Assembly (NCBI RefSeq): GCF_001854225.1 | Contig: NZ_CP015208.1 | Span: 434,001-498,000 of the forward strand | DNA length: 64,000 nt | Direction: 5' to 3' | Origin: Candidatus Rhodoluna planktonica | GTDB lineage: Bacteria > Actinomycetota > Actinomycetes > Actinomycetales > Microbacteriaceae | In this document: in pieces, positions 1 through 64,000 of the stretch | Position numbering within the stretch: position 1 is the stretch's first letter | Layout of the letters: each line of letters opens with the position of its first letter | Program-made: the position numbers and the translations under genes | Notes under the pieces: generated by a model | What the model saw: only the letters and a program-made list of their open reading frames with translations | The model's database searches: none | Told to the model about the DNA's origin: nothing

Positions 1-1344
1 TCGCAGCGTTACCACAACTGGAACGAAATCATTCCACCGCGTCGCACTCCGGATGGAACCTTCCCGAACCCATCAATGGTTCTTGATTTCCACCGCTTTA
101 GCAGCGATGAATTGCTAGACATTTACAAGCTCGAGCGCGACACCATTCGTAAATACGACTCAGTGCACCCAATCACCACCAACTTCATGTCGATGCGCGG
201 CTCAATTTTCGTCGACTATTGGAAGTGGGCGAAAGAGGTTGACTTCGTTTCAACTGACATCTACCTGATTGCTGCAGATCCAAATCGCGACATCGAATTT
301 GCTTACGCTTGCGATTTGACCCGCGGTTTTGCCGACGGCCAACCATGGCTACTAATGGAGCACTCAACCTCGGCAGTCAACTGGCAAGAGCACAACCTGC
401 CAAAAGAGCAGGGCGAAATGCTGGCCAACTCGATTGGCAGCGTGGCTCGCGGCTCTGAAGGCGCCATGTACTTCCAGTGGCGTCAGTCAAAGGGTGGTTC
501 AGAGAAGTTCCACTCAGCGATGGTTCCGCACGCAGGTGAAAACACACGTGTTTATCGACAGGTGACTGAGTTGGGTGACCAACTAGACCAGCTGCGTGAT
601 TTGGTTTCAACCAGCACCGAACAGGCCAAGATTGCAATCATCCATGACTATGAGTCGCTCTGGGCTATGCGTCAATACAACGTGCCAACTACCCAGCTTG
701 ACTACACCGAAATTTCGCAAGACTGGTATCGGGCGCTCTACAACATGGGTGTTCGCGTTGACTTCGTCAGTGCTAAAGCTGACAGGGCGACCTTCAAAAA
801 GTATGACTTGGTCTTGGCTCCGACACAGTATCTAATGACCGATGAACTCGAAGCTAACCTAATTGATTACGTCAAAAACGGCGGATCATTGGTGGCCTCT
901 TACTTCACTGGAATATCAAACGAAACTGACCTGATCCGTCTAGGTGGTTATGGCGGCAAATTGGTCAAAGACTTCATCGGTGTTCGAGTTGAAGAATTTG
1001 CTCCGCTACCAAAGGGCTCGGTGACAACCCTGTCGAACGGTTACCAGGCCAAACTTTGGGCTGAAATTTCTCAGGCAAACGGCGCCGAGGTTCTGGCTAC
1101 CTTCGGCGAGGGAGTTGCAGCTGGCTCGGTTGCTATCGCTCGTCGTAACTATGAAAAGCCGGTTTGGTATGTGGCATCGCAGCTTACCGACGAGAGCCTC
1201 AAAGAGTTCTTCGGATCAGTGACCAAAGAATTGGGAATCGAAGCTGAAGGCGGCAACGGCATCGAGGTTCTTCGTCGTGGCAAATTCCGCTTTGAGATTG
1301 GTCACAAGCCTGGCTCACACAGCCACCAGGTCTCAATCGGCTAA
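1..1344 (+). CDS. Beta-galactosidase, GH42 family (5' end missing)
   Basis: C-terminal part of a glycoside hydrolase family 42 beta-galactosidase, which hydrolyses terminal beta-galactosides. The reading frame is open from base 1, so the gene starts upstream of the window; the first methionine at 76 is internal. The stretch containing WLLMEHS (codon for E at 358-360) followed by VNW and, further on, YFQWRQSKGG and FHSAMVPHAG matches the catalytic barrel around the family nucleophile glutamate. After it come the trimerisation-like domain (KIAIIHDYESLWAM) and the small C-terminal beta domain. No signal peptide can be judged because the N-terminus is missing. A strong terminator follows directly. 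Family assignment is firm; the natural substrate is not known. Confidence 0.9.
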   Translation, partial: SQRYHNWNEIIPPRRTPDGTFPNPSMVLDFHRFSSDELLDIYKLERDTIRKYDSVHPITTNFMSMRGSIFVDYWKWAKEVDFVSTDIYLIAADPNRDIEFAYACDLTRGFADGQPWLLMEHSTSAVNWQEHNLPKEQGEMLANSIGSVARGSEGAMYFQWRQSKGGSEKFHSAMVPHAGENTRVYRQVTELGDQLDQLRDLVSTSTEQAKIAIIHDYESLWAMRQYNVPTTQLDYTEISQDWYRALYNMGVRVDFVSAKADRATFKKYDLVLAPTQYLMTDELEANLIDYVKNGGSLVASYFTGISNETDLIRLGGYGGKLVKDFIGVRVEEFAPLPKGSVTTLSNGYQAKLWAEISQANGAEVLATFGEGVAAGSVAIARRNYEKPVWYVASQLTDESLKEFFGSVTKELGIEAEGGNGIEVLRRGKFRFEIGHKPGSHSHQVSIG

Positions 1345-1359
1345 CCGAATCAGGGTAAT

Positions 1360-1387
1360 AAAAAAACCGGCCTAGGCCGGTTTTTTT
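1360..1387. terminator. Bidirectional intrinsic terminator
   Basis: Perfect palindrome with core ccggcctaggccgg flanked by seven A on the left and seven T on the right, so it has a U-tract in either direction. It lies between the GH42 gene (plus strand) and the tRNA-Leu gene (minus strand) and can serve both convergent units. Confidence 0.9.
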
Positions 1388-1390
1388 ATT

Positions 1391-1475
1391 TGGTGCGGAA
1401 GGTGGGACTTGAACCCACACGCCTCGCGGCGCTGGAACCTAAATCCAGTGCGTCTGCCAATTTCGCCACTTCCGC
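1391..1475 (-). tRNA. tRNA-Leu (anticodon UAG)
   Basis: Reading the minus strand from 1475, the acceptor gcggaag pairs with cttccgc, followed by discriminator A and an encoded CCA (1393-1391). The anticodon stem ctgga/tccag encloses loop tttaggt with anticodon TAG (reads CUA leucine codons). A long variable arm (class II) precedes the T arm with ggttcaagtcc. Length is 85 nt including CCA. A TAAACT hexamer on the minus strand (1491-1486), 10 nt upstream, is a plausible -10 element. Confidence 0.95.
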
Positions 1476-1601
1476 ATGCCTGAACAGTTTACATATTTCA
1501 GCGCCAGAACGGAAATCGAGCCGGAAATCTGACCAAATTCGCCTGTGGATAACTAAAGAAAAGGATTTGGCATAGCGGCACCCTCTATCTAGAGGTGTGA
1601 A

Positions 1602-2678
1602 ATGTATGATGTCAGCGCGTATGCCGGTTCGGTCAGAAATAGAGTCGTTGGTGACGGGCTCACTTTATCTGAGGCAATCCTTGCTGAACTTGACTCAGGC
1701 TTTGAATCCGGTCAGTTGCCGCTAGCTGCCGAGCCCCAACTAGCTTCGTTGATTGAACGCCAGCTTCTGGGAGTCGGCGAAATCGATGATTTGATGGCTG
1801 AGCCATCCATTGAGGAAATTTGGGTGAACCCAGATGGGCAAATTTACTATTCGAAATCTGGCACCCGGCATCGATTTGGAAAAACAATCTCGGCAGAAAA
1901 ATGTGCTGAATTAGTTGAGAAGTTGCTGCGCCAAACGGGCAGGCGCATCGATCGAGCAACGCCATTTGTCGATGCCACACTTGCCGATGGTTCGCGACTG
2001 CATATAGTCGGTTACGGGCTTACCGATAAGTCATTTTCGATCAACATCAGAAAGTTTGGCAGTCAACAATTGTCGCTGGCATCCTTGTTGGCCTCGAAAA
2101 TGATCGAACCAGATCACCTTCAAAAAATAACTTCGGCAATCAATCAGCGGCAAACAATCATTGTCGCCGGCGGCACTAACTCGGGTAAAACCACTCTGTT
2201 GGGCGCCATGCTCAATTACATAAGCAATAAAGAGCGAGTAGTCACGATTGAAGACACCCGCGAACTTCAGTTATCGGTTGATGATTGGGTGGCTTTACAG
2301 ACCAGGCCCGAAAACATCGAGGGTTCTGGTGAGATCAATATGAGGCGGCTGGTGCGCGAATCGTTGCGGATGCGACCTGACCGTTTAGTAATTGGTGAGG
2401 TTCGCGGGGCAGAAGCCTTCGATTTGCTAATGGCCCTAAATTCGGGAGTTGCCGGAATGGCCACTATCCATGCCAACAGTCCGACTGCCGCAATTGAAAA
2501 ACTGCATTCCTTGCCGCTGCTCGCCGGGTCAAACATTTCAGAGGCTTTCGTGCAAAAAGCAATCCAATCGAGTATTGATTTGATTATTTACTGCCAAATG
2601 CTTCCATCGGGGCTAAGACGCGTAACCGCAATTGAAGAGCTAAGCGCCATGCGAGCCATCGAAGCGAGTCAAAATTGA
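1602..2678 (+). CDS. tadA: Tad/Flp pilus assembly ATPase TadA (CpaF/VirB11-like)
   Basis: Secretion ATPase of the type II/IV superfamily that powers Tad pilus assembly. Of 358 residues, the Walker A motif GGTNSGKTT lies at 190-198. An Asp-box follows (TIEDTRELQL), then the arginine-rich stretch LVRESLRMRPDRLVIGEVRG with the Walker B region, and the His-box MATIHANSP. The length fits actinobacterial TadA proteins, which lack a long N-terminal extension. Start ATG 1602 has a gaggtg ribosome site just upstream. It is the first gene of the pilus operon and overlaps tadB by 4 bases. No TadZ/Ssd-like ATPase precedes it, unlike in many actinobacteria. Confidence 0.93.
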   Translation: MYDVSAYAGSVRNRVVGDGLTLSEAILAELDSGFESGQLPLAAEPQLASLIERQLLGVGEIDDLMAEPSIEEIWVNPDGQIYYSKSGTRHRFGKTISAEKCAELVEKLLRQTGRRIDRATPFVDATLADGSRLHIVGYGLTDKSFSINIRKFGSQQLSLASLLASKMIEPDHLQKITSAINQRQTIIVAGGTNSGKTTLLGAMLNYISNKERVVTIEDTRELQLSVDDWVALQTRPENIEGSGEINMRRLVRESLRMRPDRLVIGEVRGAEAFDLLMALNSGVAGMATIHANSPTAAIEKLHSLPLLAGSNISEAFVQKAIQSSIDLIIYCQMLPSGLRRVTAIEELSAMRAIEASQN

Positions 2679-3436
2679 GCACTATTGCCAATCGATTAGC
2701 CGGCATCCTGAGATTTGGGCAAAAAACATCGGGTTTCGCGGTTGCTGCAATTCTGACGTTTGCCATTTTTACCTATCTAATGCTCGAATCAATGTCAGGG
2801 TTGAAAGCATTTGCCATTGGTGGGAGCGTAGGGCTAACCGCACTGGTACTAGAAATTTTTGTCCTGCGGGCTAAAAAAATTGCCCAGCATCTTGAATCGT
2901 TGGCACCTATAGTTGCAAATTCGTTTGCGTCATCTTTTTCGGTAGGCGCGACATTTCTAGAAGCTTTTGAAGACTTGGCCAAAAACGGTCCGCCTGAACT
3001 TCGGGAGTTGTTTCAAAGCGCAGTCGATAGTTTGCTCTCGGGGCATCGGGTTTCAACATTGCTTCGTGAACTCTCCAATAATTTCCAAAACCGATATTTC
3101 GATTTGGTTTTCATAGCGCTTGAGGTAGCAAATAAGGGTGGCAATTCCGGATCCATCCGCGCTCTGAAAGAGTTAGCTGGGCGGATTCGTATTGAACAGA
3201 CCATGCATTTAGAACTTAGAGCTAAGCAACAGTGGGTTGGGGCCACCGCCCGACTTGCAGTTGCTTCCCCTTGGGTGGTTGTGCTGTTGCTTTCGATGCG
3301 ACCAGAAGCACGAGCTTTTTATGAAACAGCCCAGGGGGTTTTACTGCTTATGGTTGGTCTTCTCGTGTCTGTGGTCGCTTACCGGGCAGTTTCGATACTT
3401 GGTCGGCTACCTCTTATTCCAAGGGTGTTTGCATGA
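2675..3436 (+). CDS. tadB: Tad pilus inner-membrane platform protein TadB
   Basis: Integral membrane protein of the GspF/TadB family, 253 residues. It has two N-terminal membrane helices (about residues 20-62), a cytoplasmic helical T2SSF domain (SLAPIVANSFASSF to RIRIEQTMHLELRAKQQW), and two C-terminal helices around residues 195-245. The T2SSF motif is followed by ATARLAVASPWVVVLLL. The start is TTG overlapping the tadA stop (TTGA), which implies translational coupling. With TadC it should form the platform turned by TadA. Family is clear; B rather than C is assigned from gene order. Confidence 0.85.
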   Translation: MSTIANRLAGILRFGQKTSGFAVAAILTFAIFTYLMLESMSGLKAFAIGGSVGLTALVLEIFVLRAKKIAQHLESLAPIVANSFASSFSVGATFLEAFEDLAKNGPPELRELFQSAVDSLLSGHRVSTLLRELSNNFQNRYFDLVFIALEVANKGGNSGSIRALKELAGRIRIEQTMHLELRAKQQWVGATARLAVASPWVVVLLLSMRPEARAFYETAQGVLLLMVGLLVSVVAYRAVSILGRLPLIPRVFA

Positions 3437-4044
3437 GTGCCGCGGTTGCAATTCTTTTTGGAATTGCCTTTGTTTTGCTTTATTCGGGGCTGGTGCGGCC
3501 ACCCAGAAATCATTTAGATAACTACTTGCCAATTCAAAAACCGCGACGGATAGCCCCTTTAAACCTCGCTAAATTGCAAAAATTTCGTCCGACCAGAAGG
3601 TCTGCCCAATCGCTTGCCATCTCGGATGAAATTTGGTTTTTAGGCCTGCAAATCGAAGCCGGTCAATCGCTTTTCGCGTCACTGAAGTCACTGAGCGAGT
3701 GCAGTTCTGGAACATTGGCGAAACTGATGCTGCCGGCTGTGGCCAATCTGCAGTTGGGTTCAACGTTTGAAGCCGAGTTTGCCGAACTCGAGCGGCACAG
3801 GCTACCAATCGAGGTTGTCGAACTGCTAGTTCAATTGCGCATCGCTATCGATCGCGGAACGCCAATCAGCCAAACAATATTTGAGCAATCTCGCTCCAGC
3901 GCTGCAGCCACCCGCGCCCAACTCATTACTGCCGCTGGAAAGAATGAAACGAAAACTCTTATTCCGATAGTTTTCCTGGTCCTACCGGTGACCGTAATCT
4001 TTGCAATTTTCCCGTCTCTGCTGATGGTGCAGGGCATTTTCTAG
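3433..4044 (+). CDS. tadC: Tad pilus inner-membrane platform protein TadC
   Basis: Second GspF/TadC-type platform protein, 203 residues. An N-terminal membrane segment (residues 4-18) is followed by a helical cytoplasmic domain with DEIWFLGLQIEAGQSLFASL, then QSRSSAAATRAQLITAAGKNETKTLIPIVFLVLPVTVIF leading into the C-terminal membrane helix. KNETKTLIPIVFLVLPVT closely matches the family C-terminal signature. ATG overlaps the tadB stop as ATGA. The protein is shorter than proteobacterial TadC (about 300 residues), as usual for compact actinobacterial loci. Confidence 0.85.
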   Translation: MSAAVAILFGIAFVLLYSGLVRPPRNHLDNYLPIQKPRRIAPLNLAKLQKFRPTRRSAQSLAISDEIWFLGLQIEAGQSLFASLKSLSECSSGTLAKLMLPAVANLQLGSTFEAEFAELERHRLPIEVVELLVQLRIAIDRGTPISQTIFEQSRSSAAATRAQLITAAGKNETKTLIPIVFLVLPVTVIFAIFPSLLMVQGIF

Positions 4045-4054
4045 AGGAGGAAAA

Positions 4055-4219
4055 ATGAAAAAAATAATCAACTGGTTGAGCGATGAAAGCGGAGATGTAC
4101 CCGGTTGGGTTCTAATAACTCTGATGACCGCCGGACTGGTGGTTCTGATCTGGACCGCCGCCGCTCCTGCACTGAAGGGGCTATTTGATCAAGCGCTAAC
4201 CAAAGTGGCTACATTCTGA
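4055..4219 (+). CDS. Small pilin-like protein (DUF4244/Flp type)
   Basis: Short ORF of 54 residues between tadC and the tadE-like genes, with an excellent ribosome site (gaggagg, 4044-4050). It begins MKKIINWLSDESGDVPGWV and continues into one hydrophobic helix (about residues 17-39) and an amphipathic tail ending ALTKVATF. Position, size and the DESGDVPGW junction match the small pilin-like proteins of actinobacterial Tad loci, which take the place of Flp. By analogy it is the major pilus subunit. No canonical G/XXXXEY prepilin site is present: the residues before the helix are GDVPGWVL. Processing is therefore unresolved. Confidence 0.8.
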   Translation: MKKIINWLSDESGDVPGWVLITLMTAGLVVLIWTAAAPALKGLFDQALTKVATF

Positions 4220-4221
4220 AG

Positions 4222-4611
4222 ATGATTGAAACCGCTAAAAAGCGAGCAGTCGACAGTGTCGATCGCGGCTCTGCGGTCATCGAATTTGTGCTTGTTGCAG
4301 CTCCACTGGTTAGCCTTTTTGTCTTTGGCCTTTACCTAGCGGCAACATCACTTTTTCAGACGGTTGCGGTGACAAACTTGCTACTCGACAACCGGCGATT
4401 GGGGCTAGCCGATGTAGACAAAACTTCGCTCTGCGAAATTTTCTTGAGTTCTGGCCCTGCGGAAAATTCGCGTGCTGATAAATCCGTATTAATCCAAAAT
4501 AGGTTCTGCAATTCAAGTGACCACTTTGGATTGACCGGTCAATTTGGCTCAACGGTGTTTCCCGAATACGTCAGCAAACTCGAATTATCGTCAAATCTGG
4601 AGGCGCGGTGA
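4222..4611 (+). CDS. TadE-like minor pilin
   Basis: 129-residue pseudopilin-like protein. A charged N-terminus ends in DRGSAVIEFVLVAAPLVSLFVFGLYL, the classic TadE pattern in which a small residue precedes a hydrophobic helix carrying Glu at position +5 (AVIEFV). The remainder is a small extracytoplasmic domain with two cysteines (CEIF and FCNSS) that could form a disulfide. It starts 2 bases after the pilin stop. In Tad systems such proteins are minor pilins needed for assembly or adhesion. Confidence 0.8.
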   Translation: MIETAKKRAVDSVDRGSAVIEFVLVAAPLVSLFVFGLYLAATSLFQTVAVTNLLLDNRRLGLADVDKTSLCEIFLSSGPAENSRADKSVLIQNRFCNSSDHFGLTGQFGSTVFPEYVSKLELSSNLEAR

Positions 4612-4967
4612 CTAAATCATTCATCTTCGATGAGGGTGGCAACGCATTGGTCGAATTTGTCGTTCTTGTGGCCGGGCTTATGCTGCCCGTGGTTTGGTTC
4701 ATCGGAATTTCGGCTGAAAAATTCAATGAAAAATTATTTGCCGAACATTCGGCCCGCTATTTGATCAGGGAACTCGCCCTGACCGACCGGCCATTTGAAC
4801 AAATTCTCGAAACATACTTGAGCAACACTGCGATTCGAACAGTCGAACAGTCGCAAAAGTTAAAAGCCCAAGCCAGTTGCCTTTCAGGCTGCTCTGCGCA
4901 AACCAAATTGCTAAAAGTCGAAGTCGCATACGCTGGCCAAATAGCGTCCGCGGTCATGTACAAATGA
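4608..4967 (+). CDS. TadE/TadF-like minor pilin
   Basis: 119 residues beginning at a GTG that overlaps the previous stop (GTGA). N-terminal GGNALVEFVVLVAGLMLPVVWFIG is again a TadE-type pseudopilin segment with Glu (LVEFV) in the hydrophobic helix. Two cysteines (SCLSGC) lie near the C-terminus. The tight spacing puts it in the tad operon. It resembles the Rv3655c-type second TadE-like protein of actinobacteria by position. Confidence 0.75.
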   Translation: MTKSFIFDEGGNALVEFVVLVAGLMLPVVWFIGISAEKFNEKLFAEHSARYLIRELALTDRPFEQILETYLSNTAIRTVEQSQKLKAQASCLSGCSAQTKLLKVEVAYAGQIASAVMYK

Positions 4968-5269
4968 TTGCGCCACTCGCTTTTGGCTTGTCATCGCTGC
5001 TGTTGGTGTTCAGCATTTTCTTGGGTGATCTGCAGCAGAGCGCGCTGGCTCGGTTTCGGCTGCAGACCATTGCCGACTCACTTGTTCTTGCGGCGGCTGC
5101 AGAGCAAAATCTTGATCTGCTGTTGGCGCAGGCGAGTGTTGGGAAATTAGAGATCACCGAGGTCGCGGTTGATAATCCGGAGCCCATGACAAAACGAGTT
5201 CAAGTATGTGGGCGTCCGTCAATAACCAGTCCGACCCTATGCGCTGTTGCGCTGGCTAGGTCTGGGTAG
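4964..5269 (+). CDS. Small TadG-like / Rv3654c-like membrane-anchored protein
   Basis: 101 residues from the ATG overlapping the previous stop (ATGA). The frame is open from 4877, but the coupled start gives the family-like N-terminus. One hydrophobic helix (IAPLAFGLSSLLLVFSIFLG) is followed by ARFRLQTIADSLVLAAA, equivalent to the RHRAQAAADLAALAAA segment of Rv3654c/TadG-like proteins. It is probably a secreted component of the Tad system. Its last 33 bases are antisense to the end of the MFS gene on the other strand. Confidence 0.7.
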   Translation: MIAPLAFGLSSLLLVFSIFLGDLQQSALARFRLQTIADSLVLAAAAEQNLDLLLAQASVGKLEITEVAVDNPEPMTKRVQVCGRPSITSPTLCAVALARSG

Positions 5270-6421
5270 GTGCCGATAAAAAAGAGCTGTTCCCCAGATG
5301 GCGGCAAGGCCAATTGTGCCAAGGCCAAGTGAAAGGCTTGAGACGGCAGTAATTGCCGAGATAGTAATCGGAGCTGCTGCGCTAGCTAGGTCGACTATTA
5401 AACGAAAGGCTGCCAAAAATTCGCTGCGTTTTTTTGGCGGAGCAAGGTCAGCGCCGATAAGCATGATAATTCCGCTACCCAAACCGTTCGCCAGCGACAT
5501 CAGCAGAGCCAAGGCAAGAAAAGTATTGGCATCGGTTGCGAGAACAAACAAGAGCATGGTCAAACCAAGACCGGCTGTGGTTGGAATAGCAACCCAACGT
5601 CTACCAAACCGATCAATTATTTGACCCGAGGTGTAGAAGAGAGCCACATCCACGGCTCCAGCAATTCCTAAAACCAACGAGGTCTGCGCCGGATCCAGCC
5701 CTATGTGCAGCGCCCAAAGTGGTAATCCCACTGTTCTCGCAGCCCTGGCAGCAGCCAACAGTGCCGAGGCAACGCCTAAGGTGGCGAGACCTTTTCGGTT
5801 ATCTCGTACAGTCTGGAACATGGTGAATTTTCCTTCACCTGCTGTTTCGAGACGGTCATCAGGGCTGAGGCCCAGTAGCAGAGCTGCCAGAGCGCACAGC
5901 ACCACGCCCACCCAAAACACGGCCGAAAGTGACCAAATGCTTATGGCAGCTGCACCGATCAGTGGGCCAAGCATTCCGCCAGCGCGAAAAATTCCGCCCA
6001 GGATTGAGAGCGCCCGGCCGCGATGGGAAAGCGGAACAACGGCTGTCAAATATGAGTGTCTCGCTAAACCAAACACTGCTGCGGCGGCACCCAGAATAAA
6101 GATGCCCGCGGCGAGTTGAAGCAAACTTGAACTTGAAGCTGCTGTCAGAATTCCGATCGCCCCAACTAGAGCCGCCACGATCATGGATTGGCGCTCGCCG
6201 AGAGAGTGGACCAACCGAGCCGCGGGTAAATCACCAGCAACGGTTCCGGCCATGAGCAAACCGGCGATGATGCCGGCTAGGGCAATACCTGCTCCCATGC
6301 TTTCGGCCATGGCTGGAATAGTAGGTATCAGTGCCATCTCGCCTGCGGTGAAGAGCAGGCTGGGTAGATAAACAGGCAGGATTAGCCCTGAAACTCGGTA
6401 TTGCGCTGATTTTGCCACCAT
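5237..6421 (-). CDS. MFS transporter (drug exporter type)
   Basis: 394-residue major facilitator protein with about 12 hydrophobic segments in two halves of six. The N-half contains the loop motif LAARLVHSLGERQSM and, later, LSHRGRALSILGGIFRAGGMLGPLIGAA, resembling motif C of drug/proton antiporters. The central loop is SPDDRLETAGEGKF, and the C-half loop GQIIDRFGRRWVAIP is a clear motif A. Substrate cannot be told from sequence. It is divergent from prfB (27 bases apart). A TAGGCT hexamer lies 3 bases before ATG 6421 and 6 before the next codon, GTG, so translation might begin at 6418. Confidence 0.88.
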   Translation of the reverse strand: MVAKSAQYRVSGLILPVYLPSLLFTAGEMALIPTIPAMAESMGAGIALAGIIAGLLMAGTVAGDLPAARLVHSLGERQSMIVAALVGAIGILTAASSSSLLQLAAGIFILGAAAAVFGLARHSYLTAVVPLSHRGRALSILGGIFRAGGMLGPLIGAAAISIWSLSAVFWVGVVLCALAALLLGLSPDDRLETAGEGKFTMFQTVRDNRKGLATLGVASALLAAARAARTVGLPLWALHIGLDPAQTSLVLGIAGAVDVALFYTSGQIIDRFGRRWVAIPTTAGLGLTMLLFVLATDANTFLALALLMSLANGLGSGIIMLIGADLAPPKKRSEFLAAFRLIVDLASAAAPITISAITAVSSLSLGLGTIGLAAIWGTALFYRHLPRPSQRNSA

Positions 6422-6448
6422 CCCAGCCTAAGCCCCTTCTAAACTGAG

Positions 6449-7561
6449 ATGGATATGCCTGAACTCGACTTGTCTCCAGAAATTCGCGCACTGCGTTCAA
6501 CCCTCAGTGATGTTCGCCAAGTGTTGAACCCGGCTGGACTGGGCGAAGAAGTTGTTCGACTTAAGGCTGCCGCCGCTGCTCCCGATTTATGGGACGACCC
6601 AGCGAAGGCGCAGAAAATCACCAGTGAGCTTTCGAGGAAACAGGGCCTCATCGAGAAGCTTTCTTCGATCACCAGTCGCATCGACGACCTTGAAGTTCTC
6701 GTTGAAATGGCTAATGCCGAGGACGATAAGGCAACTCAGGATGAGGCCAAACTAGAACTTGAACAATTGCGGGCAATCCTTTCCGAACTTGAAATTCAAA
6801 CTCTATTGAATGGCGAATATGATGCCAGAGGCGCGGTCATCACTATTCGATCGGGAGCAGGCGGGGATGACGCTACTGATTTTGCTGAGATGCTCATGCG
6901 CATGTATCTGCGCTACGCCGAGAAACAAAAATTGCCGGTACAGGTTTTAGATACCAGCTATGCCGAAGGTGCTGGAATCAAGTCGGCAACTTTTGAGGTA
7001 GATGCACCCTATGCCTTTGGCACTCTTTCAGTTGAAGCTGGAACTCATCGCTTGGTACGCATGAGCCCTTTCAACGCCGCCGGAAAGCGCCAAACAAGTT
7101 TTGCAGCTGTTGAAGTTGTTCCTCTGATTGAAACTACCGACGTGGTTGAAATTCCGGATTCGGAAATTAGGGTCGACGTTTTTCGATCGAGTGGTCCCGG
7201 TGGGCAATCGGTTAACACGACCGACTCGGCAGTGCGCATCACGCACATTCCAACCGGGATTGTGGTGAGTTGCCAAAATGAAAAAAGCCAAATTCAAAAT
7301 AAAGCGGCCGCTCTGCGCGTCTTGCAATCCAGATTGCTGGAACAGAAGCGACGTGAAGAGGAAGCTAAGAAAAAGCAGATTGCCGGCGATGTAAAGGCCA
7401 GCTGGGGAGAGCAGATGCGCTCCTACGTGCTTGCCCCGTATCAAATGGTGAAAGATCTTCGCACCGAATTTGAGGTCAACAATCCAGCGGCTGTTTTTGA
7501 TGGCGACTTAGCTGGATTTATTGCCGCGGGAATCCGCTGGAGAAAGCAGGTCGGCGTTTAG
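6449..7561 (+). CDS. prfB: Peptide chain release factor 2
   Basis: Class I release factor RF2, which recognises UGA and UAA and triggers peptide release. Of 370 residues, the codon-recognition tripeptide SPF is at 206-208 ([16 protein letters not shown]) and the catalytic GGQ at 251-253 ([17 protein letters not shown]). SPF rather than PxT identifies RF2. There is no internal UGA, so no programmed frameshift is used. Start is ATG 6449 or ATG 6455 (MDMPEL). A TAAACT hexamer at 6440-6445 and no ribosome site suggest a leaderless or near-leaderless mRNA. It begins the block leading to ftsE, ftsX, smpB and ssrA, a common actinobacterial order. Confidence 0.97.
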
Positions 7562-7573
7562 GCTGGTCAGTAT

Positions 7574-8374
7574 ATGATCAGCATCTCAAACGTCACCAAG
7601 CAATATCGGGGTTCGGCTAAGCCGGCCTTGAATAATGTCTCGCTTGAAATTGAAAAAGGCGACTTTGTCTTTTTAGTCGGTGCATCCGGTTCGGGAAAGT
7701 CATCGCTGATGCGCCTAATGTTGCGCGAAGATGTGCCAACCAGCGGTTCGGTGCATGTGTTGGGTGAGAATTTGGTCGGCATCCCGTCGCGTCGAGTTCC
7801 ATACTTTCGTCGCAAATTGGGCGTCGTGTTTCAAGACTTCCGCCTATTGCCAAATAAAACTGTCGCTCAAAACGTGGCTTTTAGTCTTGAAGTTATCGGC
7901 AAATCTAAGGGTTTTATTCAAGAAGCCGTACCCGATGTTTTGAGATTGGTTGGGCTCGGTGAAAAAGCCGAACGACTACCCAACGAACTTTCAGGCGGTG
8001 AGCAGCAACGAGTTGCTTTAGCAAGGGCCATCGTGAACAAACCCGCTATTTTGCTCGCGGATGAACCTACCGGAAATCTTGACCCAGCGACCAGTGAAGA
8101 AATTATGGCCCTAATCGAGCGCATTAATCTGGCGGGCACCACGGTTATCATGGCCACTCACGATCGCGGAATTGTGGACCGCATGCAAAAACGCGTAATC
8201 GAACTCAGCGGTGGCGAGATTTTGCGCGACCAGCGTTCGTCTGGATACCAGAAAGTGGCGACCGGTACTAATCCGATTGTGACTGCCGAAAAAATTCAGG
8301 CAGATGAGCAAATATCGGCAACGGAGCAAACCACCGGGTTTATCTCGTTTTTGGACGATTCGGCAGACGCATGA
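7574..8374 (+). CDS. ftsE: Cell division ATP-binding protein FtsE
   Basis: ABC-type ATPase that pairs with FtsX to regulate peptidoglycan hydrolases at the septum. Of 266 residues, Walker A GASGSGKS is at 36-43, followed by the Q-loop ([20 protein letters not shown]), signature [14 protein letters not shown] and Walker [13 protein letters not shown], then the H-loop MATHD. The family core is about 225 residues; the extra 40-residue Thr/Glu-rich C-terminal tail is typical of actinobacterial FtsE. It overlaps ftsX by 4 bases. A TAGGCT that includes the prfB stop lies 9 bases before the start. Confidence 0.96.
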
Positions 8375-9285
8375 ACATCGGCTATGTATTTCGCGAAATG
8401 GGCCAGAGCCTTCGGCGTAACCTTTCGATGGTTGTCTCAATCATCCTGGTTACCTTTATCTCTTTGACTTTTGTTGGCACCGCAAGTTTGCTGCAATTGC
8501 AAATTGGCCAGATGAAGAATTACTGGTATGACCGTGCGCAGGTCGCGGTTTACCTTTGCAGTTCGGTCTCGCCTGATGAGATCTGCCCGCAAGGCGAAGC
8601 CTCGGCCGACTTGAAGGGTGCGGTCGAAGAGCGTTTGAATTCAACCACGTTGGCTCCCTACATCGAAGAGTTTTATTTTGAAGATCACGAACAGGCCTTC
8701 AAAAACTTCCAAGAGCAGTTTGAGGGCAATGCGGTTGCGAAATACGTTTCAGCTGAGCAACTAAATGAAACTTTTTGGGTCAATCTAAAAGACCCAAACC
8801 AGAGTGCAATTATCACCGAAGCTTTCAGTGGTATGCCCGGTGTTGAAGAGGTGCGCGATCAACGCAGCTATCTCGATCAAATCTTCAGCATCCTGAACGC
8901 CGCCTCAATTGCGGCGATTGGTATTGCCGCGCTGATGCTCGTTTCGGCCGCGCTGCTAATTTCCACCACGATTCGACTCTCTGCCTTTAGCCGCCGCCGT
9001 GAATTAGGAATTATGCGGTTGGTGGGTGCCAGCAATTTTTACATCCAGCTGCCATTTATTCTCGAGGGCGTAGTCGCGGCAACCGTTGGTTCCATTCTTG
9101 CCGGCGGGGCTGTTCTTGGCATAGTTCAGTTCTTTGTCCAGGGCTATTTAGCTGAGCGCCTTCCGTTCACCAGTTTTGTCGGATTGTCCGATGGTTTATT
9201 GGTCGTTCCGCTGTTGGTTCTGGCTGGAATTTTGCTCGCGGCTGTGGCATCTGGTCTTGCTATTCGTCGCTACCTGCGAATATAG
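8371..9285 (+). CDS. ftsX: Cell division membrane protein FtsX
   Basis: 304-residue FtsX permease-like partner of FtsE. It has an N-terminal membrane helix ([22 protein letters not shown]), then a large extracellular domain (about residues 45-165) with two cysteines ([11 protein letters not shown]), which in this family contacts hydrolases of the RipC/NlpC type. Three C-terminal helices enclose [27 protein letters not shown], the FtsX/MacB-type permease motif. ATG overlaps the ftsE stop (ATGA). Confidence 0.95.
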
Positions 9286-9292
9286 AAGCCTT

Positions 9293-9766
9293 ATGCCTAA
9301 AGAAGTCGGTCAAAAGCTGGTTGCGTCAAATCGCAAAGCTCGCCACGACTATCACATCGAAGACACATATGAAGCCGGCTTGGTCTTAACGGGTCCCGAA
9401 GTGAAGTCGCTGCGAGCTGGTCGCGCATCCCTGATCGACGGTTATGCCAGTATCGAAAATGGCGAGGCCTGGCTTGAGAACGTGCACATCCCCGAATACA
9501 CGCAGGCGAGCTGGACCAACGTGGGCAGTCGTCGCCGCCGAAAGATGTTGCTGCACGGTCAAGAAATCAGCAAACTCAACAGCAAATTACGTGAGTCCGG
9601 ATACACCTTGGTCCCACTTCAGCTGTATTTCAAAGACGGCCGAGCAAAAGTTGAAATCGCTCTGGCCAAAGGTAAAAAAGAGTACGACAAGCGTCAAGCT
9701 CTAAAAGAGGCTCAAGATAAGCGCGAAGCAGATCGGGCTATGTCGACCAAGGGCAAAGACTGGTAG
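9293..9766 (+). CDS. smpB: SsrA-binding protein SmpB
   Basis: 157-residue OB-fold protein that binds tmRNA and delivers it to stalled ribosomes. It begins [34 protein letters not shown], with the conserved [12 protein letters not shown] and [10 protein letters not shown] segments and a basic C-terminal tail that occupies the mRNA channel. The frame is open further upstream, but ATG 9293 gives the family N-terminus. It lies 7 bases after ftsX, and the tmRNA gene follows 100 bases downstream, so both trans-translation partners are adjacent. Confidence 0.97.
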
Positions 9767-9831
9767 AGGTTTTCAGTCAATTCACAGCCGGCGGCATTCC
9801 ATTTGTCTCAGCTTTGGCCTAGTCTTATTGA

Positions 9832-9850
9832 GCCTCAGATGATTTGAGGC
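9832..9850 (+). other. Small hairpin upstream of tmRNA
   Basis: Inverted repeat gcctca/tgaggc with a 7-nt loop, 16 bases before the mature tmRNA 5' end. It could be part of the precursor or a weak terminator for smpB; there is no T-run. Low certainty. Confidence 0.35.
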
Positions 9851-9866
9851 ATTGGTAACTAAACAT

Positions 9867-10237
9867 GGGGATGATCGGTTTCGACAGGGTACTTTGTGCC
9901 TGGAGGAAGCGGGTCGTGAATGTAGCGTCAACACGTAAATGTCCGCTGCAAAAAATAAGTGCTAAATCATCACGCACTGACTTTGCCCTAGCCGCTTAAT
10001 AGCGCCTAGCCCGAAGTCCGTCGGTCCAGACCTGATTTCAATCTGGTTTCCGGCGTCATTTAGAAATCTTGCTGGGTAGTTACGCCTTAGGGCTACCCGG
10101 GACTCAAACTCAGGCTGGGCTCGTCGGTTATGTCGCTTCAAGCTAGCACCGGGGCCAAGTAGAACCTTATTGAAGCTACACCCGTAGAAGATCCAGAATC
10201 AGTTCTTTGGACGGGGGTTCAATTCCCCCCATCTCCA
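9867..10237 (+). ncRNA. ssrA: tmRNA (transfer-messenger RNA)
   Basis: Starts with ggggatgatcggtttcgaca, the standard tmRNA 5' end. The 3' T arm is ggggg-ttcaatt-ccccc, followed by catctcc, which closes the acceptor stem with ggggatg, and a discriminator A. The next bases are caa, so CCA is not encoded at this copy. The tag ORF begins at GCT 9961 and reads AKSSRTDFALAA, ending in TAA TAG (9997-10002). The LAA terminus is the usual protease recognition end. Length is about 371 nt. A second partial copy of the 3' end lies 1.38 kb downstream (see the islet entry). Confidence 0.96.
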
Positions 10238-10238
10238 C
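10213..10238 (+). repeat. Direct repeat, left copy (attL-like, in tmRNA 3' end)
   Basis: T-arm and acceptor 3' strand of ssrA: five G, ttcaatt, six C, atctccac. The same element recurs at 11597-11624. tmRNA 3' ends are known integration sites for tyrosine-recombinase islands, and a duplicated end is the usual mark of such an insertion. Confidence 0.75.
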
Positions 10239-10269
10239 AAATCAGTTGGTCACATTTCAACCGATAGGC

Positions 10270-10325
10270 AAAAAGCCCGTAATTACTGGGAAGTAGAAAT
10301 ACTCTCTTAGTGGTGGCGGGCTTTT
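10270..10325 (+). terminator. Possible terminator after tmRNA
   Basis: aaaagcccg (10270-10278) pairs with cgggctttt (10317-10325) around a long loop of about 38 nt that may fold further. It would end the tmRNA transcript inside the islet. The long loop makes it less certain than the terminator at 11630. Confidence 0.5.
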
Positions 10326-10447
10326 CGTTGCTTAAAAGGTGTTGCTTAAAATTTCAGCTGATTTGTGATGTTTGAAACTGGGTAAATCCAAAGCAATACT
10401 TCAAGTGCTCAAAGGTGTTTCTCAGGAAACAGCAGTAGATTTGGAGT

Positions 10448-10903
10448 GTGCTGAAAAGCCATCAAGCGAGTAAATGGATTGTGGTGACCATCGTCGCCCT
10501 CATGGCAGGCTTCGCACCTATTTTCCACTCGATGTGTATTCAGGCCAGTTCAACCTCTGCGTCAAGCCACATCATGGCTGACGGCAACATTATGGGAATT
10601 GAGTCTGAAGCCGACACAACGATGGTCTCCGACTCAACGGCCCATGCCCTCGCAGTTAGCCACGACCAAGCCCCCGTCAATGCCCCAGGCAAGCCGCTTG
10701 GCGCAGGAGACCCCTTGACTTTGGTGACACTGTTCATTGTTCCTGCCTGCCTGCTCGTTGTTGGTTTCCTCTTGCTGTTCAGAAAATCGACAGAACTGAA
10801 ATTCTCGGAGACTTTTTTCACGGCTCTCTTGGCAAGACCGCCAACATGGCGATATTTTCCTAATGCCGTCAATCCTCTTGCCTTGGGGATTAGCCGAACA
10901 TAA
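10448..10903 (+). CDS. Unknown two-helix membrane protein (islet cargo)
   Basis: 151 residues, not recognised. GTG start at 10448 with only weak ggag upstream. Layout: a short basic N-terminus; a first hydrophobic helix (about residues 11-28, VVTIVALMAGFAPIFHSM); an extracytoplasmic segment of about 60 residues rich in Ser, Ala, Met and His (SSHIMADGNIMGIE, TAHALAVSHD); a second helix (about 93-113, TLVTLFIVPACLLVVGFLLLF); and a cytoplasmic tail. The Met/His-rich loop and the next gene, a DUF305 lipoprotein, suggest a link to copper or another metal, but this is inference. The gene is probably cotranscribed with DUF305 (73-base gap). Confidence 0.6.
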   Translation: MLKSHQASKWIVVTIVALMAGFAPIFHSMCIQASSTSASSHIMADGNIMGIESEADTTMVSDSTAHALAVSHDQAPVNAPGKPLGAGDPLTLVTLFIVPACLLVVGFLLLFRKSTELKFSETFFTALLARPPTWRYFPNAVNPLALGISRT

Positions 10904-10976
10904 GCCGACCCGTGAAAAGCGAAATGCTCAAGCATTGCCGCACCCCAAAATTTTCAAATTCACGATAGGAAAAATA

Positions 10977-11579
10977 ATGAAATCTTTAACAATTCGCTCC
11001 ATCGCAATCGGCGGAGCAATCCTGCTAGCATCACTCTCTCTCGCAGGTTGCACAATCAACCTCGGTTCAGCTGGGTCAAACAATGATTCAGGAATGATGG
11101 ACAACGGCGGAATGATGGGAAGCAACAGTTCCCAGTTCTCGGGAACCGACATTATGTTCGCCCAGATGATGATTGTCCATCACCAGCAGGCAGTTGATAT
11201 GGGAACGCTTGCCGAAACTCGTGCGTCAAACCCAGAGGTAAAAACCTTGGCAGCACAGATTAAGTCTGAACAGTCACCCGAAATCACGCAGATGAAGGTT
11301 TGGCTCAAAACCGCCAACGCTCCAACTGAAATGGGCCACGACATGGGAATGGGCGGATTACTCACCGACGCTCAAATGACAGCATTGAAAAATGCGTCAG
11401 GTGCCGAATTCGACAGGCTCTACCTTGAAGGCATGATTGGCCACCACGAAGGAGCAATCCAAATGGCCCAAATGGTGACCGAATCAAATAACGCCGAAGT
11501 GAAAGCTCTCGGAAACGCCATCATCGCATCGCAAACCAAGCAAATTGCATACATGAAGGAACTTCTCGCAAAGGTGTAG
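10977..11579 (+). CDS. DUF305 lipoprotein, possible metal-handling protein
   Basis: 200 residues. ATG 10977 has agga 7 bases upstream; the frame is open from 10863, but this start gives a proper lipoprotein signal with lipobox SLAGC (Cys25). A Met/Gly-rich linker (SGMMDNGGMMGSN) precedes the DUF305 ferritin-like four-helix domain with two characteristic repeats: DIMFAQMMIVHHQQAVDMG and FDRLYLEGMIGHHEGAIQM. Paired His and Met residues in both repeats resemble metal ligands. DUF305 proteins are often encoded near copper-resistance genes, and an extracytoplasmic copper role is plausible but unproven. Located in the tmRNA islet. Confidence 0.88.
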   Translation: MKSLTIRSIAIGGAILLASLSLAGCTINLGSAGSNNDSGMMDNGGMMGSNSSQFSGTDIMFAQMMIVHHQQAVDMGTLAETRASNPEVKTLAAQIKSEQSPEITQMKVWLKTANAPTEMGHDMGMGGLLTDAQMTALKNASGAEFDRLYLEGMIGHHEGAIQMAQMVTESNNAEVKALGNAIIASQTKQIAYMKELLAKV

Positions 11580-11596
11580 GTGTGGTAATCGGGGGA

Positions 11597-11626
11597 GGGG
11601 GTTCAATTCCCCCCCCATCTCCACCA
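11597..11626 (+). repeat. Direct repeat, right copy (relic tmRNA 3' end, attR-like)
   Basis: Five G, ttcaatt, eight C, atctccacca. It matches the tmRNA T arm, acceptor strand and CCA, except for two extra C, which would spoil the T-arm/acceptor geometry. No other tmRNA sequence precedes it, so it is a relic rather than a second gene. Confidence 0.75.
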
Positions 11627-11629
11627 CTT

Positions 11630-11658
11630 AAAAAGCCTCCAGCAATGGGGGGCTTTTT
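11630..11658 (+). terminator. Intrinsic terminator (probably the original ssrA terminator)
   Basis: aaaaagcctcc (11630-11640) pairs with ggggg-cttttt (11648-11658) around a short loop, ending in a T-run. It lies 4 bases after the relic tmRNA end and also ends the DUF305 transcript. Confidence 0.85.
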
Positions 11659-11687
11659 ATTTAACGGCATCGCTGCTGCTCAGGGTC

Positions 11688-11700
11688 TACATTAGAAGGG
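11688..11700 (+). promoter_or_regulatory. -10-like element, leaderless start for the TRIC gene
   Basis: TACATT at 11688-11693, then 6 bases, then GTG 11700. This spacing places the expected transcription start on the start codon. No ribosome site or good -35 is seen. Confidence 0.5.
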
Positions 11701-12347
11701 TGAATCCCATCGATACCGTTGAGTCGGTTTTTGCAAACTCAAATTTGCTTTTTGAAGTTCTCGGTACTCTGGCGTTCGCTCTATCCGGGTTAATCGAAGC
11801 CGCCCGTAAGAAACTTGACTTTGTCGGCATGGCGATGGTTTCGGCATTGGCCGCTTTTGGCGGCGGAACCTTGCGCGATGTTTTGCTTGATCGCCGACCG
11901 TTCTTCTGGGTTCAAAATGAATTTTGGCTCTGGGTTTTGTTGGCCATTGTGTTGGCGGCGATGCTCTTTGTCCGCAGTCGCCATCTTGAGGTGACAGCCC
12001 GAGCAACCACTTGGCCCGATGCCCTCGGCTTGGGTATTTTCACCGCATCGGGAACTCAGATTGCACTCAACGCGGGTCTTTCACCGCTGGTCTCGATCAT
12101 TATGGGAATCATCACGGCGGTCTTTGGAGGAGTGCTGCGCGATGTCGTGGTTAACGAGATTCCACGAGCTTTTAGTGACCACCAACCTTATTCGGTGATT
12201 GCTTTCATCGGCGGTTGGGTTGTAGTTGGTCTCAATTCTTTGGGCAGCAGTGATTTCTGGGCAATTACAGTTGGGGCGCTGTTTATCATCGCGGTAAGAA
12301 TCTTGGCCATCGTTAGAGGATGGCGTTTGCCAGAGTGGCGAGCCTAG
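11700..12347 (+). CDS. TRIC-type cation channel family protein (UPF0126/YicG)
   Basis: 215-residue membrane protein with about seven helices, built from two homologous three-helix repeats. Each repeat carries the family motif: ALAAFGGGTLRDVLLDRRP in the first and GIITAVFGGVLRDVVVNEIP in the second, plus FTASGTQIALNAG. Prokaryotic TRIC proteins form trimeric monovalent-cation channels; the physiological role is not well defined. GTG start with a -10-like hexamer and no ribosome site. It stands alone between the tmRNA islet terminator and the minus-strand HicB-like gene. Confidence 0.9.
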   Translation: MNPIDTVESVFANSNLLFEVLGTLAFALSGLIEAARKKLDFVGMAMVSALAAFGGGTLRDVLLDRRPFFWVQNEFWLWVLLAIVLAAMLFVRSRHLEVTARATTWPDALGLGIFTASGTQIALNAGLSPLVSIIMGIITAVFGGVLRDVVVNEIPRAFSDHQPYSVIAFIGGWVVVGLNSLGSSDFWAITVGALFIIAVRILAIVRGWRLPEWRA

Positions 12348-12397
12348 CAACTAGCCCTGAGTTTGGCGGCCTAAGAGGCCTGCGAAGGCTTGGTGAG

Positions 12398-12790
12398 CTA
12401 AGAGGCGATCGAAGTTTCGGTGCAGGGCGCAAGCTGAGCAACACGCTGCGGGGTTACTCCAAGCAAAACTGCGATATCGCGCATTGTTAGACCTTCGTCG
12501 CGCATGCGAGCAACGACATCGCGAATTTCGGCAGATGCCTCTTCTTGCATCCGCTGAGCTGCAATCATTTTTTCTTGTGCAGCCTCAAGGTCGCAAATGA
12601 TGCCGGGCATAACCGCCTCAACTTTTACTACGATGTCGCATTTTGACTCGCCAGTTTCTTTTTCGGCCAGTGCCTTGATGGCCTCGGTAGCTTTGTCGAG
12701 TCGTTTAGCCGAGGTCTTGTAGCCACCAAGTTGTGGAACAGCGACTAGCCAGCCGTCATTGTGACGTTCGCAAACTGCCTTGATTTCCAT
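12398..12790 (-). CDS. HicB-like protein with C-terminal helix-turn-helix
   Basis: 130 residues. The N-terminal half (MEIKAVCERHNDGWLVAVPQLGGYKTSAKRLDKATEAIKALAEKE) resembles the partial RNase H fold of HicB antitoxins. A long charged helix (about 68-95) follows, then a helix-turn-helix RDEGLTMRDIAVLLGVTPQRVAQL near the C-terminus. A strong ribosome site (gaggagg) precedes ATG 12790. No HicA-type toxin (about 60-80 residues with a conserved His) lies next to it, so it is an orphan regulator or antitoxin-like protein. The repeats just upstream (12836-12879) could be its operator. HTH and domain split are seen; function is inferred. Confidence 0.65.
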   Translation of the reverse strand: MEIKAVCERHNDGWLVAVPQLGGYKTSAKRLDKATEAIKALAEKETGESKCDIVVKVEAVMPGIICDLEAAQEKMIAAQRMQEEASAEIRDVVARMRDEGLTMRDIAVLLGVTPQRVAQLAPCTETSIAS

Positions 12791-12835
12791 GAGACCTCCT
12801 CTGTCACCTGATGCTGCCGCAACACTTAGGAAAAT

Positions 12836-12879
12836 AAGTAAAGGGCTACTTGACTAAACAAGTAAAGTAATGCTTTACT
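12836..12879. promoter_or_regulatory. Repeat cluster AGTAAAG, putative operator/promoter
   Basis: Two direct copies of AAGTAAAG (12836-12843 and 12860-12867) 24 bases apart, and an inverted copy CTTTACT (12873-12879), the last two forming an AGTAAAG-N5-CTTTACT palindrome. aagta/tactt also pairs within 12836-12851. TTGACT (12850-12855) could be a -35 with TTTACT (12874-12879, spacing 18) as -10 for the DoxX-like gene. The region lies between the divergent HicB-like and DoxX-like genes. Confidence 0.55.
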
Positions 12880-12923
12880 AAAAGGGTAATCCAAATCAGG
12901 AAAAAAACAAGCGTAGGAGAAAA

Positions 12924-13340
12924 ATGAATTACGTATGGGCAATCGCCGCACTAGCGGTTTCGGTTTTTGTAGCAAACGGCTTTTTCAAAGCTGGTAAATT
13001 CAAAGCCACATCTAGTCGCGAAACACTTTTGGGCGCAGGCTTTGGCTGGATTGAGAAAATCCCATTCGGCGTTGTTCGCCTTATCGCTTGGCTAGAAATC
13101 ATCGGTGCAGCCGGAATCGTTGTCGCACCTTTGGCCGCCTGGATCCTGCCTGGTTTCGAATGGGCACAAATCTGGGGAATCCTTGCCGCTGCTGGTTTGG
13201 CTTTGACCATGGTTGGCGCCATCATCGTGCACGCAGCTCGCAAAGAGAGCAAGTACACCTTCAAAATGAATGCCAGCTTGTTGCTAGCAGCTGTTGTTGC
13301 CGGCGTATTGCAGGCTCTAGTAGTTTTGCCGCTGTTCTAA
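12924..13340 (+). CDS. DoxX-like membrane protein
   Basis: 138 residues with four predicted membrane helices (about 3-20, 48-74, 82-100 and 112-136). The pattern FKAGKFKA followed by VRLIAWLEIIGAAGIVVAPL is the DoxX-like family arrangement, in which a helix with a conserved Glu (WLEIIGAAGI) follows the first loop. The family is linked in some bacteria to redox or thiosulfate metabolism, but many members have no known role. A ribosome site (aggag) precedes ATG 12924. A terminator follows. Confidence 0.8.
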   Translation: MNYVWAIAALAVSVFVANGFFKAGKFKATSSRETLLGAGFGWIEKIPFGVVRLIAWLEIIGAAGIVVAPLAAWILPGFEWAQIWGILAAAGLALTMVGAIIVHAARKESKYTFKMNASLLLAAVVAGVLQALVVLPLF

Positions 13341-13352
13341 ATCTTTAGTTAG

Positions 13353-13392
13353 CCCCCGATTCTTTCCCTGCCGGGTTAGGGTCGGGGGTTTT
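13353..13392 (+). terminator. Intrinsic terminator
   Basis: cccccga (13353-13359) pairs with tcggggg (13382-13388), followed by tttt. It ends the DoxX-like transcript and faces the end of the minus-strand gene at 13427. Confidence 0.8.
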
Positions 13393-13426
13393 CTTTACCC
13401 GCGAAACCCAATGCGAGGCCGATCAG

Positions 13427-14401
13427 CTACTGAATCGCGCTCAAGTAAGTGCCGCCAAAGATGGGGAGCAAACTTTTTACGGTGGCGGTGACGTCACCCT
13501 TATCGACCGAAACATCAGCTCGGATGCCGCCATCGGTTGCAGTTTGCGAGACCAACCATTTCTGGTGCGCGGTTACCGGTTTTCCGCCCGCAAAAGCTCT
13601 GATGCCCATGACCGCTTCGGCGGTGCCGGATACATCCGGCAAGCCGACATTCATCCAATGTGAGTCTTGGCTATCGGTCGAGGTGAGAAATTTATAGGCG
13701 GCTCGCAATGCAACCAACTTGGATTTGACGGCAACCGCACCGCCAGAATTCTTCACGGCAACCAAGGCCTGCATAGCAAGTCCGGTAGCGCTAACTGAAC
13801 TGCTGTCGGTCACGCCATCAAATCCGCCATCCGAGTTGGCAAAGGCCAGCAGTTTGTTTGCGACTTTGTCAGCGAGTTCTGTTTGGTTTTGACTCTTCAG
13901 GCCGAGTATTGCCCAGGCATAGTCGACGCTGCCATTAGGTGCTTGAGCCAATGTCCCATCTATCGCAATTATCGACCTCAGTCGGGTGAGTACAACTTTG
14001 CTTAGCGGACCGTTGGGCACACGCAAACTCTTGGATGCTGCCAGAAATTGTCCGGCGAGCGCCGGAATCAGCTGGCGATTCGAGTCGTAAAGATATCCCG
14101 AATTAGGGTTTGTCGAGGCACCAACTGACACTGCCGTGGTACCCAGTAGAAATTTTGCCGGCTTCAATTGTTGGGCAAATTTGACGCCAGTTCCTCGCCG
14201 CTGGATGAGCGCTTCAAGGCTTGTGCTCCACTGAATGTTGCCAGCGCTTGTGATTGCGGTTCCGCCGTCGTTGGTAAAAGCGTTGCTCACGAAAGTTTGT
14301 GTTTTCGCGCTAATCGGTGCAGCGCTGGCCGAGGCTGGATTGACCAGCAAAGCTAGTGCACTGAGCCAGACAGCTCCTCTAAAAACTAGGTTTTTTCGCA
14401 T
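13427..14401 (-). CDS. Secreted alpha/alpha-toroid protein (prenyltransferase/squalene-oxidase repeat type)
   Basis: 324 residues with a clear signal peptide (MRKNLVFRGAVWLSALALLVNPASASA, cleavage near residue 27). The mature part contains repeats of the terpenoid-cyclase toroid type, notably SVDYAWAILGLKSQ and NSDGGFDGVTDSSSVSATGLAMQAL, then TATDGGIRADVSVDKGDVTATVKSLL. The DGGF and DGGI turns are the typical QW-like repeats. Catalytic cyclase motifs such as DXDD are absent, so it may be a binding or scaffold protein. It lies 10 bases downstream of the CPBP protease gene and is probably cotranscribed with it. Confidence 0.7.
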   Translation of the reverse strand: MRKNLVFRGAVWLSALALLVNPASASAAPISAKTQTFVSNAFTNDGGTAITSAGNIQWSTSLEALIQRRGTGVKFAQQLKPAKFLLGTTAVSVGASTNPNSGYLYDSNRQLIPALAGQFLAASKSLRVPNGPLSKVVLTRLRSIIAIDGTLAQAPNGSVDYAWAILGLKSQNQTELADKVANKLLAFANSDGGFDGVTDSSSVSATGLAMQALVAVKNSGGAVAVKSKLVALRAAYKFLTSTDSQDSHWMNVGLPDVSGTAEAVMGIRAFAGGKPVTAHQKWLVSQTATDGGIRADVSVDKGDVTATVKSLLPIFGGTYLSAIQ

Positions 14402-14411
14402 CTAGTCAAGC

Positions 14412-15176
14412 CTAACCGGCAAGCAGTTGATTCAGCTGGGGAAGAAGCAGCGAGTAGCCGACAAAGGCGAAGGCATCCAGGAGGAAGTGGGCAACAACCA
14501 AGATCTGAAGTCGACCATATTTTTTGTAGACCCAGCCAAAAATAAAGCCCATAACCAGGTTTCCGATAAACCCGCCAAAACCTTGATATAGGTGGTAGCT
14601 GGCGCGAAATAGGGCCGACCCCGCAATGATTCGATTGCTCGACCAGCCCAATAGTTGCAGGCGATTGAAAAGATAGCCGACCACCAGGAATTCTTCGAGA
14701 AGTGCAGCCTTCAACGCCAGAAGCAGAAGTATTGGGGCTGTCCACCAATATTTGTTCAAATCTGCAGGTACGACTTGCGAATTTATCCCTAGCGCCAAGG
14801 ATGACAAGTAGAGCCCGATGCCGGGGATGCCGATTGCGGCGGTAAGCAAAAAACCTCGGGACAAATCACTTAGGCGACCGGGTTGTTGCCAACCGAGCGA
14901 GCTAAACGACTCGCGAAGTTTCCCACTCTCTTTGTAAAAAAGAAAGACCACCAGAGCCACCGGAGCAAGTCCTAGCGCAAAACCTAAAAACTGATAGGTG
15001 AAATCTAGCCACTCCCGCTCGGAAAGACTGCGATTGATTGTGGTTTGCTGTTGAGCCAAAGTTGTTTCCGCGGTGAGCTTGGCAATCAGCGCCACGATCG
15101 AGTAGAGGGCAGAAGCTCCCAAACTCAATGAAAAAACAACGGCAATTTCAAACCAAAGCTGTCGTCTGTTCGCCAC
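14412..15176 (-). CDS. CPBP-family intramembrane metalloprotease
   Basis: 254-residue membrane protein with about six or seven helices. It carries the three motifs of the CPBP (Abi/CAAX protease) family: ALLEEFLVVGYLFNRL (paired Glu), ALFRASYHLYQG (His) and LVVAHFLLDAFAF (His). These residues are the metal ligands and catalytic Glu of Rce1-like proteases. GTG start at 15176 with a ggagaag ribosome site. Targets are unknown; in bacteria such proteins serve in peptide processing, immunity or unknown roles. It precedes the secreted toroid protein in an apparent two-gene operon. Confidence 0.85.
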   Translation of the reverse strand: MANRRQLWFEIAVVFSLSLGASALYSIVALIAKLTAETTLAQQQTTINRSLSEREWLDFTYQFLGFALGLAPVALVVFLFYKESGKLRESFSSLGWQQPGRLSDLSRGFLLTAAIGIPGIGLYLSSLALGINSQVVPADLNKYWWTAPILLLLALKAALLEEFLVVGYLFNRLQLLGWSSNRIIAGSALFRASYHLYQGFGGFIGNLVMGFIFGWVYKKYGRLQILVVAHFLLDAFAFVGYSLLLPQLNQLLAG

Positions 15177-15328
15177 GACTTCTCCAAACTAACTAATTAG
15201 CTTCTAGGCTAGCGAGGCATTCATGGCTAGACTGAGAGCGCAGGGGCTCAAAGATGCAGTATCTGCACCCCCGATTTCAAACCAAGCGCTTTTGGCTACT
15301 GCCACGCGCTCAAAAAAGGATGTTTCAA

Positions 15329-17239
15329 ATGGCCATCGTCAATAGAGATGACCTGCGCAACGTTGCCATCGTTGCCCACGTAGACCACGGTAAAACCACT
15401 CTTGTCGACGCTATGTTGCGTCAAACAGGTTCTTTTAGCGATCACGGCGATGTCGGTGAGCGCGTTATGGACTCCGGTGACCTAGAGCGCGAAAAGGGAA
15501 TCACCATCCTCGCGAAAAACACCGCAATCTCTTATAAAGGACCAGCCGCTGGCGGAAAAGAAATCACCATCAACGTGATTGACACCCCAGGGCACGCTGA
15601 TTTTGGTGGCGAGGTTGAGCGCGGCCTTTCGATGGTTGACGGTGTTGTTCTGCTGGTTGACGCATCAGAGGGCCCGCTACCGCAGACCCGCTTCGTTTTG
15701 CGTAAATCGCTAGAGGCCAAGCTGCCTGTTATTTTGTTGGTAAACAAGACTGACCGACCAGATGCTCGAATTGATGAGGTCGTCGAAGAAGCTCATGACC
15801 TTTTGTTGGGCCTAGCTTCAGATCTAGCTGACGATGTGCCTGATCTTGACATCGACGGCATTCTGGACCTTCCAGTTATTTACGCCTCAGGTCGAGCCGG
15901 CCGCGCCAGCCTAAACAAGCCTGCTGATGGAACTCTTCCAGATGCAGAAAATCTTGAGCCGCTTTTCGAAGCTATTCTTCGACACATTCCGGCCCCTACC
16001 TACGACAACGAGCACCCGCTGCAGGCGCACGTAACCAACCTTGACGCCTCACCGTTCTTGGGTCGCTTGGCTCTGCTTCGTATTTTCAACGGAACCTTGA
16101 AAAAGGGACAGCAGGTTGCCTGGGTTCGCGCAGACGGTTCAACTCAGACTGTAAAAATCACCGAGCTTTTGAAGACCAAGGCTCTTGAGCGATTCCCAAC
16201 CGAAGAGGCTAAAGCTGGCGACATAGTTGCTGTAGCCGGTATCGAAAACATCACCATCGGTGAAACTCTTGCCGACCTCAACGATGTTCGACCACTGCCT
16301 CCGATTGTGGTCGATGACCCAGCCATTTCGATGACTATCGGTATCAACACCTCGCCGATGGCTGGCCGTGTCAAAGGTGCAAAAGTAACCGCACGTTTGG
16401 TGAAAGACCGACTAGACAAAGAACTCATCGGAAACGTTTCGCTCAAAGTTTTGCCAACTGAACGACCAGACGCCTGGGAAGTTCAGGGACGTGGCGAGCT
16501 AGCTCTAGCAATCCTGGTTGAGCAGATGCGACGCGAAGGCTACGAGCTCACCGTTGGTAAGCCTCAGGTGGTTACCAAGCGAATCGACGGAAAGTTACAT
16601 GAGCCGGTCGAAGATCTAACCATTGACGTGCCAGAAGAATTCTTGGGTGCGATTACTCAGCTGATGGCGAGCCGTAAAGGCCGCATGAAGAGTATGTCTA
16701 ACCACGGCACCGGTTGGGTTCGTATGGAATTTTTAGTTCCGAGCCGCGGTCTAATCGGCTTTAGAACCGAGTTCTTGACCACTACTAAAGGAACCGGTAT
16801 TGCTAACGCGATTTCAGCCGGTTACGAGCCTTGGGCCGGTGAAATTGTGACCCGAAGCAACGGTTCGATGGTTGCCGACCGTGCCGGTGTTGCAACTCCG
16901 TTCGCCATGATCGCATTGCAGGAGCGAGGTTCATTCTTCGTAGATCCGGGCGCAGAGGTTTATGCCGGAATGGTAGTTGGTGAAAATTCACGCGCTGACG
17001 ACATGGAAGTAAACATCACCAAAGAGAAGAAGCTCACCAACATGCGAGCCGCTTCGGCAGATGAATTCCAGTCGCTGACCCCGCCAAGAAAACTTTCTTT
17101 GGAAGAGTCGCTTGAGTTTGCGCGTGAAGACGAGTGCGTTGAGGTAACCCCAGAGGCTATTCGAATTCGCAAGTTGGAACTTGACCCAAACATCCGCGCA
17201 CGTCAGACTTCGGCCAGAAAGCGCGCTAGCGAGGCATAA
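15329..17239 (+). CDS. typA: Translational GTPase TypA/BipA
   Basis: Ribosome-associated GTPase of the EF-G/LepA class, involved in ribosome assembly and stress adaptation. ATG 15329 (agga 8 bases upstream) gives 636 residues and the family N-terminus; an in-frame start at 15254 would add 25 unconserved residues. G1 AHVDHGKT lies at 16-23, followed by the switch region with ERERGITI-like LEREKGITILAKN, G3 DTPGHADFGGEVER, G4 NKTD at 139-142, and the TypA C-terminal domain (GRGELALAILVEQMRREGYEL). The C-terminal tail is basic. Confidence 0.96.
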   Translation: MAIVNRDDLRNVAIVAHVDHGKTTLVDAMLRQTGSFSDHGDVGERVMDSGDLEREKGITILAKNTAISYKGPAAGGKEITINVIDTPGHADFGGEVERGLSMVDGVVLLVDASEGPLPQTRFVLRKSLEAKLPVILLVNKTDRPDARIDEVVEEAHDLLLGLASDLADDVPDLDIDGILDLPVIYASGRAGRASLNKPADGTLPDAENLEPLFEAILRHIPAPTYDNEHPLQAHVTNLDASPFLGRLALLRIFNGTLKKGQQVAWVRADGSTQTVKITELLKTKALERFPTEEAKAGDIVAVAGIENITIGETLADLNDVRPLPPIVVDDPAISMTIGINTSPMAGRVKGAKVTARLVKDRLDKELIGNVSLKVLPTERPDAWEVQGRGELALAILVEQMRREGYELTVGKPQVVTKRIDGKLHEPVEDLTIDVPEEFLGAITQLMASRKGRMKSMSNHGTGWVRMEFLVPSRGLIGFRTEFLTTTKGTGIANAISAGYEPWAGEIVTRSNGSMVADRAGVATPFAMIALQERGSFFVDPGAEVYAGMVVGENSRADDMEVNITKEKKLTNMRAASADEFQSLTPPRKLSLEESLEFAREDECVEVTPEAIRIRKLELDPNIRARQTSARKRASEA

Positions 17240-17246
17240 AAACGCC

Positions 17247-17259
17247 TAAAGTATTTTTA
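17247..17259 (+). promoter_or_regulatory. -10-like element, leaderless start for the MshB-like gene
   Basis: TAAAGT at 17247-17252, 6 bases, then ATG 17259. Only 19 bases separate typA from this gene and no ribosome site is present. Confidence 0.5.
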
Positions 17260-18386
17260 TGCCCAAGGTGAGTTTCGAACCAAAACGTTTGCTGATTGTT
17301 CACGCACATCCAGACGACGAAAGCCTTTACACCGGGCATATAATCGCTGACCGTGTCGCCAAGGGTGCAGAGGTTTTTATCCTCACTCTCACGCGCGGCG
17401 AGCGAGGTAGGGTCAAGCTCGAAGAGTTGAAAGCCTTAGAGGGCAATTTGCCGGCTATGGGTGCTTTTCGAGCTAACGAGTTGCGCGAAGCCATCTCGGT
17501 TTTTGGTCCGGTAAAACATGGTTTTGCCGGCACCCGGGCTTACTTAGATTCAGGGATGCGCATTGGCGCAAATGGTCGTCCGCGTCGTAAAAAGCGGCTC
17601 GACGAACTTTCTCTTGCGGCCGTGTCAACCTCGGTTGTTGCCGAAGACATCGCTCGAGCAATTCAAAATTTCAAGCCTGATGCTGTCTTGACTTACAACC
17701 GTCGGGGTGGATTTGGGCACCCCGATCACAAGGTCGCCCATGAGGCTACCGCTATGGCTCTGCGTCACTACTCGCGAAAAAATGGTCAGGCTCCACAATT
17801 TTGGGTAATCGCTGAACCGCGCGAGCGGTTTGACCTAGAAATCGGCGATGCAAAAACTGCTGAAGTCAAAAAGCGTGCGTTAGAAGCCCACGCCTCGCAG
17901 GTGGCTATCAGCCGAGAAACTTATTCGGTCGTGCCAGGCAAGAATGTTCGGTACGACCGGCCTGAGAGAATTCGGCGTGCTGCCCCAAACCCACTTGTTC
18001 ATTTACGCCCAGCCCTAACCTTTTTCTGGGCCATTCCGCTAGGAGTGCTCGCTGGTTTTGCCGGAACAATGCTGCACCAGATTCGCGGAGGTTCGGCAGC
18101 AGGTTTCCCAATTGGGCTTTGGGTTGCGCTAGTTTCTATTACTTCGCTGGCTCTAGCAATTCGGTTGTTGCGAAGAAGCCGCGGCGCACTTTATCTGATG
18201 AGTGCTTCGTTCATAGCGACGGTTTACCTCTTGGCCCTTGAGCAACCTGGGGGAGAGTTATTCATTCCAAACAACGATCTTGGGATCATTTGGTCTTACG
18301 GATCTATCGGAATTTGTGCTTTGATAATTCTGTTTCCAAGGGTCCGGCCCGGAACTTGGCGACGATCTTCCCGCGGCCACCGCTAA
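17259..18386 (+). CDS. PIG-L/LmbE deacetylase, MshB-like, with C-terminal membrane domain
   Basis: 375 residues. The N-terminal 240 form a PIG-L deacetylase with zinc motif HAHPDDE (His17, Asp20), TLTRGERGR, YLDSGM and the third ligand site RRGGFGHPDHKVAHEATAMALRH. Spacing and YLDSGM resemble MshB, the mycothiol-pathway deacetylase of GlcNAc-inositol. The last 120 residues contain about four membrane helices, which the standalone enzyme lacks, so the catalytic domain is probably held at the membrane. MshB activity, mycothiol-conjugate amidase or another N-acetyl-sugar deacetylase are all possible. Confidence 0.8.
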   Translation: MPKVSFEPKRLLIVHAHPDDESLYTGHIIADRVAKGAEVFILTLTRGERGRVKLEELKALEGNLPAMGAFRANELREAISVFGPVKHGFAGTRAYLDSGMRIGANGRPRRKKRLDELSLAAVSTSVVAEDIARAIQNFKPDAVLTYNRRGGFGHPDHKVAHEATAMALRHYSRKNGQAPQFWVIAEPRERFDLEIGDAKTAEVKKRALEAHASQVAISRETYSVVPGKNVRYDRPERIRRAAPNPLVHLRPALTFFWAIPLGVLAGFAGTMLHQIRGGSAAGFPIGLWVALVSITSLALAIRLLRRSRGALYLMSASFIATVYLLALEQPGGELFIPNNDLGIIWSYGSIGICALIILFPRVRPGTWRRSSRGHR

Positions 18387-18436
18387 TTTGCTGATTGGCA
18401 AGTTAAACTAGAGGCAGTTTTAGAGAAGGATTTAGT

Positions 18437-18754
18437 GTGACCTACGTAATCGCCTTGCCTTGCGTTGATGTAAAAGACAAAGCCTGCATCGAAGAGTGCC
18501 CGGTTGATTGCATCTACGAGGGTGACAGAATGCTCTACATTCACCCAGACGAGTGTGTTGACTGCGGTGCTTGTGAGCCAGTTTGCCCAGTTGAGGCAAT
18601 TTATTACGAGGATGACCTGCCTGCTCAATGGTCGGAATACTACAAAGCAAACGTAGAATTTTTCGCCGAAATTGGTTCGCCGGGTGGCGCAGCCAAAGTA
18701 GGCAAAATCGATGGCGACCACGCTGTAGTCAGCGTTTTGCCACCTCAGGCGTAG
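18437..18754 (+). CDS. fdxA: Ferredoxin, seven-iron type (FdxA)
   Basis: 105-residue electron carrier with one [3Fe-4S] and one [4Fe-4S] cluster. Cysteines follow the FdxA pattern: CVDVKDKACIEECPVDC and then CVDCGACEPVCP, with a long C-terminal extension (DDLPAQWSEYYKANVEFF) typical of actinobacterial 7Fe ferredoxins. GTG start at 18437 with agaagga upstream. A TAAACT hexamer (18404-18409) is a plausible -10. It is followed 4 bases later by dapC. Confidence 0.95.
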   Translation: MTYVIALPCVDVKDKACIEECPVDCIYEGDRMLYIHPDECVDCGACEPVCPVEAIYYEDDLPAQWSEYYKANVEFFAEIGSPGGAAKVGKIDGDHAVVSVLPPQA

Positions 18755-18758
18755 TTCA

Positions 18759-19877
18759 GTGTTTGACCGACTGCCTGAGTATCCATGGAAATCTCTGGAG
18801 CCTTTCGCAGCTAAGGCTGCTGCGCATCCTGGTGGGGCAGTCGACCTCTCGGTTGGATCACCGGTTGACCCAACCCCCGCAATTATCCAAGATGCCCTGA
18901 ATGCAGCATCGAATGCCCCGGGCTACCCATCAACCGCCGGATCGGCAGAGTTTCGCCAGGCCGTGGTCGAGTGGTTTGAGCGTCGACGAAAAGTTTCCGG
19001 CCTAAAACCAACCCAGGTGATGCCCACGATCGGTTCCAAAGAACTGATTTCTTGGCTACCTCTGATGCTGGGTCTTGGTCCCGGCGATGTCGTCGTTCAG
19101 CCTAAGGTTGCCTACACCGCCTACGTGGTGGGTGCGGCCCTGTGCGGTGCCGAAATTGTCTCCGAAGATGACCCAGCCAAGTGGCCGGAAAATTCAAAAC
19201 TTATTTGGATCAATTCACCCGGCAACCCGGATGGTCGAGTTTTGGACGTTGAGCACATGAGGGCCGCTGTTGATCGGGCCCGCGAACTTGGTGCACTATT
19301 AGCGAGCGACGAATGCTACGCCGAACTTGGTTGGGGAAAATGGTCAACTGAGCTGATTCCGTCGGTTTTAGATCCTCGTGTTTGTGGCACATCGCACCAT
19401 GGTGTTTTGGCGGTTTACTCGCTGAGCAAGCAGTCAAATATGGCCGGTTATCGTGCCGCTTTCGCGGTCGGTGAAGAAGCCCTGATCAAAGCCTTGGTGA
19501 ACCTGAGAATGCATTCGGGTCTGAATACTCCGAACCCGGTGCAAAAAGCCATGGCGGTGGCGCTCGCCGACGAGGAACACGTTGCGATTGAGAAAGAAAT
19601 TTATCGGCAACGCCGCGATGTATTGCTGGCCGCTGTTCGTGCTTACGGTTTCGAATTAAGCGATAGTCAGGCAGGGCTTTATCTTTGGGCCACCCTCGGC
19701 GAAGACTGTTGGAAAACTGTTGACCGCATGGCAGAACTTGGAATTGTTGTGGTTCCGGGCACTTTTTACGGCGAGCACAGCACCCAACACGTTCGTTTTT
19801 CAATTACCGCAACCGATAAAAACATTGCCGAAGCAGCACAGCGTTTGCACGATGCCATAGGCTTATCCAAGGCCTAA
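18759..19877 (+). CDS. dapC: Succinyldiaminopimelate transaminase DapC
   Basis: 372-residue class I/II PLP aminotransferase that makes N-succinyl-L,L-diaminopimelate for lysine and peptidoglycan synthesis. Features: YPSTAGSAEFRQAVVEWFERR near the N-terminus, the substrate region WINSPGNPDGRV, SDECYAELGW, and the PLP-lysine motif YSLSKQSNMAGYRAAF. GTG start 4 bases after fdxA. The fdxA-dapC pairing is a standard actinobacterial arrangement, which supports DapC over other aminotransferases of the family. Confidence 0.9.
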   Translation: MFDRLPEYPWKSLEPFAAKAAAHPGGAVDLSVGSPVDPTPAIIQDALNAASNAPGYPSTAGSAEFRQAVVEWFERRRKVSGLKPTQVMPTIGSKELISWLPLMLGLGPGDVVVQPKVAYTAYVVGAALCGAEIVSEDDPAKWPENSKLIWINSPGNPDGRVLDVEHMRAAVDRARELGALLASDECYAELGWGKWSTELIPSVLDPRVCGTSHHGVLAVYSLSKQSNMAGYRAAFAVGEEALIKALVNLRMHSGLNTPNPVQKAMAVALADEEHVAIEKEIYRQRRDVLLAAVRAYGFELSDSQAGLYLWATLGEDCWKTVDRMAELGIVVVPGTFYGEHSTQHVRFSITATDKNIAEAAQRLHDAIGLSKA

Positions 19878-19908
19878 AAAAGGCTGCCGACACTTATTTA
19901 GGAGCAGG

Positions 19909-21198
19909 ATGACCTCCAGCGACAAAGTAACCGTCACCTACGGTGAGATCACGGCTGATTTGCCAATTATCAAAAGCGTTGATGGTCCTGATGCAGTAGA
20001 CGTCTCGAAACTTACTGCGATCACAGGGCTAACCGCCTACGATCAGGGTTTTGTCAACACCGCATCAACCAAATCAGCTATTACCTTCATCGATGGTGCT
20101 AACGGCGTACTGCGTCACCGCGGTTATCCAATCGAACAGCTCGCTGGGCAAAAGTCTTTCCTCGAGACTGCGTACCTTCTGGTTTATGGCGAATTGCCAA
20201 CCAACGAAGAATTCTCGAATTTTGAAGAGCGAATTCGCCGTCACACTTTGCTGCACGAAGACCTAAAGAACCTTTTCCACGCCATGCCGCAAAATGCACA
20301 CCCAATGGCTGTGTTGGCCGCCGGCGTCTCAGCAATTTCAACTTTCTATCAAGACTCGCTTGACCCTCACGATCCTGAACAGGTCGAACTTTCAACCATT
20401 CGTCTTTTGGCCAAGTTGCCGGTTTTGGCAGCCTATGCGCACAAGAACAGCCTCGGCCAAGCGCTGCTTTACCCAGACAACAGCCTCGGTTATGTCGAAA
20501 ACTTCTTGCGACTAACTTTTGGTAACGCGGCTGAGCAATATGTTCAAAATCCGGTTGTCACGAAAGCTCTAGACACCTTGCTGGTTTTGCACGCCGACCA
20601 CGAGCAGAACTGCTCAACATCAACAGTGCGTTTGGTGGGTTCAAGCCAAGCCAACCTGTTTGCTTCGGTTGCATCCGGTATCAATGCTCTATTTGGCCCG
20701 CTGCACGGTGGCGCCAACGAAGCTGTACTAGAAATGCTGACCCAGATTCAGGCTTCGGGTGAATCGGTTCAAACTTTCGTAAACCGTGTCAAAAACAAAG
20801 AAGATGGCATCCGTCTGATGGGCTTCGGACACCGCGTTTACAAGAGCTTGGATCCACGTGCTCGAATCGTAAAGGCAACTGCCGACCGCGTGCTGGCCGA
20901 GCTTGGCGTTCAAGACCCGCTGCTTGATATCGCAAAAGAACTTGAAGCTGCAGCGCTAGCTGACGAATACTTCATCGAGCGCAAACTTTATCCGAACGTT
21001 GATTTCTACACCGGCGTGATTTACAAGGCGATGGGGTTCCCACCGCGCATGTTTACCGCACTGTTTGCTATGGGACGACTTCCCGGCTGGATTGCTCACT
21101 GGCGCGAAATGAACGTCGATCCGGCCACTAAGATTGGTCGCCCACAACAGATTTACGTTGGCGAGCCAAAGCGCGATTTGCCTGGGTTTTTCCACTAA
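19909..21198 (+). CDS. gltA: Citrate synthase
   Basis: 429-residue citrate synthase, entry enzyme of the TCA cycle. N-terminal beta domain (KVTVTYGEITADLPIIKS), then GVLRHRGYPIEQLA, the first active-site His region LHADHEQNCSTSTVR, a second at PLHGGANEAVLEML, and the catalytic GFGHRVYKSLDPRA. Ends with the family C-terminus GRPQQIYVGEPKRD. Length fits the Gram-negative/actinobacterial type with the extra N-terminal domain. ATG 19909 has an aggagcagg ribosome site. Confidence 0.97.
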   Translation: MTSSDKVTVTYGEITADLPIIKSVDGPDAVDVSKLTAITGLTAYDQGFVNTASTKSAITFIDGANGVLRHRGYPIEQLAGQKSFLETAYLLVYGELPTNEEFSNFEERIRRHTLLHEDLKNLFHAMPQNAHPMAVLAAGVSAISTFYQDSLDPHDPEQVELSTIRLLAKLPVLAAYAHKNSLGQALLYPDNSLGYVENFLRLTFGNAAEQYVQNPVVTKALDTLLVLHADHEQNCSTSTVRLVGSSQANLFASVASGINALFGPLHGGANEAVLEMLTQIQASGESVQTFVNRVKNKEDGIRLMGFGHRVYKSLDPRARIVKATADRVLAELGVQDPLLDIAKELEAAALADEYFIERKLYPNVDFYTGVIYKAMGFPPRMFTALFAMGRLPGWIAHWREMNVDPATKIGRPQQIYVGEPKRDLPGFFH

Positions 21199-21201
21199 AA
21201 A

Positions 21202-21771
21202 TTAGTCGGCGCTGAGCCAAAAAATTTCAGTATCGCCGTATGTTTTTTGGCTGTCCAGGCTAAGGCCTGCGGGAATTTGAAAATCACCGCTTCGGCTTGA
21301 ACGTTCAACCATGACGGTGGCAAATTCTGCCAAATGCGGAATCAGCTGGGTCAGGTTCTCGGTGATCTCTTGGTTTTCTACCTCGTATGGCGGATCTATA
21401 AAAACCAAATCAAAACTCTGGTTGGTGCTGGCTAAAAACGAGGCGACCGACTTGTTTGCAACTTGAACATCTGGCTCTAGTTTGGCTTTCTCCAGAGCCG
21501 CCAGCACCTGCTGTGCATTTTTGATGCAAATCACCGCAGCCTTGCTGTCTTTTTCAACCAGGATGCATTTAGCGGCGCCCCGACTTACCGCCTCAAGGCC
21601 TAATGCACCAGTGCCGGCATAAAGGTCTAAAACAGTGATCTCATCCAGCTCGGTTCGAGCTTCAAGGCGATTGAAGATTGCTTCCCGAATTCGATCGCTG
21701 GTTGGCCTGGTCACTTTAGCCGGGCTGGCTAACTTAATTGAGCCGGCTATTCCACCGATTATTCGTGTCAT
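21202..21771 (-). CDS. rsmD: 16S rRNA (guanine966-N2)-methyltransferase RsmD
   Basis: 189-residue SAM-dependent methyltransferase of small-subunit rRNA. N-terminal MTRIIGGIAGSIKLASPAKVTRPTSDRIREAIFNRLE is the RsmD signature. The SAM loop is VLDLYAGTGALGLEAVSRGA, and the catalytic motif is LVFIDPPYEV. It converges on gltA with 3 bases between stop codons and diverges from recG. Confidence 0.94.
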   Translation of the reverse strand: MTRIIGGIAGSIKLASPAKVTRPTSDRIREAIFNRLEARTELDEITVLDLYAGTGALGLEAVSRGAAKCILVEKDSKAAVICIKNAQQVLAALEKAKLEPDVQVANKSVASFLASTNQSFDLVFIDPPYEVENQEITENLTQLIPHLAEFATVMVERSSRSGDFQIPAGLSLDSQKTYGDTEIFWLSAD

Positions 21772-21809
21772 GATGTGCCAAGCCTAACTTGTCAGTTCAA
21801 GATTGAACC

Positions 21810-23978
21810 GTGCTGCTTCCCGATAACAAACTTTCGATGGTGCTTGGCGATAGAACCGCCAAGGCACTGTCGCGCCACCTGGGTTTGAATACGGTTTCCG
21901 ACCTGCTGCAGCACTATCCGCGGCGCTACAGTTCGCGAGGTGAACTAACACCCATCGCACAGTTGCCGATTGGTGAGCAGGTTACGGTTGTGGCCGAGGT
22001 GGTCGAGGTGCGTGAACGCCGGATGAAGGGCAAAACCGGCAGCATCCTAGAAATAAAAATCACTGATGGTGAAGGGTTTTTGACTCTCACCTTCTTCAAT
22101 CAGGCTTGGCGACAAAAGGATTTAAAAACAGGTGTTAGAGGCTTGTTTGCTGGAAAAATCGGCTCGTACCAAGGAAAACTTCAGTTGTCCCACCCTGACT
22201 ACGAGCTTTTCCTCGAAGAGGTTTCTGCCGCCGAGGCAAAACGCTGGGCTGATTTGCCCATCCCGATTTACCCAGCAGCCTCAGCCATTTCAACCTGGAC
22301 AATCGCCAAATCAATCGGAATTGTTTTAGATTCTTTTACCGAATTTGAAGACACCATTGACGAGCAAACGCGGGCCAAAAACTCAATTTTGAGTGCGGCT
22401 GAAGCGATACGAAAAATACATCAGCCGCAAACTGCAACTGACTGGCAGCAGGCTAGAGAAACACTGAAGTTCAACGAAGCGTTCGTATTACAGGCAACCT
22501 TGCTCCAGCGCCGTTTGGCAAATGAGGCAACCAAATCTGTTCCACGTGTTCGAGCCAAGTCAGGTTATGTCGAACAGTTGGACGCAAAACTGCCGTTTGA
22601 GCTCACCGGTTCACAAAAGCAGGTTGGCGAAGAAATATTTGAGGATCTGGCACAGTCGCACCCCATGAATCGCTTGCTACAGGGTGAAGTTGGCTCGGGA
22701 AAAACGCTGGTCGCTTTGCGCGCAATGCTCGCTGTTGCTGATTCGTCGGGTCAATCTGCGATTTTAGCTCCGACCGAAGTTCTTGCTGCACAGCACTATC
22801 GTTCGATTGAGCGCACTCTGGGCGAAGACCTGGCAAAAACGCTTGGGCTCACGCTACTCACCGGCCAGATGAGCACTGCCGATCGCAAGCGTTCGCTACT
22901 GCAGATAGTTAGCGGCAAAGCTCTTTTGGTAGTTGGGACTCACGCATTACTTTCGCAGAATGTCGAGTTCTTCGATCTTGGTTTGATAATCGTCGATGAG
23001 CAGCATCGATTTGGGGTTGATCAGCGCGAAGCATTGAGACTGAAGGGCAAACAGCCGCCACACGTTTTAACCATGACTGCCACGCCGATACCGAGAACTC
23101 TTGCTGTGACCGCCTTCGGCGACCTAGACATTTCGTCAATCACCGAGCTGCCCAAAAATCGCCAGCCAATCGTAAGCCACGTGGTGCAGTTGTCTCAGCC
23201 GACCTTGGTGGCAAGGGTTTGGCAGCGAATAGCCGAAGAAATCGCGCAGGGGCGTCAAGCGTTTGTGGTTTGCCCGCGCATCGACGAGAACGACGAAAAG
23301 CTAGAGGTTCAAGAATCTTCGATTTTCCAACCGGATGATGAACCGACCGAAGATCGAGAAGTTAAGAAACTGGCAGCCGCTATTCCAATCGCGGAGGCAC
23401 TGCGACAAAACCCGGCACTTCAAAAATTGAGAATTGAAGTGCTGCACGGGCGGATGTCCAGTGAAGAAAAAGCTGCTGTGATGGCAGATTATCTAAACCA
23501 AAAAATCGATTTACTGGTTTCAACGACAGTCATCGAAGTGGGCGTAGATGTGCCGAATGCATCCGTCATGGTGGTGCTTGATGCCGATCGATTTGGCATC
23601 AGTCAACTGCACCAGTTGCGTGGCCGAGTGGGTCGAGGGCAACATCCCGGATTATGTCTGCTGCTGACCACAGCTGAAGATGGCAGTTTGGCGCTAGAAC
23701 GAGTAAAAGCCGTAGCCGAAAATATTGACGGATTCAAACTAAGCGAAATTGATCTAGAACTCAGACGTGAAGGCGATGTTCTCGGCCTGAGGCAGTCCGG
23801 CGGAAAATCAAGTTTGCGACTGTTGCGAGTAGTTGCTGACGCCAAAACAATTCAGCAGGCTCGAGAAATTGCGCTAGAAGTATTTCAAAAAGACCCAGCT
23901 CTGACTGCTCACCCAAATCTCGCCGCGGCCTTGGCGCGAATCGAAGAAGAGGCGAGCGCCAATTTGGCGAAGTCCTAG
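21810..23978 (+). CDS. recG: ATP-dependent DNA helicase RecG
   Basis: 722-residue superfamily 2 helicase that remodels stalled forks and branched DNA. An N-terminal wedge/OB domain (LTPIAQLPIGEQVTVVAEV) precedes Walker A LQGEVGSGKT, the DEQH-type Walker B IIVDEQHRFGVDQR and TMTATPIPRTL. The C-terminal helicase half has STTVIEVGVDVPNASVMVV and HQLRGRVGRGQHPGLCLLL, with the C-terminal FKLSEIDLELRREGDVLGLRQSG. GTG start. A 23-bp tandem repeat begins at the base after the stop codon. Confidence 0.96.
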   Translation: MLLPDNKLSMVLGDRTAKALSRHLGLNTVSDLLQHYPRRYSSRGELTPIAQLPIGEQVTVVAEVVEVRERRMKGKTGSILEIKITDGEGFLTLTFFNQAWRQKDLKTGVRGLFAGKIGSYQGKLQLSHPDYELFLEEVSAAEAKRWADLPIPIYPAASAISTWTIAKSIGIVLDSFTEFEDTIDEQTRAKNSILSAAEAIRKIHQPQTATDWQQARETLKFNEAFVLQATLLQRRLANEATKSVPRVRAKSGYVEQLDAKLPFELTGSQKQVGEEIFEDLAQSHPMNRLLQGEVGSGKTLVALRAMLAVADSSGQSAILAPTEVLAAQHYRSIERTLGEDLAKTLGLTLLTGQMSTADRKRSLLQIVSGKALLVVGTHALLSQNVEFFDLGLIIVDEQHRFGVDQREALRLKGKQPPHVLTMTATPIPRTLAVTAFGDLDISSITELPKNRQPIVSHVVQLSQPTLVARVWQRIAEEIAQGRQAFVVCPRIDENDEKLEVQESSIFQPDDEPTEDREVKKLAAAIPIAEALRQNPALQKLRIEVLHGRMSSEEKAAVMADYLNQKIDLLVSTTVIEVGVDVPNASVMVVLDADRFGISQLHQLRGRVGRGQHPGLCLLLTTAEDGSLALERVKAVAENIDGFKLSEIDLELRREGDVLGLRQSGGKSSLRLLRVVADAKTIQQAREIALEVFQKDPALTAHPNLAAALARIEEEASANLAKS

Positions 23979-24060
23979 ATTCGGCTTCGCCCGCGCCTAA
24001 CATTCGGCTTCGCCCGTGCCTAACATTCGGCTTCGCCCGTGCCTAACATTCGGCTTCGCC
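23979..24060 (+). repeat. 23-bp tandem repeat, 3.6 copies
   Basis: Units at 23979-24001, 24002-24024 and 24025-24047, and a partial 13-base unit at 24048-24060. Each begins attcggcttcgcccg and ends in gcctaac; unit 1 differs from the others by a single base (C for T). ggc-ttc-gcc within each unit can form a tiny hairpin. It lies entirely between recG and coaD. Confidence 0.95.
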
Positions 24061-24078
24061 AAATCCCATAAATTGGGC

Positions 24079-24092
24079 TAGCGTTTTACCCA
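24079..24092 (+). promoter_or_regulatory. -10-like element, leaderless start for coaD
   Basis: TAGCGT at 24079-24084, 7 bases, then ATG 24092. No ribosome site precedes the start. Confidence 0.45.
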
Positions 24093-24592
24093 TGTCTTCC
24101 ATCGCGGTTTATCCGGGCTCTTTTGACCCTGTGACTCTCGGTCACCTTGACATAGCGGCTCGCGCGGCAAAACTTTTTGCCGAACTGCACATCGTTGTGG
24201 TGCACAATCCCGCAAAGACGGCATCGCTTCCCAGTGCGGTGCGAATCGAACTTATTCGAGAGGGGCTTCAAGAAGCCGGAGTTCGTGCAAACAACATCAA
24301 GATTGACACCTTGGATGGGGGCTTGCTAGTCGACTACTGCACCATGGTGGGAGCTCGGGCATTGATTAAGGGTTTTAGAAGCAATGCCGACCTCGACTAC
24401 GAATTACCGATGGCTCAGGTTAATCGCGATTTGGCAGACGTCGAATCAATTTTCTTGCCGGCAAATCCGCAGTACGGCTATGTTTCCAGCTCATTGGTCA
24501 AGCAGGTATTCAGTTTGGGAGGCGATGTTTCGGGTTACGTCACGAAATCTGTCGAACGAGCGTTAGCATCTTCTTCGGCAAATCGAAAGTAG
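24092..24592 (+). CDS. coaD: Phosphopantetheine adenylyltransferase
   Basis: 166-residue nucleotidyltransferase for the penultimate step of coenzyme A synthesis. N-terminal AVYPGSFDPVTLGHLDIAARA carries the T/HxGH-type active site. It is followed by the substrate loop MVGARALIKGFRSNADLDYELPMAQVNRDL and the C-terminal YGYVSSSLVKQVFSLGGDVSGYV. Full family length. It leads the coaD-yceD-rpmF-rnc-mutM-smc run. Confidence 0.97.
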   Translation: MSSIAVYPGSFDPVTLGHLDIAARAAKLFAELHIVVVHNPAKTASLPSAVRIELIREGLQEAGVRANNIKIDTLDGGLLVDYCTMVGARALIKGFRSNADLDYELPMAQVNRDLADVESIFLPANPQYGYVSSSLVKQVFSLGGDVSGYVTKSVERALASSSANRK

Positions 24593-24596
24593 AACC

Positions 24597-25112
24597 ATGT
24601 CCGAACACCCCTATCGAATAAACGTGCACGACCTCATGCACCGACCCGGTCAGATGCGTGAGTTAGAGCTCGACTTTGAAATTCCCAGCGATCTAGGCGA
24701 AAGCATTGTCCGCGTCAATAAAGGCACAGTTCTTGAACTTGATCTTCGTTTAGAGTCTGTGCACGAGGGTATTTTGGCCACCGCCGACCTTTTCACCAAG
24801 GCCAGCGGTGAATGCAGTAGATGCCTCGATCCGCTCAACATCCCGCTTGAGGTAGATTTTCAAGAGCTTTTCGCCTATTCTTTTACTAACGAGGATGAGT
24901 TTGTTGTGCAGGACGAGCAGATCGATCTTGAGCAAGCCATCCGTGATGCGGTAGTTCTAAGCCTTCCCTACCACCCACTCTGTTCAACCGACTGTCTTGG
25001 TCTGTGCCCAGAATGTGGCGTGAAGTTGGCCGACAACCCGCAGCATGCGCACGAAAAAGCGATTGATTCGCGATGGAGTGCCCTAGAAGGTTTTAGCAAA
25101 AAGGAAGAGTAG
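24597..25112 (+). CDS. YceD/DUF177 family protein
   Basis: 171 residues of the DUF177 family, almost always encoded just before rpmF and implicated in 23S rRNA accumulation and ribosome biogenesis. Cysteine sites visible are ECSRCLDPL and [13 protein letters not shown], a likely zinc site. It is followed 4 bases later by rpmF, the typical arrangement. Confidence 0.92.
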
Positions 25113-25116
25113 TACC

Positions 25117-25320
25117 ATGCCAGTACCAAAGAGACGACTATCTCGTTCACGCACCCACTCACGTCGTTCACAGTGGAAGGCTGCCGAGGTTACCTTGGTG
25201 AAGACCATTGAGAACGGAAAGACCGTTTACAGCATGCCTCACCGCGCAAAGCTTGTTGAAGACTCTGCAGGCAACGCGCTGTTCCTTGAGTACAAGGGCC
25301 GCAAGGTCGCTGACGCCTAA
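25117..25320 (+). CDS. rpmF: 50S ribosomal protein L32
   Basis: 67 residues, bL32 N-terminus [22 protein letters not shown]. The zinc-binding cysteines of the C+ type are absent, so this is a zinc-independent (C-) paralogue, with [23 protein letters not shown] at the end. It is placed after yceD and before rnc. Confidence 0.95.
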
Positions 25321-25331
25321 AGTTTGAAGTC

Positions 25332-26024
25332 ATGAACCTCAACGTTCTATGCGAACGCCTAGGCGTTGAGGTCGAGCACCGACTGCTTGAAACTGCACTA
25401 ACTCATCGCTCATACTCTTATGAGCAGGGCAACGTACCCAACAACGAACGTCTTGAATTTCTAGGCGATGCGGTGTTGGGTTTTGTCGTTACAGAGCACA
25501 TTTATCGACTTTTGCCTGACCTGGATGAGGGTGAACTCACCAAAGTCAAAAATGCCGTGGTCTCGGTTTATGCCTTGGCCGATGTGGCAAATCAAATCGG
25601 TCTCGGCGAATTTCTAAAATTGGGCCGCGGTGAAGAGTTGACTGGCGGGCGTTCGAAAATCAACCTACTCGCCGACGGATTTGAGGCCGTACTGGGGGCG
25701 GTTTTGATGTCGAATGGCCTCCCTGCTGCCACAGCCCTGATCGATAAATACATTTTTCCGCTGTTAGCCGATACCGATTCACTGCGTGCAAATTCTGATC
25801 CCAAAACCACTTTGCAAGAGCTTCTGCAGTCCAGCGGCAAAGACCTATTGCATTACGCCGTCACGCACGAAGGCCCAGATCATGATCGAACCTTTTTTGC
25901 TGAGGCAGTTTTCGAAGGCAGAGTAATCGGCGCTGGCAGCGCTAGGTCGAAAAAATTGGCTGAAACAGCGGCCGCGATCGACGCCGTGTCGCGACTTAAA
26001 AATGTTGAAGAGAAAAATAAGTAA
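25332..26024 (+). CDS. rnc: Ribonuclease III
   Basis: 230-residue double-strand-specific endoribonuclease for rRNA and mRNA processing. The catalytic signature NNERLEFLGDAVLGFVVTEHIYR is near residues 37-59, and the second acidic site is LLADGFEAVLGAVLM. The C-terminal dsRNA-binding domain (DPKTTLQELLQSSGKD to SARSKKLAETAAAIDAVSRL) is complete. Its stop overlaps the mutM start by one base (taATG). Confidence 0.96.
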   Translation: MNLNVLCERLGVEVEHRLLETALTHRSYSYEQGNVPNNERLEFLGDAVLGFVVTEHIYRLLPDLDEGELTKVKNAVVSVYALADVANQIGLGEFLKLGRGEELTGGRSKINLLADGFEAVLGAVLMSNGLPAATALIDKYIFPLLADTDSLRANSDPKTTLQELLQSSGKDLLHYAVTHEGPDHDRTFFAEAVFEGRVIGAGSARSKKLAETAAAIDAVSRLKNVEEKNK

Positions 26025-26953
26025 TGCCAGAGTTACCCGAGGTTGAGACGGTTAGAGCCGGATTAGCCCCTTATCTAACCGGCGCCAAAATTCTCGCTGT
26101 TGACATTCATGATGCTCGTTCTTTGAAACGCCATCCTGGCAGCGCAAAAGATTTCGAGCAGACGCTGGTCGGCTCCAAAGTTTCGGGTGTAGTTCGGCGC
26201 GGAAAGTTTCTCTGGTTCCCCCTGGAGACCAAAAAAACCGAAAGAAAAATCGCCCTCGTGGGGCACCTGGGCATGAGCGGCCAAATTTTGATTCGCCCAG
26301 AAAAAGCCGTTGAAGATAAATTGACCCGAGCGGTAATTCACGCCGAGGCGGTAACTGGGGAAAAAATTGAAATGCGCTTTATTGATCAGCGTCTTTTCGG
26401 TTCGCTCGCGATTGACGAATTGGTGCCAACCGATGACGGAAAATTTGGCGGATTTTGCCCCGAAATGACTTCGGAGAGCTGGTTTGCCGATCTCATACCG
26501 ATGCAGGCAGCCCACATCCGTCGAGATCCGTTGGATGAGAATTTTGATGCCAACTCAGTCTTCAAAAAATTCAATAAAAAAAGCTCAGGTATCAAGCGAG
26601 TTTTACTCGACCAGCAAACACTGAGTGGAATTGGCAATATCTACGCTGATGAAGCGCTTTGGCGTTCTCGCCTCCACTACGACCAACCGGCTAACACAAT
26701 CAGCAAAATGAAAGCCAAAGAACTGTTGAGTGCGGTGACTGAAATTCTGCAGAAAGCGGTGGCCGAAGGCGGCACCAGTTTTGACGAACAGTACAAAAAT
26801 GTGAATGGTGAATCCGGTTATTTTGCTGTTTCGCTCAACGCCTACGGAATGACCGGTCTTCCCTGTAAGCGCTGTGGCACGGCGATAAAGCGCGAAAACT
26901 GGATGAATCGCGGCTCGCACTTCTGCCCCAAGTGTCAGAGACTCAAGCACTAA
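26024..26953 (+). CDS. mutM: Formamidopyrimidine-DNA glycosylase
   Basis: 309-residue bifunctional glycosylase/AP lyase that removes 8-oxoguanine and formamidopyrimidines. N-terminal MPELPEVETVRAGL supplies the catalytic Pro2 and Glu3. The middle contains LLDQQTLSGIGNIYADEALWRSRLHY, and the C-terminal zinc finger has CKRCG and FCPKCQ. Coupled to rnc by a one-base overlap. A small hairpin follows. Confidence 0.96.
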   Translation: MPELPEVETVRAGLAPYLTGAKILAVDIHDARSLKRHPGSAKDFEQTLVGSKVSGVVRRGKFLWFPLETKKTERKIALVGHLGMSGQILIRPEKAVEDKLTRAVIHAEAVTGEKIEMRFIDQRLFGSLAIDELVPTDDGKFGGFCPEMTSESWFADLIPMQAAHIRRDPLDENFDANSVFKKFNKKSSGIKRVLLDQQTLSGIGNIYADEALWRSRLHYDQPANTISKMKAKELLSAVTEILQKAVAEGGTSFDEQYKNVNGESGYFAVSLNAYGMTGLPCKRCGTAIKRENWMNRGSHFCPKCQRLKH

Positions 26954-26970
26954 TACGGTAATTTTGAGAG

Positions 26971-26990
26971 GCGAGTGTTCTCGCAATTTT
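26971..26990 (+). terminator. Weak hairpin after mutM
   Basis: gcgag-tgtt-ctcgc followed by aatttt. A short stem with a modest T-run; it may reduce read-through from mutM into smc. Confidence 0.4.
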
Positions 26991-27019
26991 CTACTAATAG
27001 CTGAGGGGTGTGTTGCTGC

Positions 27020-30000
27020 GTGTATCTAAAAAGCCTCACACTCAAAGGTTTCAAGTCTTTTGCAAACCCAACCACCTTTGCTTTTGAACCGGGAGTCACG
27101 GCAGTTGTCGGGCCAAACGGATCGGGTAAATCGAACGTCGTCGACGCCCTCGCCTGGGTTATGGGCGAGCAGGGTGCAAAAACCTTGCGCGGCGGCAAAA
27201 TGGAAGATGTTATTTTTGCTGGCACCTCAACTAAAGGTCCGCTGGGTCGAGCTGAGGTAATTCTCACCATCGATAACTCCGACGGAGCATTACCGATCGA
27301 GTACAGCGAAGTGACAATCTCGCGAACCCTGTTTCGCAATGGCGGCAGCGAATACGCAATAAATGGCGAATCGTGCCGACTGCTAGATGTTCAAGAATTG
27401 CTCAGCGACTCTGGACTTGGGCGTGAAATGCACGTCATCGTCGGTCAGGGGCAAATTTCAAACGTCCTGGTGGCAACGCCTGAAGAGCGCCGCGGTTACA
27501 TCGAAGAAGCCGCTGGTATTTTGAAGCACCGTCGCCGCAAAGAGAAAACAGTTCGAAAACTGGAAGCGATGCAAGCGAACCTCACTCGCTTGAACGACTT
27601 GGCTGGCGAAGTTCGTCGTCAGCTAAAGCCTTTGGGTCAGCAAGCCGAGGTTGCTCGCGAAGCACAGCAAATTGCATCTGTGGTTCGAGATGCCAAGGCC
27701 AGAGTGTTGGCTTTCGACATCCAAGAGCTTCACAAAGCCCTTGATGAGACATCAAAAAACGAAGCCGACCGCCGAGCAGAACGAAACATCCTTCAGTCGC
27801 TGCTTGAAGAAAATACTCAGCGTTTAGGTCAGCTAGAAAACTCTCAAGTTTCTACGGATGTCGACCAGGCAAGAAATCTGGCCTACCAGTTCGATACCGC
27901 TGCAGAGCGCCTTCGGTCACTGTTCACCGTTGCCAATCAGAAATTGGCGATGCTCGAAAGCCAGGCGCAGGTTTCCGCTGCCACGGTCGATCCATCCGCA
28001 ATCGCTGCCGAAGCAGACGCTGCCGATCAGGCTTTGCTCGAGCTACAAAAGTCGGTCGAAGAGTTGCAAAAATCTCTGCACCAAGCGGAGCTAGATCGAA
28101 CTGCAGCTAGGGATGTGCTCGAAAAGTTTGATGCCGAAGTTGCCGAACAAACAGCGCTGATATCCAAGTTCGACATGGATAAGGCAAAACTGGCTAATGA
28201 AGCGGCAGTAGCCGAATCTAGGCTGGGGTCATTGCGTGATGAGCTTGTGCGTCATCAACAGGCCCTAACCGAAGCAAAAGACCGAGCGGCAGCGAGGCAA
28301 TCAGAGTTTGATGCTTTAGATCAGCTGCTGCAGTCGCAGCAATCTCGCGGCGAAAATCAACTGGAGCAACAATACGAAAATGCTCAAAAAGCGGTTTCTG
28401 AGGCGGCTCAAAAAATTGAAGACTTAAGAGAGCGCATTCATAAGTCTGAGCGTGAGCGTGACTCGCTTACCGCGCGTCGATCAGCGCTAAACCTAACCTT
28501 GGAGCAGAAAGACGGTGCTACTGAATTGGTAGCTGCCGGATTGCGCGGCATTCGCGGGTTGGTGGCCAACCACATGAAAATCGAGAGCGGTTACGAAACC
28601 GCTATCGCTGCTGCCCTTGGTTCTCTCGCTGATGCCTTGGTTGCCGAAAATCGAGATGCTGGCATCGCGGCCCTTGAGCATTTGAAATCAATTGATGGCG
28701 GGCGTGCCGAACTTATTGTGGCCGACGTGGAATCACTGGGCAAAGTCAAAAACTTGCCAATTGTTCCCGGTGCAAAAGCTGCCGCAGATGTAGTTCAGGC
28801 TCCGGCCGGTATCTTGCAGATTCTTGAAAATGTCGTTGTGGTTGACGACTTGGCTGCCGCACGCGAGCTTTACCGCACTGACCAATCGGTTGCGCAATTT
28901 GTAGTCATCACCAAAGACGGTGACGTGCTGACCAAATCAATTTTGCGCGGTGGTTCCAATTCAAAACCTTCAAAAGTTGAATTAGTCGCTGAGCGCGATT
29001 CAGCTGAACAGAAACTGCTTTCGGTAACCGATGAACTTGAGCGCGCCAAGGGTGAACTGGCGCAGTTGCGCTCAACCGAAGAGGCGGCAAAACTTTCTGC
29101 CAAAGAGGCGCTGGCGAAACTAAACGAACACGATGCCACCTTGGCAGCGAACGCCGAGAAATTGGGTCGCCTGAGGGTTCAAGTGGAGTCTTCAGCAGCC
29201 GAGGTTGAGCGACTGGCCAAAGTAGCCGAACAGGCGCAGGCGGGAATTGCCCTCGCTCAGGAAAATCTCGAGTTGGCTTTGAAAGCACATGACGAATTTG
29301 CTGCGCAAGAGCGACCAGATGTCAACCTGCAAGATCGTGATCAACTGGTTGCAAATCTGGAACAGCAGCGCCAGCGCGAGCTTGAGATTCGCGTTGACTT
29401 AGGGGCGGCTATCGAACGCCAACGCGTCGAAGCTGAACGAGCCTCGTCCCTGCGCCAGCAAGTTGCGGTCGCCGCAGCTGCGATTGAAAAGGCGCAGCAG
29501 GCTGCCCGGGCCCAGCAGGTGCAGCTAGAGAAGGCTCAGCGGGTTTTGGCGATTTTGCCAAAATTTATGGAGTTCGTTTCCAACAGCGCAACTTCGGCGA
29601 AGGTGAAACTCAACGAGCTCGAAACAGCTCGAGCCAACCAAAATGCCGAGTTGGTCAAATTGCGCGGTGAAACTGCTGAAATTCAGATGAAGCTGCAGGG
29701 GCTAACCCAAAGTGTCCACGACATCGAAATGTCGAACCATGAAAAGCGACTCAATCTGGCAAATTTGGTTAGCCGGGCGAACGATGAGTTGGGTCTCGAA
29801 TTGCAGGTTTTGCTTGCCGAGTATTCACCTGAAAGCGCTGAAGTGGCCGAAGGTGTTGAGCCGCAACCGTTCAATCGCGATGAGCAAATCCGCCGTTTGC
29901 GTGAGGCTGAAAAGCTCTATGAGCGCCTGGGTCGCGTAAATCCGCTAGCTCTTGAAGAATTTGCTGCGCTCGAGGCCAGGCACAAGTTCCTGACCGAACA

Positions 30001-30532
30001 GTTGGCTGACCTAACCCAAACTCGAAAAGATTTGCTGCAAATTATTGAAGACCTCGACACCAAAATGCAGGCAATTTTTGCAGAGGCATTTGAAGACACC
30101 AGACAGGCTTTTGAAAAGGTTTTCCCGGTTTTGTTCCCGGGCGGCAGCGGCTCAATTTACCTAACTAATCCGGATGACATGCTGACGACCGGTTTGGAAG
30201 TCAGTGTCAAGCCAGCCGGGAAGCGCATCGAGCGTTTGTCGCTGCTCTCCGGAGGCGAAAGATCTCTAGCTGCCGTTGCACTGCTCATCGCGATCTTCAA
30301 AGCCCGCCCTTCGCCCTTCTACGTCATGGATGAGGTAGAGGCGGCACTGGATGACGCGAACCTTGGCCGTTTGCTCAAGATTCTTGAAGATTTGAAAGCG
30401 AATTCGCAACTAATCATCATCACTCACCAAAAGCGCACCATGGAAATCGCTGATGCCTTGTACGGAGTTTCAATGCGCCAGGATGGCGTCTCGGCGGTCG
30501 TCGGGCAACGCCTCGGGGAAAAGGGCAACTAG
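27020..30532 (+). CDS. smc: Chromosome segregation protein SMC
   Basis: SMC ATPase for chromosome condensation and segregation. GTG 27020 gives the family N-terminus (M)YLKSLTLKGFKSFA and a gagggg site 11 bases upstream; GTG 27008 would overlap that site and add four residues (MCCC). Length is 1170 residues. Walker A GPNGSGKSNVVDALAWVMGE is in the N-terminal head. A long coiled coil with a hinge (about residues 505-640, LRGIRGLVANHM) follows. The C-terminal head has the signature LSGGERSLAAVALLIAIF and Walker B FYVMDEVEAALDDAN. ftsY overlaps the stop by one base. Confidence 0.97.
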   Translation: MYLKSLTLKGFKSFANPTTFAFEPGVTAVVGPNGSGKSNVVDALAWVMGEQGAKTLRGGKMEDVIFAGTSTKGPLGRAEVILTIDNSDGALPIEYSEVTISRTLFRNGGSEYAINGESCRLLDVQELLSDSGLGREMHVIVGQGQISNVLVATPEERRGYIEEAAGILKHRRRKEKTVRKLEAMQANLTRLNDLAGEVRRQLKPLGQQAEVAREAQQIASVVRDAKARVLAFDIQELHKALDETSKNEADRRAERNILQSLLEENTQRLGQLENSQVSTDVDQARNLAYQFDTAAERLRSLFTVANQKLAMLESQAQVSAATVDPSAIAAEADAADQALLELQKSVEELQKSLHQAELDRTAARDVLEKFDAEVAEQTALISKFDMDKAKLANEAAVAESRLGSLRDELVRHQQALTEAKDRAAARQSEFDALDQLLQSQQSRGENQLEQQYENAQKAVSEAAQKIEDLRERIHKSERERDSLTARRSALNLTLEQKDGATELVAAGLRGIRGLVANHMKIESGYETAIAAALGSLADALVAENRDAGIAALEHLKSIDGGRAELIVADVESLGKVKNLPIVPGAKAAADVVQAPAGILQILENVVVVDDLAAARELYRTDQSVAQFVVITKDGDVLTKSILRGGSNSKPSKVELVAERDSAEQKLLSVTDELERAKGELAQLRSTEEAAKLSAKEALAKLNEHDATLAANAEKLGRLRVQVESSAAEVERLAKVAEQAQAGIALAQENLELALKAHDEFAAQERPDVNLQDRDQLVANLEQQRQRELEIRVDLGAAIERQRVEAERASSLRQQVAVAAAAIEKAQQAARAQQVQLEKAQRVLAILPKFMEFVSNSATSAKVKLNELETARANQNAELVKLRGETAEIQMKLQGLTQSVHDIEMSNHEKRLNLANLVSRANDELGLELQVLLAEYSPESAEVAEGVEPQPFNRDEQIRRLREAEKLYERLGRVNPLALEEFAALEARHKFLTEQLADLTQTRKDLLQIIEDLDTKMQAIFAEAFEDTRQAFEKVFPVLFPGGSGSIYLTNPDDMLTTGLEVSVKPAGKRIERLSLLSGGERSLAAVALLIAIFKARPSPFYVMDEVEAALDDANLGRLLKILEDLKANSQLIIITHQKRTMEIADALYGVSMRQDGVSAVVGQRLGEKGN

Positions 30533-31590
30533 TGGCCGGCCTGATGTTTTGGAAGCGGAAGCGTAAAGACGATGCCGTTGAGTCGGTTGAAGAAAATCAG
30601 CCAAACGAACCTGCTGTAGAAGAAATCAAGCCTGTTGTTCTGGTGCCGCAGCAGGCCGAAGACAAAGTCCAAGAGCAGGAGCTAGAACCTCAAGAAGAAG
30701 AGTTACAGCCGGTTGAATTGCCAAAACGCAGTGCGAAGAAGGGTATTCGCAGTCTGTTTAGCCGAATCAAGTTTGATCCAGAAAATTTGGATGAACTTGA
30801 GGACATCCTGATCCAAGCCGACTTCGGTGTCACCGCTTCAGCCCAAATTGTTGCCGAGGTAAAGGACCGAGCTAAAGCGGCGAAAGCAGAAACCGAATCC
30901 GAGTTGAAAGAAATTCTGGCTTCGATAATTGCCGAGCAGCTGCAGCACCCGAACAGCTCACTCAGTTTAGCTGATGGAAAACTGCCCTACGTTTTCTTAG
31001 TGGTTGGCGTCAACGGCGTTGGCAAAACCACCACCATTGGAAAACTGGCCAATTGGTTAGTAGAGGGTGATTGGAGAGTATTCATCGCTGCTGCAGACAC
31101 TTTCAGGGCTGCGGCGGTTGACCAGATTGCGACTTGGGCAGATCGAGCCGGGGCGAAGCTGGTGCGACCAAATCAAGATGGACAAGACCCGGCTTCGGTT
31201 GCTTTTGAAGCCGTTGATGCTGCGATTGCCGCAGACGCCGACATCCTGTTGATTGACACCGCAGGTCGCTTGCAAAACAAAACAGATCTCATGGCCGAAT
31301 TGGAAAAAATTCGAAGAGTTGTCGAAAAGCGCGCGCAAATCAACGAAGTCTTGCTGGTGCTAGACGCAACAACTGGACAGAACGGCCTTACGCAAGCAAA
31401 GGCATTCGCTGAGATCGCCAAGGTGACCGGGGTTGTGCTGACCAAGTTGGATGGCACGGCAAAAGGCGGAATTGTCTATTCAATTCAGCGAGAATTAGGT
31501 ATTCCGGTGAAACTTGTCGGAGTGGGCGAGGGCATCAATGATTTTGCATTCTTCGATCCGCAAGAATTCGCTAACGGTTTAGTTAGCTAA
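30532..31590 (+). CDS. ftsY: Signal recognition particle receptor FtsY
   Basis: 352-residue SRP-family GTPase that docks ribosome-SRP complexes at the membrane. A basic N-terminus (FWKRKRKDD) and a Glu/Gln/Pro-rich acidic A domain (about 15-65) come first. The N domain and G domain follow, with Walker A GVNGVGKTTTIGKLA, DTFRAAAVDQ, DTAGRL and TKLDGTAKGG, and the FtsY C-terminus GEGINDFAFFDPQEFANGL. GTG start overlapping the smc stop. The smc-ftsY-ffh order is typical of actinobacteria. Confidence 0.96.
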   Translation: MAGLMFWKRKRKDDAVESVEENQPNEPAVEEIKPVVLVPQQAEDKVQEQELEPQEEELQPVELPKRSAKKGIRSLFSRIKFDPENLDELEDILIQADFGVTASAQIVAEVKDRAKAAKAETESELKEILASIIAEQLQHPNSSLSLADGKLPYVFLVVGVNGVGKTTTIGKLANWLVEGDWRVFIAAADTFRAAAVDQIATWADRAGAKLVRPNQDGQDPASVAFEAVDAAIAADADILLIDTAGRLQNKTDLMAELEKIRRVVEKRAQINEVLLVLDATTGQNGLTQAKAFAEIAKVTGVVLTKLDGTAKGGIVYSIQRELGIPVKLVGVGEGINDFAFFDPQEFANGLVS

Positions 31591-31599
31591 GGAGTTATT

Positions 31600-33096
31600 T
31601 TGTTTGGCAACCTCTCAGATCGTTTAGTCGATACGTTCAAAAACCTGCGCGCCAAGGGAAAACTCAGCGCCGCAGATATCGATGCCACGCTGAGGGAAAT
31701 TCGACGAGCATTGCTCGAAGCTGACGTCGCCCTCGAGGTGGTCAAAGATTTTATTGCAGCGGTTCGCGAACGTGCCCTCGGCGATGAGGTTTCTAAAGCC
31801 CTAAATCCGGCCCAGCAGGTCGTCAAAATTGTCAACGACGAATTGGTGGCCATCCTGGGTGGCGAACAGCGCAAACTCAACTTTGCTAAGAAGCCGCCGA
31901 CCGTCATCATGCTTGCCGGCTTGCAAGGTTCTGGAAAGACAACCTTGGCCGGAAAATTGGCAAAATGGTTGAAGGACCAAAACCAGACCCCGATTTTGGT
32001 AGCGGCTGACTTGCAGCGACCCAACGCGGTCAATCAACTTCAGGTTGTTGGTGAGCGAGCTGGGGTAGAGGTCTTTGCGCCAGAGCCGGGCAATGGTGTC
32101 GGAAATCCAGTCACGGTTGCCAAAGATGCAATCAAGTTTGCTAACCAAAAGCAGTACAGCGTCGTAATTGTTGACACCGCCGGTCGTTTGGGTATCGATG
32201 AAGAGCTGATGACCCAGGCTCGAGACATTCGATCGGCAGTTGAACCCGATGAGGTTCTGTTCGTCATCGATTCAATGATTGGTCAAGACGCAGTAAACGT
32301 GGCCAAGGCATTTGAGGATGGCGTGGGAATTACCGGCGTTGTGCTAACCAAGCTTGACGGTGATGCTCGAGGCGGTGCTGCGCTCTCAGTATCTTCGGTA
32401 ACCGGTAAGCCAATCATCTTCGCGTCAAACGGTGAGGCTCTAGACGCTTTTGAGCCTTTCTACCCAGATCGAATGGCTTCCAGAATCCTCGACATGGGTG
32501 ACGTTCTTACTCTGATCGAACAAACTCAAAAACAATTTGACGAAGAAGAAGCCAAGGCGCTCGCCGACAAGCTAGCCAAGGAAACCTTTACCCTTGAGGA
32601 TTTTCTCGAGCAGATGCAGCAGTTGCGAAAAATGGGCTCGCTCAAAAACATGCTCGCGATGATGCCGGGGGCTGGCCAAATGCGTTCGCAAATCGAGAAT
32701 TTTGACGAGAAGCAAATAGACCGCACCGAGGCAATCATTCGTTCGATGACACCCCTCGAGCGTCGCCAGCCTAAGGTTTTGAACGGCTCGCGCCGGGCGC
32801 GCATTGCACGAGGTTCAGGCACAACTGTCACCGAGGTGAATTCTCTAGTCACCCGATTCGAACAGGCCGCAAAGATGATGAAAACCATGGCCAAGGGTGC
32901 AATGCCTCAAATGCCGGGAATGCCTGGCATGCCAGGTATGGGCGGTGGCTACCTTGGCGGCGGCAAGTCAAAGTCGAAAGATAAGAAAAAAGGTTCCAAG
33001 TCTGGAAACCCGGCGAAACGTGCTGCGGAGGAAGCAGCACGTCTGGCCGGTCGCAACCCGGATCAGCAATCCGGTGGTTCATCTTTCGGGATTTAG
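31600..33096 (+). CDS. ffh: Signal recognition particle protein Ffh
   Basis: 498-residue SRP54 GTPase that binds signal sequences on nascent chains. TTG start with an aaggag ribosome site. G-domain motifs: GLQGSGKTTLAGKLA, DLQRPNAVNQL, DTAGRLG and TKLDGDARGG. The M domain (from about residue 310) includes QIDRTEAIIRSMTPLERRQPKVLNGSRRARIARGSGTTVTEVN, which binds SRP RNA. The C-terminus carries a Met/Gly/Pro repeat (MPQMPGMPGMPGMGGG) and a basic tail. Confidence 0.97.
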   Translation: MFGNLSDRLVDTFKNLRAKGKLSAADIDATLREIRRALLEADVALEVVKDFIAAVRERALGDEVSKALNPAQQVVKIVNDELVAILGGEQRKLNFAKKPPTVIMLAGLQGSGKTTLAGKLAKWLKDQNQTPILVAADLQRPNAVNQLQVVGERAGVEVFAPEPGNGVGNPVTVAKDAIKFANQKQYSVVIVDTAGRLGIDEELMTQARDIRSAVEPDEVLFVIDSMIGQDAVNVAKAFEDGVGITGVVLTKLDGDARGGAALSVSSVTGKPIIFASNGEALDAFEPFYPDRMASRILDMGDVLTLIEQTQKQFDEEEAKALADKLAKETFTLEDFLEQMQQLRKMGSLKNMLAMMPGAGQMRSQIENFDEKQIDRTEAIIRSMTPLERRQPKVLNGSRRARIARGSGTTVTEVNSLVTRFEQAAKMMKTMAKGAMPQMPGMPGMPGMGGGYLGGGKSKSKDKKKGSKSGNPAKRAAEEAARLAGRNPDQQSGGSSFGI

Positions 33097-33139
33097 CCTT
33101 TCAACTAGCGCAAGCCTAAAGTTTCTGGCAGAATAGAGC

Positions 33140-33181
33140 GGTTGCCGGTAGCTGACCCTCTAACCAGTTATCAGGGCAACC
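33140..33181 (+). promoter_or_regulatory. Possible rpsP leader hairpin
   Basis: ggttgcc (33140-33146) pairs with ggcaacc (33175-33181), and ctga (33152-33155) with tcag (33171-33174). It lies in the 163-base gap between ffh and rpsP. There is no T-run, so it looks like a leader structure rather than a terminator. CAGAAT at 33129-33134 may be a -10. Confidence 0.4.
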
Positions 33182-33259
33182 CCCAGAGCTTTTTCTTCCG
33201 AGTGTGCACCCCACGCTCACGGATGAATGTTCGCCCCAATTCACATCACAGGAGTTTTT

Positions 33260-33826
33260 GTGGCAGTTAAGATCCGCCTGAAGCGTCTCGGCAAGACCCG
33301 TGCGCCTCACTACCGTATTGTCGTCGCTGATTCACGCACCAAGCGTGACGGTCGCGTCATTGAAGAAATTGGTCGCTACATTCCGACCGAAAACCCATCT
33401 TTCATCGAGGTTAACTCAGAGCGTGCTCGCTACTGGCTTGGCGTTGGCGCTCAGCCAACCGAGCAGGTCGAAGCAATCTTGAAGCTAACCGGTGACTTCC
33501 AGGCATCTAAGGGCGACCTAAATGCCAAGAACGTTGTGCAGACCAAGGCTGCTAAAGCCGAGTTCGTGCTAGACACCAAAAAGAAGCCAGTTCTTCTTCC
33601 AAAAGACGAACTAGCTGCTAAGAAGGCTGCTCCAGCTGCCGAGGAAGCCCCTGCTGCTGAAGCTGCAGAAGTTGCTACCGAAGACGTCGCTGCTGTTGCC
33701 GAAGAGGCACCTGCTGCTGAAGCTGCCGCTGAAGAAGCACCGGTTGCTGAAGCTGCCGCAGAAGAGGCACCTGCTGCTGAAGCTGCCGCTGAAGAAGCAG
33801 TGGTTGCAGAGACCGAAGAGGCTTAA
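33260..33826 (+). CDS. rpsP: 30S ribosomal protein S16 with long Ala/Glu tail
   Basis: GTG 33260 with aggag 5 bases upstream gives 188 residues beginning [32 protein letters not shown], the bS16 core. An in-frame ATG at 33227 would precede the ribosome site. The core ends near residue 80; a middle segment ([35 protein letters not shown]) follows, then about 65 residues made almost only of Ala, Glu, Pro and Val in a repeated EEAPAAEAA pattern. Tails are known in actinobacterial S16, but this one is long. First gene of the rpsP-khpA-rimM-trmD-rplS unit. Confidence 0.95.
33643..33823 (+). repeat. In-frame degenerate repeat encoding EEAPAAEAA-type tail
   Basis: Recurring gctgaagctgccgctgaag blocks within the 3' part of rpsP encode successive [11 protein letters not shown]-like units. 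Codon variation between copies shows selection or drift rather than a fresh duplication. Confidence 0.75.
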
Positions 33827-33829
33827 TAA

Positions 33830-34066
33830 GTGCTTGCCGCTGCGCTCGAACACCTGGTCAAAGGAATCGTCGACAATCCTGACGACGCATCAGTAACTGC
33901 ACGAACCACCTCGCGTGGCGATCTTCTAGAGATCAACGTGCACCCTGATGACCTTGGTCGCGTAATCGGGCGCAACGGCCGCACTGCTAAAGCGCTGCGC
34001 ACTGTGGTCAGCGCATTGGCCGACGGTAAAAAAGTCCGCGTCGACGTGGTGGACACCGATTTCTAA
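33830..34066 (+). CDS. khpA: KH-domain RNA-binding protein KhpA
   Basis: 78-residue single KH domain with VHPDDLGRVIGRNGRTAKALRTVVSAL (GRNG loop). KhpA binds RNA, affects cell division and envelope regulation in Gram-positives, and is almost always encoded between rpsP and rimM. GTG start 3 bases after rpsP. Confidence 0.93.
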   Translation: MLAAALEHLVKGIVDNPDDASVTARTTSRGDLLEINVHPDDLGRVIGRNGRTAKALRTVVSALADGKKVRVDVVDTDF

Positions 34067-34091
34067 GACTGAAACACTCCGCGTAGGCCGA

Positions 34092-34601
34092 TTGGTCAAG
34101 GCCCACGGCTTAAAGGGAGCGTTCAAACTCGAGCTTTACACTGATAGCCCCAAGGAGCGCTTTGCGCCCGGGGCCAAGTTGAACCTTCAGGTTCCCGAAA
34201 CTTCACCCTGGTTCGGTAAGACCGTGACCGTGAATGAACTTCGCTGGTATAACCAATCTCCTGTTCTTTTTCTCAAAGAAGTTGAAGATCGCAACCAAGC
34301 CGAAACCCTGGTAAAAGCAATCCTGCTCATTGAAACTGATCTTTCCGAACTGCCGAAAGAGCACGATGCCTGGTACGACCACCAGTTAGTTGGATTGAAG
34401 GTCATCCGAGATGGTCTGCAGGTCGGTGTTGTCGAACGACTTGAACACATGCCGGCTCAAGATTTGCTAGTTGTAAAAACCGAGACCGATGAAGTTTTGG
34501 TCCCTTTTGTTAAGGCAATTGTGCCCGAGGTTGATCTTGCTGCCGGTACGGTAACTATTACGCCACCCGGCGGTCTTTTCGAAGAGGTAATCGAGGAGTA
34601 G
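34092..34601 (+). CDS. rimM: Ribosome maturation factor RimM (start uncertain)
   Basis: 16S rRNA processing factor that binds S19. The first canonical start in this frame is TTG 34092 ([16 protein letters not shown], 169 residues), but that removes the conserved LRVGR strand encoded just upstream at 34077-34091. Upstream of it the frame is open through khpA for at least 100 bases with no ATG, GTG or TTG. The real start may be a rare codon: ATT 34059 ([13 protein letters not shown]...) or CTC 34077. Other family features are intact: the PRC-barrel region [15 protein letters not shown] and [22 protein letters not shown]. Confidence 0.85.
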
Positions 34602-34603
34602 TT

Positions 34604-35299
34604 ATGCGCATCGACGCTATTTCGATCTTCCCCGATTATTTTCAAGCGCTAGATCTTTCGCTACTCGGCAAAGCCCGCGAGAAAAACATCATCGATTTTT
34701 CAGCTCACGATTTACGTGATTACACCCACGATAGACACCGAACCGTAGACGATACGCCTTACGGCGGTGGTGCTGGCATGCTTATGAAACCCGAGCCTTG
34801 GGGTGAGGCTTTGGACGACATCTTGCCTGCCGACAAATCCGCCATTGTCATTTTTACCTCTCCCGCCGGAGAGCAATTCAAGCAGTCGACCGCGGTCGAA
34901 CTAGCCCAGGCATCTCATCTCGTTTTTGCCTGCGGTCGATATGAGGGCATTGATCAGAGAGTCGTCGATTACGCGGCAACCAAGGCTTCAGTTCGCCTAA
35001 TTAGTCTCGGAGACTATGTTCTAAATGGCGGAGAAGTAGCTGCCTTGGCCATGATTGAGGCGATTTCGCGGCTCATTCCGGGGGTTATCGGAAATGCCGA
35101 AAGCCTAATCGAAGAATCCCATTCTGATGGATTACTTGAATACCCCAGCTACACAAAACCAGCATCTTGGCGCGGGTTTGATGTTCCTGAGGTTTTGCTC
35201 AGCGGAAACCACGCACTGATTGCTAGTTGGCGACGCGAGCAGCAGATCGAAAGAACCCGGATGGTTCGACCCGACCTGTTGCCGAAAAGCGATCAATAG
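34604..35299 (+). CDS. trmD: tRNA (guanine37-N1)-methyltransferase TrmD
   Basis: 231-residue SPOUT methyltransferase that makes m1G37 and prevents frameshifting. N-terminal [30 protein letters not shown]; the trefoil-knot SAM site [15 protein letters not shown] and [21 protein letters not shown]-terminal [25 protein letters not shown]. All family blocks are present. It lies 2 bases after rimM. Confidence 0.97.
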
Positions 35300-35308
35300 G
35301 TCTAAACT
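35279..35308 (+). promoter_or_regulatory. Putative rplS promoter
   Basis: TTGCCG (35279-35284) and TAAACT (35303-35308) with an 18-base spacer. It overlaps the end of trmD and would start transcription about 110 bases before rplS, giving the leader that contains the hairpin at 35323-35355. Confidence 0.45.
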
Positions 35309-35322
35309 TTATAAGTTGTCTG

Positions 35323-35355
35323 CCGATGAAAACTCTGCCGCAGGGGAGTTTTCGG
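35323..35355 (+). promoter_or_regulatory. Hairpin in rplS leader
   Basis: gaaaactc (35328-35335) pairs perfectly with gagttttc (35346-35353), and flanking ccg/cgg can extend it. No T-run follows. Its position 70 bases before rplS suggests a leader element for L19 autoregulation or a processing site. Function is inferred only. Confidence 0.45.
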
Positions 35356-35424
35356 CCAAAGGACATCGAATCATCAAACTAAACCGTTATTGACCTGCGC
35401 GCAGTAGCAGAGAGTGATAAAAGA

Positions 35425-35778
35425 ATGCACATTCTTGACGTCGTAGATGCAGCCTCGCTGCGTTCAGACATTCCAGACTTCCGTGTTGGTGACACCGTAA
35501 AGGTTCACGTAAACATCGTTGAAGGTAACCGCAGCCGTGTCCAGGTTTTCCAGGGCATCGTAATTCGCCGCTCGGGCGACTCGGTTCGCGAGACCTTCAC
35601 AGTTCGAAAGATCAGCTTCCAGGTTGGCGTCGAGCGTACTTTCCCAGTGCACTCGCCAGTCATCGAGAAGATTGAACTTGTTACTCGCGGTGACGTTCGT
35701 CGCGCGAAGCTCTATTTCTTGCGCGATCTTCGTGGCAAGAAGGCAAAGATCCGCGAAAAGCGCGACAACGCCAAATAA
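35425..35778 (+). CDS. rplS: 50S ribosomal protein L19
   Basis: 117-residue bL19 at the subunit interface. [41 protein letters not shown] and [40 protein letters not shown] are diagnostic. The stop TAA (35776-35778) is also the start of the -10-like hexamer of lepB. Confidence 0.97.
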
Positions 35779-35788
35779 CCTTAGAGCA
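35776..35788 (+). promoter_or_regulatory. -10-like element for lepB, built on the rplS stop codon
   Basis: TAACCT at 35776-35781, 6 bases, then ATG 35788. The first three bases are the stop codon of rplS. No ribosome site is visible. Confidence 0.45.
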
Positions 35789-36540
35789 TGACAAACCTCG
35801 GGCAGTTCGAAGGCCCAAAAAGAAGAGCACCACGCTCGCCGCTAGCAACAAAATGGCGTAGGTTCAGAAAAAACGTATTTGTTTCTCTGGCCATCGACCT
35901 TTTAGTAATAGTGGGCACGGCGTTGGTGCTCTCTCTCTTAATCAAGACGTTCCTGATTAGGTCATTTTTTATACCTTCAGGTTCGATGCTTGAAACCTTG
36001 CAAATCGATGACCGAATTATTGTCAACGAGCTGGTCCCCGATATTGTGCCGCTCAATCGCGGCGACATCGTAGTTTTCAAAGATCCGGGTGGCTGGCTTG
36101 GGCTGGCTCCTGAAATACAACTAGATCCACTTTCGGCTGCCGGAGAGTGGTTGCTGTCTGCGTTTGGAATTGCTGCCCCAGACAGTTCTCAGCATCTGGT
36201 CAAAAGGGTGATTGGCCTGCCCGGCGACCATGTTGTCTGCTGCGATGTTGATGGCAAACTCACGATTAACGGACAACCGATTACCGAACCTTACTTAGCC
36301 CCAGGTGCGAAACCATCCGAGGTTGAATTTGATGTTGTTGTTCCCGAAGGATCATTTTGGGTAATGGGCGATAATCGACCAAACTCCGAAGATTCGCGTT
36401 TCCACGACGATCTGCCATCAAAGGGATTTGTTGGCGCCGAATTTGTGGTCGGCCGGGCATTCGTAATCAGCTGGCCTTTCAGCAATTTCACCTGGCTCGA
36501 CAACTACCCAGATGTCTTCAAAGACGTTCCCAAGCCTTGA
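35788..36540 (+). CDS. lepB: Signal peptidase I
   Basis: 250-residue type I signal peptidase that releases secreted proteins from the membrane. A basic cytoplasmic N-terminus is followed by one membrane helix (about residues 31-55), then the catalytic Ser66 in FIPSGSML and general base Lys139 in VKRVIGLPGD. The later box MGDNRPNSEDSRF is intact. Its last 29 bases overlap the start of rnhB in another frame. Confidence 0.96.
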   Translation: MTNLGQFEGPKRRAPRSPLATKWRRFRKNVFVSLAIDLLVIVGTALVLSLLIKTFLIRSFFIPSGSMLETLQIDDRIIVNELVPDIVPLNRGDIVVFKDPGGWLGLAPEIQLDPLSAAGEWLLSAFGIAAPDSSQHLVKRVIGLPGDHVVCCDVDGKLTINGQPITEPYLAPGAKPSEVEFDVVVPEGSFWVMGDNRPNSEDSRFHDDLPSKGFVGAEFVVGRAFVISWPFSNFTWLDNYPDVFKDVPKP

Positions 36541-37201
36541 ATTTGAGCGCAGCCAGTTTGCTGGTCGCGCTAGGTACCTGATTGGTATCGATGAGGTTGG
36601 GCGCGGGGCAATTGCTGGTCCGGTAGCGGTTGGCGCAGCAATAATCGATTTGCAAAGCGAATTGCCTTGGCCTGCGGGTCTGGCTGACTCGAAGTTGCTT
36701 TCCGAGCGTCAGCGCGAAAATTTGTTTGAACCGGTGTCGAACTGGTCGGTGGCGTGGGGAGTAGGTCAGGTCTCGGCGCAAGAAATCGATGAGCGCGGCA
36801 TTGTCTGGGCGCTGGCCAAATCTGCTGAGCGGGCGCTGGACCAGGTTTTAGCCAGCCCCGAGTTCAGATCCCAACTAGTTAGTGACGGCGCCGCAGTGCT
36901 GTTAGATGGCAGCCACAACTGGCTTGGCGAATCGGCTATGGGGCTACCGGTAACAGTTCGACCTAAAGCCGACCGCGATTGTGTCAGCGTTGCCGCAGCT
37001 TCTGTGCTTGCCAAGGTTACCCGCGACCGACTGATGATTGACCTGGCAAAGTTGCACCCGGCCTATGGGTTCGAGGGGCACAAAGGCTATGCGGCTGCGA
37101 AGCACATCGACGCGATTCAGACCTATGGCCCCAGTGAGGTGCACCGAATATCTTGGCTAAGCAAAATACTCGCTGGGCCAAATTTGTCCCCGAACGAATA
37201 G
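36512..37201 (+). CDS. rnhB: Ribonuclease HII
   Basis: 229-residue RNase HII that removes ribonucleotides from DNA. Metal site YLIGIDEVGRGAIAGPVAVGA (Asp-Glu), the LADSKLLSERQRE box, and the downstream acidic residues LLDGSHNW and RPKADRDCVSVAAASVLAKVTRD. ATG 36512 lies inside lepB (29-base overlap); no better start occurs before the conserved GIDEVGRG block. The stop TAG doubles as part of a -10-like hexamer for the next gene. Confidence 0.95.
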   Translation: MSSKTFPSLEFERSQFAGRARYLIGIDEVGRGAIAGPVAVGAAIIDLQSELPWPAGLADSKLLSERQRENLFEPVSNWSVAWGVGQVSAQEIDERGIVWALAKSAERALDQVLASPEFRSQLVSDGAAVLLDGSHNWLGESAMGLPVTVRPKADRDCVSVAAASVLAKVTRDRLMIDLAKLHPAYGFEGHKGYAAAKHIDAIQTYGPSEVHRISWLSKILAGPNLSPNE

Positions 37202-37212
37202 ACTTGCAGCGA
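37199..37212 (+). promoter_or_regulatory. -10-like element for the DUF2469 gene, built on the rnhB stop codon
   Basis: TAGACT at 37199-37204, 7 bases, then ATG 37212. TAG is the rnhB stop. No ribosome site is visible. Confidence 0.45.
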
Positions 37213-37535
37213 TGGATGAAAACGAAATTGACGACTACGATCGAGCCGCGGAGCTGGCGCTGTACCGCGAATACCGCGATGTCGTAGACACTTTCAAATA
37301 TGTGATTGAAACTGAGCGTCGTTTTTATCTGGCCAATGAGGTTGACCTGCAGCGAATCGATGCGGGCAACGATTTTTACTTTGAGATCACAATGACCGAT
37401 GTTTGGGTCTGGGACATCTATCGAACAGATCGTTTTGTCAACAAAGTGCGCGTGCTCACCTTTAAGGACCTAAACATCGAAGAGCTTTCGGGCAAGGCAT
37501 TCAATTTGCCGAAAGAGCTTGCTGTCGGCGAATAG
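37212..37535 (+). CDS. DUF2469 family protein
   Basis: 107-residue acidic protein of an actinobacteria-restricted family (Rv2901c-like), nearly always found between rnhB and yraN. Conserved core: DYDRAAELALYREYRDVVDTFKYVIETERRFYLANEV and FEITMTDVWVWDIYR. No catalytic motif is evident and the function is unknown. Confidence 0.92.
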   Translation: MDENEIDDYDRAAELALYREYRDVVDTFKYVIETERRFYLANEVDLQRIDAGNDFYFEITMTDVWVWDIYRTDRFVNKVRVLTFKDLNIEELSGKAFNLPKELAVGE

Positions 37536-37596
37536 GTTATCCACAGAAACCTAAAATCCCCCCGTTTCAAGGTCGGGCCTAATTCATCATTGGCCC

Positions 37597-37950
37597 ATGA
37601 ATCAAATTCAAGAACTGGGTAAAGCCGGTGAAGCCCTTGCCGTTGAATTCTTAGAGCAGCGCGGCTACTGCGTAATCGAGAGAAACTGGCGCACAAATTT
37701 TGGCGAAATAGACATAATTGCCACCACCGCAACTCACTTAGTGTTTGTTGAGGTAAAGACCAGAAGCGGGCTTGGCTTTGGCCACCCCTTCGAAGCAATA
37801 ACGCCGGCAAAAATTGAACGAATGCGAAAGCTTGCTCACGCCTGGTGTCGGCAAAATGCCAGTTACGGTTTCAAAATTCGGCTCGATGCAATTGCCATCC
37901 TGGTGTCAAACGGCAAGGGCCACGTCGAGCATCTCAAAGCGGTGTATTGA
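37597..37950 (+). CDS. YraN family endonuclease-like protein
   Basis: 117-residue UPF0102/YraN protein with a PD-(D/E)xK-like fold. N-terminal LGKAGEALAVEFLEQRGYCVIERNWR, then FGEIDIIATTATHLVFVEVKTRSGLGFG, which holds the E...D...ExK triad. Biological role is poorly known. Its stop overlaps the comM start by one base, a common pairing with comM and dprA. Confidence 0.93.
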   Translation: MNQIQELGKAGEALAVEFLEQRGYCVIERNWRTNFGEIDIIATTATHLVFVEVKTRSGLGFGHPFEAITPAKIERMRKLAHAWCRQNASYGFKIRLDAIAILVSNGKGHVEHLKAVY

Positions 37951-39503
37951 TGACCATCGCAATCGCTAACGCAGTTTCACTGTTGGGGCTCAACGGGCAA
38001 ATTGTCAAAGTCGAGGCTGAGGTTGGTTCCGGGCTGCCAAGTTTTTCGCTGGTGGGCCTACCCGATGCCTCACTCAGTGAAGCGAAAGATCGAGTCAAGA
38101 CTGCTATCTCCAACAGTGGTCTCGAATGGCCCCTTCGAAAGGTTCTCATCAATCTTGCGCCGGCAAGCACAAAAAAACACGGTTCCAGCTTTGACCTTGC
38201 AATTGCGGTCTCTGTGCTGGCAAGTTCGGGGCAAATTCGGCAACTAGATCCGTACTCTATTTTTCTAGGCGAGCTCAGCCTCACCGGTTCGGTCAATCGG
38301 GTTAGTGCGGTTTTACCTTCGCTGCTCGCGGCTAAAAAGTTAGCCATCACAAGGGCTTTCGTTCCCGAAGAAAATTTTGCCGAGGCAAAACTTGTCAGCG
38401 ACCTTGAAGTCATTCCCATAAAAAATCTGCTGCAGATCGCAGCGATGCTGGGTGCCAAAAATGTATCCGTCCCAAACTACGAACCCCCGCTCGAGCAGCA
38501 GGTTACCAAGACAAGCCCGTCGGTACTTGCGCCTGACATGGCAGATGTGCAAGGTAATTCGCTAGCCATCTGGGCCTGCACGGTGGCTGCTGCAGGAGGC
38601 CATCATCTTCTGCTCGTTGGCCCACCAGGTGTCGGCAAAACACTGATCGCCTCGCGAATCCCGACAATTTTGCCACCGCTCACGCACGATGAATTACTCG
38701 AGTCAATTGCCATAAGGTCTTTGGCAGCCAAGACTCTAACCGCTCAATGGGGTCGCGATTTGGCCGATCTAAGTCGGGCTTTTGAAGCGCCACATCACTC
38801 CGCCAGCGCAGCGGCGCTGATCGGAGGTGGCATGGCCAATCCGGTTCCCGGAGCCATTTCACTGGCGCACAACGGGGTGCTGTTTTTAGATGAGGCACCA
38901 GAGTTTGCCCAAAACGTTCTCGAATCTCTGCGGCAACCGCTTGAATCGGGTGAGGTTTCGATTCGTCGCTCCAACGGCTCGGCAATTTTTCCAGCAAAGT
39001 TTCAACTGGTGCTTGCCGCAAATCCGTGCCCATGCGGTTTTGCCCTCGGTGGATCACAAAAGTGCAGTTGTTCGGCATCAGCGCGCACTCGGTATCAGGC
39101 GAAACTATCCGGCCCATTACTTGACCGAGTCGACATTCGATTTGTTATGGCTCAAAGTTCGAAAACCGCCACCGAGCCTGCGGCCAGTTCCAGAGAAATT
39201 CGCGAGCGAGTAATCGCAGCTCGAAAAATCTCGGCCAACCGGTTAGCCAAGTATGGGCTTAGCCTCAATTCGCAAATTCCACCGAAATTGCTTCGCACCA
39301 ACTTTCGCCTCGACAATCAAGTTGCTCAGAAACTCAATTTCGCTCTACAGCGCGGCACGATTAGTCAACGAGGGTTTGATCGTTGCCTTCGCTTAGCCTG
39401 GACAATCGCCGATCTAAATAATCACGAGCAGCCAACCAAAGACGATCTTGACGGTGCCTTGCTGCTGCGCGGCTCAGATCAGCCTTTGGGGGTTGGCATA
39501 TGA
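37950..39503 (+). CDS. comM: YifB/ComM family AAA+ ATPase (Mg-chelatase-like)
   Basis: 517 residues from ATG 37950 (tgATGa overlap with yraN); the frame is open from 37845, but only this start gives the family N-terminus IAIANAVSLLGLNGQIVKVEAEVGSGLPSFSLVGLPDASLSEAKDRV. Domains: N-terminal Lon-protease-like fold, AAA+ core with GPPGVGKT and LFLDEAPEF, and the C-terminal Mg-chelatase subdomain (FDRCLRLAWTIADLN). Cysteines NPCPCG and CSCS form a likely zinc site. ComM helicases aid branch migration during natural transformation in some bacteria; a role here is not shown. Confidence 0.93.
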   Translation: MTIAIANAVSLLGLNGQIVKVEAEVGSGLPSFSLVGLPDASLSEAKDRVKTAISNSGLEWPLRKVLINLAPASTKKHGSSFDLAIAVSVLASSGQIRQLDPYSIFLGELSLTGSVNRVSAVLPSLLAAKKLAITRAFVPEENFAEAKLVSDLEVIPIKNLLQIAAMLGAKNVSVPNYEPPLEQQVTKTSPSVLAPDMADVQGNSLAIWACTVAAAGGHHLLLVGPPGVGKTLIASRIPTILPPLTHDELLESIAIRSLAAKTLTAQWGRDLADLSRAFEAPHHSASAAALIGGGMANPVPGAISLAHNGVLFLDEAPEFAQNVLESLRQPLESGEVSIRRSNGSAIFPAKFQLVLAANPCPCGFALGGSQKCSCSASARTRYQAKLSGPLLDRVDIRFVMAQSSKTATEPAASSREIRERVIAARKISANRLAKYGLSLNSQIPPKLLRTNFRLDNQVAQKLNFALQRGTISQRGFDRCLRLAWTIADLNNHEQPTKDDLDGALLLRGSDQPLGVGI

Positions 39504-40741
39504 CTGATACCGCCGAAGCCATGCTTGACAAATTACCATCGGTCGGGCTCGAAGACTTGCGACAAATCAACTGGGCAGATCCCGGAGAGCAACTTGAGCA
39601 TTTTGCTCGAATTGCTCTCTCAGTATTTTCCGAACCGTCTGATTCGCATATGGCGTTCCTAATAGCCACCTTTGGTGCGGTTCGAACACTTAGTTTGTTG
39701 CTCGGGGTTGATTCAATTTCGGCTTTGCAAGAGGAGTTTTCGCTGACTGCAGATGACGAAGAGTTCGCAACTAAGCATCAACGCGCTGTGCAGCGATATC
39801 AGCCCAGAATTTCACTGCGATCGGTGCAGAACGCAATCGCGATAACCCAAGCAAATAAAGCCCGCACTTTACTGCCAAGTGATTTGAGTTTTCCATTCGG
39901 CCTTCACGACTTAGACAATCACGCTCCCTGGCTGCTTTGGTCTAAAGGCAATTTGAGTGAGGTTAGTTGCGAGTCGTCGGTTTCAATCGTCGGCACCAGA
40001 ACAGCCTCTGAATATGGTCGAAACTGCACCCGGCTCTTTTCAGAAATTGCAGCACAAGAGAATTTCACCGTTATTTCTGGGGGAGCGTTAGGTTGTGATG
40101 CCGAAGCTCATACTGCTGCAATCGAAGCGGGAGGAAATACAGTTGCCTTTTTTGCAGGCGGTATTGATTTGCTTTATCCGTGGCAAAACCAAGATCTATT
40201 TCAAAGAATCATCTCTCACGGCCTTCTAATCAGTGAGTCGCCACCCGGTGTGGCACCAACGAAATGGCGGTTTCTGCGACGCAATCGACTCATAGCCGCA
40301 GCATCTCGGGCAACCCTGGTGGTAGAGGCTGGTTGGCGCTCGGGCACCCAAAACACTGCCAACGCAGCCGCTGGACTGGGCCGAGATGTGGCAATAGTGC
40401 CTGGCCCCATTGATTATTTCGGATCCCAAGGAAGCTTCCGCATTTTCAGTTCGATGCCGACATCTCTGGTTTATGACAGAGAAAGTTTCTTAACATTTCT
40501 GGGTCGCGATGAACTGCCCACCGAGGCCAGGGTGGCAGATTTTTTAGGAAGCCTAGATTTGCGTTGTCTCGATGCACTTACCGCAACTCCCAAAAGCACT
40601 TTAGCTTTGGCTAAAGAATCTGGCATGAGTGAGTTCGAAACGAATATGGCTCTCGCTTCCTTAGAACTCGTCGGGCTGACCAAACGGACATCGGGTGGTT
40701 GGCGTCGGGATAAACCAAAAGTTGCTAAACCAGACCATTAG
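39500..40741 (+). CDS. dprA: DNA-processing protein DprA
   Basis: 413-residue DprA/Smf protein that loads RecA on incoming single-stranded DNA. The Rossmann-like core has VSIVGTRTASEYGRNCTRLFSEIAAQ, VISGGALGCDAEAHTAAI, SESPPGVAPTKWRFLRRNRLIAAAS and a C-terminal winged-helix region (LTATPKSTLALAKESGMSEFETNMALASLELVGL). ATG overlaps the comM stop by 4 bases. The TAG stop is shared with the -10-like element of xerC. Confidence 0.94.
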   Translation: MTDTAEAMLDKLPSVGLEDLRQINWADPGEQLEHFARIALSVFSEPSDSHMAFLIATFGAVRTLSLLLGVDSISALQEEFSLTADDEEFATKHQRAVQRYQPRISLRSVQNAIAITQANKARTLLPSDLSFPFGLHDLDNHAPWLLWSKGNLSEVSCESSVSIVGTRTASEYGRNCTRLFSEIAAQENFTVISGGALGCDAEAHTAAIEAGGNTVAFFAGGIDLLYPWQNQDLFQRIISHGLLISESPPGVAPTKWRFLRRNRLIAAASRATLVVEAGWRSGTQNTANAAAGLGRDVAIVPGPIDYFGSQGSFRIFSSMPTSLVYDRESFLTFLGRDELPTEARVADFLGSLDLRCLDALTATPKSTLALAKESGMSEFETNMALASLELVGLTKRTSGGWRRDKPKVAKPDH

Positions 40742-40751
40742 GCTTGCCACG
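40739..40751 (+). promoter_or_regulatory. -10-like element for xerC, built on the dprA stop codon
   Basis: TAGGCT at 40739-40744, 6 bases, then GTG 40751. TAG is the dprA stop. No ribosome site is present. Confidence 0.45.
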
Positions 40752-41656
40752 TGGTTACTTTCGCCGCTGCAGTTAATAGTTTTAGCGACTATCTCAAACA
40801 CGAGCGCGGCTATTCGAACAACACGGTCAAGGCCTATCTGAACGACTTGGCCGACTTGCAAGGTGTTTTGGATGACTACCTAACTGAAGATCTGAGCCTG
40901 ATAAGTACCGAATCGCTTCGAGAATGGCTGTGGCAGCTGAATCAGCGCGACTTGGCCAAGAGCTCTATTGCCAGGAAAAGTGCCTCGATCAGAGCATTCT
41001 TTGCCTGGGCAAATGACAAAAAATTGGTCGATCAAAATCCTGCAGCTCGGCTAAAGTCGCCAAAAGCTTCTAGAACTCTGCCCAAAGTTGTTTCGGCAAC
41101 GGCTATCAATGAATTACTAAACGAAATGGCAGTCCAAGCCCAAGGATCAGATCCCCAGTTGATGCGCGATTATGCCGTTGTCGAACTGCTCTATTCGAGT
41201 GGTCTTCGAGTTAGCGAATTAGTCGGCCTCGATCTGGACAGTGTTGATTTTTCCAGAAACTTGCTAAGGGTAACCGGCAAAGGCTCTAAAGAGCGACTGG
41301 TGCCTTTTGGTGCTCCAGCAAAACACGCGGTTGAAAATTGGCTAGTTCGCGGTCGTGAAACTCTGCGTCATGAACAGCTAACTGACGCGTTGTTTTTGAA
41401 TTCGCAAGGTAAACGATTGGGCGTGCGCCAGGTTTATTCGCTGGTAGCTAAGCAGTTGTCCCAAACTCCAACAGGTGCCGCCGGTCCACACTCGCTTAGA
41501 CACAGCGCCGCAACACACCTTCTTGACGGTGGTGCTGACTTGCGCGCGGTCCAAGAACTGCTGGGACATGCCAGCCTAGGCACGACACAGATTTACACCC
41601 ACGTTTCAATCGACCGCTTGAAGTCCGGTTATAAATCTGCGCATCCACGAGCGTAA
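40751..41656 (+). CDS. xerC: Tyrosine recombinase XerC
   Basis: 301-residue site-specific recombinase that, with XerD, resolves chromosome dimers at dif. N-terminal SAM-like core-binding domain (FSDYLKHERGYSNNTVKAYLNDLADL). Catalytic residues: Arg153 (SSGLRVSEL), Lys in GKGSKERLVPF, HSLRHSAATHLLDGGADLR (His and Arg), HASLGTTQIYTHV (His and Tyr nucleophile). Its place after dprA is the standard actinobacterial location, so it is the housekeeping XerC and not the integrase of the tmRNA islet. Confidence 0.93.
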   Translation: MVTFAAAVNSFSDYLKHERGYSNNTVKAYLNDLADLQGVLDDYLTEDLSLISTESLREWLWQLNQRDLAKSSIARKSASIRAFFAWANDKKLVDQNPAARLKSPKASRTLPKVVSATAINELLNEMAVQAQGSDPQLMRDYAVVELLYSSGLRVSELVGLDLDSVDFSRNLLRVTGKGSKERLVPFGAPAKHAVENWLVRGRETLRHEQLTDALFLNSQGKRLGVRQVYSLVAKQLSQTPTGAAGPHSLRHSAATHLLDGGADLRAVQELLGHASLGTTQIYTHVSIDRLKSGYKSAHPRA

Positions 41657-41721
41657 TTGCACGTGCGGTCGAGATAAAGCAACTGACGCTAGAACTAAAA
41701 GGCTCAAAAGCCGAAGGTAAT

Positions 41722-42354
41722 TCAATTGACCGAGCCGAAACTCTTGAGCCTGCTTAGTTGAATTTCACCGTAGGCAATTTCGGGGCTCAGATATCCCAGT
41801 TCACTGCGTAGTGAAAAGTGCAGGCAGGGTGGTAATTCACAATGCCAAACATAGTTTGTGGCCGGGGTGCAAACTACTCCAACGAGTTCGCCTCGCTTAA
41901 CAGAATCGCCTTTTTTGAAGGATGAGCAAACCGGTTCGAATTCGGAACGGAAGCCATTTGGGTGTTCGATAGAAACTAACGACCTTGAGCCCAGAACCTG
42001 GCTGTAAATAACATAGCCATCTTCTGGACTAAACACTCCTGCCGAGATTTTCGTGTTCAGATCAATGCCCCGGTGTCCTTGGGAGTATTCGGTTTTGGGG
42101 GCCATAAAAGGTTTCACGATGGGCCCAGGTTTAGCTGTTGGCCAAGACCAGTCGAGGCCCGCATCGAATTTGCCTGAATAGGGCAGCGGCTGGATGCGAT
42201 TCTGCTCAGTGGCAGATAACACTGTTTGACTTGCCGATTGGGGTACTGGTTGGCCTTCGGTCAATACTTGAGATTTGGCCAAAAAAGTTGGCTGAATCGG
42301 CGGCAAGGCCACAATGCCGATAAGCATGGCCGCACCCAAGGTTAAAAACTTCAT
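41722..42354 (-). CDS. Secreted M23-family peptidase (LytM fold)
   Basis: 210 residues with an N-terminal membrane/signal segment (MKFLTLGAAMLIGIVALPPI). The M23 domain follows: GHRGIDL supplies the first zinc ligands (His94, Asp98), and CLHFSLR supplies His179. The first His of the usual HxH is Cys177 here. Such a change occurs in related actinobacterial proteins, to my recollection, and may mean altered or lost catalysis. Probable cell-wall endopeptidase or regulator. It is divergent from rpsB, as in many actinobacteria. Confidence 0.85.
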   Translation of the reverse strand: MKFLTLGAAMLIGIVALPPIQPTFLAKSQVLTEGQPVPQSASQTVLSATEQNRIQPLPYSGKFDAGLDWSWPTAKPGPIVKPFMAPKTEYSQGHRGIDLNTKISAGVFSPEDGYVIYSQVLGSRSLVSIEHPNGFRSEFEPVCSSFKKGDSVKRGELVGVVCTPATNYVWHCELPPCLHFSLRSELGYLSPEIAYGEIQLSRLKSFGSVN

Positions 42355-42592
42355 GAAACAAGAATGAACTTTCTGTAAACCAGGCGACCGAGTCGCTAAA
42401 AAACTGTGGAAAACTCGGGCTTGACCCTGCTATCCTTGAGAAAGCGGCGTTTTCTGCTTAATCAATCTTGATTTTCAAATCACGTCGACTACGCGTGTCG
42501 AACCAGATATTGCTTGCATCAGTCCATTTAGTTGGCGCAGCAAGTCCGACACCAGGTGTCTCGTGCAACCGCGCGAAACAAATAACTGAACC

Positions 42593-42608
42593 GGCGCATT
42601 TTTGCGCC
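42593..42608 (+). promoter_or_regulatory. Hairpin before the rpsB ribosome site
   Basis: ggcgca-tttt-tgcgcc, a perfect 6-bp stem ending 2 bases before the aagaaagg ribosome site (42611-42618). It may be part of an S2 leader. The rest of the 271-base gap between the M23 gene and rpsB shows no ORF and no other clear structure. Confidence 0.4.
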
Positions 42609-42625
42609 ACAAGAAAGGCACTGCC

Positions 42626-43474
42626 ATGGCAGTAGTAACCATTCGCCAGCTGCTCGACAGCGGCGTCCACTTCGGTCACCAGACCCGTCGCTGGAACCCT
42701 AAGATGCGTCGTTTCATTCTGACCGACCGCTCGGGTATCTACATCATCGACCTACAGAAGTCATTGGCTCACATTGACCGCGCTTACGACTTCGTAAAAG
42801 ACACCGTTGCGCACGGTGGCAGCATCCTGTTTGTTGGTACCAAGAAGCAGGCTCAGGAAGCAATCGCAGAGCAGGCTCTACGCGTTGGCCAGCCTTACAT
42901 CAACCAGCGCTGGTTGGGTGGTCTTTTGACCAACTTCCAGACCGTGCAGAAGCGTTTGGCTCGACTAAAAGAACTTGAGACCTATGATTTCGAAGATGCT
43001 TCAAAGTCTGGTTTGACCAAGAAAGAACTGCTAATTCTTCGTCGTGAAAAAGACAAGCTAGAGAAGGCTCTTGGCGGTATCCGCAACATCAACAAGACTC
43101 CTTCGGCAATCTGGGTTGTTGACACCAACAAAGAGCACCTTGCTATCACTGAGGCCAAGAAGCTTGGCATTCCAGTAATCGGCATCCTAGACACCAACTG
43201 TGACCCTGACGATGTTGCTTACGGCATCCCAGGTAACGACGATGCAATTCGCTCAGTTCAGTTGCTAACCCGCGTTATCGCTGATGCTGTTGCTGACGGC
43301 TTGATCGCTCGTCACTCAAAGCCTGAGGCTGCAGAAGAGCCACTTGCTGAGTGGGAGCGCGAACTGCTAGAGCAGGGCGCCGCCGCCACCGAATCAGCAG
43401 CTACCGAGCCAGCAGCCGAAGTTGCTGCTCAGCCTGAAGAAGCAGCAGCAGCTGCAGTAGAGGAAAAGAACTAA
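42626..43474 (+). CDS. rpsB: 30S ribosomal protein S2
   Basis: ATG 42626 with a ribosome site 8-15 bases upstream gives 282 residues beginning [27 protein letters not shown], the uS2 N-terminus; the in-frame ATG at 42602 sits within the hairpin and is rejected. The core includes [18 protein letters not shown] and [12 protein letters not shown]. The last 35 residues are Ala/Glu-rich ([21 protein letters not shown]), like the S16 tail. Followed by tsf with a one-base overlap. Confidence 0.97.
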
Positions 43475-44301
43475 TGGCAAATTACACAGCCGCAGATGTA
43501 AAGGCACTTCGCGACAAGTCGGGTGCCGGCATGATGGACTGCAAGAAGGCACTCGATGAGTCAAACGGTGACGTTGAGAAGGCTCTAGAGTTCCTGCGCG
43601 TGCAGGGCCTAAAAGGTGTTGCAAAGCGTGAAGGCCGCACCACCAGCAACGGTTTGGTTGTTGCCCGTGTAAACGGCGGCACCGGCTACCTACTTGAGCT
43701 TGCTTGTGAAACCGACTTCGTTGCCAAGGCAGAGAAGTTCGTTGCTCTAGCCGAGAAGCTCGCTGACGCAATCGTTGCAGCAGCGGCAACCGATCTAGAT
43801 TCAGCTTTGGCTGCACCGCTAGATGGTCGCACCGTTGCTGAAGTTATCAACGATGAAGCAGCAATCATGGGCGAGAAGGTAGAACTTCGTCGCGTAGCCG
43901 TTGTCAACGACGTAGCTGTCGACGCTTACCTACACCGCACCAGCAAAGACCTACCTCCACAGGTTGGTGTTTTGGTTGCCTTCTCGGGTGCAGATGCAGC
44001 TACCGCTCACGACGTTGCAGTGCACATCGCTGCATTCTCGCCAAGCTACCTAACTCGCGAGGATGTTCCTGCCGAGATCGTAGAAACCGAGCGTCGCGTG
44101 GCTGAAGAAACCGCTCGCAATGAAGGCAAGCCTGAAGCTGCGCTCACCAAAATTGTTGAGGGTCGCGTTACCGGTTACTTCAAAGAAAACGTTTTGGTCG
44201 ACCAAGACTATGCAAAAGACAACAAGCAGTCAGTGGGCAAAGTGCTCGAGTCTGCAGGTATCAAGGTTTCGCAGTTCGTGCGTTTCCGCGTCGGTGCATA
44301 A
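43474..44301 (+). CDS. tsf: Elongation factor Ts
   Basis: 275-residue guanine-nucleotide exchange factor for EF-Tu. UBA-like N-terminal domain [34 protein letters not shown], then the core with [14 protein letters not shown] (TDFV motif) and two dimerisation-like subdomains, [17 protein letters not shown] and [15 protein letters not shown]. Start coupled to rpsB (taATG). A strong terminator follows. Confidence 0.97.
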
Positions 44302-44316
44302 CTAAAAAATCTTGAG

Positions 44317-44347
44317 AATGGCTCGGTCTTTCGACCGGGCCATTTTC
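44317..44347 (+). terminator. Intrinsic terminator after tsf
   Basis: aatggctcggtc (44317-44328) pairs with gaccgggccatt (44333-44344) around a 4-base loop, followed by ttc. A stable 12-bp stem (one G-T pair) ends the rpsB-tsf operon. Confidence 0.85.
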
Positions 44348-44395
44348 ATACTCGGCCTAGGATAGAACCTAGGAATATTCAGCACGGAGGGTCAC

Positions 44396-45106
44396 ATGCC
44401 ACACAAAAAGCGCCGAGTTCTACTTAAGCTCTCGGGTGAGGCTTTTGGTGGCGGAACTCTCGGTGTAAACCCCGACGTTGTGGCAGAAATTGCCCGTGAA
44501 ATTGCCGAGGGAGCCAAAGACGCTGAAATTGCGATTGTGGTTGGCGGTGGCAATTTCTTCCGTGGAGCAGAACTATCTCAGCGAGGCATGGAAAGATCTC
44601 GAGCCGACTACATGGGAATGCTCGGCACCGTGATGAACGCACTTGCTCTGCAAGACTTTCTTGAGCAGGCCGGTGTTAGCACCCGAGTTCAGTCGGCAAT
44701 TTCAATGGCCCAGGTTACTGAGGCCTACATCCCACTTCGTGCCATCCGTCATCTTGAAAAAGGTCGAGTTGTCATTTTCGGTGCCGGTGCTGGTTTGCCT
44801 TACTTTTCTACCGACACGGTAGCTGCTCAGCGTGCGCTAGAGATCAAAGCAGATGAAGTTTTGGTTGCTAAGAATGGCGTAGACGGCGTTTATTCGGCCG
44901 ACCCTAAAAAAGATCCTGCCGCTGTAAAACTTGACCAAATCACCTACCAAGACGCTCTGGTTCGCGGCTTGAAAGTGGTTGATGCAACCGCATTTTCGCT
45001 CTGCATGGACAACAAAATGCCAATGCGAGTTTTCGGCATGCAGGGCAAAGGAAACGTCACTCAGGCAATCCGCGGTGCCGCAATTGGAACTTACGTATCG
45101 GCTTAG
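44396..45106 (+). CDS. pyrH: Uridylate kinase
   Basis: 236-residue UMP kinase of the amino-acid kinase fold. N-terminal [76 protein letters not shown] and [16 protein letters not shown] are all family blocks. Ribosome site ggagg lies 7 bases upstream of ATG 44396. Separated from tsf by a terminator, then linked to frr. Confidence 0.97.
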
Positions 45107-45124
45107 GCCCAAACAGGAGAAAAA

Positions 45125-45685
45125 ATGATTTCAGAAATTCTGGCAACCGCTGGCGACAAAATGAACAAGGCGGTAGATGCCGCAAAAGAAGATTTTTCTA
45201 ACGTGCGCACCGGCCGCGCCAACCCTCAGCTATTCCAAAAAGTGATGGTTGACTACTACGGCACACCAACACCGTTGGCTCAGCTTGGCCAGTTGGCAAA
45301 CCCCGAAGCCCGCACCATCGTGATTACCCCTTACGACAAGTCAGCTTTGGGTGCGATTGAACGTGCACTTCGAGAAATGCCAAACCTGGATGCAAACCCG
45401 CAGAACGACGGCAACCTAATTCGCGTGACTTTGCCAGACCTAACCGAAGAACGCCGCAAAGAATACGTAAAAATCGTGAAGGCTAAGGCCGAGGATGCCC
45501 GGGTCGCGGTGCGAAACATTCGCCGCAAAGGAAACGACGATTTGGCTGCGCTAAAGAAGGACGGGCTTGCCGGCGACGATGAAATTAGCCGTGGTGAGAA
45601 AGAGCTTGACGCCCTAACCAAGAGTCACGTAGATGCGATTGACGAAGCGCTGAAGCGCAAAGAAGCCGAACTGCTCGAGGTTTAA
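45125..45685 (+). CDS. frr: Ribosome recycling factor
   Basis: 186-residue RRF that splits post-termination ribosomes with EF-G. Core [53 protein letters not shown], and [39 protein letters not shown]. aggagaaaaa ribosome site. One-base overlap with cdsA. Confidence 0.97.
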
Positions 45686-46548
45686 TGTCTGAAGCAACCA
45701 GTACTCAAGGCAGATCTCTTTCGAAATCTGTCGTGGTTGGGCTCGGCCTGGGTGCAGCTTTCCTGCTCTCCATCCTGGTTTACAAAGAAGCTTTTGTGGT
45801 TTTGGCTGCTGTGGCAGCTGGTGCGGGAGCCTGGGAGCTATCGACCGCTCTGCGCGTTAAGGGCTGGTATGTGCCACGAGTTCCTTCAGTTGTTGGGTCG
45901 GTGCTCATCATGCCGGCAACCTATTTTGGTGGGCCAACAATGCAGTGGTTGGAGTCTCTGGCTACTGTCGCAGCTCTAATCTTGTGGCGTTCAGTTCACC
46001 TGCTCTGGGAACGCCGAAAAGATTTGACGCAAACTCTTCGGGAAACAGTTCGAGATTTTGCGGCGGCGGCCTTCCTCGTCATCTATCTTCCGCTGATGAC
46101 ATCTTTCACCATGCTGCTGCTGGCCCGGGAAGATGGAACCGGCTGGGTGCTGACCTTGGTGGTTACCGTTGCCTTGATTGACACTATGGGATACCTGGTC
46201 GGACGCAAGCTTGGTCGCACGAAAATGGCACCCGGAGTTAGCCCAAAGAAATCTCTCGAAGGACTTGCTGCATCAATTGCTGCCGGATCAATTTCAGCCG
46301 TCGCCTTCACCTGGGGTTTCTGGCAGTTGAACATTTTTGGCGGAATCCTCTTGGCAGCAATAATTCTTTTTGCCGCGGTTTTCGGAGATTTGGCCGAATC
46401 ACTCATTAAGCGCGATCTCGGCTTGAAAGATATGAGCGCCTTACTGCCCGGCCACGGAGGAATTATGGATCGACTCGATTCAATCCTGCCATCCTCGTTG
46501 GCGGTTTACCTTTTCGTCATTTTCATTTTTCCGCTTTTCACAGCGTGA
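45685..46548 (+). CDS. cdsA: Phosphatidate cytidylyltransferase
   Basis: 287-residue membrane enzyme that makes CDP-diacylglycerol. About eight helices. The C-terminal signature is LFAAVFGDLAESLIKRDLGLKDMSALLPGHGGIMDRLDSILPS, and VGRKLGRTKMAPGVSPKKSLEG contributes to substrate binding. ATG overlaps the frr stop. The pyrH-frr-cdsA order is conserved in actinobacteria. Confidence 0.95.
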   Translation: MSEATSTQGRSLSKSVVVGLGLGAAFLLSILVYKEAFVVLAAVAAGAGAWELSTALRVKGWYVPRVPSVVGSVLIMPATYFGGPTMQWLESLATVAALILWRSVHLLWERRKDLTQTLRETVRDFAAAAFLVIYLPLMTSFTMLLLAREDGTGWVLTLVVTVALIDTMGYLVGRKLGRTKMAPGVSPKKSLEGLAASIAAGSISAVAFTWGFWQLNIFGGILLAAIILFAAVFGDLAESLIKRDLGLKDMSALLPGHGGIMDRLDSILPSSLAVYLFVIFIFPLFTA

Positions 46549-46560
46549 AACAATAGGCCT

Positions 46561-47118
46561 ATGAGCTTTGAATTTCCCCGAGCAGCCGGCAACCGTCGCG
46601 GCTATGCTCCTGCCCAGGTGGATGCACTTATCGAACGAGCCAGACTTCAGCATCAGAATCCCGACCAGGCAGTCATTTCAGCCAGTGAACTGCGCAATGT
46701 CGAATTTGATTTTGAACCCGGCGGATACCTAATTGCGGCGGTAGATTCAGCAATCGACCGCCTCGAAGACTCATTCGCGGCCAAAGAAATAGCCAGGTTG
46801 CGCGCCAATGCTTCCGAACAGGCCGTAGCCGATCGTCTGCAACGGGTTACCGACATTATTTTGGGGCGACTTAGCCGAAAGCACGGCAGAAAATTTGCAA
46901 AAACTGGAATTCTGTTGCGCGGCTATTCAAGGCGTCAGGTCGATCGACTCTGTGTTGACATAACCAACCACTTTGAGAAAAAAGCAGCTCTAGATTTGAA
47001 TTCGGTTCGTCGAGCAACTTTCAAGTCTTCACGAAACGGCTACCGTGAGGCGCAGGTTGATGCCTTTATTGATCGGGTAATCGAAGCGCTGCAAATCGAG
47101 AAAAACAGCCGACCCTGA
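46561..47118 (+). CDS. DivI1A (DivIVA-type) domain repeat protein
   Basis: 185 residues containing four short units of the type GYxxxxVD: RGYAPAQVDALI (14-21), GGYLIAAVDSAIDRLED (55-62), RGYSRRQVDRL (121-128) and NGYREAQVDAFIDRV (160-167). The GYxxxQVD box is the membrane-contacting N-terminal motif of DivIVA/Wag31 proteins. Here it occurs in pairs without a long coiled coil, as in the actinobacterial DivI1A repeat family. A role at poles or septum is inferred. AACAAT at 46549-46554 is a possible -10, 6 bases before the ATG. Confidence 0.75.
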   Translation: MSFEFPRAAGNRRGYAPAQVDALIERARLQHQNPDQAVISASELRNVEFDFEPGGYLIAAVDSAIDRLEDSFAAKEIARLRANASEQAVADRLQRVTDIILGRLSRKHGRKFAKTGILLRGYSRRQVDRLCVDITNHFEKKAALDLNSVRRATFKSSRNGYREAQVDAFIDRVIEALQIEKNSRP

Positions 47119-47123
47119 CTCAA

Positions 47124-47837
47124 ATGAAAAAACGCAGCCTCACGCGAACTCTGGTGTCAGTTTTCACCGCGATCGCGTTGCTGAATTCAACACCGGCTAT
47201 AGCAAGTGATTTACTTCAGCGTGACACTGTTCAAGTTGTCGCCCCGCAAGAGCGTGTTTTTACCCAAAGCAAACTTGCTAGTGCAGTTTTGCAGACTCTC
47301 ACGGTAAAGGGGCGAGCCCCCAAAACCGGCTATGAGCGGGCCAAATTCGGCGATGGCTGGGGCGATGCTGCCAACGGATGCGACATGCGCAACGAGATTT
47401 TGAAATGGGATTTACGGCAAGAAAAATTGCGTGCTGGCGATAGTTGCATTGTTGAAACAGGAATTCTCCGAGACCCATACACTGCTAAAACTATAAAGTT
47501 CGTGCGCGGGGTGAAGACTTCGAGTTTGGTTCAAATCGATCATGTTGTCTCACTAAGTGATGCCTGGCAGAAGGGTGCTCAACAGTGGACGGACACCAGG
47601 AGAGAACAGTTTGCCAATGACCCGCTCAACCTATTGGCTGTTGATGGCCCAACCAATGCCCAGAAAAGCGATTCCGATGCCGCATCCTGGTTGCCGCCAA
47701 ACAAGGCCTATCGCTGTGCCTTCATTGCCCGGCAGATCGCGGTGAAGGCAAAATACAGGGTTTGGGTGACAGCCGCTGAAAAGAAAGCCATGGCTGGCAT
47801 AATATCTGCCTGCCCAAAACAGGCTGTACCAAATTGA
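47124..47837 (+). CDS. Secreted HNH (DUF1524-type) nuclease
   Basis: 237 residues with a signal peptide (MKKRSLTRTLVSVFTAIALLNSTPAIA). The mature part contains FGDGWGDAANGCDMRNEIL and the HNH core VQIDHVVSLSDAWQKGAQQW (His140) through NDPLNLLAVDGPTNAQKSDSDAASWLPPN, the pattern of DUF1524/GmrSD C-terminal-like nucleases. Exported forms are common in actinobacteria and may serve nutrient scavenging or DNA degradation outside the cell. Two cysteines (NGCD and DSC) could be disulfide-bonded. It starts 5 bases after the DivI1A gene. Confidence 0.88.
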   Translation: MKKRSLTRTLVSVFTAIALLNSTPAIASDLLQRDTVQVVAPQERVFTQSKLASAVLQTLTVKGRAPKTGYERAKFGDGWGDAANGCDMRNEILKWDLRQEKLRAGDSCIVETGILRDPYTAKTIKFVRGVKTSSLVQIDHVVSLSDAWQKGAQQWTDTRREQFANDPLNLLAVDGPTNAQKSDSDAASWLPPNKAYRCAFIARQIAVKAKYRVWVTAAEKKAMAGIISACPKQAVPN

Positions 47838-47878
47838 TGGCTGAAGGTAAACTGAAGTTTTGGCAAGTGAGGTGATTT

Positions 47879-48544
47879 ATGGGTAGACACGAAGCAGAAC
47901 ACATTTCGGTCGCAAACCGCATCACCGTCAAAATAGACGAAAAATTAGCCGGAACCCGTTTCACGCGTCCTCGGTTGCCAAAGCTAAAAAAGCACGCTTT
48001 TCGACCACTCTGGGGTTTTCTGTTTTCTACCTCGTTGCTTTTGGTTTCTGTGGTTGACCCCTATTCCGGAACCATTGCCAGTGCTGACACTCTGGTCTTT
48101 TCTGGTGAAAGCGAGCTTCCAGAAGAGACTTACGGGTTCGCTCAGACTCAAACCATTTCTTATGCCCGCGGTGGATTCAACATAGTTACCGGTTCTGAAG
48201 TAACCGCCATGTTCGTTGCCGATGCAGGTGTACCGCAAGCCGGCACCGCAAAGGCATACGCACGTGATTTTCTGACCCAGGTCGAGCTTGGTGGCTCAGA
48301 GCAATATTCTTGCCTGGTAAAGCTTTGGGAACGTGAGTCTAATTGGCGTTATAACGCTAAAAATAAATCATCCGGCGCCTACGGTATTCCACAATCTCTA
48401 CCCGGGACAAAGATGGCTTCAGAGGGCGCAGACTGGCTAACTAACCCAGAAACACAAATTCGATGGGGCATCAAGTACATCAAGGGTCGTTACGGTTCAC
48501 CCTGTGGGGCATTGGCGCACTCAGACAAAAAGGGCTGGTACTAA
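47879..48544 (+). CDS. Secreted transglycosylase-like protein (SLT fold)
   Basis: 221 residues. A cytoplasmic N-terminus of about 45 residues precedes one membrane helix (LWGFLFSTSLLLVSVV), then a linker and a C-terminal lysozyme-like domain: CLVKLWERESNWRYNAKNKSSGAYGIPQSLPGTKMASEG with catalytic Glu153, and NPETQIRWGIKYIKGRYGSPCGALAH. The GIPQ box and C-terminal architecture match actinobacterial peptidoglycan transglycosylases. gaggtgat ribosome site before ATG 47879. Confidence 0.88.
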   Translation: MGRHEAEHISVANRITVKIDEKLAGTRFTRPRLPKLKKHAFRPLWGFLFSTSLLLVSVVDPYSGTIASADTLVFSGESELPEETYGFAQTQTISYARGGFNIVTGSEVTAMFVADAGVPQAGTAKAYARDFLTQVELGGSEQYSCLVKLWERESNWRYNAKNKSSGAYGIPQSLPGTKMASEGADWLTNPETQIRWGIKYIKGRYGSPCGALAHSDKKGWY

Positions 48545-48841
48545 TTGCCCCGCTCAAACCGTCCTCGAAATGCAAAAAAGGCAGAGCCGGTCGAACTAAA
48601 TCTTGCGTTGATCAAGACTGGTTTTCGCAAAACTGAAATCAAGCGTGGTACCGAGTACACCGTGCAAAGCACCACCGGGCTCAACTCTGAGGATGACAAG
48701 AGTTGGGTTTGCCCACATTGCCAGATCCAGATCGCCAAGGGGACAGCTCACCTTGTTGCTTGGGATACCATCCGTGGGGTTGAAACTAGAAGACATTTTC
48801 ACAGCAATTGTTGGAAGGCATTTCAGGGAGTACTGCTTTGA
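48545..48841 (+). CDS. Small zinc-ribbon protein, actinobacterial conserved
   Basis: 98 residues from TTG 48545, one base after the previous stop. The C-terminal half has WVCPHCQIQIAKGTAHLVAWDTIRGVETRRHFHSNCW, a C-x2-C ... H-x-H-x3-C arrangement suited to bind zinc. Similar small proteins occur across actinobacteria without an assigned function. The N-terminus is basic (RSNRPRNAKK). It overlaps the next gene by 4 bases. Confidence 0.75.
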   Translation: MPRSNRPRNAKKAEPVELNLALIKTGFRKTEIKRGTEYTVQSTTGLNSEDDKSWVCPHCQIQIAKGTAHLVAWDTIRGVETRRHFHSNCWKAFQGVLL

Positions 48842-49560
48842 GCGAATTCGTTGAAATACGTTCAGGGGTGGAACTGCCTTCTGTTCGCACTGAATTTAAT
48901 TTACAGACCGAAGATGGTTTGAATTTGGTTGGGGAGTTGGCTATGCCGATTTCTAAGTCGCCGGATGCAACCCTGATTACTCTGCACCCGCTGCCCACCC
49001 ACGGCGGCTTTATGGATTCTCATGTTTTCAAAAAGGCAGCGAACCGACTACCTACCCTCGCGAATTTGGCCGTGTTGCGCTTCAATACTCGCGGTACCGA
49101 ATCACCACGTGGGAAAAGCGAGGGTGAATTCGGCGACGGCATTAGTGAGGTCTACGATGTTCGCGCAGCCGTGCACTACGCGCAATCGCTGGGTTTGAAA
49201 AATCTTTGGTTGGTGGGTTGGTCTTTCGGTACCGAACTTGCTTTGAAATATGGGCTCGAACACGATGTTGAGGGCATCATCCTGCTTTCGCCGCCTCTGC
49301 GCCGAACCACTAACGAAGAATTGCTGCGCTGGTCCTCGGCGGCTAAAAAAATTGTGGCTATTGTTCCCGAGTTAGACGATTATTTGCGACCTGAAGAGGC
49401 CAAAATGCGGTTTGCTCCGATACCTCAAGCCGAAGTGCTCGGAATTGACGGAGCAAAACATCTGTGGGTGGGCGAGGTTTCGACGGCTCGTGTCTTGAAT
49501 GAGATTGTGCGAATTACCAACCCGAAGCACTATCCACTGCCTTCGGTTTGGCAGCAGTAG
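48838..49560 (+). CDS. Alpha/beta hydrolase
   Basis: 240 residues from TTG 48838, which overlaps the previous stop (TTGA) and has cagggag upstream; an in-frame TTG at 48808 lies before the ribosome site and is rejected. Nucleophile Ser129 in VGWSFGTELAL, oxyanion region LHPLPTHGGFMDSHV, and a final His in DGAKHLWVGE. The TRGTESPRGKSEGEFGDGISEVYDV segment is typical of the COG2945-like family. Substrate unknown. Confidence 0.85.
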   Translation: MSEFVEIRSGVELPSVRTEFNLQTEDGLNLVGELAMPISKSPDATLITLHPLPTHGGFMDSHVFKKAANRLPTLANLAVLRFNTRGTESPRGKSEGEFGDGISEVYDVRAAVHYAQSLGLKNLWLVGWSFGTELALKYGLEHDVEGIILLSPPLRRTTNEELLRWSSAAKKIVAIVPELDDYLRPEEAKMRFAPIPQAEVLGIDGAKHLWVGEVSTARVLNEIVRITNPKHYPLPSVWQQ

Positions 49561-49587
49561 CAAGATTTTGCACTGGTGGTTATCTCG

Positions 49588-50640
49588 CTAGTTGCTGTCT
49601 TGGCGAGGCACCCAGATTTGGCGAATAATCAAAATGATTGACGCAGCAACCGGGATGGCAATTAGCGCTCCCATCACACCGAGCAGTGCTCCTCCGGCTA
49701 GAGCGGCAACCACCACCACTGCTCCGGGAACAGCTACCGCTTTGCTCATAATTCGAGGACTGAACAGGTAAGCCTCCACCTGCATGTAAATCAAGTAGTA
49801 GATTGCCGCGATGAGCGCGGTAGTGGGCGAGACGCTAAGCGCTACAAGGCTAACCAGCACAGCCGCAATAATTGGGCCAATTAGAGGTATCAATCCGAAC
49901 AAGAAGACCAGTGCCGAAAGGACTAGGGCGTAGGGGATACCCAAAATTGTCATCATGATCAGGCTGGCAATGCCGGCCAGCAGGCCTATCGCGACCTGAC
50001 CCATGACATAGCGTCCGATCGATTCGGCAATCTGCTCGGCAATCTGTTCGAAGACTTTGCGGCGGCTAAGCGCAACTAGCGAATAGACCCAGCTCTTGAA
50101 TCTCTCCAGCGAGGCCATGAAATAAACACTGAGGATGACCACCACAATTGCTCCGAAGAAGCCATTAAAGATGGTGAGGCCAACCTGAACTACTCCACCG
50201 AGCATGGTGGGCCAATTCTGTGAGTCGGCTAGGTATGCGCCGGCACGCTCGAGCGCATCAACAATCACGCCATCAAACTGCTGATCCATGGCCCTAACCC
50301 ATTCGAGTTGCGTGAAGCCAGCAATTAGGTTCGGAACCGAGTCGATAAAGTGTGCGGCCTCAGTAGCGAGGGTGGGAATTAGGTTCCAGAGCAGTAATCC
50401 AAAAAAGCCGAAGATTGTCACTGCGACCAGGGGGATAGCTAGGTTGCGGTTGAGCCCCAAGCGAGTTACCCGCTTCACTAAAGGGTCGAGCCCCAAAGCG
50501 ATGAAAATAGCCGCGAAAACATAGGCAATGATGTTGGCAATGGTGGCGACTGCGCCCCCAATCAGGATTGCTGTCAGCACGCCCAGGCCACCGAGCAGGC
50601 CTATTTGGAAGGCGTTTGTGACTCTGATGTTTCCTTGCAT
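49588..50640 (-). CDS. AI-2E family transporter (UPF0118)
   Basis: 350-residue membrane protein with about eight helices. Family blocks include FAAIFIALGLDPLVKRVTR near the N-terminus, VILSVYFMASLERFK in the middle, and SALVFLFGLIPLIGPIIAAVLVSLVAL and LFSPRIMSKAVAVPGAVVVVAALAGGALLGVMGALIAIPVAA near the C-terminus. Members range from putative AI-2 exporters to Na+/H+ antiporters, so substrate is open. A TAGGTT hexamer on the minus strand (50653-50648) lies 7 bases before ATG 50640. Confidence 0.9.
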   Translation of the reverse strand: MQGNIRVTNAFQIGLLGGLGVLTAILIGGAVATIANIIAYVFAAIFIALGLDPLVKRVTRLGLNRNLAIPLVAVTIFGFFGLLLWNLIPTLATEAAHFIDSVPNLIAGFTQLEWVRAMDQQFDGVIVDALERAGAYLADSQNWPTMLGGVVQVGLTIFNGFFGAIVVVILSVYFMASLERFKSWVYSLVALSRRKVFEQIAEQIAESIGRYVMGQVAIGLLAGIASLIMMTILGIPYALVLSALVFLFGLIPLIGPIIAAVLVSLVALSVSPTTALIAAIYYLIYMQVEAYLFSPRIMSKAVAVPGAVVVVAALAGGALLGVMGALIAIPVAASIILIIRQIWVPRQDSN

Positions 50641-50653
50641 GGTATCTAACCTA
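50641..50653 (-). promoter_or_regulatory. -10-like element for the AI-2E family gene
   Basis: TAGGTT read on the minus strand at 50653-50648, 7 bases, then ATG 50640. No ribosome site is visible. Confidence 0.4.
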
Positions 50654-50667
50654 GTTTCTAGGGGTCG

Positions 50668-51756
50668 TTATCGCTCTAAGACTTGTCTCAAGTTGCGAAG
50701 GTAAACTTCGACTGATTCGCGTTCGGCCTGAATTCTTGACAGCTCGAAATTGGCGGCATCCAGTTTTGCTTGCGCTTCGCTGCGAGCTTGGCCGATTAGG
50801 TTTCTCGATTCTGCTTCAGCTGCCGCCACAATTCCATCTGCTTTTTTGCGAGCTTCACTGGTGATTTGCTGAGTAATCGAAATGGCCGCTGCCTCCAAAG
50901 TTTCGGCTTCAAGTTTGGCCGCATTCGCTCGGATTAGGGCCGAGGAAAGCTGGGCATTGGCGTCATCTAGGTATTTCTGAGTGGCAGCAACAGCTTCCTG
51001 GTGCTTAGCCAGGTATTCAGCTTCCGCCTCGGCACGGCGTGCCGTTAGTTCAAGGTCGAGGTCGATGCGGGCCTGTTCGGTCACTATCGAGATAGCGTTT
51101 TCAAGGTCGTTTGGGGAGCGAAGTTGTTTAGCGGCAATCAGTTTCTGCTCAGCTAACTGGCGTTCAACGTTTGCCTTTAGCGACTCGACTTCGCGTTTAG
51201 CGTTGGCACGCATCTTGGCTACTTCGGTAGAAATTGCGCCACGGATAGAGCCGGCATCACGAATTGCTTCATCGGTTAAGCGGGCGGCCTCGTCTTTGGC
51301 TCGCTTAATAATTTCGTCGTAATCTGCCCGGGCTGAGCTCAAAATGCGATCGCTGCGGCGTTGAGATTCTGCCACCAGTGAATCGTAGAGACCCTGAGCT
51401 TCACCGGTTACCGAATCGGCCTCTTTAGTTGCCGCGGCAATAATTCGCTGTGCTTCTAATTTGGCTTCGCTTACCAGATTCTGAGCCTGATCCTCTGCCG
51501 TGCTCAAAATGAGTGCGGCTCTGGCACCCACTCCTGAATAGCTTGGGTCGCCGGCTTCTGCCAAACGCGCCTGAGCTTCATCCAGTTGTCGGTTGAGTTC
51601 TTTAAGTTGAGCCAGCATGTTGGCATTTTGCGCCGAAAGATGAAGGATTTCTTTGCGCAGGTCAAGGATTGCATCGTCAACAGCGCCGCGCTCATAGCCA
51701 CGCATTACGAGCGGAAATTCAGTTTCTTCGCCAGACAAAGAGCGGCTCCTAGGCAC
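50668..51756 (-). CDS. DivIVA-like coiled-coil protein
   Basis: 362 residues, highly charged and rich in Ala/Glu/Lys. The N-terminus has TEFPLVMRGYERGAVDDAILDLRKEI, a DivIVA-type membrane-binding motif (RGYxxxxVD), then about 310 residues of continuous coiled coil with many Ala-Glu-Ala and Asp/Arg heptads (AEAEYLAKHQEAVAATQKY). It resembles the actinobacterial DivIVA-domain scaffold proteins involved in polar growth or cytoskeleton. GTG start at 51756. TAAAGT on the minus strand (51770-51765), 8 bases before it, may be the -10. Confidence 0.8.
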   Translation of the reverse strand: MPRSRSLSGEETEFPLVMRGYERGAVDDAILDLRKEILHLSAQNANMLAQLKELNRQLDEAQARLAEAGDPSYSGVGARAALILSTAEDQAQNLVSEAKLEAQRIIAAATKEADSVTGEAQGLYDSLVAESQRRSDRILSSARADYDEIIKRAKDEAARLTDEAIRDAGSIRGAISTEVAKMRANAKREVESLKANVERQLAEQKLIAAKQLRSPNDLENAISIVTEQARIDLDLELTARRAEAEAEYLAKHQEAVAATQKYLDDANAQLSSALIRANAAKLEAETLEAAAISITQQITSEARKKADGIVAAAEAESRNLIGQARSEAQAKLDAANFELSRIQAERESVEVYLRNLRQVLER

Positions 51757-51816
51757 TTGGGTAGACTTTAGGGCAGGTAAAAAGCCTGAACCAAAGTCTA
51801 CCCGATTGGATTTTCA

Positions 51817-53526
51817 ATGCGCTTTGTAATTGCTGCTGCGCTTTTTGTCCTTTCGGTGGTCGCGCTTCTTGTTGGTTTAGCTGAGCGCACGATTTGGGCC
51901 CCAGCACCCACCATTGCCAAGACAATTACCCTAGACACTCAAACCCCTTACCTGGTGATTCCAAATGAGACCCTGCGCCTAGCTGCGGGAAACCCAAAAG
52001 TCACTGCGACAGGAAGCGACAAGGTGTTTATCGCCTATGGCCGGCAAACAGATGTTGAGGCTTGGGTTGGCGATAACACTCGCGGCATCATTTCTTTTGA
52101 CGCGCAGTCTGGCGAGCTGTTTGAAGAGGTCGTAACCGCTGGGCGCGATTTGGCTTCTCCGGTGGGTTCCGACCTTTGGCGCTATGAACAATCTGGTGAA
52201 CAAACGGCAACCCTGGCAGTAAGTGTCGAGGATGAGTCTGGGGTGCTAATTGCCAGCGACGGTCAGGCTGATGCGCCCACCCAGGTTCAGCTTGTTTGGC
52301 CAGTAGATCACGACCTTTACTGGTCAAATTTTTGGCTTATTACCGGTGCTGTGCTTCTCACGGCTGCCATGATTTTGAATCTAATCGCCTATCGAATTCA
52401 GCGCCGAAATCGAGGGCCGCGTCGACGCACTCCGGCTCCGCCGAAACCACCACGGTATCGGGTGAAGCGCAAACCAAGCCAAGCACCGGTGCGTGGCCGC
52501 AGATCGGCTAAACGACGGATGGTTGCTTTCGTCGGCGGAATTTCGATGCTTTCGCTACTAGCCGGCTGTACTCCGAATCCTCAAGCCACAGAGAGTGCCT
52601 CACCATCGCCAAGTGCCAGCGCGATTGAGGTCGCCCCTGCGGTGATCACTTCGGCCCAGTTGACTCGAATCGTGGGCCAGGTTTCTCAGGTTGTTGCTGA
52701 AGCTGATGAGGTTTCTGACAAGAAACTCTTAACCCCGCGAGTGGCCGGTCCGGCATTTAGTCTGCGCGCAGCTCACTACGTGTTGCGCTCGAAATCAACG
52801 TCGATTGAGGCGCTACCGGCCATCGCAGCGGCGCCAATATCATTTAGCTTGCCAGCGGCCAGTACCTCTTGGCCGAGAACGGTTATGGCGGTGACCGACG
52901 CCGAGGGCGAAGAAACCTATCCGCAAATGCTGGTTTTGCAGCAGGAGAGTCCACGCACAAACTACAAGATGATTTACAACATCCGATTAATACCGGGTGC
53001 AGAAATCCCTGAGGTTCCGGCTACCGAACTCGGAGCAATTCCGGTCGACTCTTCATCGCTGTTCCTCAAGTTGCCACCGATTGATCTGGCTGCGTCCTAT
53101 GGTGACGTGCTAAACAACGGTATGGCGAGCCTCAATGCAGGCCTCTTCGATTTAGAGAATGATGCCTACTATCAGCAGGTTTCGAAGAGCCAAAAAGATC
53201 AGGTTGCTAATTTGCCCGATGCCAACATCACATTTGCTCACGCACTAGGCGATGAAAAAAATGTGCTGTCGTTGAGTACCAGCAATTCCGGCGCTTTGGT
53301 CGCGGTTTATCTGACCGATATCTACACAATCAAACCTAAGAACCGAAATTCTGCGGTTGCGGTGACGGGTCTAGAAAAGATTTTGCTGGGGGCCGATGGT
53401 TCCACCAAGGGTGTGCGCACTCTTTACGGAAACATGCTTTTGTTCTACGTTCCAGCAGTGGCAGATGAGAGCGGGATTCGACTGCTCGGAGCCACACAAG
53501 GATTACTTTCGGTTAGGAGTCTCTAA
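51817..53526 (+). CDS. Large actinobacterial membrane protein of unknown function with internal lipobox
   Basis: 569 residues, not assigned to a named function. Layout: N-terminal membrane helix (4-26); extracytoplasmic beta-rich domain of about 145 residues (DKVFIAYGRQTDVEAWVG); second helix (172-193, FWLITGAVLLTAAMILNLIAY); a very basic cytoplasmic stretch (RRNRGPRRRTPAPPKPPRYR); third hydrophobic segment ending in the lipobox-like LLAGC (Cys251); a Ser/Pro/Ala linker; and a C-terminal soluble domain of about 290 residues. The LLAGC following a basic stretch looks like an internal lipoprotein signal. Probably cotranscribed with the YbbN-like gene, whose start overlaps by one base. Confidence 0.7.
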   Translation: MRFVIAAALFVLSVVALLVGLAERTIWAPAPTIAKTITLDTQTPYLVIPNETLRLAAGNPKVTATGSDKVFIAYGRQTDVEAWVGDNTRGIISFDAQSGELFEEVVTAGRDLASPVGSDLWRYEQSGEQTATLAVSVEDESGVLIASDGQADAPTQVQLVWPVDHDLYWSNFWLITGAVLLTAAMILNLIAYRIQRRNRGPRRRTPAPPKPPRYRVKRKPSQAPVRGRRSAKRRMVAFVGGISMLSLLAGCTPNPQATESASPSPSASAIEVAPAVITSAQLTRIVGQVSQVVAEADEVSDKKLLTPRVAGPAFSLRAAHYVLRSKSTSIEALPAIAAAPISFSLPAASTSWPRTVMAVTDAEGEETYPQMLVLQQESPRTNYKMIYNIRLIPGAEIPEVPATELGAIPVDSSSLFLKLPPIDLAASYGDVLNNGMASLNAGLFDLENDAYYQQVSKSQKDQVANLPDANITFAHALGDEKNVLSLSTSNSGALVAVYLTDIYTIKPKNRNSAVAVTGLEKILLGADGSTKGVRTLYGNMLLFYVPAVADESGIRLLGATQGLLSVRSL

Positions 53527-54437
53527 TGGATCCACTTAGTCGGGCGTCGCTGGCCTCCGCCGTAGATTTGTCGAGTCTTAGAAACAAACCCGCTGCAACA
53601 GGCGAGAATGCTGCACAATCGGGCAGCACCATCGCGGTTCCTGATGTCGTGGCTGTAGCAACCGAAGAGAATCTGCGTAGTTTTGTTGCGGTGTCGAACT
53701 CGGTTCCAGTGGTTATCGAGTTTCACGCATCTTGGTCTGAGCAGAGTGCGAGCCTAAAAACAAAGCTCGAATCAGCTGTGCGCTCGATGTCACCAAGGTT
53801 GCTACTGGTCAGAATTGACGCAGAGGCCAACCCGCAGTTAACTCAGGTTTTTGGGGTTGCAGAAATCCCAGCGGTGGTTGCCCTGATCAAGGGTCAACCG
53901 GTCCCGCTATTTAACGGTGACCAAAGTGCTGAGGCAATTTCTGCGGTGATGAACAGGCTCATCGAGGTCGCTACCGAGAACGGTTTAGCCGGCACGCTCA
54001 AAGTCTCGACAGAAACCAAAGAGGCTGCCGAGCCGATGCTGCCGCCGTTGCACCAAGCGGCCTACGACGCCATTGGTAGCGGCGACTACCAGGCGGCTAA
54101 AACGTTCTATGAGAAAGCCATAGCGCAGAATCCCGCTGACAAATTAGCGCAGGCTGGTTTGGCTCAGGTCGGCTTGCTAATTAGAACCCAAGACACCGAT
54201 TTCGAATCGGTCGTTTCGAGCCCTGCCGTTACCGATGAAGAAGTTTTGGCAAAGGCAGACGCACTGGTAGCGATTGGCCAACCCGCTGCCGGATTTGCCA
54301 CAATTCTTGATGCTTTCAGCGCAAGTGAGCATAAAGACATTCTTCGGGCTCGATTGCTTGAGCTGTTTGAAGTTATCGGTGCTGAAGATGAATCGGTGAT
54401 CAACGCTCGCAAGCGATTGACCATGTTGCTGTTTTAA
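53526..54437 (+). CDS. YbbN/CnoX-like thioredoxin-TPR protein lacking active-site cysteines
   Basis: 303 residues. The thioredoxin fold spans about 37-150 with VVIEFHASWSEQSASLKTKLES, where the usual WCxxC is WSEQS, and a cis-Pro loop EIPAVVALIKGQPV. A C-terminal helical TPR-like half follows (AAYDAIGSGDYQAAKTFYEKAIAQNPADKLAQAGLAQV). YbbN family members lacking the CXXC act as co-chaperones or holdases rather than oxidoreductases, which fits here. ATG 53526 overlaps the previous stop by one base. It converges on glgB. Confidence 0.85.
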   Translation: MDPLSRASLASAVDLSSLRNKPAATGENAAQSGSTIAVPDVVAVATEENLRSFVAVSNSVPVVIEFHASWSEQSASLKTKLESAVRSMSPRLLLVRIDAEANPQLTQVFGVAEIPAVVALIKGQPVPLFNGDQSAEAISAVMNRLIEVATENGLAGTLKVSTETKEAAEPMLPPLHQAAYDAIGSGDYQAAKTFYEKAIAQNPADKLAQAGLAQVGLLIRTQDTDFESVVSSPAVTDEEVLAKADALVAIGQPAAGFATILDAFSASEHKDILRARLLELFEVIGAEDESVINARKRLTMLLF

Positions 54438-54477
54438 CCGAATTACCTAACTAATCCGGTAAATCAACTTCATGCAG

Positions 54478-56682
54478 TTAGGCCTTGGCGGGCCTAAACC
54501 AGACTGCTGCCAACGGTGGAACTGAAATTTTTGCCGAGTAGGGCTGTGCGTGACTACCTTCGGCCGAAGCAGTAATTCGACCGAAATTGCCAACCCCAGA
54601 GCCACCAAATTCGCTAGCATCGGTGTTCAAAATTTCATCCCATTCTCCTGGCAGCGGCAAGCCCAAGACAAAATCATGGTGCGGTTGGCCAGCAAAATTT
54701 ATCACTACGACGATTGGGGTCCCAGCCTCATCCCAGCGAATAAAACTGATGAGATTCGCGCTAGAGTTGCCGCCATCAATCCAGGTAAAACCAGTTGATT
54801 CGTGGTCTAGCTGCCAGAAACTCGGGTTTTCTAGATAAAGCTTGTTCAAAGTGCTGACCAGGCTTTGCAGTGCTCGGTGGCTGGGCTGGTCAAGAATCCA
54901 CCACTCCAAACCGCGTTCTTGATTCCATTCAGATTGCTGACCAAATTCGGAACCCATGAACAACAGCTGCTTTCCCGGATGAGCCCACATGAAAGCCAAA
55001 TAGGCGCGCACATTGGCCAGTTGTTGCCAACGGTCACCCGGCATTTTAGAAAGTAGCGAGCCTTTGCCATGCACTACTTCGTCGTGGCTTATCGGCAAGA
55101 TGAACTTTTCGTTGTAAGCGTAGAGCATTGAGAAAGTCAGATCACCGTGGTGGTACGAACGGTATGCCGGATCTTTTTCCACGTAGCGCAGGGTGTCGTT
55201 CATCCAGCCCATGTTCCACTTGAAGCCAAACCCTAAGCCGTTGCTGTCGGTTGGAGCCGAAACCCCGGGCCAACTGGTTGACTCTTCGGCAATCATCATG
55301 ATGCCAGGGTTTCGACGGTAGGCAGTTGCGTTTACCTCTTGCATGAATTGAATGGCGTCGAGATTCTCACGTCCACCGAATTGGTTAGGCAGCCATTCGC
55401 TACCCTCTCTCGAATAGTCGAGATAGAGCATTGAGGCAACGGCATCGACTCGCAAACCGTCAACGTGAAACTCTTCGAGCCAGTAAAGGGCGTTGGCAAC
55501 TAAAAAGTTCTTGACCTCGGTTCTACCAAAGTCAAATATGTAGGTTCCCCAGTCTGGATGTTCACCCCGGCGTGGGTCGGCGTGCTCGTAAAGCGGTTCG
55601 CCGTCGAATCTCGAAAGTGCCCATTCGTCTTTTGGAAAGTGTGCTGGCACCCAATCCAAGATCACGCCGATATTTTCTTGGTGCAGGCGATCGATTAGAT
55701 ATTTGAGGTCGTCAGGGCTGCCAAATCGACTCGTTGGTGCGTAGTAACCGGTGACCTGATAACCCCAGGATGGCGCATACGGGTGCTCGGCCAGTGGCAT
55801 AAATTCGACGTGGGTGAACCCCGTCTGCTTCAGATAAGGAATTAGTTCATCGGCGAGGCTTCGGTAATTGAGGCCTAGTCGCCAGGAGCCGGCATGAAGT
55901 TCGTAAATTGACATTGGACTCTTTAGAGCATCGCGTTTTGCTCTTGCTTTCAGCCATTTTGAGTCTTTCCAGCTATGTTTCGACTCGGTGACAATCGATG
56001 CGGTTGCCGGAGGAACCTCGGTGGCTCTAGCCAACGGGTCAATTTTTGTGACCCAGTTACCATTTTTAGTTAAAATTTCGTATTTATATTTGGTTCCAAT
56101 CCCAACGCCTGGGATAAACAGTTCCCAGACTCCACTTGAGCCCATGACTCTCATCGAGTGGGCAACGCCGTTCCAGTGGTTGAAATCACCGACGACTCTG
56201 ACCGCCTTGGCGTTTGGTGCCCAAACCGCAAATCTGGTGCCGTGACTTTCACCTAGGTCATCAGAAATTTGGTGGCTGTGCGAACCTAGGGCCTGCCACA
56301 ACTGCTCGTGTCGCCCCTCGGCAATCAGGTGCAGATCGAATTCACCCAAAGTGGGCAGGTGGCGGTAAGGATCATCAACCAACCATTCAGCTTCACCATC
56401 TTGATTGTCATAGGCTGCGACGATTCGGTAGGCGGGGGCTTTGTTTGCCTTGATGAAGCCTTGCCAAACTCCGGTACTCAAATGCGTAAGTGAGATATCG
56501 CCGACCTTGGTGCGCGCCGAAACTGATTTTGCCAAAGGCTTCAAAGTTCGAATTACCCAGCCATCTAGATGCGGATGGATACCTAACAGGCTGTGGGGTT
56601 CATGATGCGAACCATGGGCAACGCTGCTGACAAAATCGCTGGCAAGTTCGGGGAAGTTGGAATCGGTTTTTGTCATGGACAT
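54478..56682 (-). CDS. glgB: 1,4-alpha-glucan branching enzyme GlgB
   Basis: GH13 branching enzyme that introduces alpha-1,6 branches. ATG 56682 (or 56676) gives about 734 residues and starts 7 bases after the glgE stop; the longer in-frame start at 56739 would lie inside glgE. Domains: N-terminal GlgB extension (HGSHHEPHSLLGIHPH), CBM48 (TRFAVWAPNAKAVRVVGDFNHWNG), GH13 barrel with nucleophile Asp in DGLRVDAVASMLYLDYSR, acid Glu in MIAEESTSW and SHDEVVHGKGSL, and a C-terminal beta domain. Confidence 0.93.
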   Translation of the reverse strand: MSMTKTDSNFPELASDFVSSVAHGSHHEPHSLLGIHPHLDGWVIRTLKPLAKSVSARTKVGDISLTHLSTGVWQGFIKANKAPAYRIVAAYDNQDGEAEWLVDDPYRHLPTLGEFDLHLIAEGRHEQLWQALGSHSHQISDDLGESHGTRFAVWAPNAKAVRVVGDFNHWNGVAHSMRVMGSSGVWELFIPGVGIGTKYKYEILTKNGNWVTKIDPLARATEVPPATASIVTESKHSWKDSKWLKARAKRDALKSPMSIYELHAGSWRLGLNYRSLADELIPYLKQTGFTHVEFMPLAEHPYAPSWGYQVTGYYAPTSRFGSPDDLKYLIDRLHQENIGVILDWVPAHFPKDEWALSRFDGEPLYEHADPRRGEHPDWGTYIFDFGRTEVKNFLVANALYWLEEFHVDGLRVDAVASMLYLDYSREGSEWLPNQFGGRENLDAIQFMQEVNATAYRRNPGIMMIAEESTSWPGVSAPTDSNGLGFGFKWNMGWMNDTLRYVEKDPAYRSYHHGDLTFSMLYAYNEKFILPISHDEVVHGKGSLLSKMPGDRWQQLANVRAYLAFMWAHPGKQLLFMGSEFGQQSEWNQERGLEWWILDQPSHRALQSLVSTLNKLYLENPSFWQLDHESTGFTWIDGGNSSANLISFIRWDEAGTPIVVVINFAGQPHHDFVLGLPLPGEWDEILNTDASEFGGSGVGNFGRITASAEGSHAQPYSAKISVPPLAAVWFRPAKA

Positions 56683-56689
56683 CAATTCT

Positions 56690-58717
56690 TTAGTGAGCTT
56701 TGCCAATATGAAAAATGTGCGCGGGGTTTGCGAAGGCATCCAGGCGAACGTAATTGTGAGTCGACCACCGGTATTTTTCGCCGGTGAGTAGGTCGGTTAC
56801 ATCAAATTGCGAATCAACCGGAAGTCCAAGTTTCGTCAGGTCTAGGTGCACCATCGTCTCGCGAACTGCGTGCGGATCAACGTTCGCAACAACTAAAATC
56901 GCATCCGCTTTGCCATCTGGGTTGTGCTCGGCAGCCAGGTATTTGCTGTAGGCGATGATCGCCGAGTCGTCGGTGTGGTGAAACTCAATGTTTCGCAGTT
57001 GCTGCAAACTCGGATGAGCTGCGCGGATTTGATTCAGTCTTTTTATGTAGCCGGTGATGCTGCGCCCAGATTTATCGGCGGCAGCCCAATTGCGAGGCTT
57101 GTATTCGAATTTTTCAGAATCGATGTGTTCCTCGGCGCCGGGGCGGGCTACCGACTCGACCAACTCGTATCCGGCGTACATTCCCCAACTTGGTGCAGCC
57201 GTTGCGGCAATTGCAGCACGAATTTTGTGCGCAGCCGGACCGCCAAATTGCAAGTAAGGGGTCAAAATATCTGGAGTGCTGACCCAAAGGTTCGGCCTAA
57301 AGAAATCAGCGCTCTCCCTCGCTAGCTCAGTGAGGTAGCTTTCCAGTTCGTGCTTCGTGTTGCGCCAGGTGTAGTAGGTGTACGACTGTTGGAAACCCGC
57401 CTTGCCCAGCGCATGCATCATGGCTGGTTTGGTGAATGCCTCAGCCAAGAAGATGACCTCTGGGTTTTCTGCGTTTACCTCGGCAATTAACCACTCCCAG
57501 AAATTAACCGGTTTGGTGTGAGGGTTGTCGACTCGGAAGATTTTTACACCCTTATCAATCCAAAAACGAATGATTCGCAAGGCCTCCTGATAAATGCCCG
57601 CTGGGTCATTGTCGAAGTTAATCGGGTAAATGTCTTGGTACTTCTTTGGCGGATTTTCCGCGTAGGCGATGCTGCCATCGGCGCGCGTTGTGAACCAGGC
57701 TGGATGCTCCTTGACCCAAGGGTGATCTGGGGAGGCTTGCAGCGCAAAATCCATCGCTATTTCTAAGCCAACTTTTTTAGCCGCTTTGACAAATTTCTCA
57801 AAGTCTTCAACTGTGCCCAGATCGGGGTGAATTTCATCGTGCCCACCAGCTGAGGAGCCGATTGCCCAGGGCGAACCGGGGTCTTGTGGCCCTGCGTTTA
57901 GGGTGTTGTTCGGTCCTTTTCTAAACGACTCTCCGATCGGATGAATCGGCGGTAGGTAGAGCACGTTGAAGCCCATGTCAGCAACGGCTGCTAGCCGCTT
58001 GGTTGCAGACTTAAATGTTCCCGAGATCCAGCTTTGTTTCTTTTCGTCGAATTTTGCGCCTTCGCTGCGAGGAAAGAACTCGTACCAGGCGCCTGCGCCA
58101 GCAAGCTTGCGCTCACAGTTGATCTCAAGTTGTTCGCTTTCGGTGACCAGGCTCTTCACCGGGTTATTCCAGAAGTAATCGAGCACCGCTGCGGTTTCTA
58201 CCTCGGCCAATCGCGCAGCTGCCGACTTTGTTTCGTCCGCAAGGATGGCGATCACCGATTCAATCAGGGCTAGCCCGGATTTGCCACGGCCTTTCTCAAG
58301 TTTTGCCCGATTTAGCAGAGCAATACCCTCAAGCATCATCAGTTTTTCATCAACGCCAACTGCAATTTTTACGGTCGCATTGTGGTGCCAGGTATCGAAG
58401 TCGTCGGCAAAAGCTTCAATTGAAAATCGGTGCGTGCCCAATTCAGAAAGCTGAACACTTGTCTGCCACTGGTCGCTGCCCGGGGCACCGGAGACTAGGC
58501 GGTGGCGCGATGTTTTTTTGCTGGGGCTGACCAGGACCAGTTCGGCGCCGAGAGAGTCGTGGCCTTCACGAAATACCTTTGCGCTGAAGTTGATTACCTC
58601 AGTCTCGAAGGCTTTTGCAGGCCAGCGACCAGAATCAACACTTGGTCGAATATCCAGAATTGGGATTCGGCCGAACGGCTTTGGGTGGCGATAACTGATC
58701 TGATTTTGCTTAGTCAC
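56690..58717 (-). CDS. glgE: Alpha-1,4-glucan:maltose-1-phosphate maltosyltransferase GlgE
   Basis: 675-residue GH13 subfamily 3 enzyme that extends alpha-glucan from maltose 1-phosphate. N-terminal FGRIPILDIRPSVDSGRWPAKA; barrel with YLPPIHPIGESFRKGPNN, KIFRVDNPHTKPVNFWEWLI (Asp nucleophile) and VIFLAEAFTKPAMMHALGKAGF (Glu). NPHTKP is diagnostic of GlgE. GTG start, with TAAGTT on the minus strand (58730-58725) 7 bases before it. Forms a cluster with glgX upstream and glgB downstream; a GlgM or TreS-type gene is not in the window. Confidence 0.93.
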   Translation of the reverse strand: MTKQNQISYRHPKPFGRIPILDIRPSVDSGRWPAKAFETEVINFSAKVFREGHDSLGAELVLVSPSKKTSRHRLVSGAPGSDQWQTSVQLSELGTHRFSIEAFADDFDTWHHNATVKIAVGVDEKLMMLEGIALLNRAKLEKGRGKSGLALIESVIAILADETKSAAARLAEVETAAVLDYFWNNPVKSLVTESEQLEINCERKLAGAGAWYEFFPRSEGAKFDEKKQSWISGTFKSATKRLAAVADMGFNVLYLPPIHPIGESFRKGPNNTLNAGPQDPGSPWAIGSSAGGHDEIHPDLGTVEDFEKFVKAAKKVGLEIAMDFALQASPDHPWVKEHPAWFTTRADGSIAYAENPPKKYQDIYPINFDNDPAGIYQEALRIIRFWIDKGVKIFRVDNPHTKPVNFWEWLIAEVNAENPEVIFLAEAFTKPAMMHALGKAGFQQSYTYYTWRNTKHELESYLTELARESADFFRPNLWVSTPDILTPYLQFGGPAAHKIRAAIAATAAPSWGMYAGYELVESVARPGAEEHIDSEKFEYKPRNWAAADKSGRSITGYIKRLNQIRAAHPSLQQLRNIEFHHTDDSAIIAYSKYLAAEHNPDGKADAILVVANVDPHAVRETMVHLDLTKLGLPVDSQFDVTDLLTGEKYRWSTHNYVRLDAFANPAHIFHIGKAH

Positions 58718-58730
58718 AACTGATAACTTA
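58718..58730 (-). promoter_or_regulatory. -10-like element for glgE
   Basis: TAAGTT read on the minus strand at 58730-58725, 7 bases, then GTG 58717. It gives glgE-glgB their own start separate from glgX. Confidence 0.4.
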
Positions 58731-58794
58731 GTGACCTTCGGGGGCTAGAGCAGCGCATTCGGCAGATGCTTTACTAATCTGTGACCCGAAAGCG

Positions 58795-60846
58795 TTAAAC
58801 CACTTTGAAAAGTTTGATCGACGTAGCCGTCATCGGAATAATTGTTCCCGCCGGTAAGCGTCGTGAATCAGGCTGAGGCGTTTCGTCTGCACTATCCCAT
58901 AGCAGTTCGAAATTATCTACCGAGGGTGTCTGAGGTAAGAGGATTCCGGTTTCGATTTCGCTGCCGTGAACAACAAGCAGCATCGCGTTCAGGCTGCCAG
59001 ATTCGTCGACATGTAGCGAAAATCGCTGCAGAGTTCTTGATTCGCCATCATGCCAGTCGTGTTCGCTCATGATTTCACCAGCGGCGTTGTACCACTTGAC
59101 CAAATCATGCTCTGCTGTAGCGGCGTGGAAGTCACCGAAACTGGATGGTCGAAGCACCGGATTCTCTCGTCGCAGTTTTGTCAGGTAAGCAAAGGTTTCT
59201 TGAAAATCAATTTGGTGCTGATTTAGCTCCCAGTTCACCCAGCTGATCAGGTTGTCTTGGCAGTAGGCATTATTGTTGCCATTTTGAGTTTTGAGTCGTT
59301 CATCGCCAGCGGTAACCATCGGAATTCCGGCTGAAAATAGCAGTGTGCCAAGCAGATTTCGTGCAGCTTTTCGACGCACCGCCTTGGTTTCGGCAGTGGC
59401 ATCAGCACCCTCGTGGCCGTGGTTGAAGCTATGGTTTCCGTTCGAGCCATCGCGGTTGCTTTCACCGTTTGCCTGGTTGTGCTTGACGTCATAACTAACC
59501 AAGTCGTTTAGGCAAAAACCGTCATGCGCGGTAATGAAGTTGACGCTGCCCAATGGTCCGCTTGGGCCATCCACGATGTCTCTCGAGCCTGCGAGTCGGG
59601 TGGCTAAATCGGCAACTGAGTTCCAATGTTTACCGCTGTTGCGCGCCGCCGCGATATCAACCAGCCAAAAACGGCGAACGCTGTCTCGGTAGCGGTCATT
59701 CCACTCACTGAATCGGTCGGGGAAATTTCCGGTCTGCCAACCGCCGAGGCCAACATCCCAGGGTTCAGCAATCATTTTTGAATTGCTCAGTACCGGATCG
59801 GAAACTATTGACTGCAGCAGCGGATGGTTTGGGTCGTAGTGGTTGTCAACATTTCTGGCCAGGGTAGTGGCTAGATCGAATCTAAAGCCATCAATCTGGA
59901 ACTCTTCGCTCCAGTAACGAAGGCTGTCAAGCACCAGCTGCACAACTTGCGGATTCCCGAAATTGAGTGAGTTTCCACACCCGGTTGTGTCGTGATAATT
60001 TCCGCTGTCGTCTTGTCGGTAGTAACTCGAGTTGTCGAGCCCTCGGTATGAATGGGTTAGGCCTCCGGCGCCACCTTCGGCAGTGTGGTTGTAGACAACA
60101 TCGAGGATTACCTCAATGCCGTTTCGGTGCAGTTCGCGAATAGCAGTTTTCAACTCAGCTATTACTGCTGCCGGGCCGGCGGCAAGGGCCTTCGAGGTGG
60201 CATAGCGAGGATGCGGGCTAAAAAAGTTGATGGTGTTGTAGCCCCAGTAGTTGATTAGTCCCATGTTCATCAATCGCGGTTCACTGATAAACATCTGAAT
60301 TGGCAACAGCTCTACTGCCGTGATACCAATTTTCTTCAAGTGTTCAATAGTGCTGGGATGACCCAAAGCGGCATAAGTGCCCCTCAACTCATCGGGCAAA
60401 TCTTTGTTGGCTCGGGTCAAACCGCGGGCATGAGCCTCGTAAACAATGGTTTCGCTAAGCGGGCTATTTGGCTTGCCTACGCCTTGCCAATCAAAATCGT
60501 CGGTAACAACAACGCAGTGGTATTCGCGGGCCGATTCTCGAACTACACCTTTGGCATATGGGTCAATCAGTAGAAGTTTCTGATTGAAGCGATCTCTCGG
60601 TCCTCTAGGGCCCTCGGCACTGAGTGCATATTTCGCACCCGGCTTGAGTAAGTCTGACCAACCGGTCCAGATGTTGTTTTCGCCGCGCTGCAAAGGCACG
60701 CGGTTGATCACCTTTTTGGGGTCGGCTGTATCAAGCAAACAAAGCCAAATTTCACTTGCCGTAGCCGAAAAAACCCGGATGGTGCCCCCGTTTTCGTCTA
60801 GGACCACACCTAGTGGGTCAGTATCACGGGAATCTAGCGGGTTCAT
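58795..60846 (-). CDS. glgX: Glycogen debranching enzyme GlgX
   Basis: 683-residue GH13 isoamylase-type enzyme that cleaves alpha-1,6 branches. N-terminal CBM48 (GTIRVFSATASEIWLCLLD), then barrel motifs DVVYNHTAEGG, QIDGFRFDLATTLARN (nucleophile Asp), KMIAEPWDVGLGGWQTGNFPDRFSEWNDRYRDSVRRFW (acid Glu) and NFITAHDGFCLNDLVSYD. The last two stretches are typical of GlgX/TreX. It may act on the glucan built by GlgE and GlgB. ATG 60846. Confidence 0.93.
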   Translation of the reverse strand: MNPLDSRDTDPLGVVLDENGGTIRVFSATASEIWLCLLDTADPKKVINRVPLQRGENNIWTGWSDLLKPGAKYALSAEGPRGPRDRFNQKLLLIDPYAKGVVRESAREYHCVVVTDDFDWQGVGKPNSPLSETIVYEAHARGLTRANKDLPDELRGTYAALGHPSTIEHLKKIGITAVELLPIQMFISEPRLMNMGLINYWGYNTINFFSPHPRYATSKALAAGPAAVIAELKTAIRELHRNGIEVILDVVYNHTAEGGAGGLTHSYRGLDNSSYYRQDDSGNYHDTTGCGNSLNFGNPQVVQLVLDSLRYWSEEFQIDGFRFDLATTLARNVDNHYDPNHPLLQSIVSDPVLSNSKMIAEPWDVGLGGWQTGNFPDRFSEWNDRYRDSVRRFWLVDIAAARNSGKHWNSVADLATRLAGSRDIVDGPSGPLGSVNFITAHDGFCLNDLVSYDVKHNQANGESNRDGSNGNHSFNHGHEGADATAETKAVRRKAARNLLGTLLFSAGIPMVTAGDERLKTQNGNNNAYCQDNLISWVNWELNQHQIDFQETFAYLTKLRRENPVLRPSSFGDFHAATAEHDLVKWYNAAGEIMSEHDWHDGESRTLQRFSLHVDESGSLNAMLLVVHGSEIETGILLPQTPSVDNFELLWDSADETPQPDSRRLPAGTIIPMTATSIKLFKVV

Positions 60847-60927
60847 AATGCCTTAGGTTGAAACGAGCACAGTGTTGAAATGATACCCGCGCTGGCATAC
60901 AAAACAGTCATTTGGAAGACATAGAAC

Positions 60928-60940
60928 TAGGCTAGTTAAG
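60928..60940 (+). promoter_or_regulatory. -10-like element, leaderless start for cysteine desulfurase
   Basis: TAGGCT at 60928-60933, 6 bases, then GTG 60940. No ribosome site in the preceding 30 bases. Confidence 0.5.
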
Positions 60941-62109
60941 TGCGCGTATATCTAGATCATGCAGCGACCACACCGCTTCGGCCGGAGGCCAAGCAGGTCT
61001 ACCTAGACCACCTTGAACTGGTTGGAAACCCTTCTGCAGTGCACGGCTTTGGTCAGGGCGCTCGCCGTTTGGTCGAAGATGCGCGCGAAAAGTTAGCCCA
61101 GGCTGTGGGTGCCCACCGCAGCGAAATTATTTTTACCTCGGGCGGCACCGAGGGTGATAACTTGGCCATTAAAGGCCTTTATTGGGCGCGTCGAGACCAA
61201 GATTCGGCCCGAACTGTAATCATTTCCGCAGCAACCGAGCATCACGCCGTCATCGATTCGGTTGAGTGGCTTGAAAAAGCTCAAGGTGCCGAGATCGTTT
61301 GGCTGCCGGTGGATCGCAATGGGGTCTTTGATCTGAACTGGCTGCGCGATTATTTGGTTGAAAATCATCACCGGGTGGCGCTAATCACTCTGATGTGGGC
61401 AAACAACGAAAGTGGCGTCGTAAATGACATTCCAGCTTTCGCAAGTCTTGCAGCCGAGTTTGAAATTCCGATGCATTCTGATGCGGTTGCCGCATTCGGT
61501 CACATACCAATCGACTTTGCCCCGAGTAATCTTTCGGCACTCACTTTCACGGCTCATAAAGTTGGTGGGCCGGTTGGAATAGGTGCGCTGGTGGTGCGTC
61601 GCGGCACAAAAATTACTGCGGTAAACCATGGCGGGGGCCACGAATTCGGTTATCGCTCTGGAACCTTAGATGCGGTCGGTGCTGCTGCTTTTGCAAAGGC
61701 TGCAGAAATTTCGATTGCTACGTTGGATGCAAAAGCTCAGCGGCTTAGTGTGTTGCGAGATCGCATCGTGGCTACCGTGGCGCAGTTGGCTCCAGAAGCA
61801 GAACTCAGTCGCGGCGATGCGCCCGGTTTGCCAGATAACGCACATTTTGTATTCCCTGGTTGCAGCGGTGACTCGCTGCTATTTTTGCTAGACCGGGCTG
61901 GCATCTCGGTTTCAAACGGTTCTGCCTGTCAGGCCGGCGTTGCGCAGGGGTCACACGTTCTGATTGGCATGGGTTACAGCAACATCGATGCAGCCAGTGC
62001 GGTGCGAATTACGCTCGGCTACAGCACTACCGAGGCTGAAATCGATGCACTGCTAGAGGCGCTGCCGGCCGCCTATTCCGGTGCCAAAAAAGCGGGCCTC
62101 ACTGTCTAA
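60940..62109 (+). CDS. Cysteine desulfurase (NifS/IscS type)
   Basis: 389-residue class V PLP enzyme that takes sulfur from cysteine. N-terminal VYLDHAATTPLRPEA; TSGGTEGDNLAIKGL; ATEHHAVIDSVEWLE; PLP lysine Lys207 in TFTAHKVGGPVGIGAL; active-site Cys330 in SVSNGSACQAGVAQGSHVL. The HHAV segment marks the IscS/NifS group. It stands 21 bases before mnmA, so it probably supplies the sulfur for tRNA 2-thiolation and perhaps Fe-S clusters. Confidence 0.93.
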   Translation: MRVYLDHAATTPLRPEAKQVYLDHLELVGNPSAVHGFGQGARRLVEDAREKLAQAVGAHRSEIIFTSGGTEGDNLAIKGLYWARRDQDSARTVIISAATEHHAVIDSVEWLEKAQGAEIVWLPVDRNGVFDLNWLRDYLVENHHRVALITLMWANNESGVVNDIPAFASLAAEFEIPMHSDAVAAFGHIPIDFAPSNLSALTFTAHKVGGPVGIGALVVRRGTKITAVNHGGGHEFGYRSGTLDAVGAAAFAKAAEISIATLDAKAQRLSVLRDRIVATVAQLAPEAELSRGDAPGLPDNAHFVFPGCSGDSLLFLLDRAGISVSNGSACQAGVAQGSHVLIGMGYSNIDAASAVRITLGYSTTEAEIDALLEALPAAYSGAKKAGLTV

Positions 62110-62117
62110 TAAAAACG

Positions 62118-62130
62118 TAAACTTGTCTTC

Positions 62131-62131
<1 letters not shown>
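62118..62131 (+). promoter_or_regulatory. -10-like element for mnmA
   Basis: TAAACT at 62118-62123, 7 bases, then ATG 62131. No ribosome site is visible. Confidence 0.45.

Positions 62132-64000
<1,869 letters not shown>

Follow-up and report, generated by a model that had tools for sequence, protein, structure and literature searches.

A two-gene islet between duplicated ssrA 3′ ends in Candidatus Rhodoluna planktonica, probably an integrase-less remnant of a small integrated element

INTRODUCTION

In the 1.42-Mb single-contig genome of the freshwater bacterium Candidatus Rhodoluna planktonica (G000 in the comparisons below), two genes are enclosed by a duplicated ssrA 3′ end, which raises the question of how they came to lie there and whether they can still move. 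The window, that is, the whole stretch of DNA analysed here, comprises 64,000 nucleotides (bases 434001–498000). From the letters alone, the locus had been taken for a tyrosine-recombinase island at ssrA that was either decayed or mobilised in trans (the original prediction). Integrase-less islets at ssrA are already known from Dehalococcoides, in which 15 ssrA islands without an integration module, beside others that have one, were suggested to be cis-mobilizable (PMC3146451, excerpt). In the titles and abstract starts covered by our search, no report of such islets in Rhodoluna was found.

RESULTS AND DISCUSSION

The 3′ end of ssrA is duplicated

The T arm and acceptor strand of ssrA had been predicted to occur twice, 1.38 kb apart, and the alignment bears this out (Table 1). 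With the left copy, GGGGGTTCAATTCCCCCCATCTCCAC, as its end, the tmRNA is intact by both ARAGORN (9867–10238) and Rfam (9867–10240), as anticipated. The right copy, GGGGGTTCAATTCCCCCCCCATCTCCACCA (11597–11626), keeps CCA, has its C6 tract expanded to C8, and is followed by a terminator-like hairpin, again as described beforehand; judged by eye, similar hairpins also stand behind the ssrA of relatives. The equivalent TTC positions, 10218 and 11602, are 1,384 bp apart. The core match extends leftward with one gap (GGACGGGGG vs GGA-GGGGG), so that it covers 30 bases of the left copy and 31 of the right, and the copies differ by one C missing in GGACGGGGG and two C added in the C6 tract.

Table 1. 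Features of the ssrA locus (positions are those of the window)
Feature	Position	Strand	Evidence
ssrA (tmRNA), intact; its last bases are the left att copy	9867..10240	+	ARAGORN; Rfam RF00023, 158.3 bits
Left copy of the ssrA 3′ end (attL core), then AA	10213..10238	+	Sequence, alignment
Strong hairpin with short U tract, probably an element-borne ssrA terminator	10271..10325	+	Fold z −6.6; G060 counterpart z −5.7
Direct repeat GTTGCTTAAAA-GGT-GTTGCTTAAAA; left-end candidate arm-type sites for an integrase	10327..10351	+	Genus and family pattern search
151-aa protein, no Pfam or NCBIfam family, hydrophobic segments by eye	10448..10903	+	Relatives neighbour DUF305 genes
DUF305 protein of the CopM metallochaperone family; N-terminus lipoprotein-like by eye	10977..11579	+	PF03713, E 7.7e-45; NF049983, 91.8 bits
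Right copy of the ssrA 3′ end: attR remnant; CCA kept, C6 tract longer by two C	about 11594/11597..11626	+	Sequence, alignment
Terminator-like hairpin following the right copy; most likely ssrA's own original terminator	11630..11658	+	Fold z −2.8; terminator scan
Core-genome neighbour, Gly_transporter	11700..12347	+	Pfam PF03458; within 177 bp behind ssrA in 3 relatives

The right copy reached a local alignment score of 23 to the ssrA end. In the rest of the window (outside 9801–14300) the best scores were 10 on the forward and 13 on the reverse strand, and five single-base shuffles gave at most 10, which confirms that the duplicated end is real and above chance. The left copy reads CAA where CCA would be expected. 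This part of the original prediction holds as an observation but is less special than thought: CCA is encoded in only 15 of the 39 ssrA genes counted in the genus, the rest having CTC, CAA, CTT or others after the discriminator base. In the many ssrA genes that lack it, CCA is presumably added by an enzyme.

A regenerated ssrA end on one side and a displaced fragment on the other are also the layout of the Islander tRNA and tmRNA islands (PMC4383910, excerpt). The islet differs from them in having no integrase gene inside. Islander calls are said to rest on that gene.

The islet carries a putative copper-handling pair and no recombinase

The predicted absence of a recombinase gene between the copies was upheld by open frames, Pfam and tblastn with the integrase of a related element at ssrA in G060. 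No remnant of that integrase or of its neighbouring replication gene rose above noise in the islet either (best tblastn E values of 0.6 and 1.1), a result that counts against descent from such an element. Both genes present are intact. The first encodes a protein without a known family, the second a DUF305 protein whose score is above the curated cut-off for the CopM family (91.8 vs 90 bits with NF049983), and the stop codon of the second lies 14 bp ahead of the right copy. In passing the NCBIfam cut-off the cargo gene is like CopM (PMC4335983, excerpt); unlike there, its partner is the 151-aa protein. The copRS genes named together with CopM in that excerpt were not recognised by eye in the neighbouring frames.

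Relatives of the 151-aa gene, some of them weak, occur in 10 further genomes among the 398 family genomes searched, and a DUF305 gene adjoins the relative in all eight loci fetched at length. DUF305 itself is not rare, being found in 23 of the 67 genus genomes, and has the 151-aa neighbour in 2 of the 24 genus loci listed (the window's own genome and G001). The G001 pair adjoins a multicopper oxidase gene, with P-type ATPases and a CsoR-like gene also present according to our own reading of the open frames. The CopM match and the company of the G001 relatives thus suggest that the 1.4-kb islet carries a copper-handling pair. A multicopper oxidase had no match in the own genome.

At 0.489, the GC content of the islet is near the lowest 1% (0.487) of same-size windows (0.519, sd 0.015), which is not decisive. 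A promoter scan returned 6 sites vs a shuffle mean of 1.1, all by consensus match only, and one of these predicted promoters, at 10372–10400, stands ahead of the 151-aa gene. A cargo donor was sought in the DUF305 tree and given up, as the pairing of G000 with G008 is weak and the tree is poorly resolved, with unsettled bootstrap and long branches. In G001 (L162, C1:308000–322000), the copper cluster with the related gene pair adjoins a tRNA-Ser gene and a short tyrosine-integrase frame.

A putative arm repeat connects the left end with an integrase-bearing element

Behind the left copy stand a hairpin, probably an ssrA terminator brought by the element, and a direct repeat. The hairpin does not appear in the list of a simple terminator scan, which gave 2 sites vs a shuffle mean of 2.2, a point against its role in the preferred reading. 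Allowing up to 3 mismatches, GTTGCTTAAAA-N3-GTTGCTTAAAA occurred in 3 of the 67 genus genomes, once in each and just behind ssrA (+89 in the window, +67 in G036 and +67 in G060), and the reversed pattern gave no match in the same 67 genomes. Exact motifs with spacers of 2–20 yielded six sites in 4 of the 67 genomes, all at these ssrA islets. Across the 398 family genomes, which included 11 genus members, the own genome being one of these, the repeat was found in two, both of this genus; viral contigs contained none, while the ssrA core was present in 58 stretches of them. The repeat may be an integrase arm-binding site.

The original prediction expected larger islands at the same point in sister genomes, and one case came to light. 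G060 has a 5.6-kb element that encodes a tyrosine integrase, a DNA methylase and a replication protein and that has both the arm repeat and a second ssrA end. In order, the ssrA end is followed by a hairpin, two copies of GTTGCTTAAAA, a 495-aa Phage_integrase protein (PF00589), a Rep of the REP_ORF2-G2P family (PF23343) and an N6_N4 methylase, which has a convergent 245-aa neighbour without a Pfam family; that this neighbour is a restriction enzyme is a guess. At the right end, GTTGCTTAAAA stands twice with 22-bp spacing, then CTTCAATTCCCCCCATCTCCACCA, and the right ssrA end at about +5650 is unmutated. Beyond it, the flank can be aligned with what G015 and G034 have immediately after ssrA. 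Read from its sequence, the G060 layout is what integration at the ssrA end should leave. Among the four proteins scanned, no transfer gene was recognised.

The left repeat is common to the window and the integrase-bearing G060, in both at ssrA, and the islet would therefore be an integrase-less descendant of such an element. The likeness does not reach further along the DNA: outside the core and the arm repeat, the left end has no convincing alignment with G060 or G036, and this, together with the repeat lying at +89 and not at +67, speaks against the descent. The G060 integrase has matches at E 1e-8 in 4 of the 67 genomes including G060 itself. One of the others is G036, in which the relative is distant (31% over about 120 aa) and lies on a different contig. 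In the own genome no match was obtained at E 1e-8; a Xer-like match appeared at E 4.7e-4, and two frames of 304 and 310 aa match PF00589, both away from ssrA.

The right end is of another type and lacks arm sites

No right arm pair was found at the right end of the islet, where the best motif match had 3 of 11 mismatches, as in shuffles; degenerate right arm sites were therefore discarded as a candidate. The right ends of G060, G019 and G036 have the arm pair, with a spacing of 22–23 bp in the G060 family, and those of G060 and G019 read GTTTGC/GTTGC before the right core. The islet's right copy instead reads GGA-GGGGG as in ssrA and has the ssrA T-stem that is missing from the other two. These letters set its right end apart from the G060 type, which weakens the simple descent from a G060-like element, and it may derive from another element.

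Such a right end would also be expected of a chimera, in which the left end of a G060-type element and the right end of an ssrA element with a longer core accreted in tandem and the middle was lost. A longer duplicated ssrA end of about 55 bp does exist in G029, and among ICEs and IMEs decayed elements are reported to accrete with incoming ones (PMC5704250, excerpt). However, neither a middle att copy nor a second left end is left at the locus, and a single element with its own type of right end is simpler. We regard the chimera, which overlaps with the preferred reading of a decayed remnant, as possible but doubtful.

Empty, complete and reduced ssrA sites in the genus

A tmRNA match above the cut-off was obtained in 43 of the 67 genus genomes, and 40 of the 43 loci were examined: 39 oriented loci with downstream sequence, plus G060, whose ssrA start is off the contig. 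G003, G016 and G065, with contigs that stop soon behind ssrA, and a second G004 match (L069) with one base behind it, were left out. The empty sites expected in relatives are present. In G007, G025 and G049 the Gly_transporter neighbour follows 114–177 bp behind ssrA (3 of the 22 loci with that neighbour), and in G015 and G034 a conserved gene of 271–278 aa follows directly. None of the five is a close sister, and the exact empty site of the own lineage was not seen, which tells against the remnant reading.

A second ssrA end was detected in 6 of the 40 loci: clearly in G000, G019 and G029, weakly in G024, in G060, and in mutated form in G036. It was not found in the other 34, of which G005, G023 and G048 have less than 1.5 kb behind ssrA. 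G019 has the right arms, the right ssrA end and a 42-aa Rep tail 90% identical to the G060 Rep, and has no integrase frame; a flank copy stands where the left end, the integrase and most of Rep would be. Within 0–2.6 kb behind its ssrA (L041), about 0.3 kb of flank, which takes in the terminator and the beginning of the next gene, lies on both sides of a methylase/245-aa-type pair, and the left flank copy ends in a truncated 83-aa frame. G036 has a 1.5-kb islet with both arm pairs (+67/+81 and +1390/+1413) and no integrase frame. It contains a collagen-like gene, with a score under the Pfam cut-off, and the C-terminal part of a SAICAR synthetase. The G036 right core is TTCAATCCTTAACATCTCC, with CCCCCC changed to CCTTAA. 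The SAICAR-synthetase piece, a 141-aa C-terminal part of purC (L051, +954 to +1379), lies immediately ahead of the right arm pair and looks like a captured bit of chromosome. These loci likely represent stages of decay, with G060 complete, G019 half lost, G036 retaining both ends with a mutated core, and G000 retaining one end.

The flank duplication of about 0.3 kb in G019 shows that sequence at this place can be copied, and the islet has no trace of an integrase. Both would suit a scenario without an integrase, in which slippage or homologous rearrangement duplicated the ssrA end and the gene pair arrived by chance. Such an event leaves unexplained why the arm repeat, absent from 64 of the 67 genus genomes, should stand behind ssrA as it does in the integrase-bearing G060, and we consider it very improbable.

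The islets are scattered over the SmpB tree. Among its 34 rows, which do not include G060, the islets of G000, G019, G029 and G036 need four changes, no fewer than with shuffled labels (mean 3.9), and at least three of the four are forced by well-supported branches. Three changes may equal one gain and two losses; because the cargo differs, separate arrivals of the islets are likely.

This scatter also bears on the alternative that the islet is a non-autonomous, cargo-only element moved in trans by an incoming G060-type integrase that binds the arm repeat. The integrase-less islets of the window and G036 keep the repeat exactly, and G036 has both arm pairs within 1.5 kb and, on another contig, the distant relative of the G060 integrase. 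However, the islet has no right arm pair, the right cores are mutated in both repeat-bearing integrase-less islets (C6 to C8 here, CCTTAA in G036) and not in G060, and the own genome is without a match to the G060 integrase at E 1e-8. We hold mobilisation in trans of this islet to be quite unlikely. Likewise unlikely is a general scheme in which ssrA acts as a docking place where streamlined freshwater genomes take up single gene pairs: cargo-only elements of 1.4–1.5 kb, without movement proteins, would land there in the genus and be moved in trans by the Int-Rep-methylase element via the arm sites they have in common with it.

A decayed remnant fits best

In our view, the islet is thus probably what remains, without its integrase, of a small element that a tyrosine integrase inserted into the 3′ end of ssrA. 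Of the two fates left open by the original prediction, the sequence favours decay over mobilisation in trans because of the absent right arm pair and the mutations in the right copy; the tyrosine-recombinase island at ssrA itself is supported. The attP of the element would have carried an ssrA end and a terminator. Integration would have rebuilt a working tmRNA at the left and pushed the original end, with its CCA and terminator, to the right. The integrase, the replication gene and the right arm pair, the former presence of an integrase and Rep being something we infer, would later have been lost or replaced, leaving the two-gene copper pair, and the right copy, by then functionless, would have drifted. 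Most likely the islet has worn down to a relic and lost its mobility. Excision is probably no longer possible, and the islet may have been kept since ssrA is unharmed and the cargo may help under copper stress.

Decayed CIME-like remnant is the best name for the islet, and cis-mobilizable elements are the closest known kind. Like a CIME it has no integration or transfer genes, its genes encoding the CopM-like protein and the protein of no family, and it has att copies on both sides (PMC5704250, excerpt). By sequence it also keeps attL, with core and arm repeat. Whereas a CIME keeps both attL and attR (PMC5704250, excerpt), the attR of the islet consists of a core copy with two extra C and no arm sites. 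The ssrA islands of Dehalococcoides are alike in lying behind ssrA, in having the gene at one border and its directly repeated end at the other, and in lacking an integration module; their proposed integrase is a serine recombinase and their repeat is 20 bp (PMC3146451, excerpt). The islet differs in implying a tyrosine integrase, in its size of 1.4 kb and in having one end without arm sites.

Integrase-less islands often stay guesses. Here an integrase-bearing match, putative arm sites, empty sites and decay stages come together in one genus, and the decay route of ssrA islands and the end sequences they need become testable. Very small genomes may retain single useful genes from passing elements.

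Other differences behind ssrA

Many other loci in the genus have varied genes in the gap behind ssrA. Duplicated ends account for only part of this variability, and many gene differences carry no att mark. In G029 (L044, +1398 to +1453), an ECF sigma factor gene and its partner precede the 55-bp copy of the ssrA end, and the next core gene follows it; the sigma factor gene and its partner also occur in G028, where no copy of the ssrA end was found. The short second end in G024 (L057, +106 to +128), with 22 bases and a flank resembling the sequence that follows ssrA in G033 and G007, is perhaps the scar of a lost islet. In G004, two full-length tmRNA matches lie near contig ends (C2:162570–162939 and C6:1–368), which may be an assembly effect, contamination or a real second ssrA.
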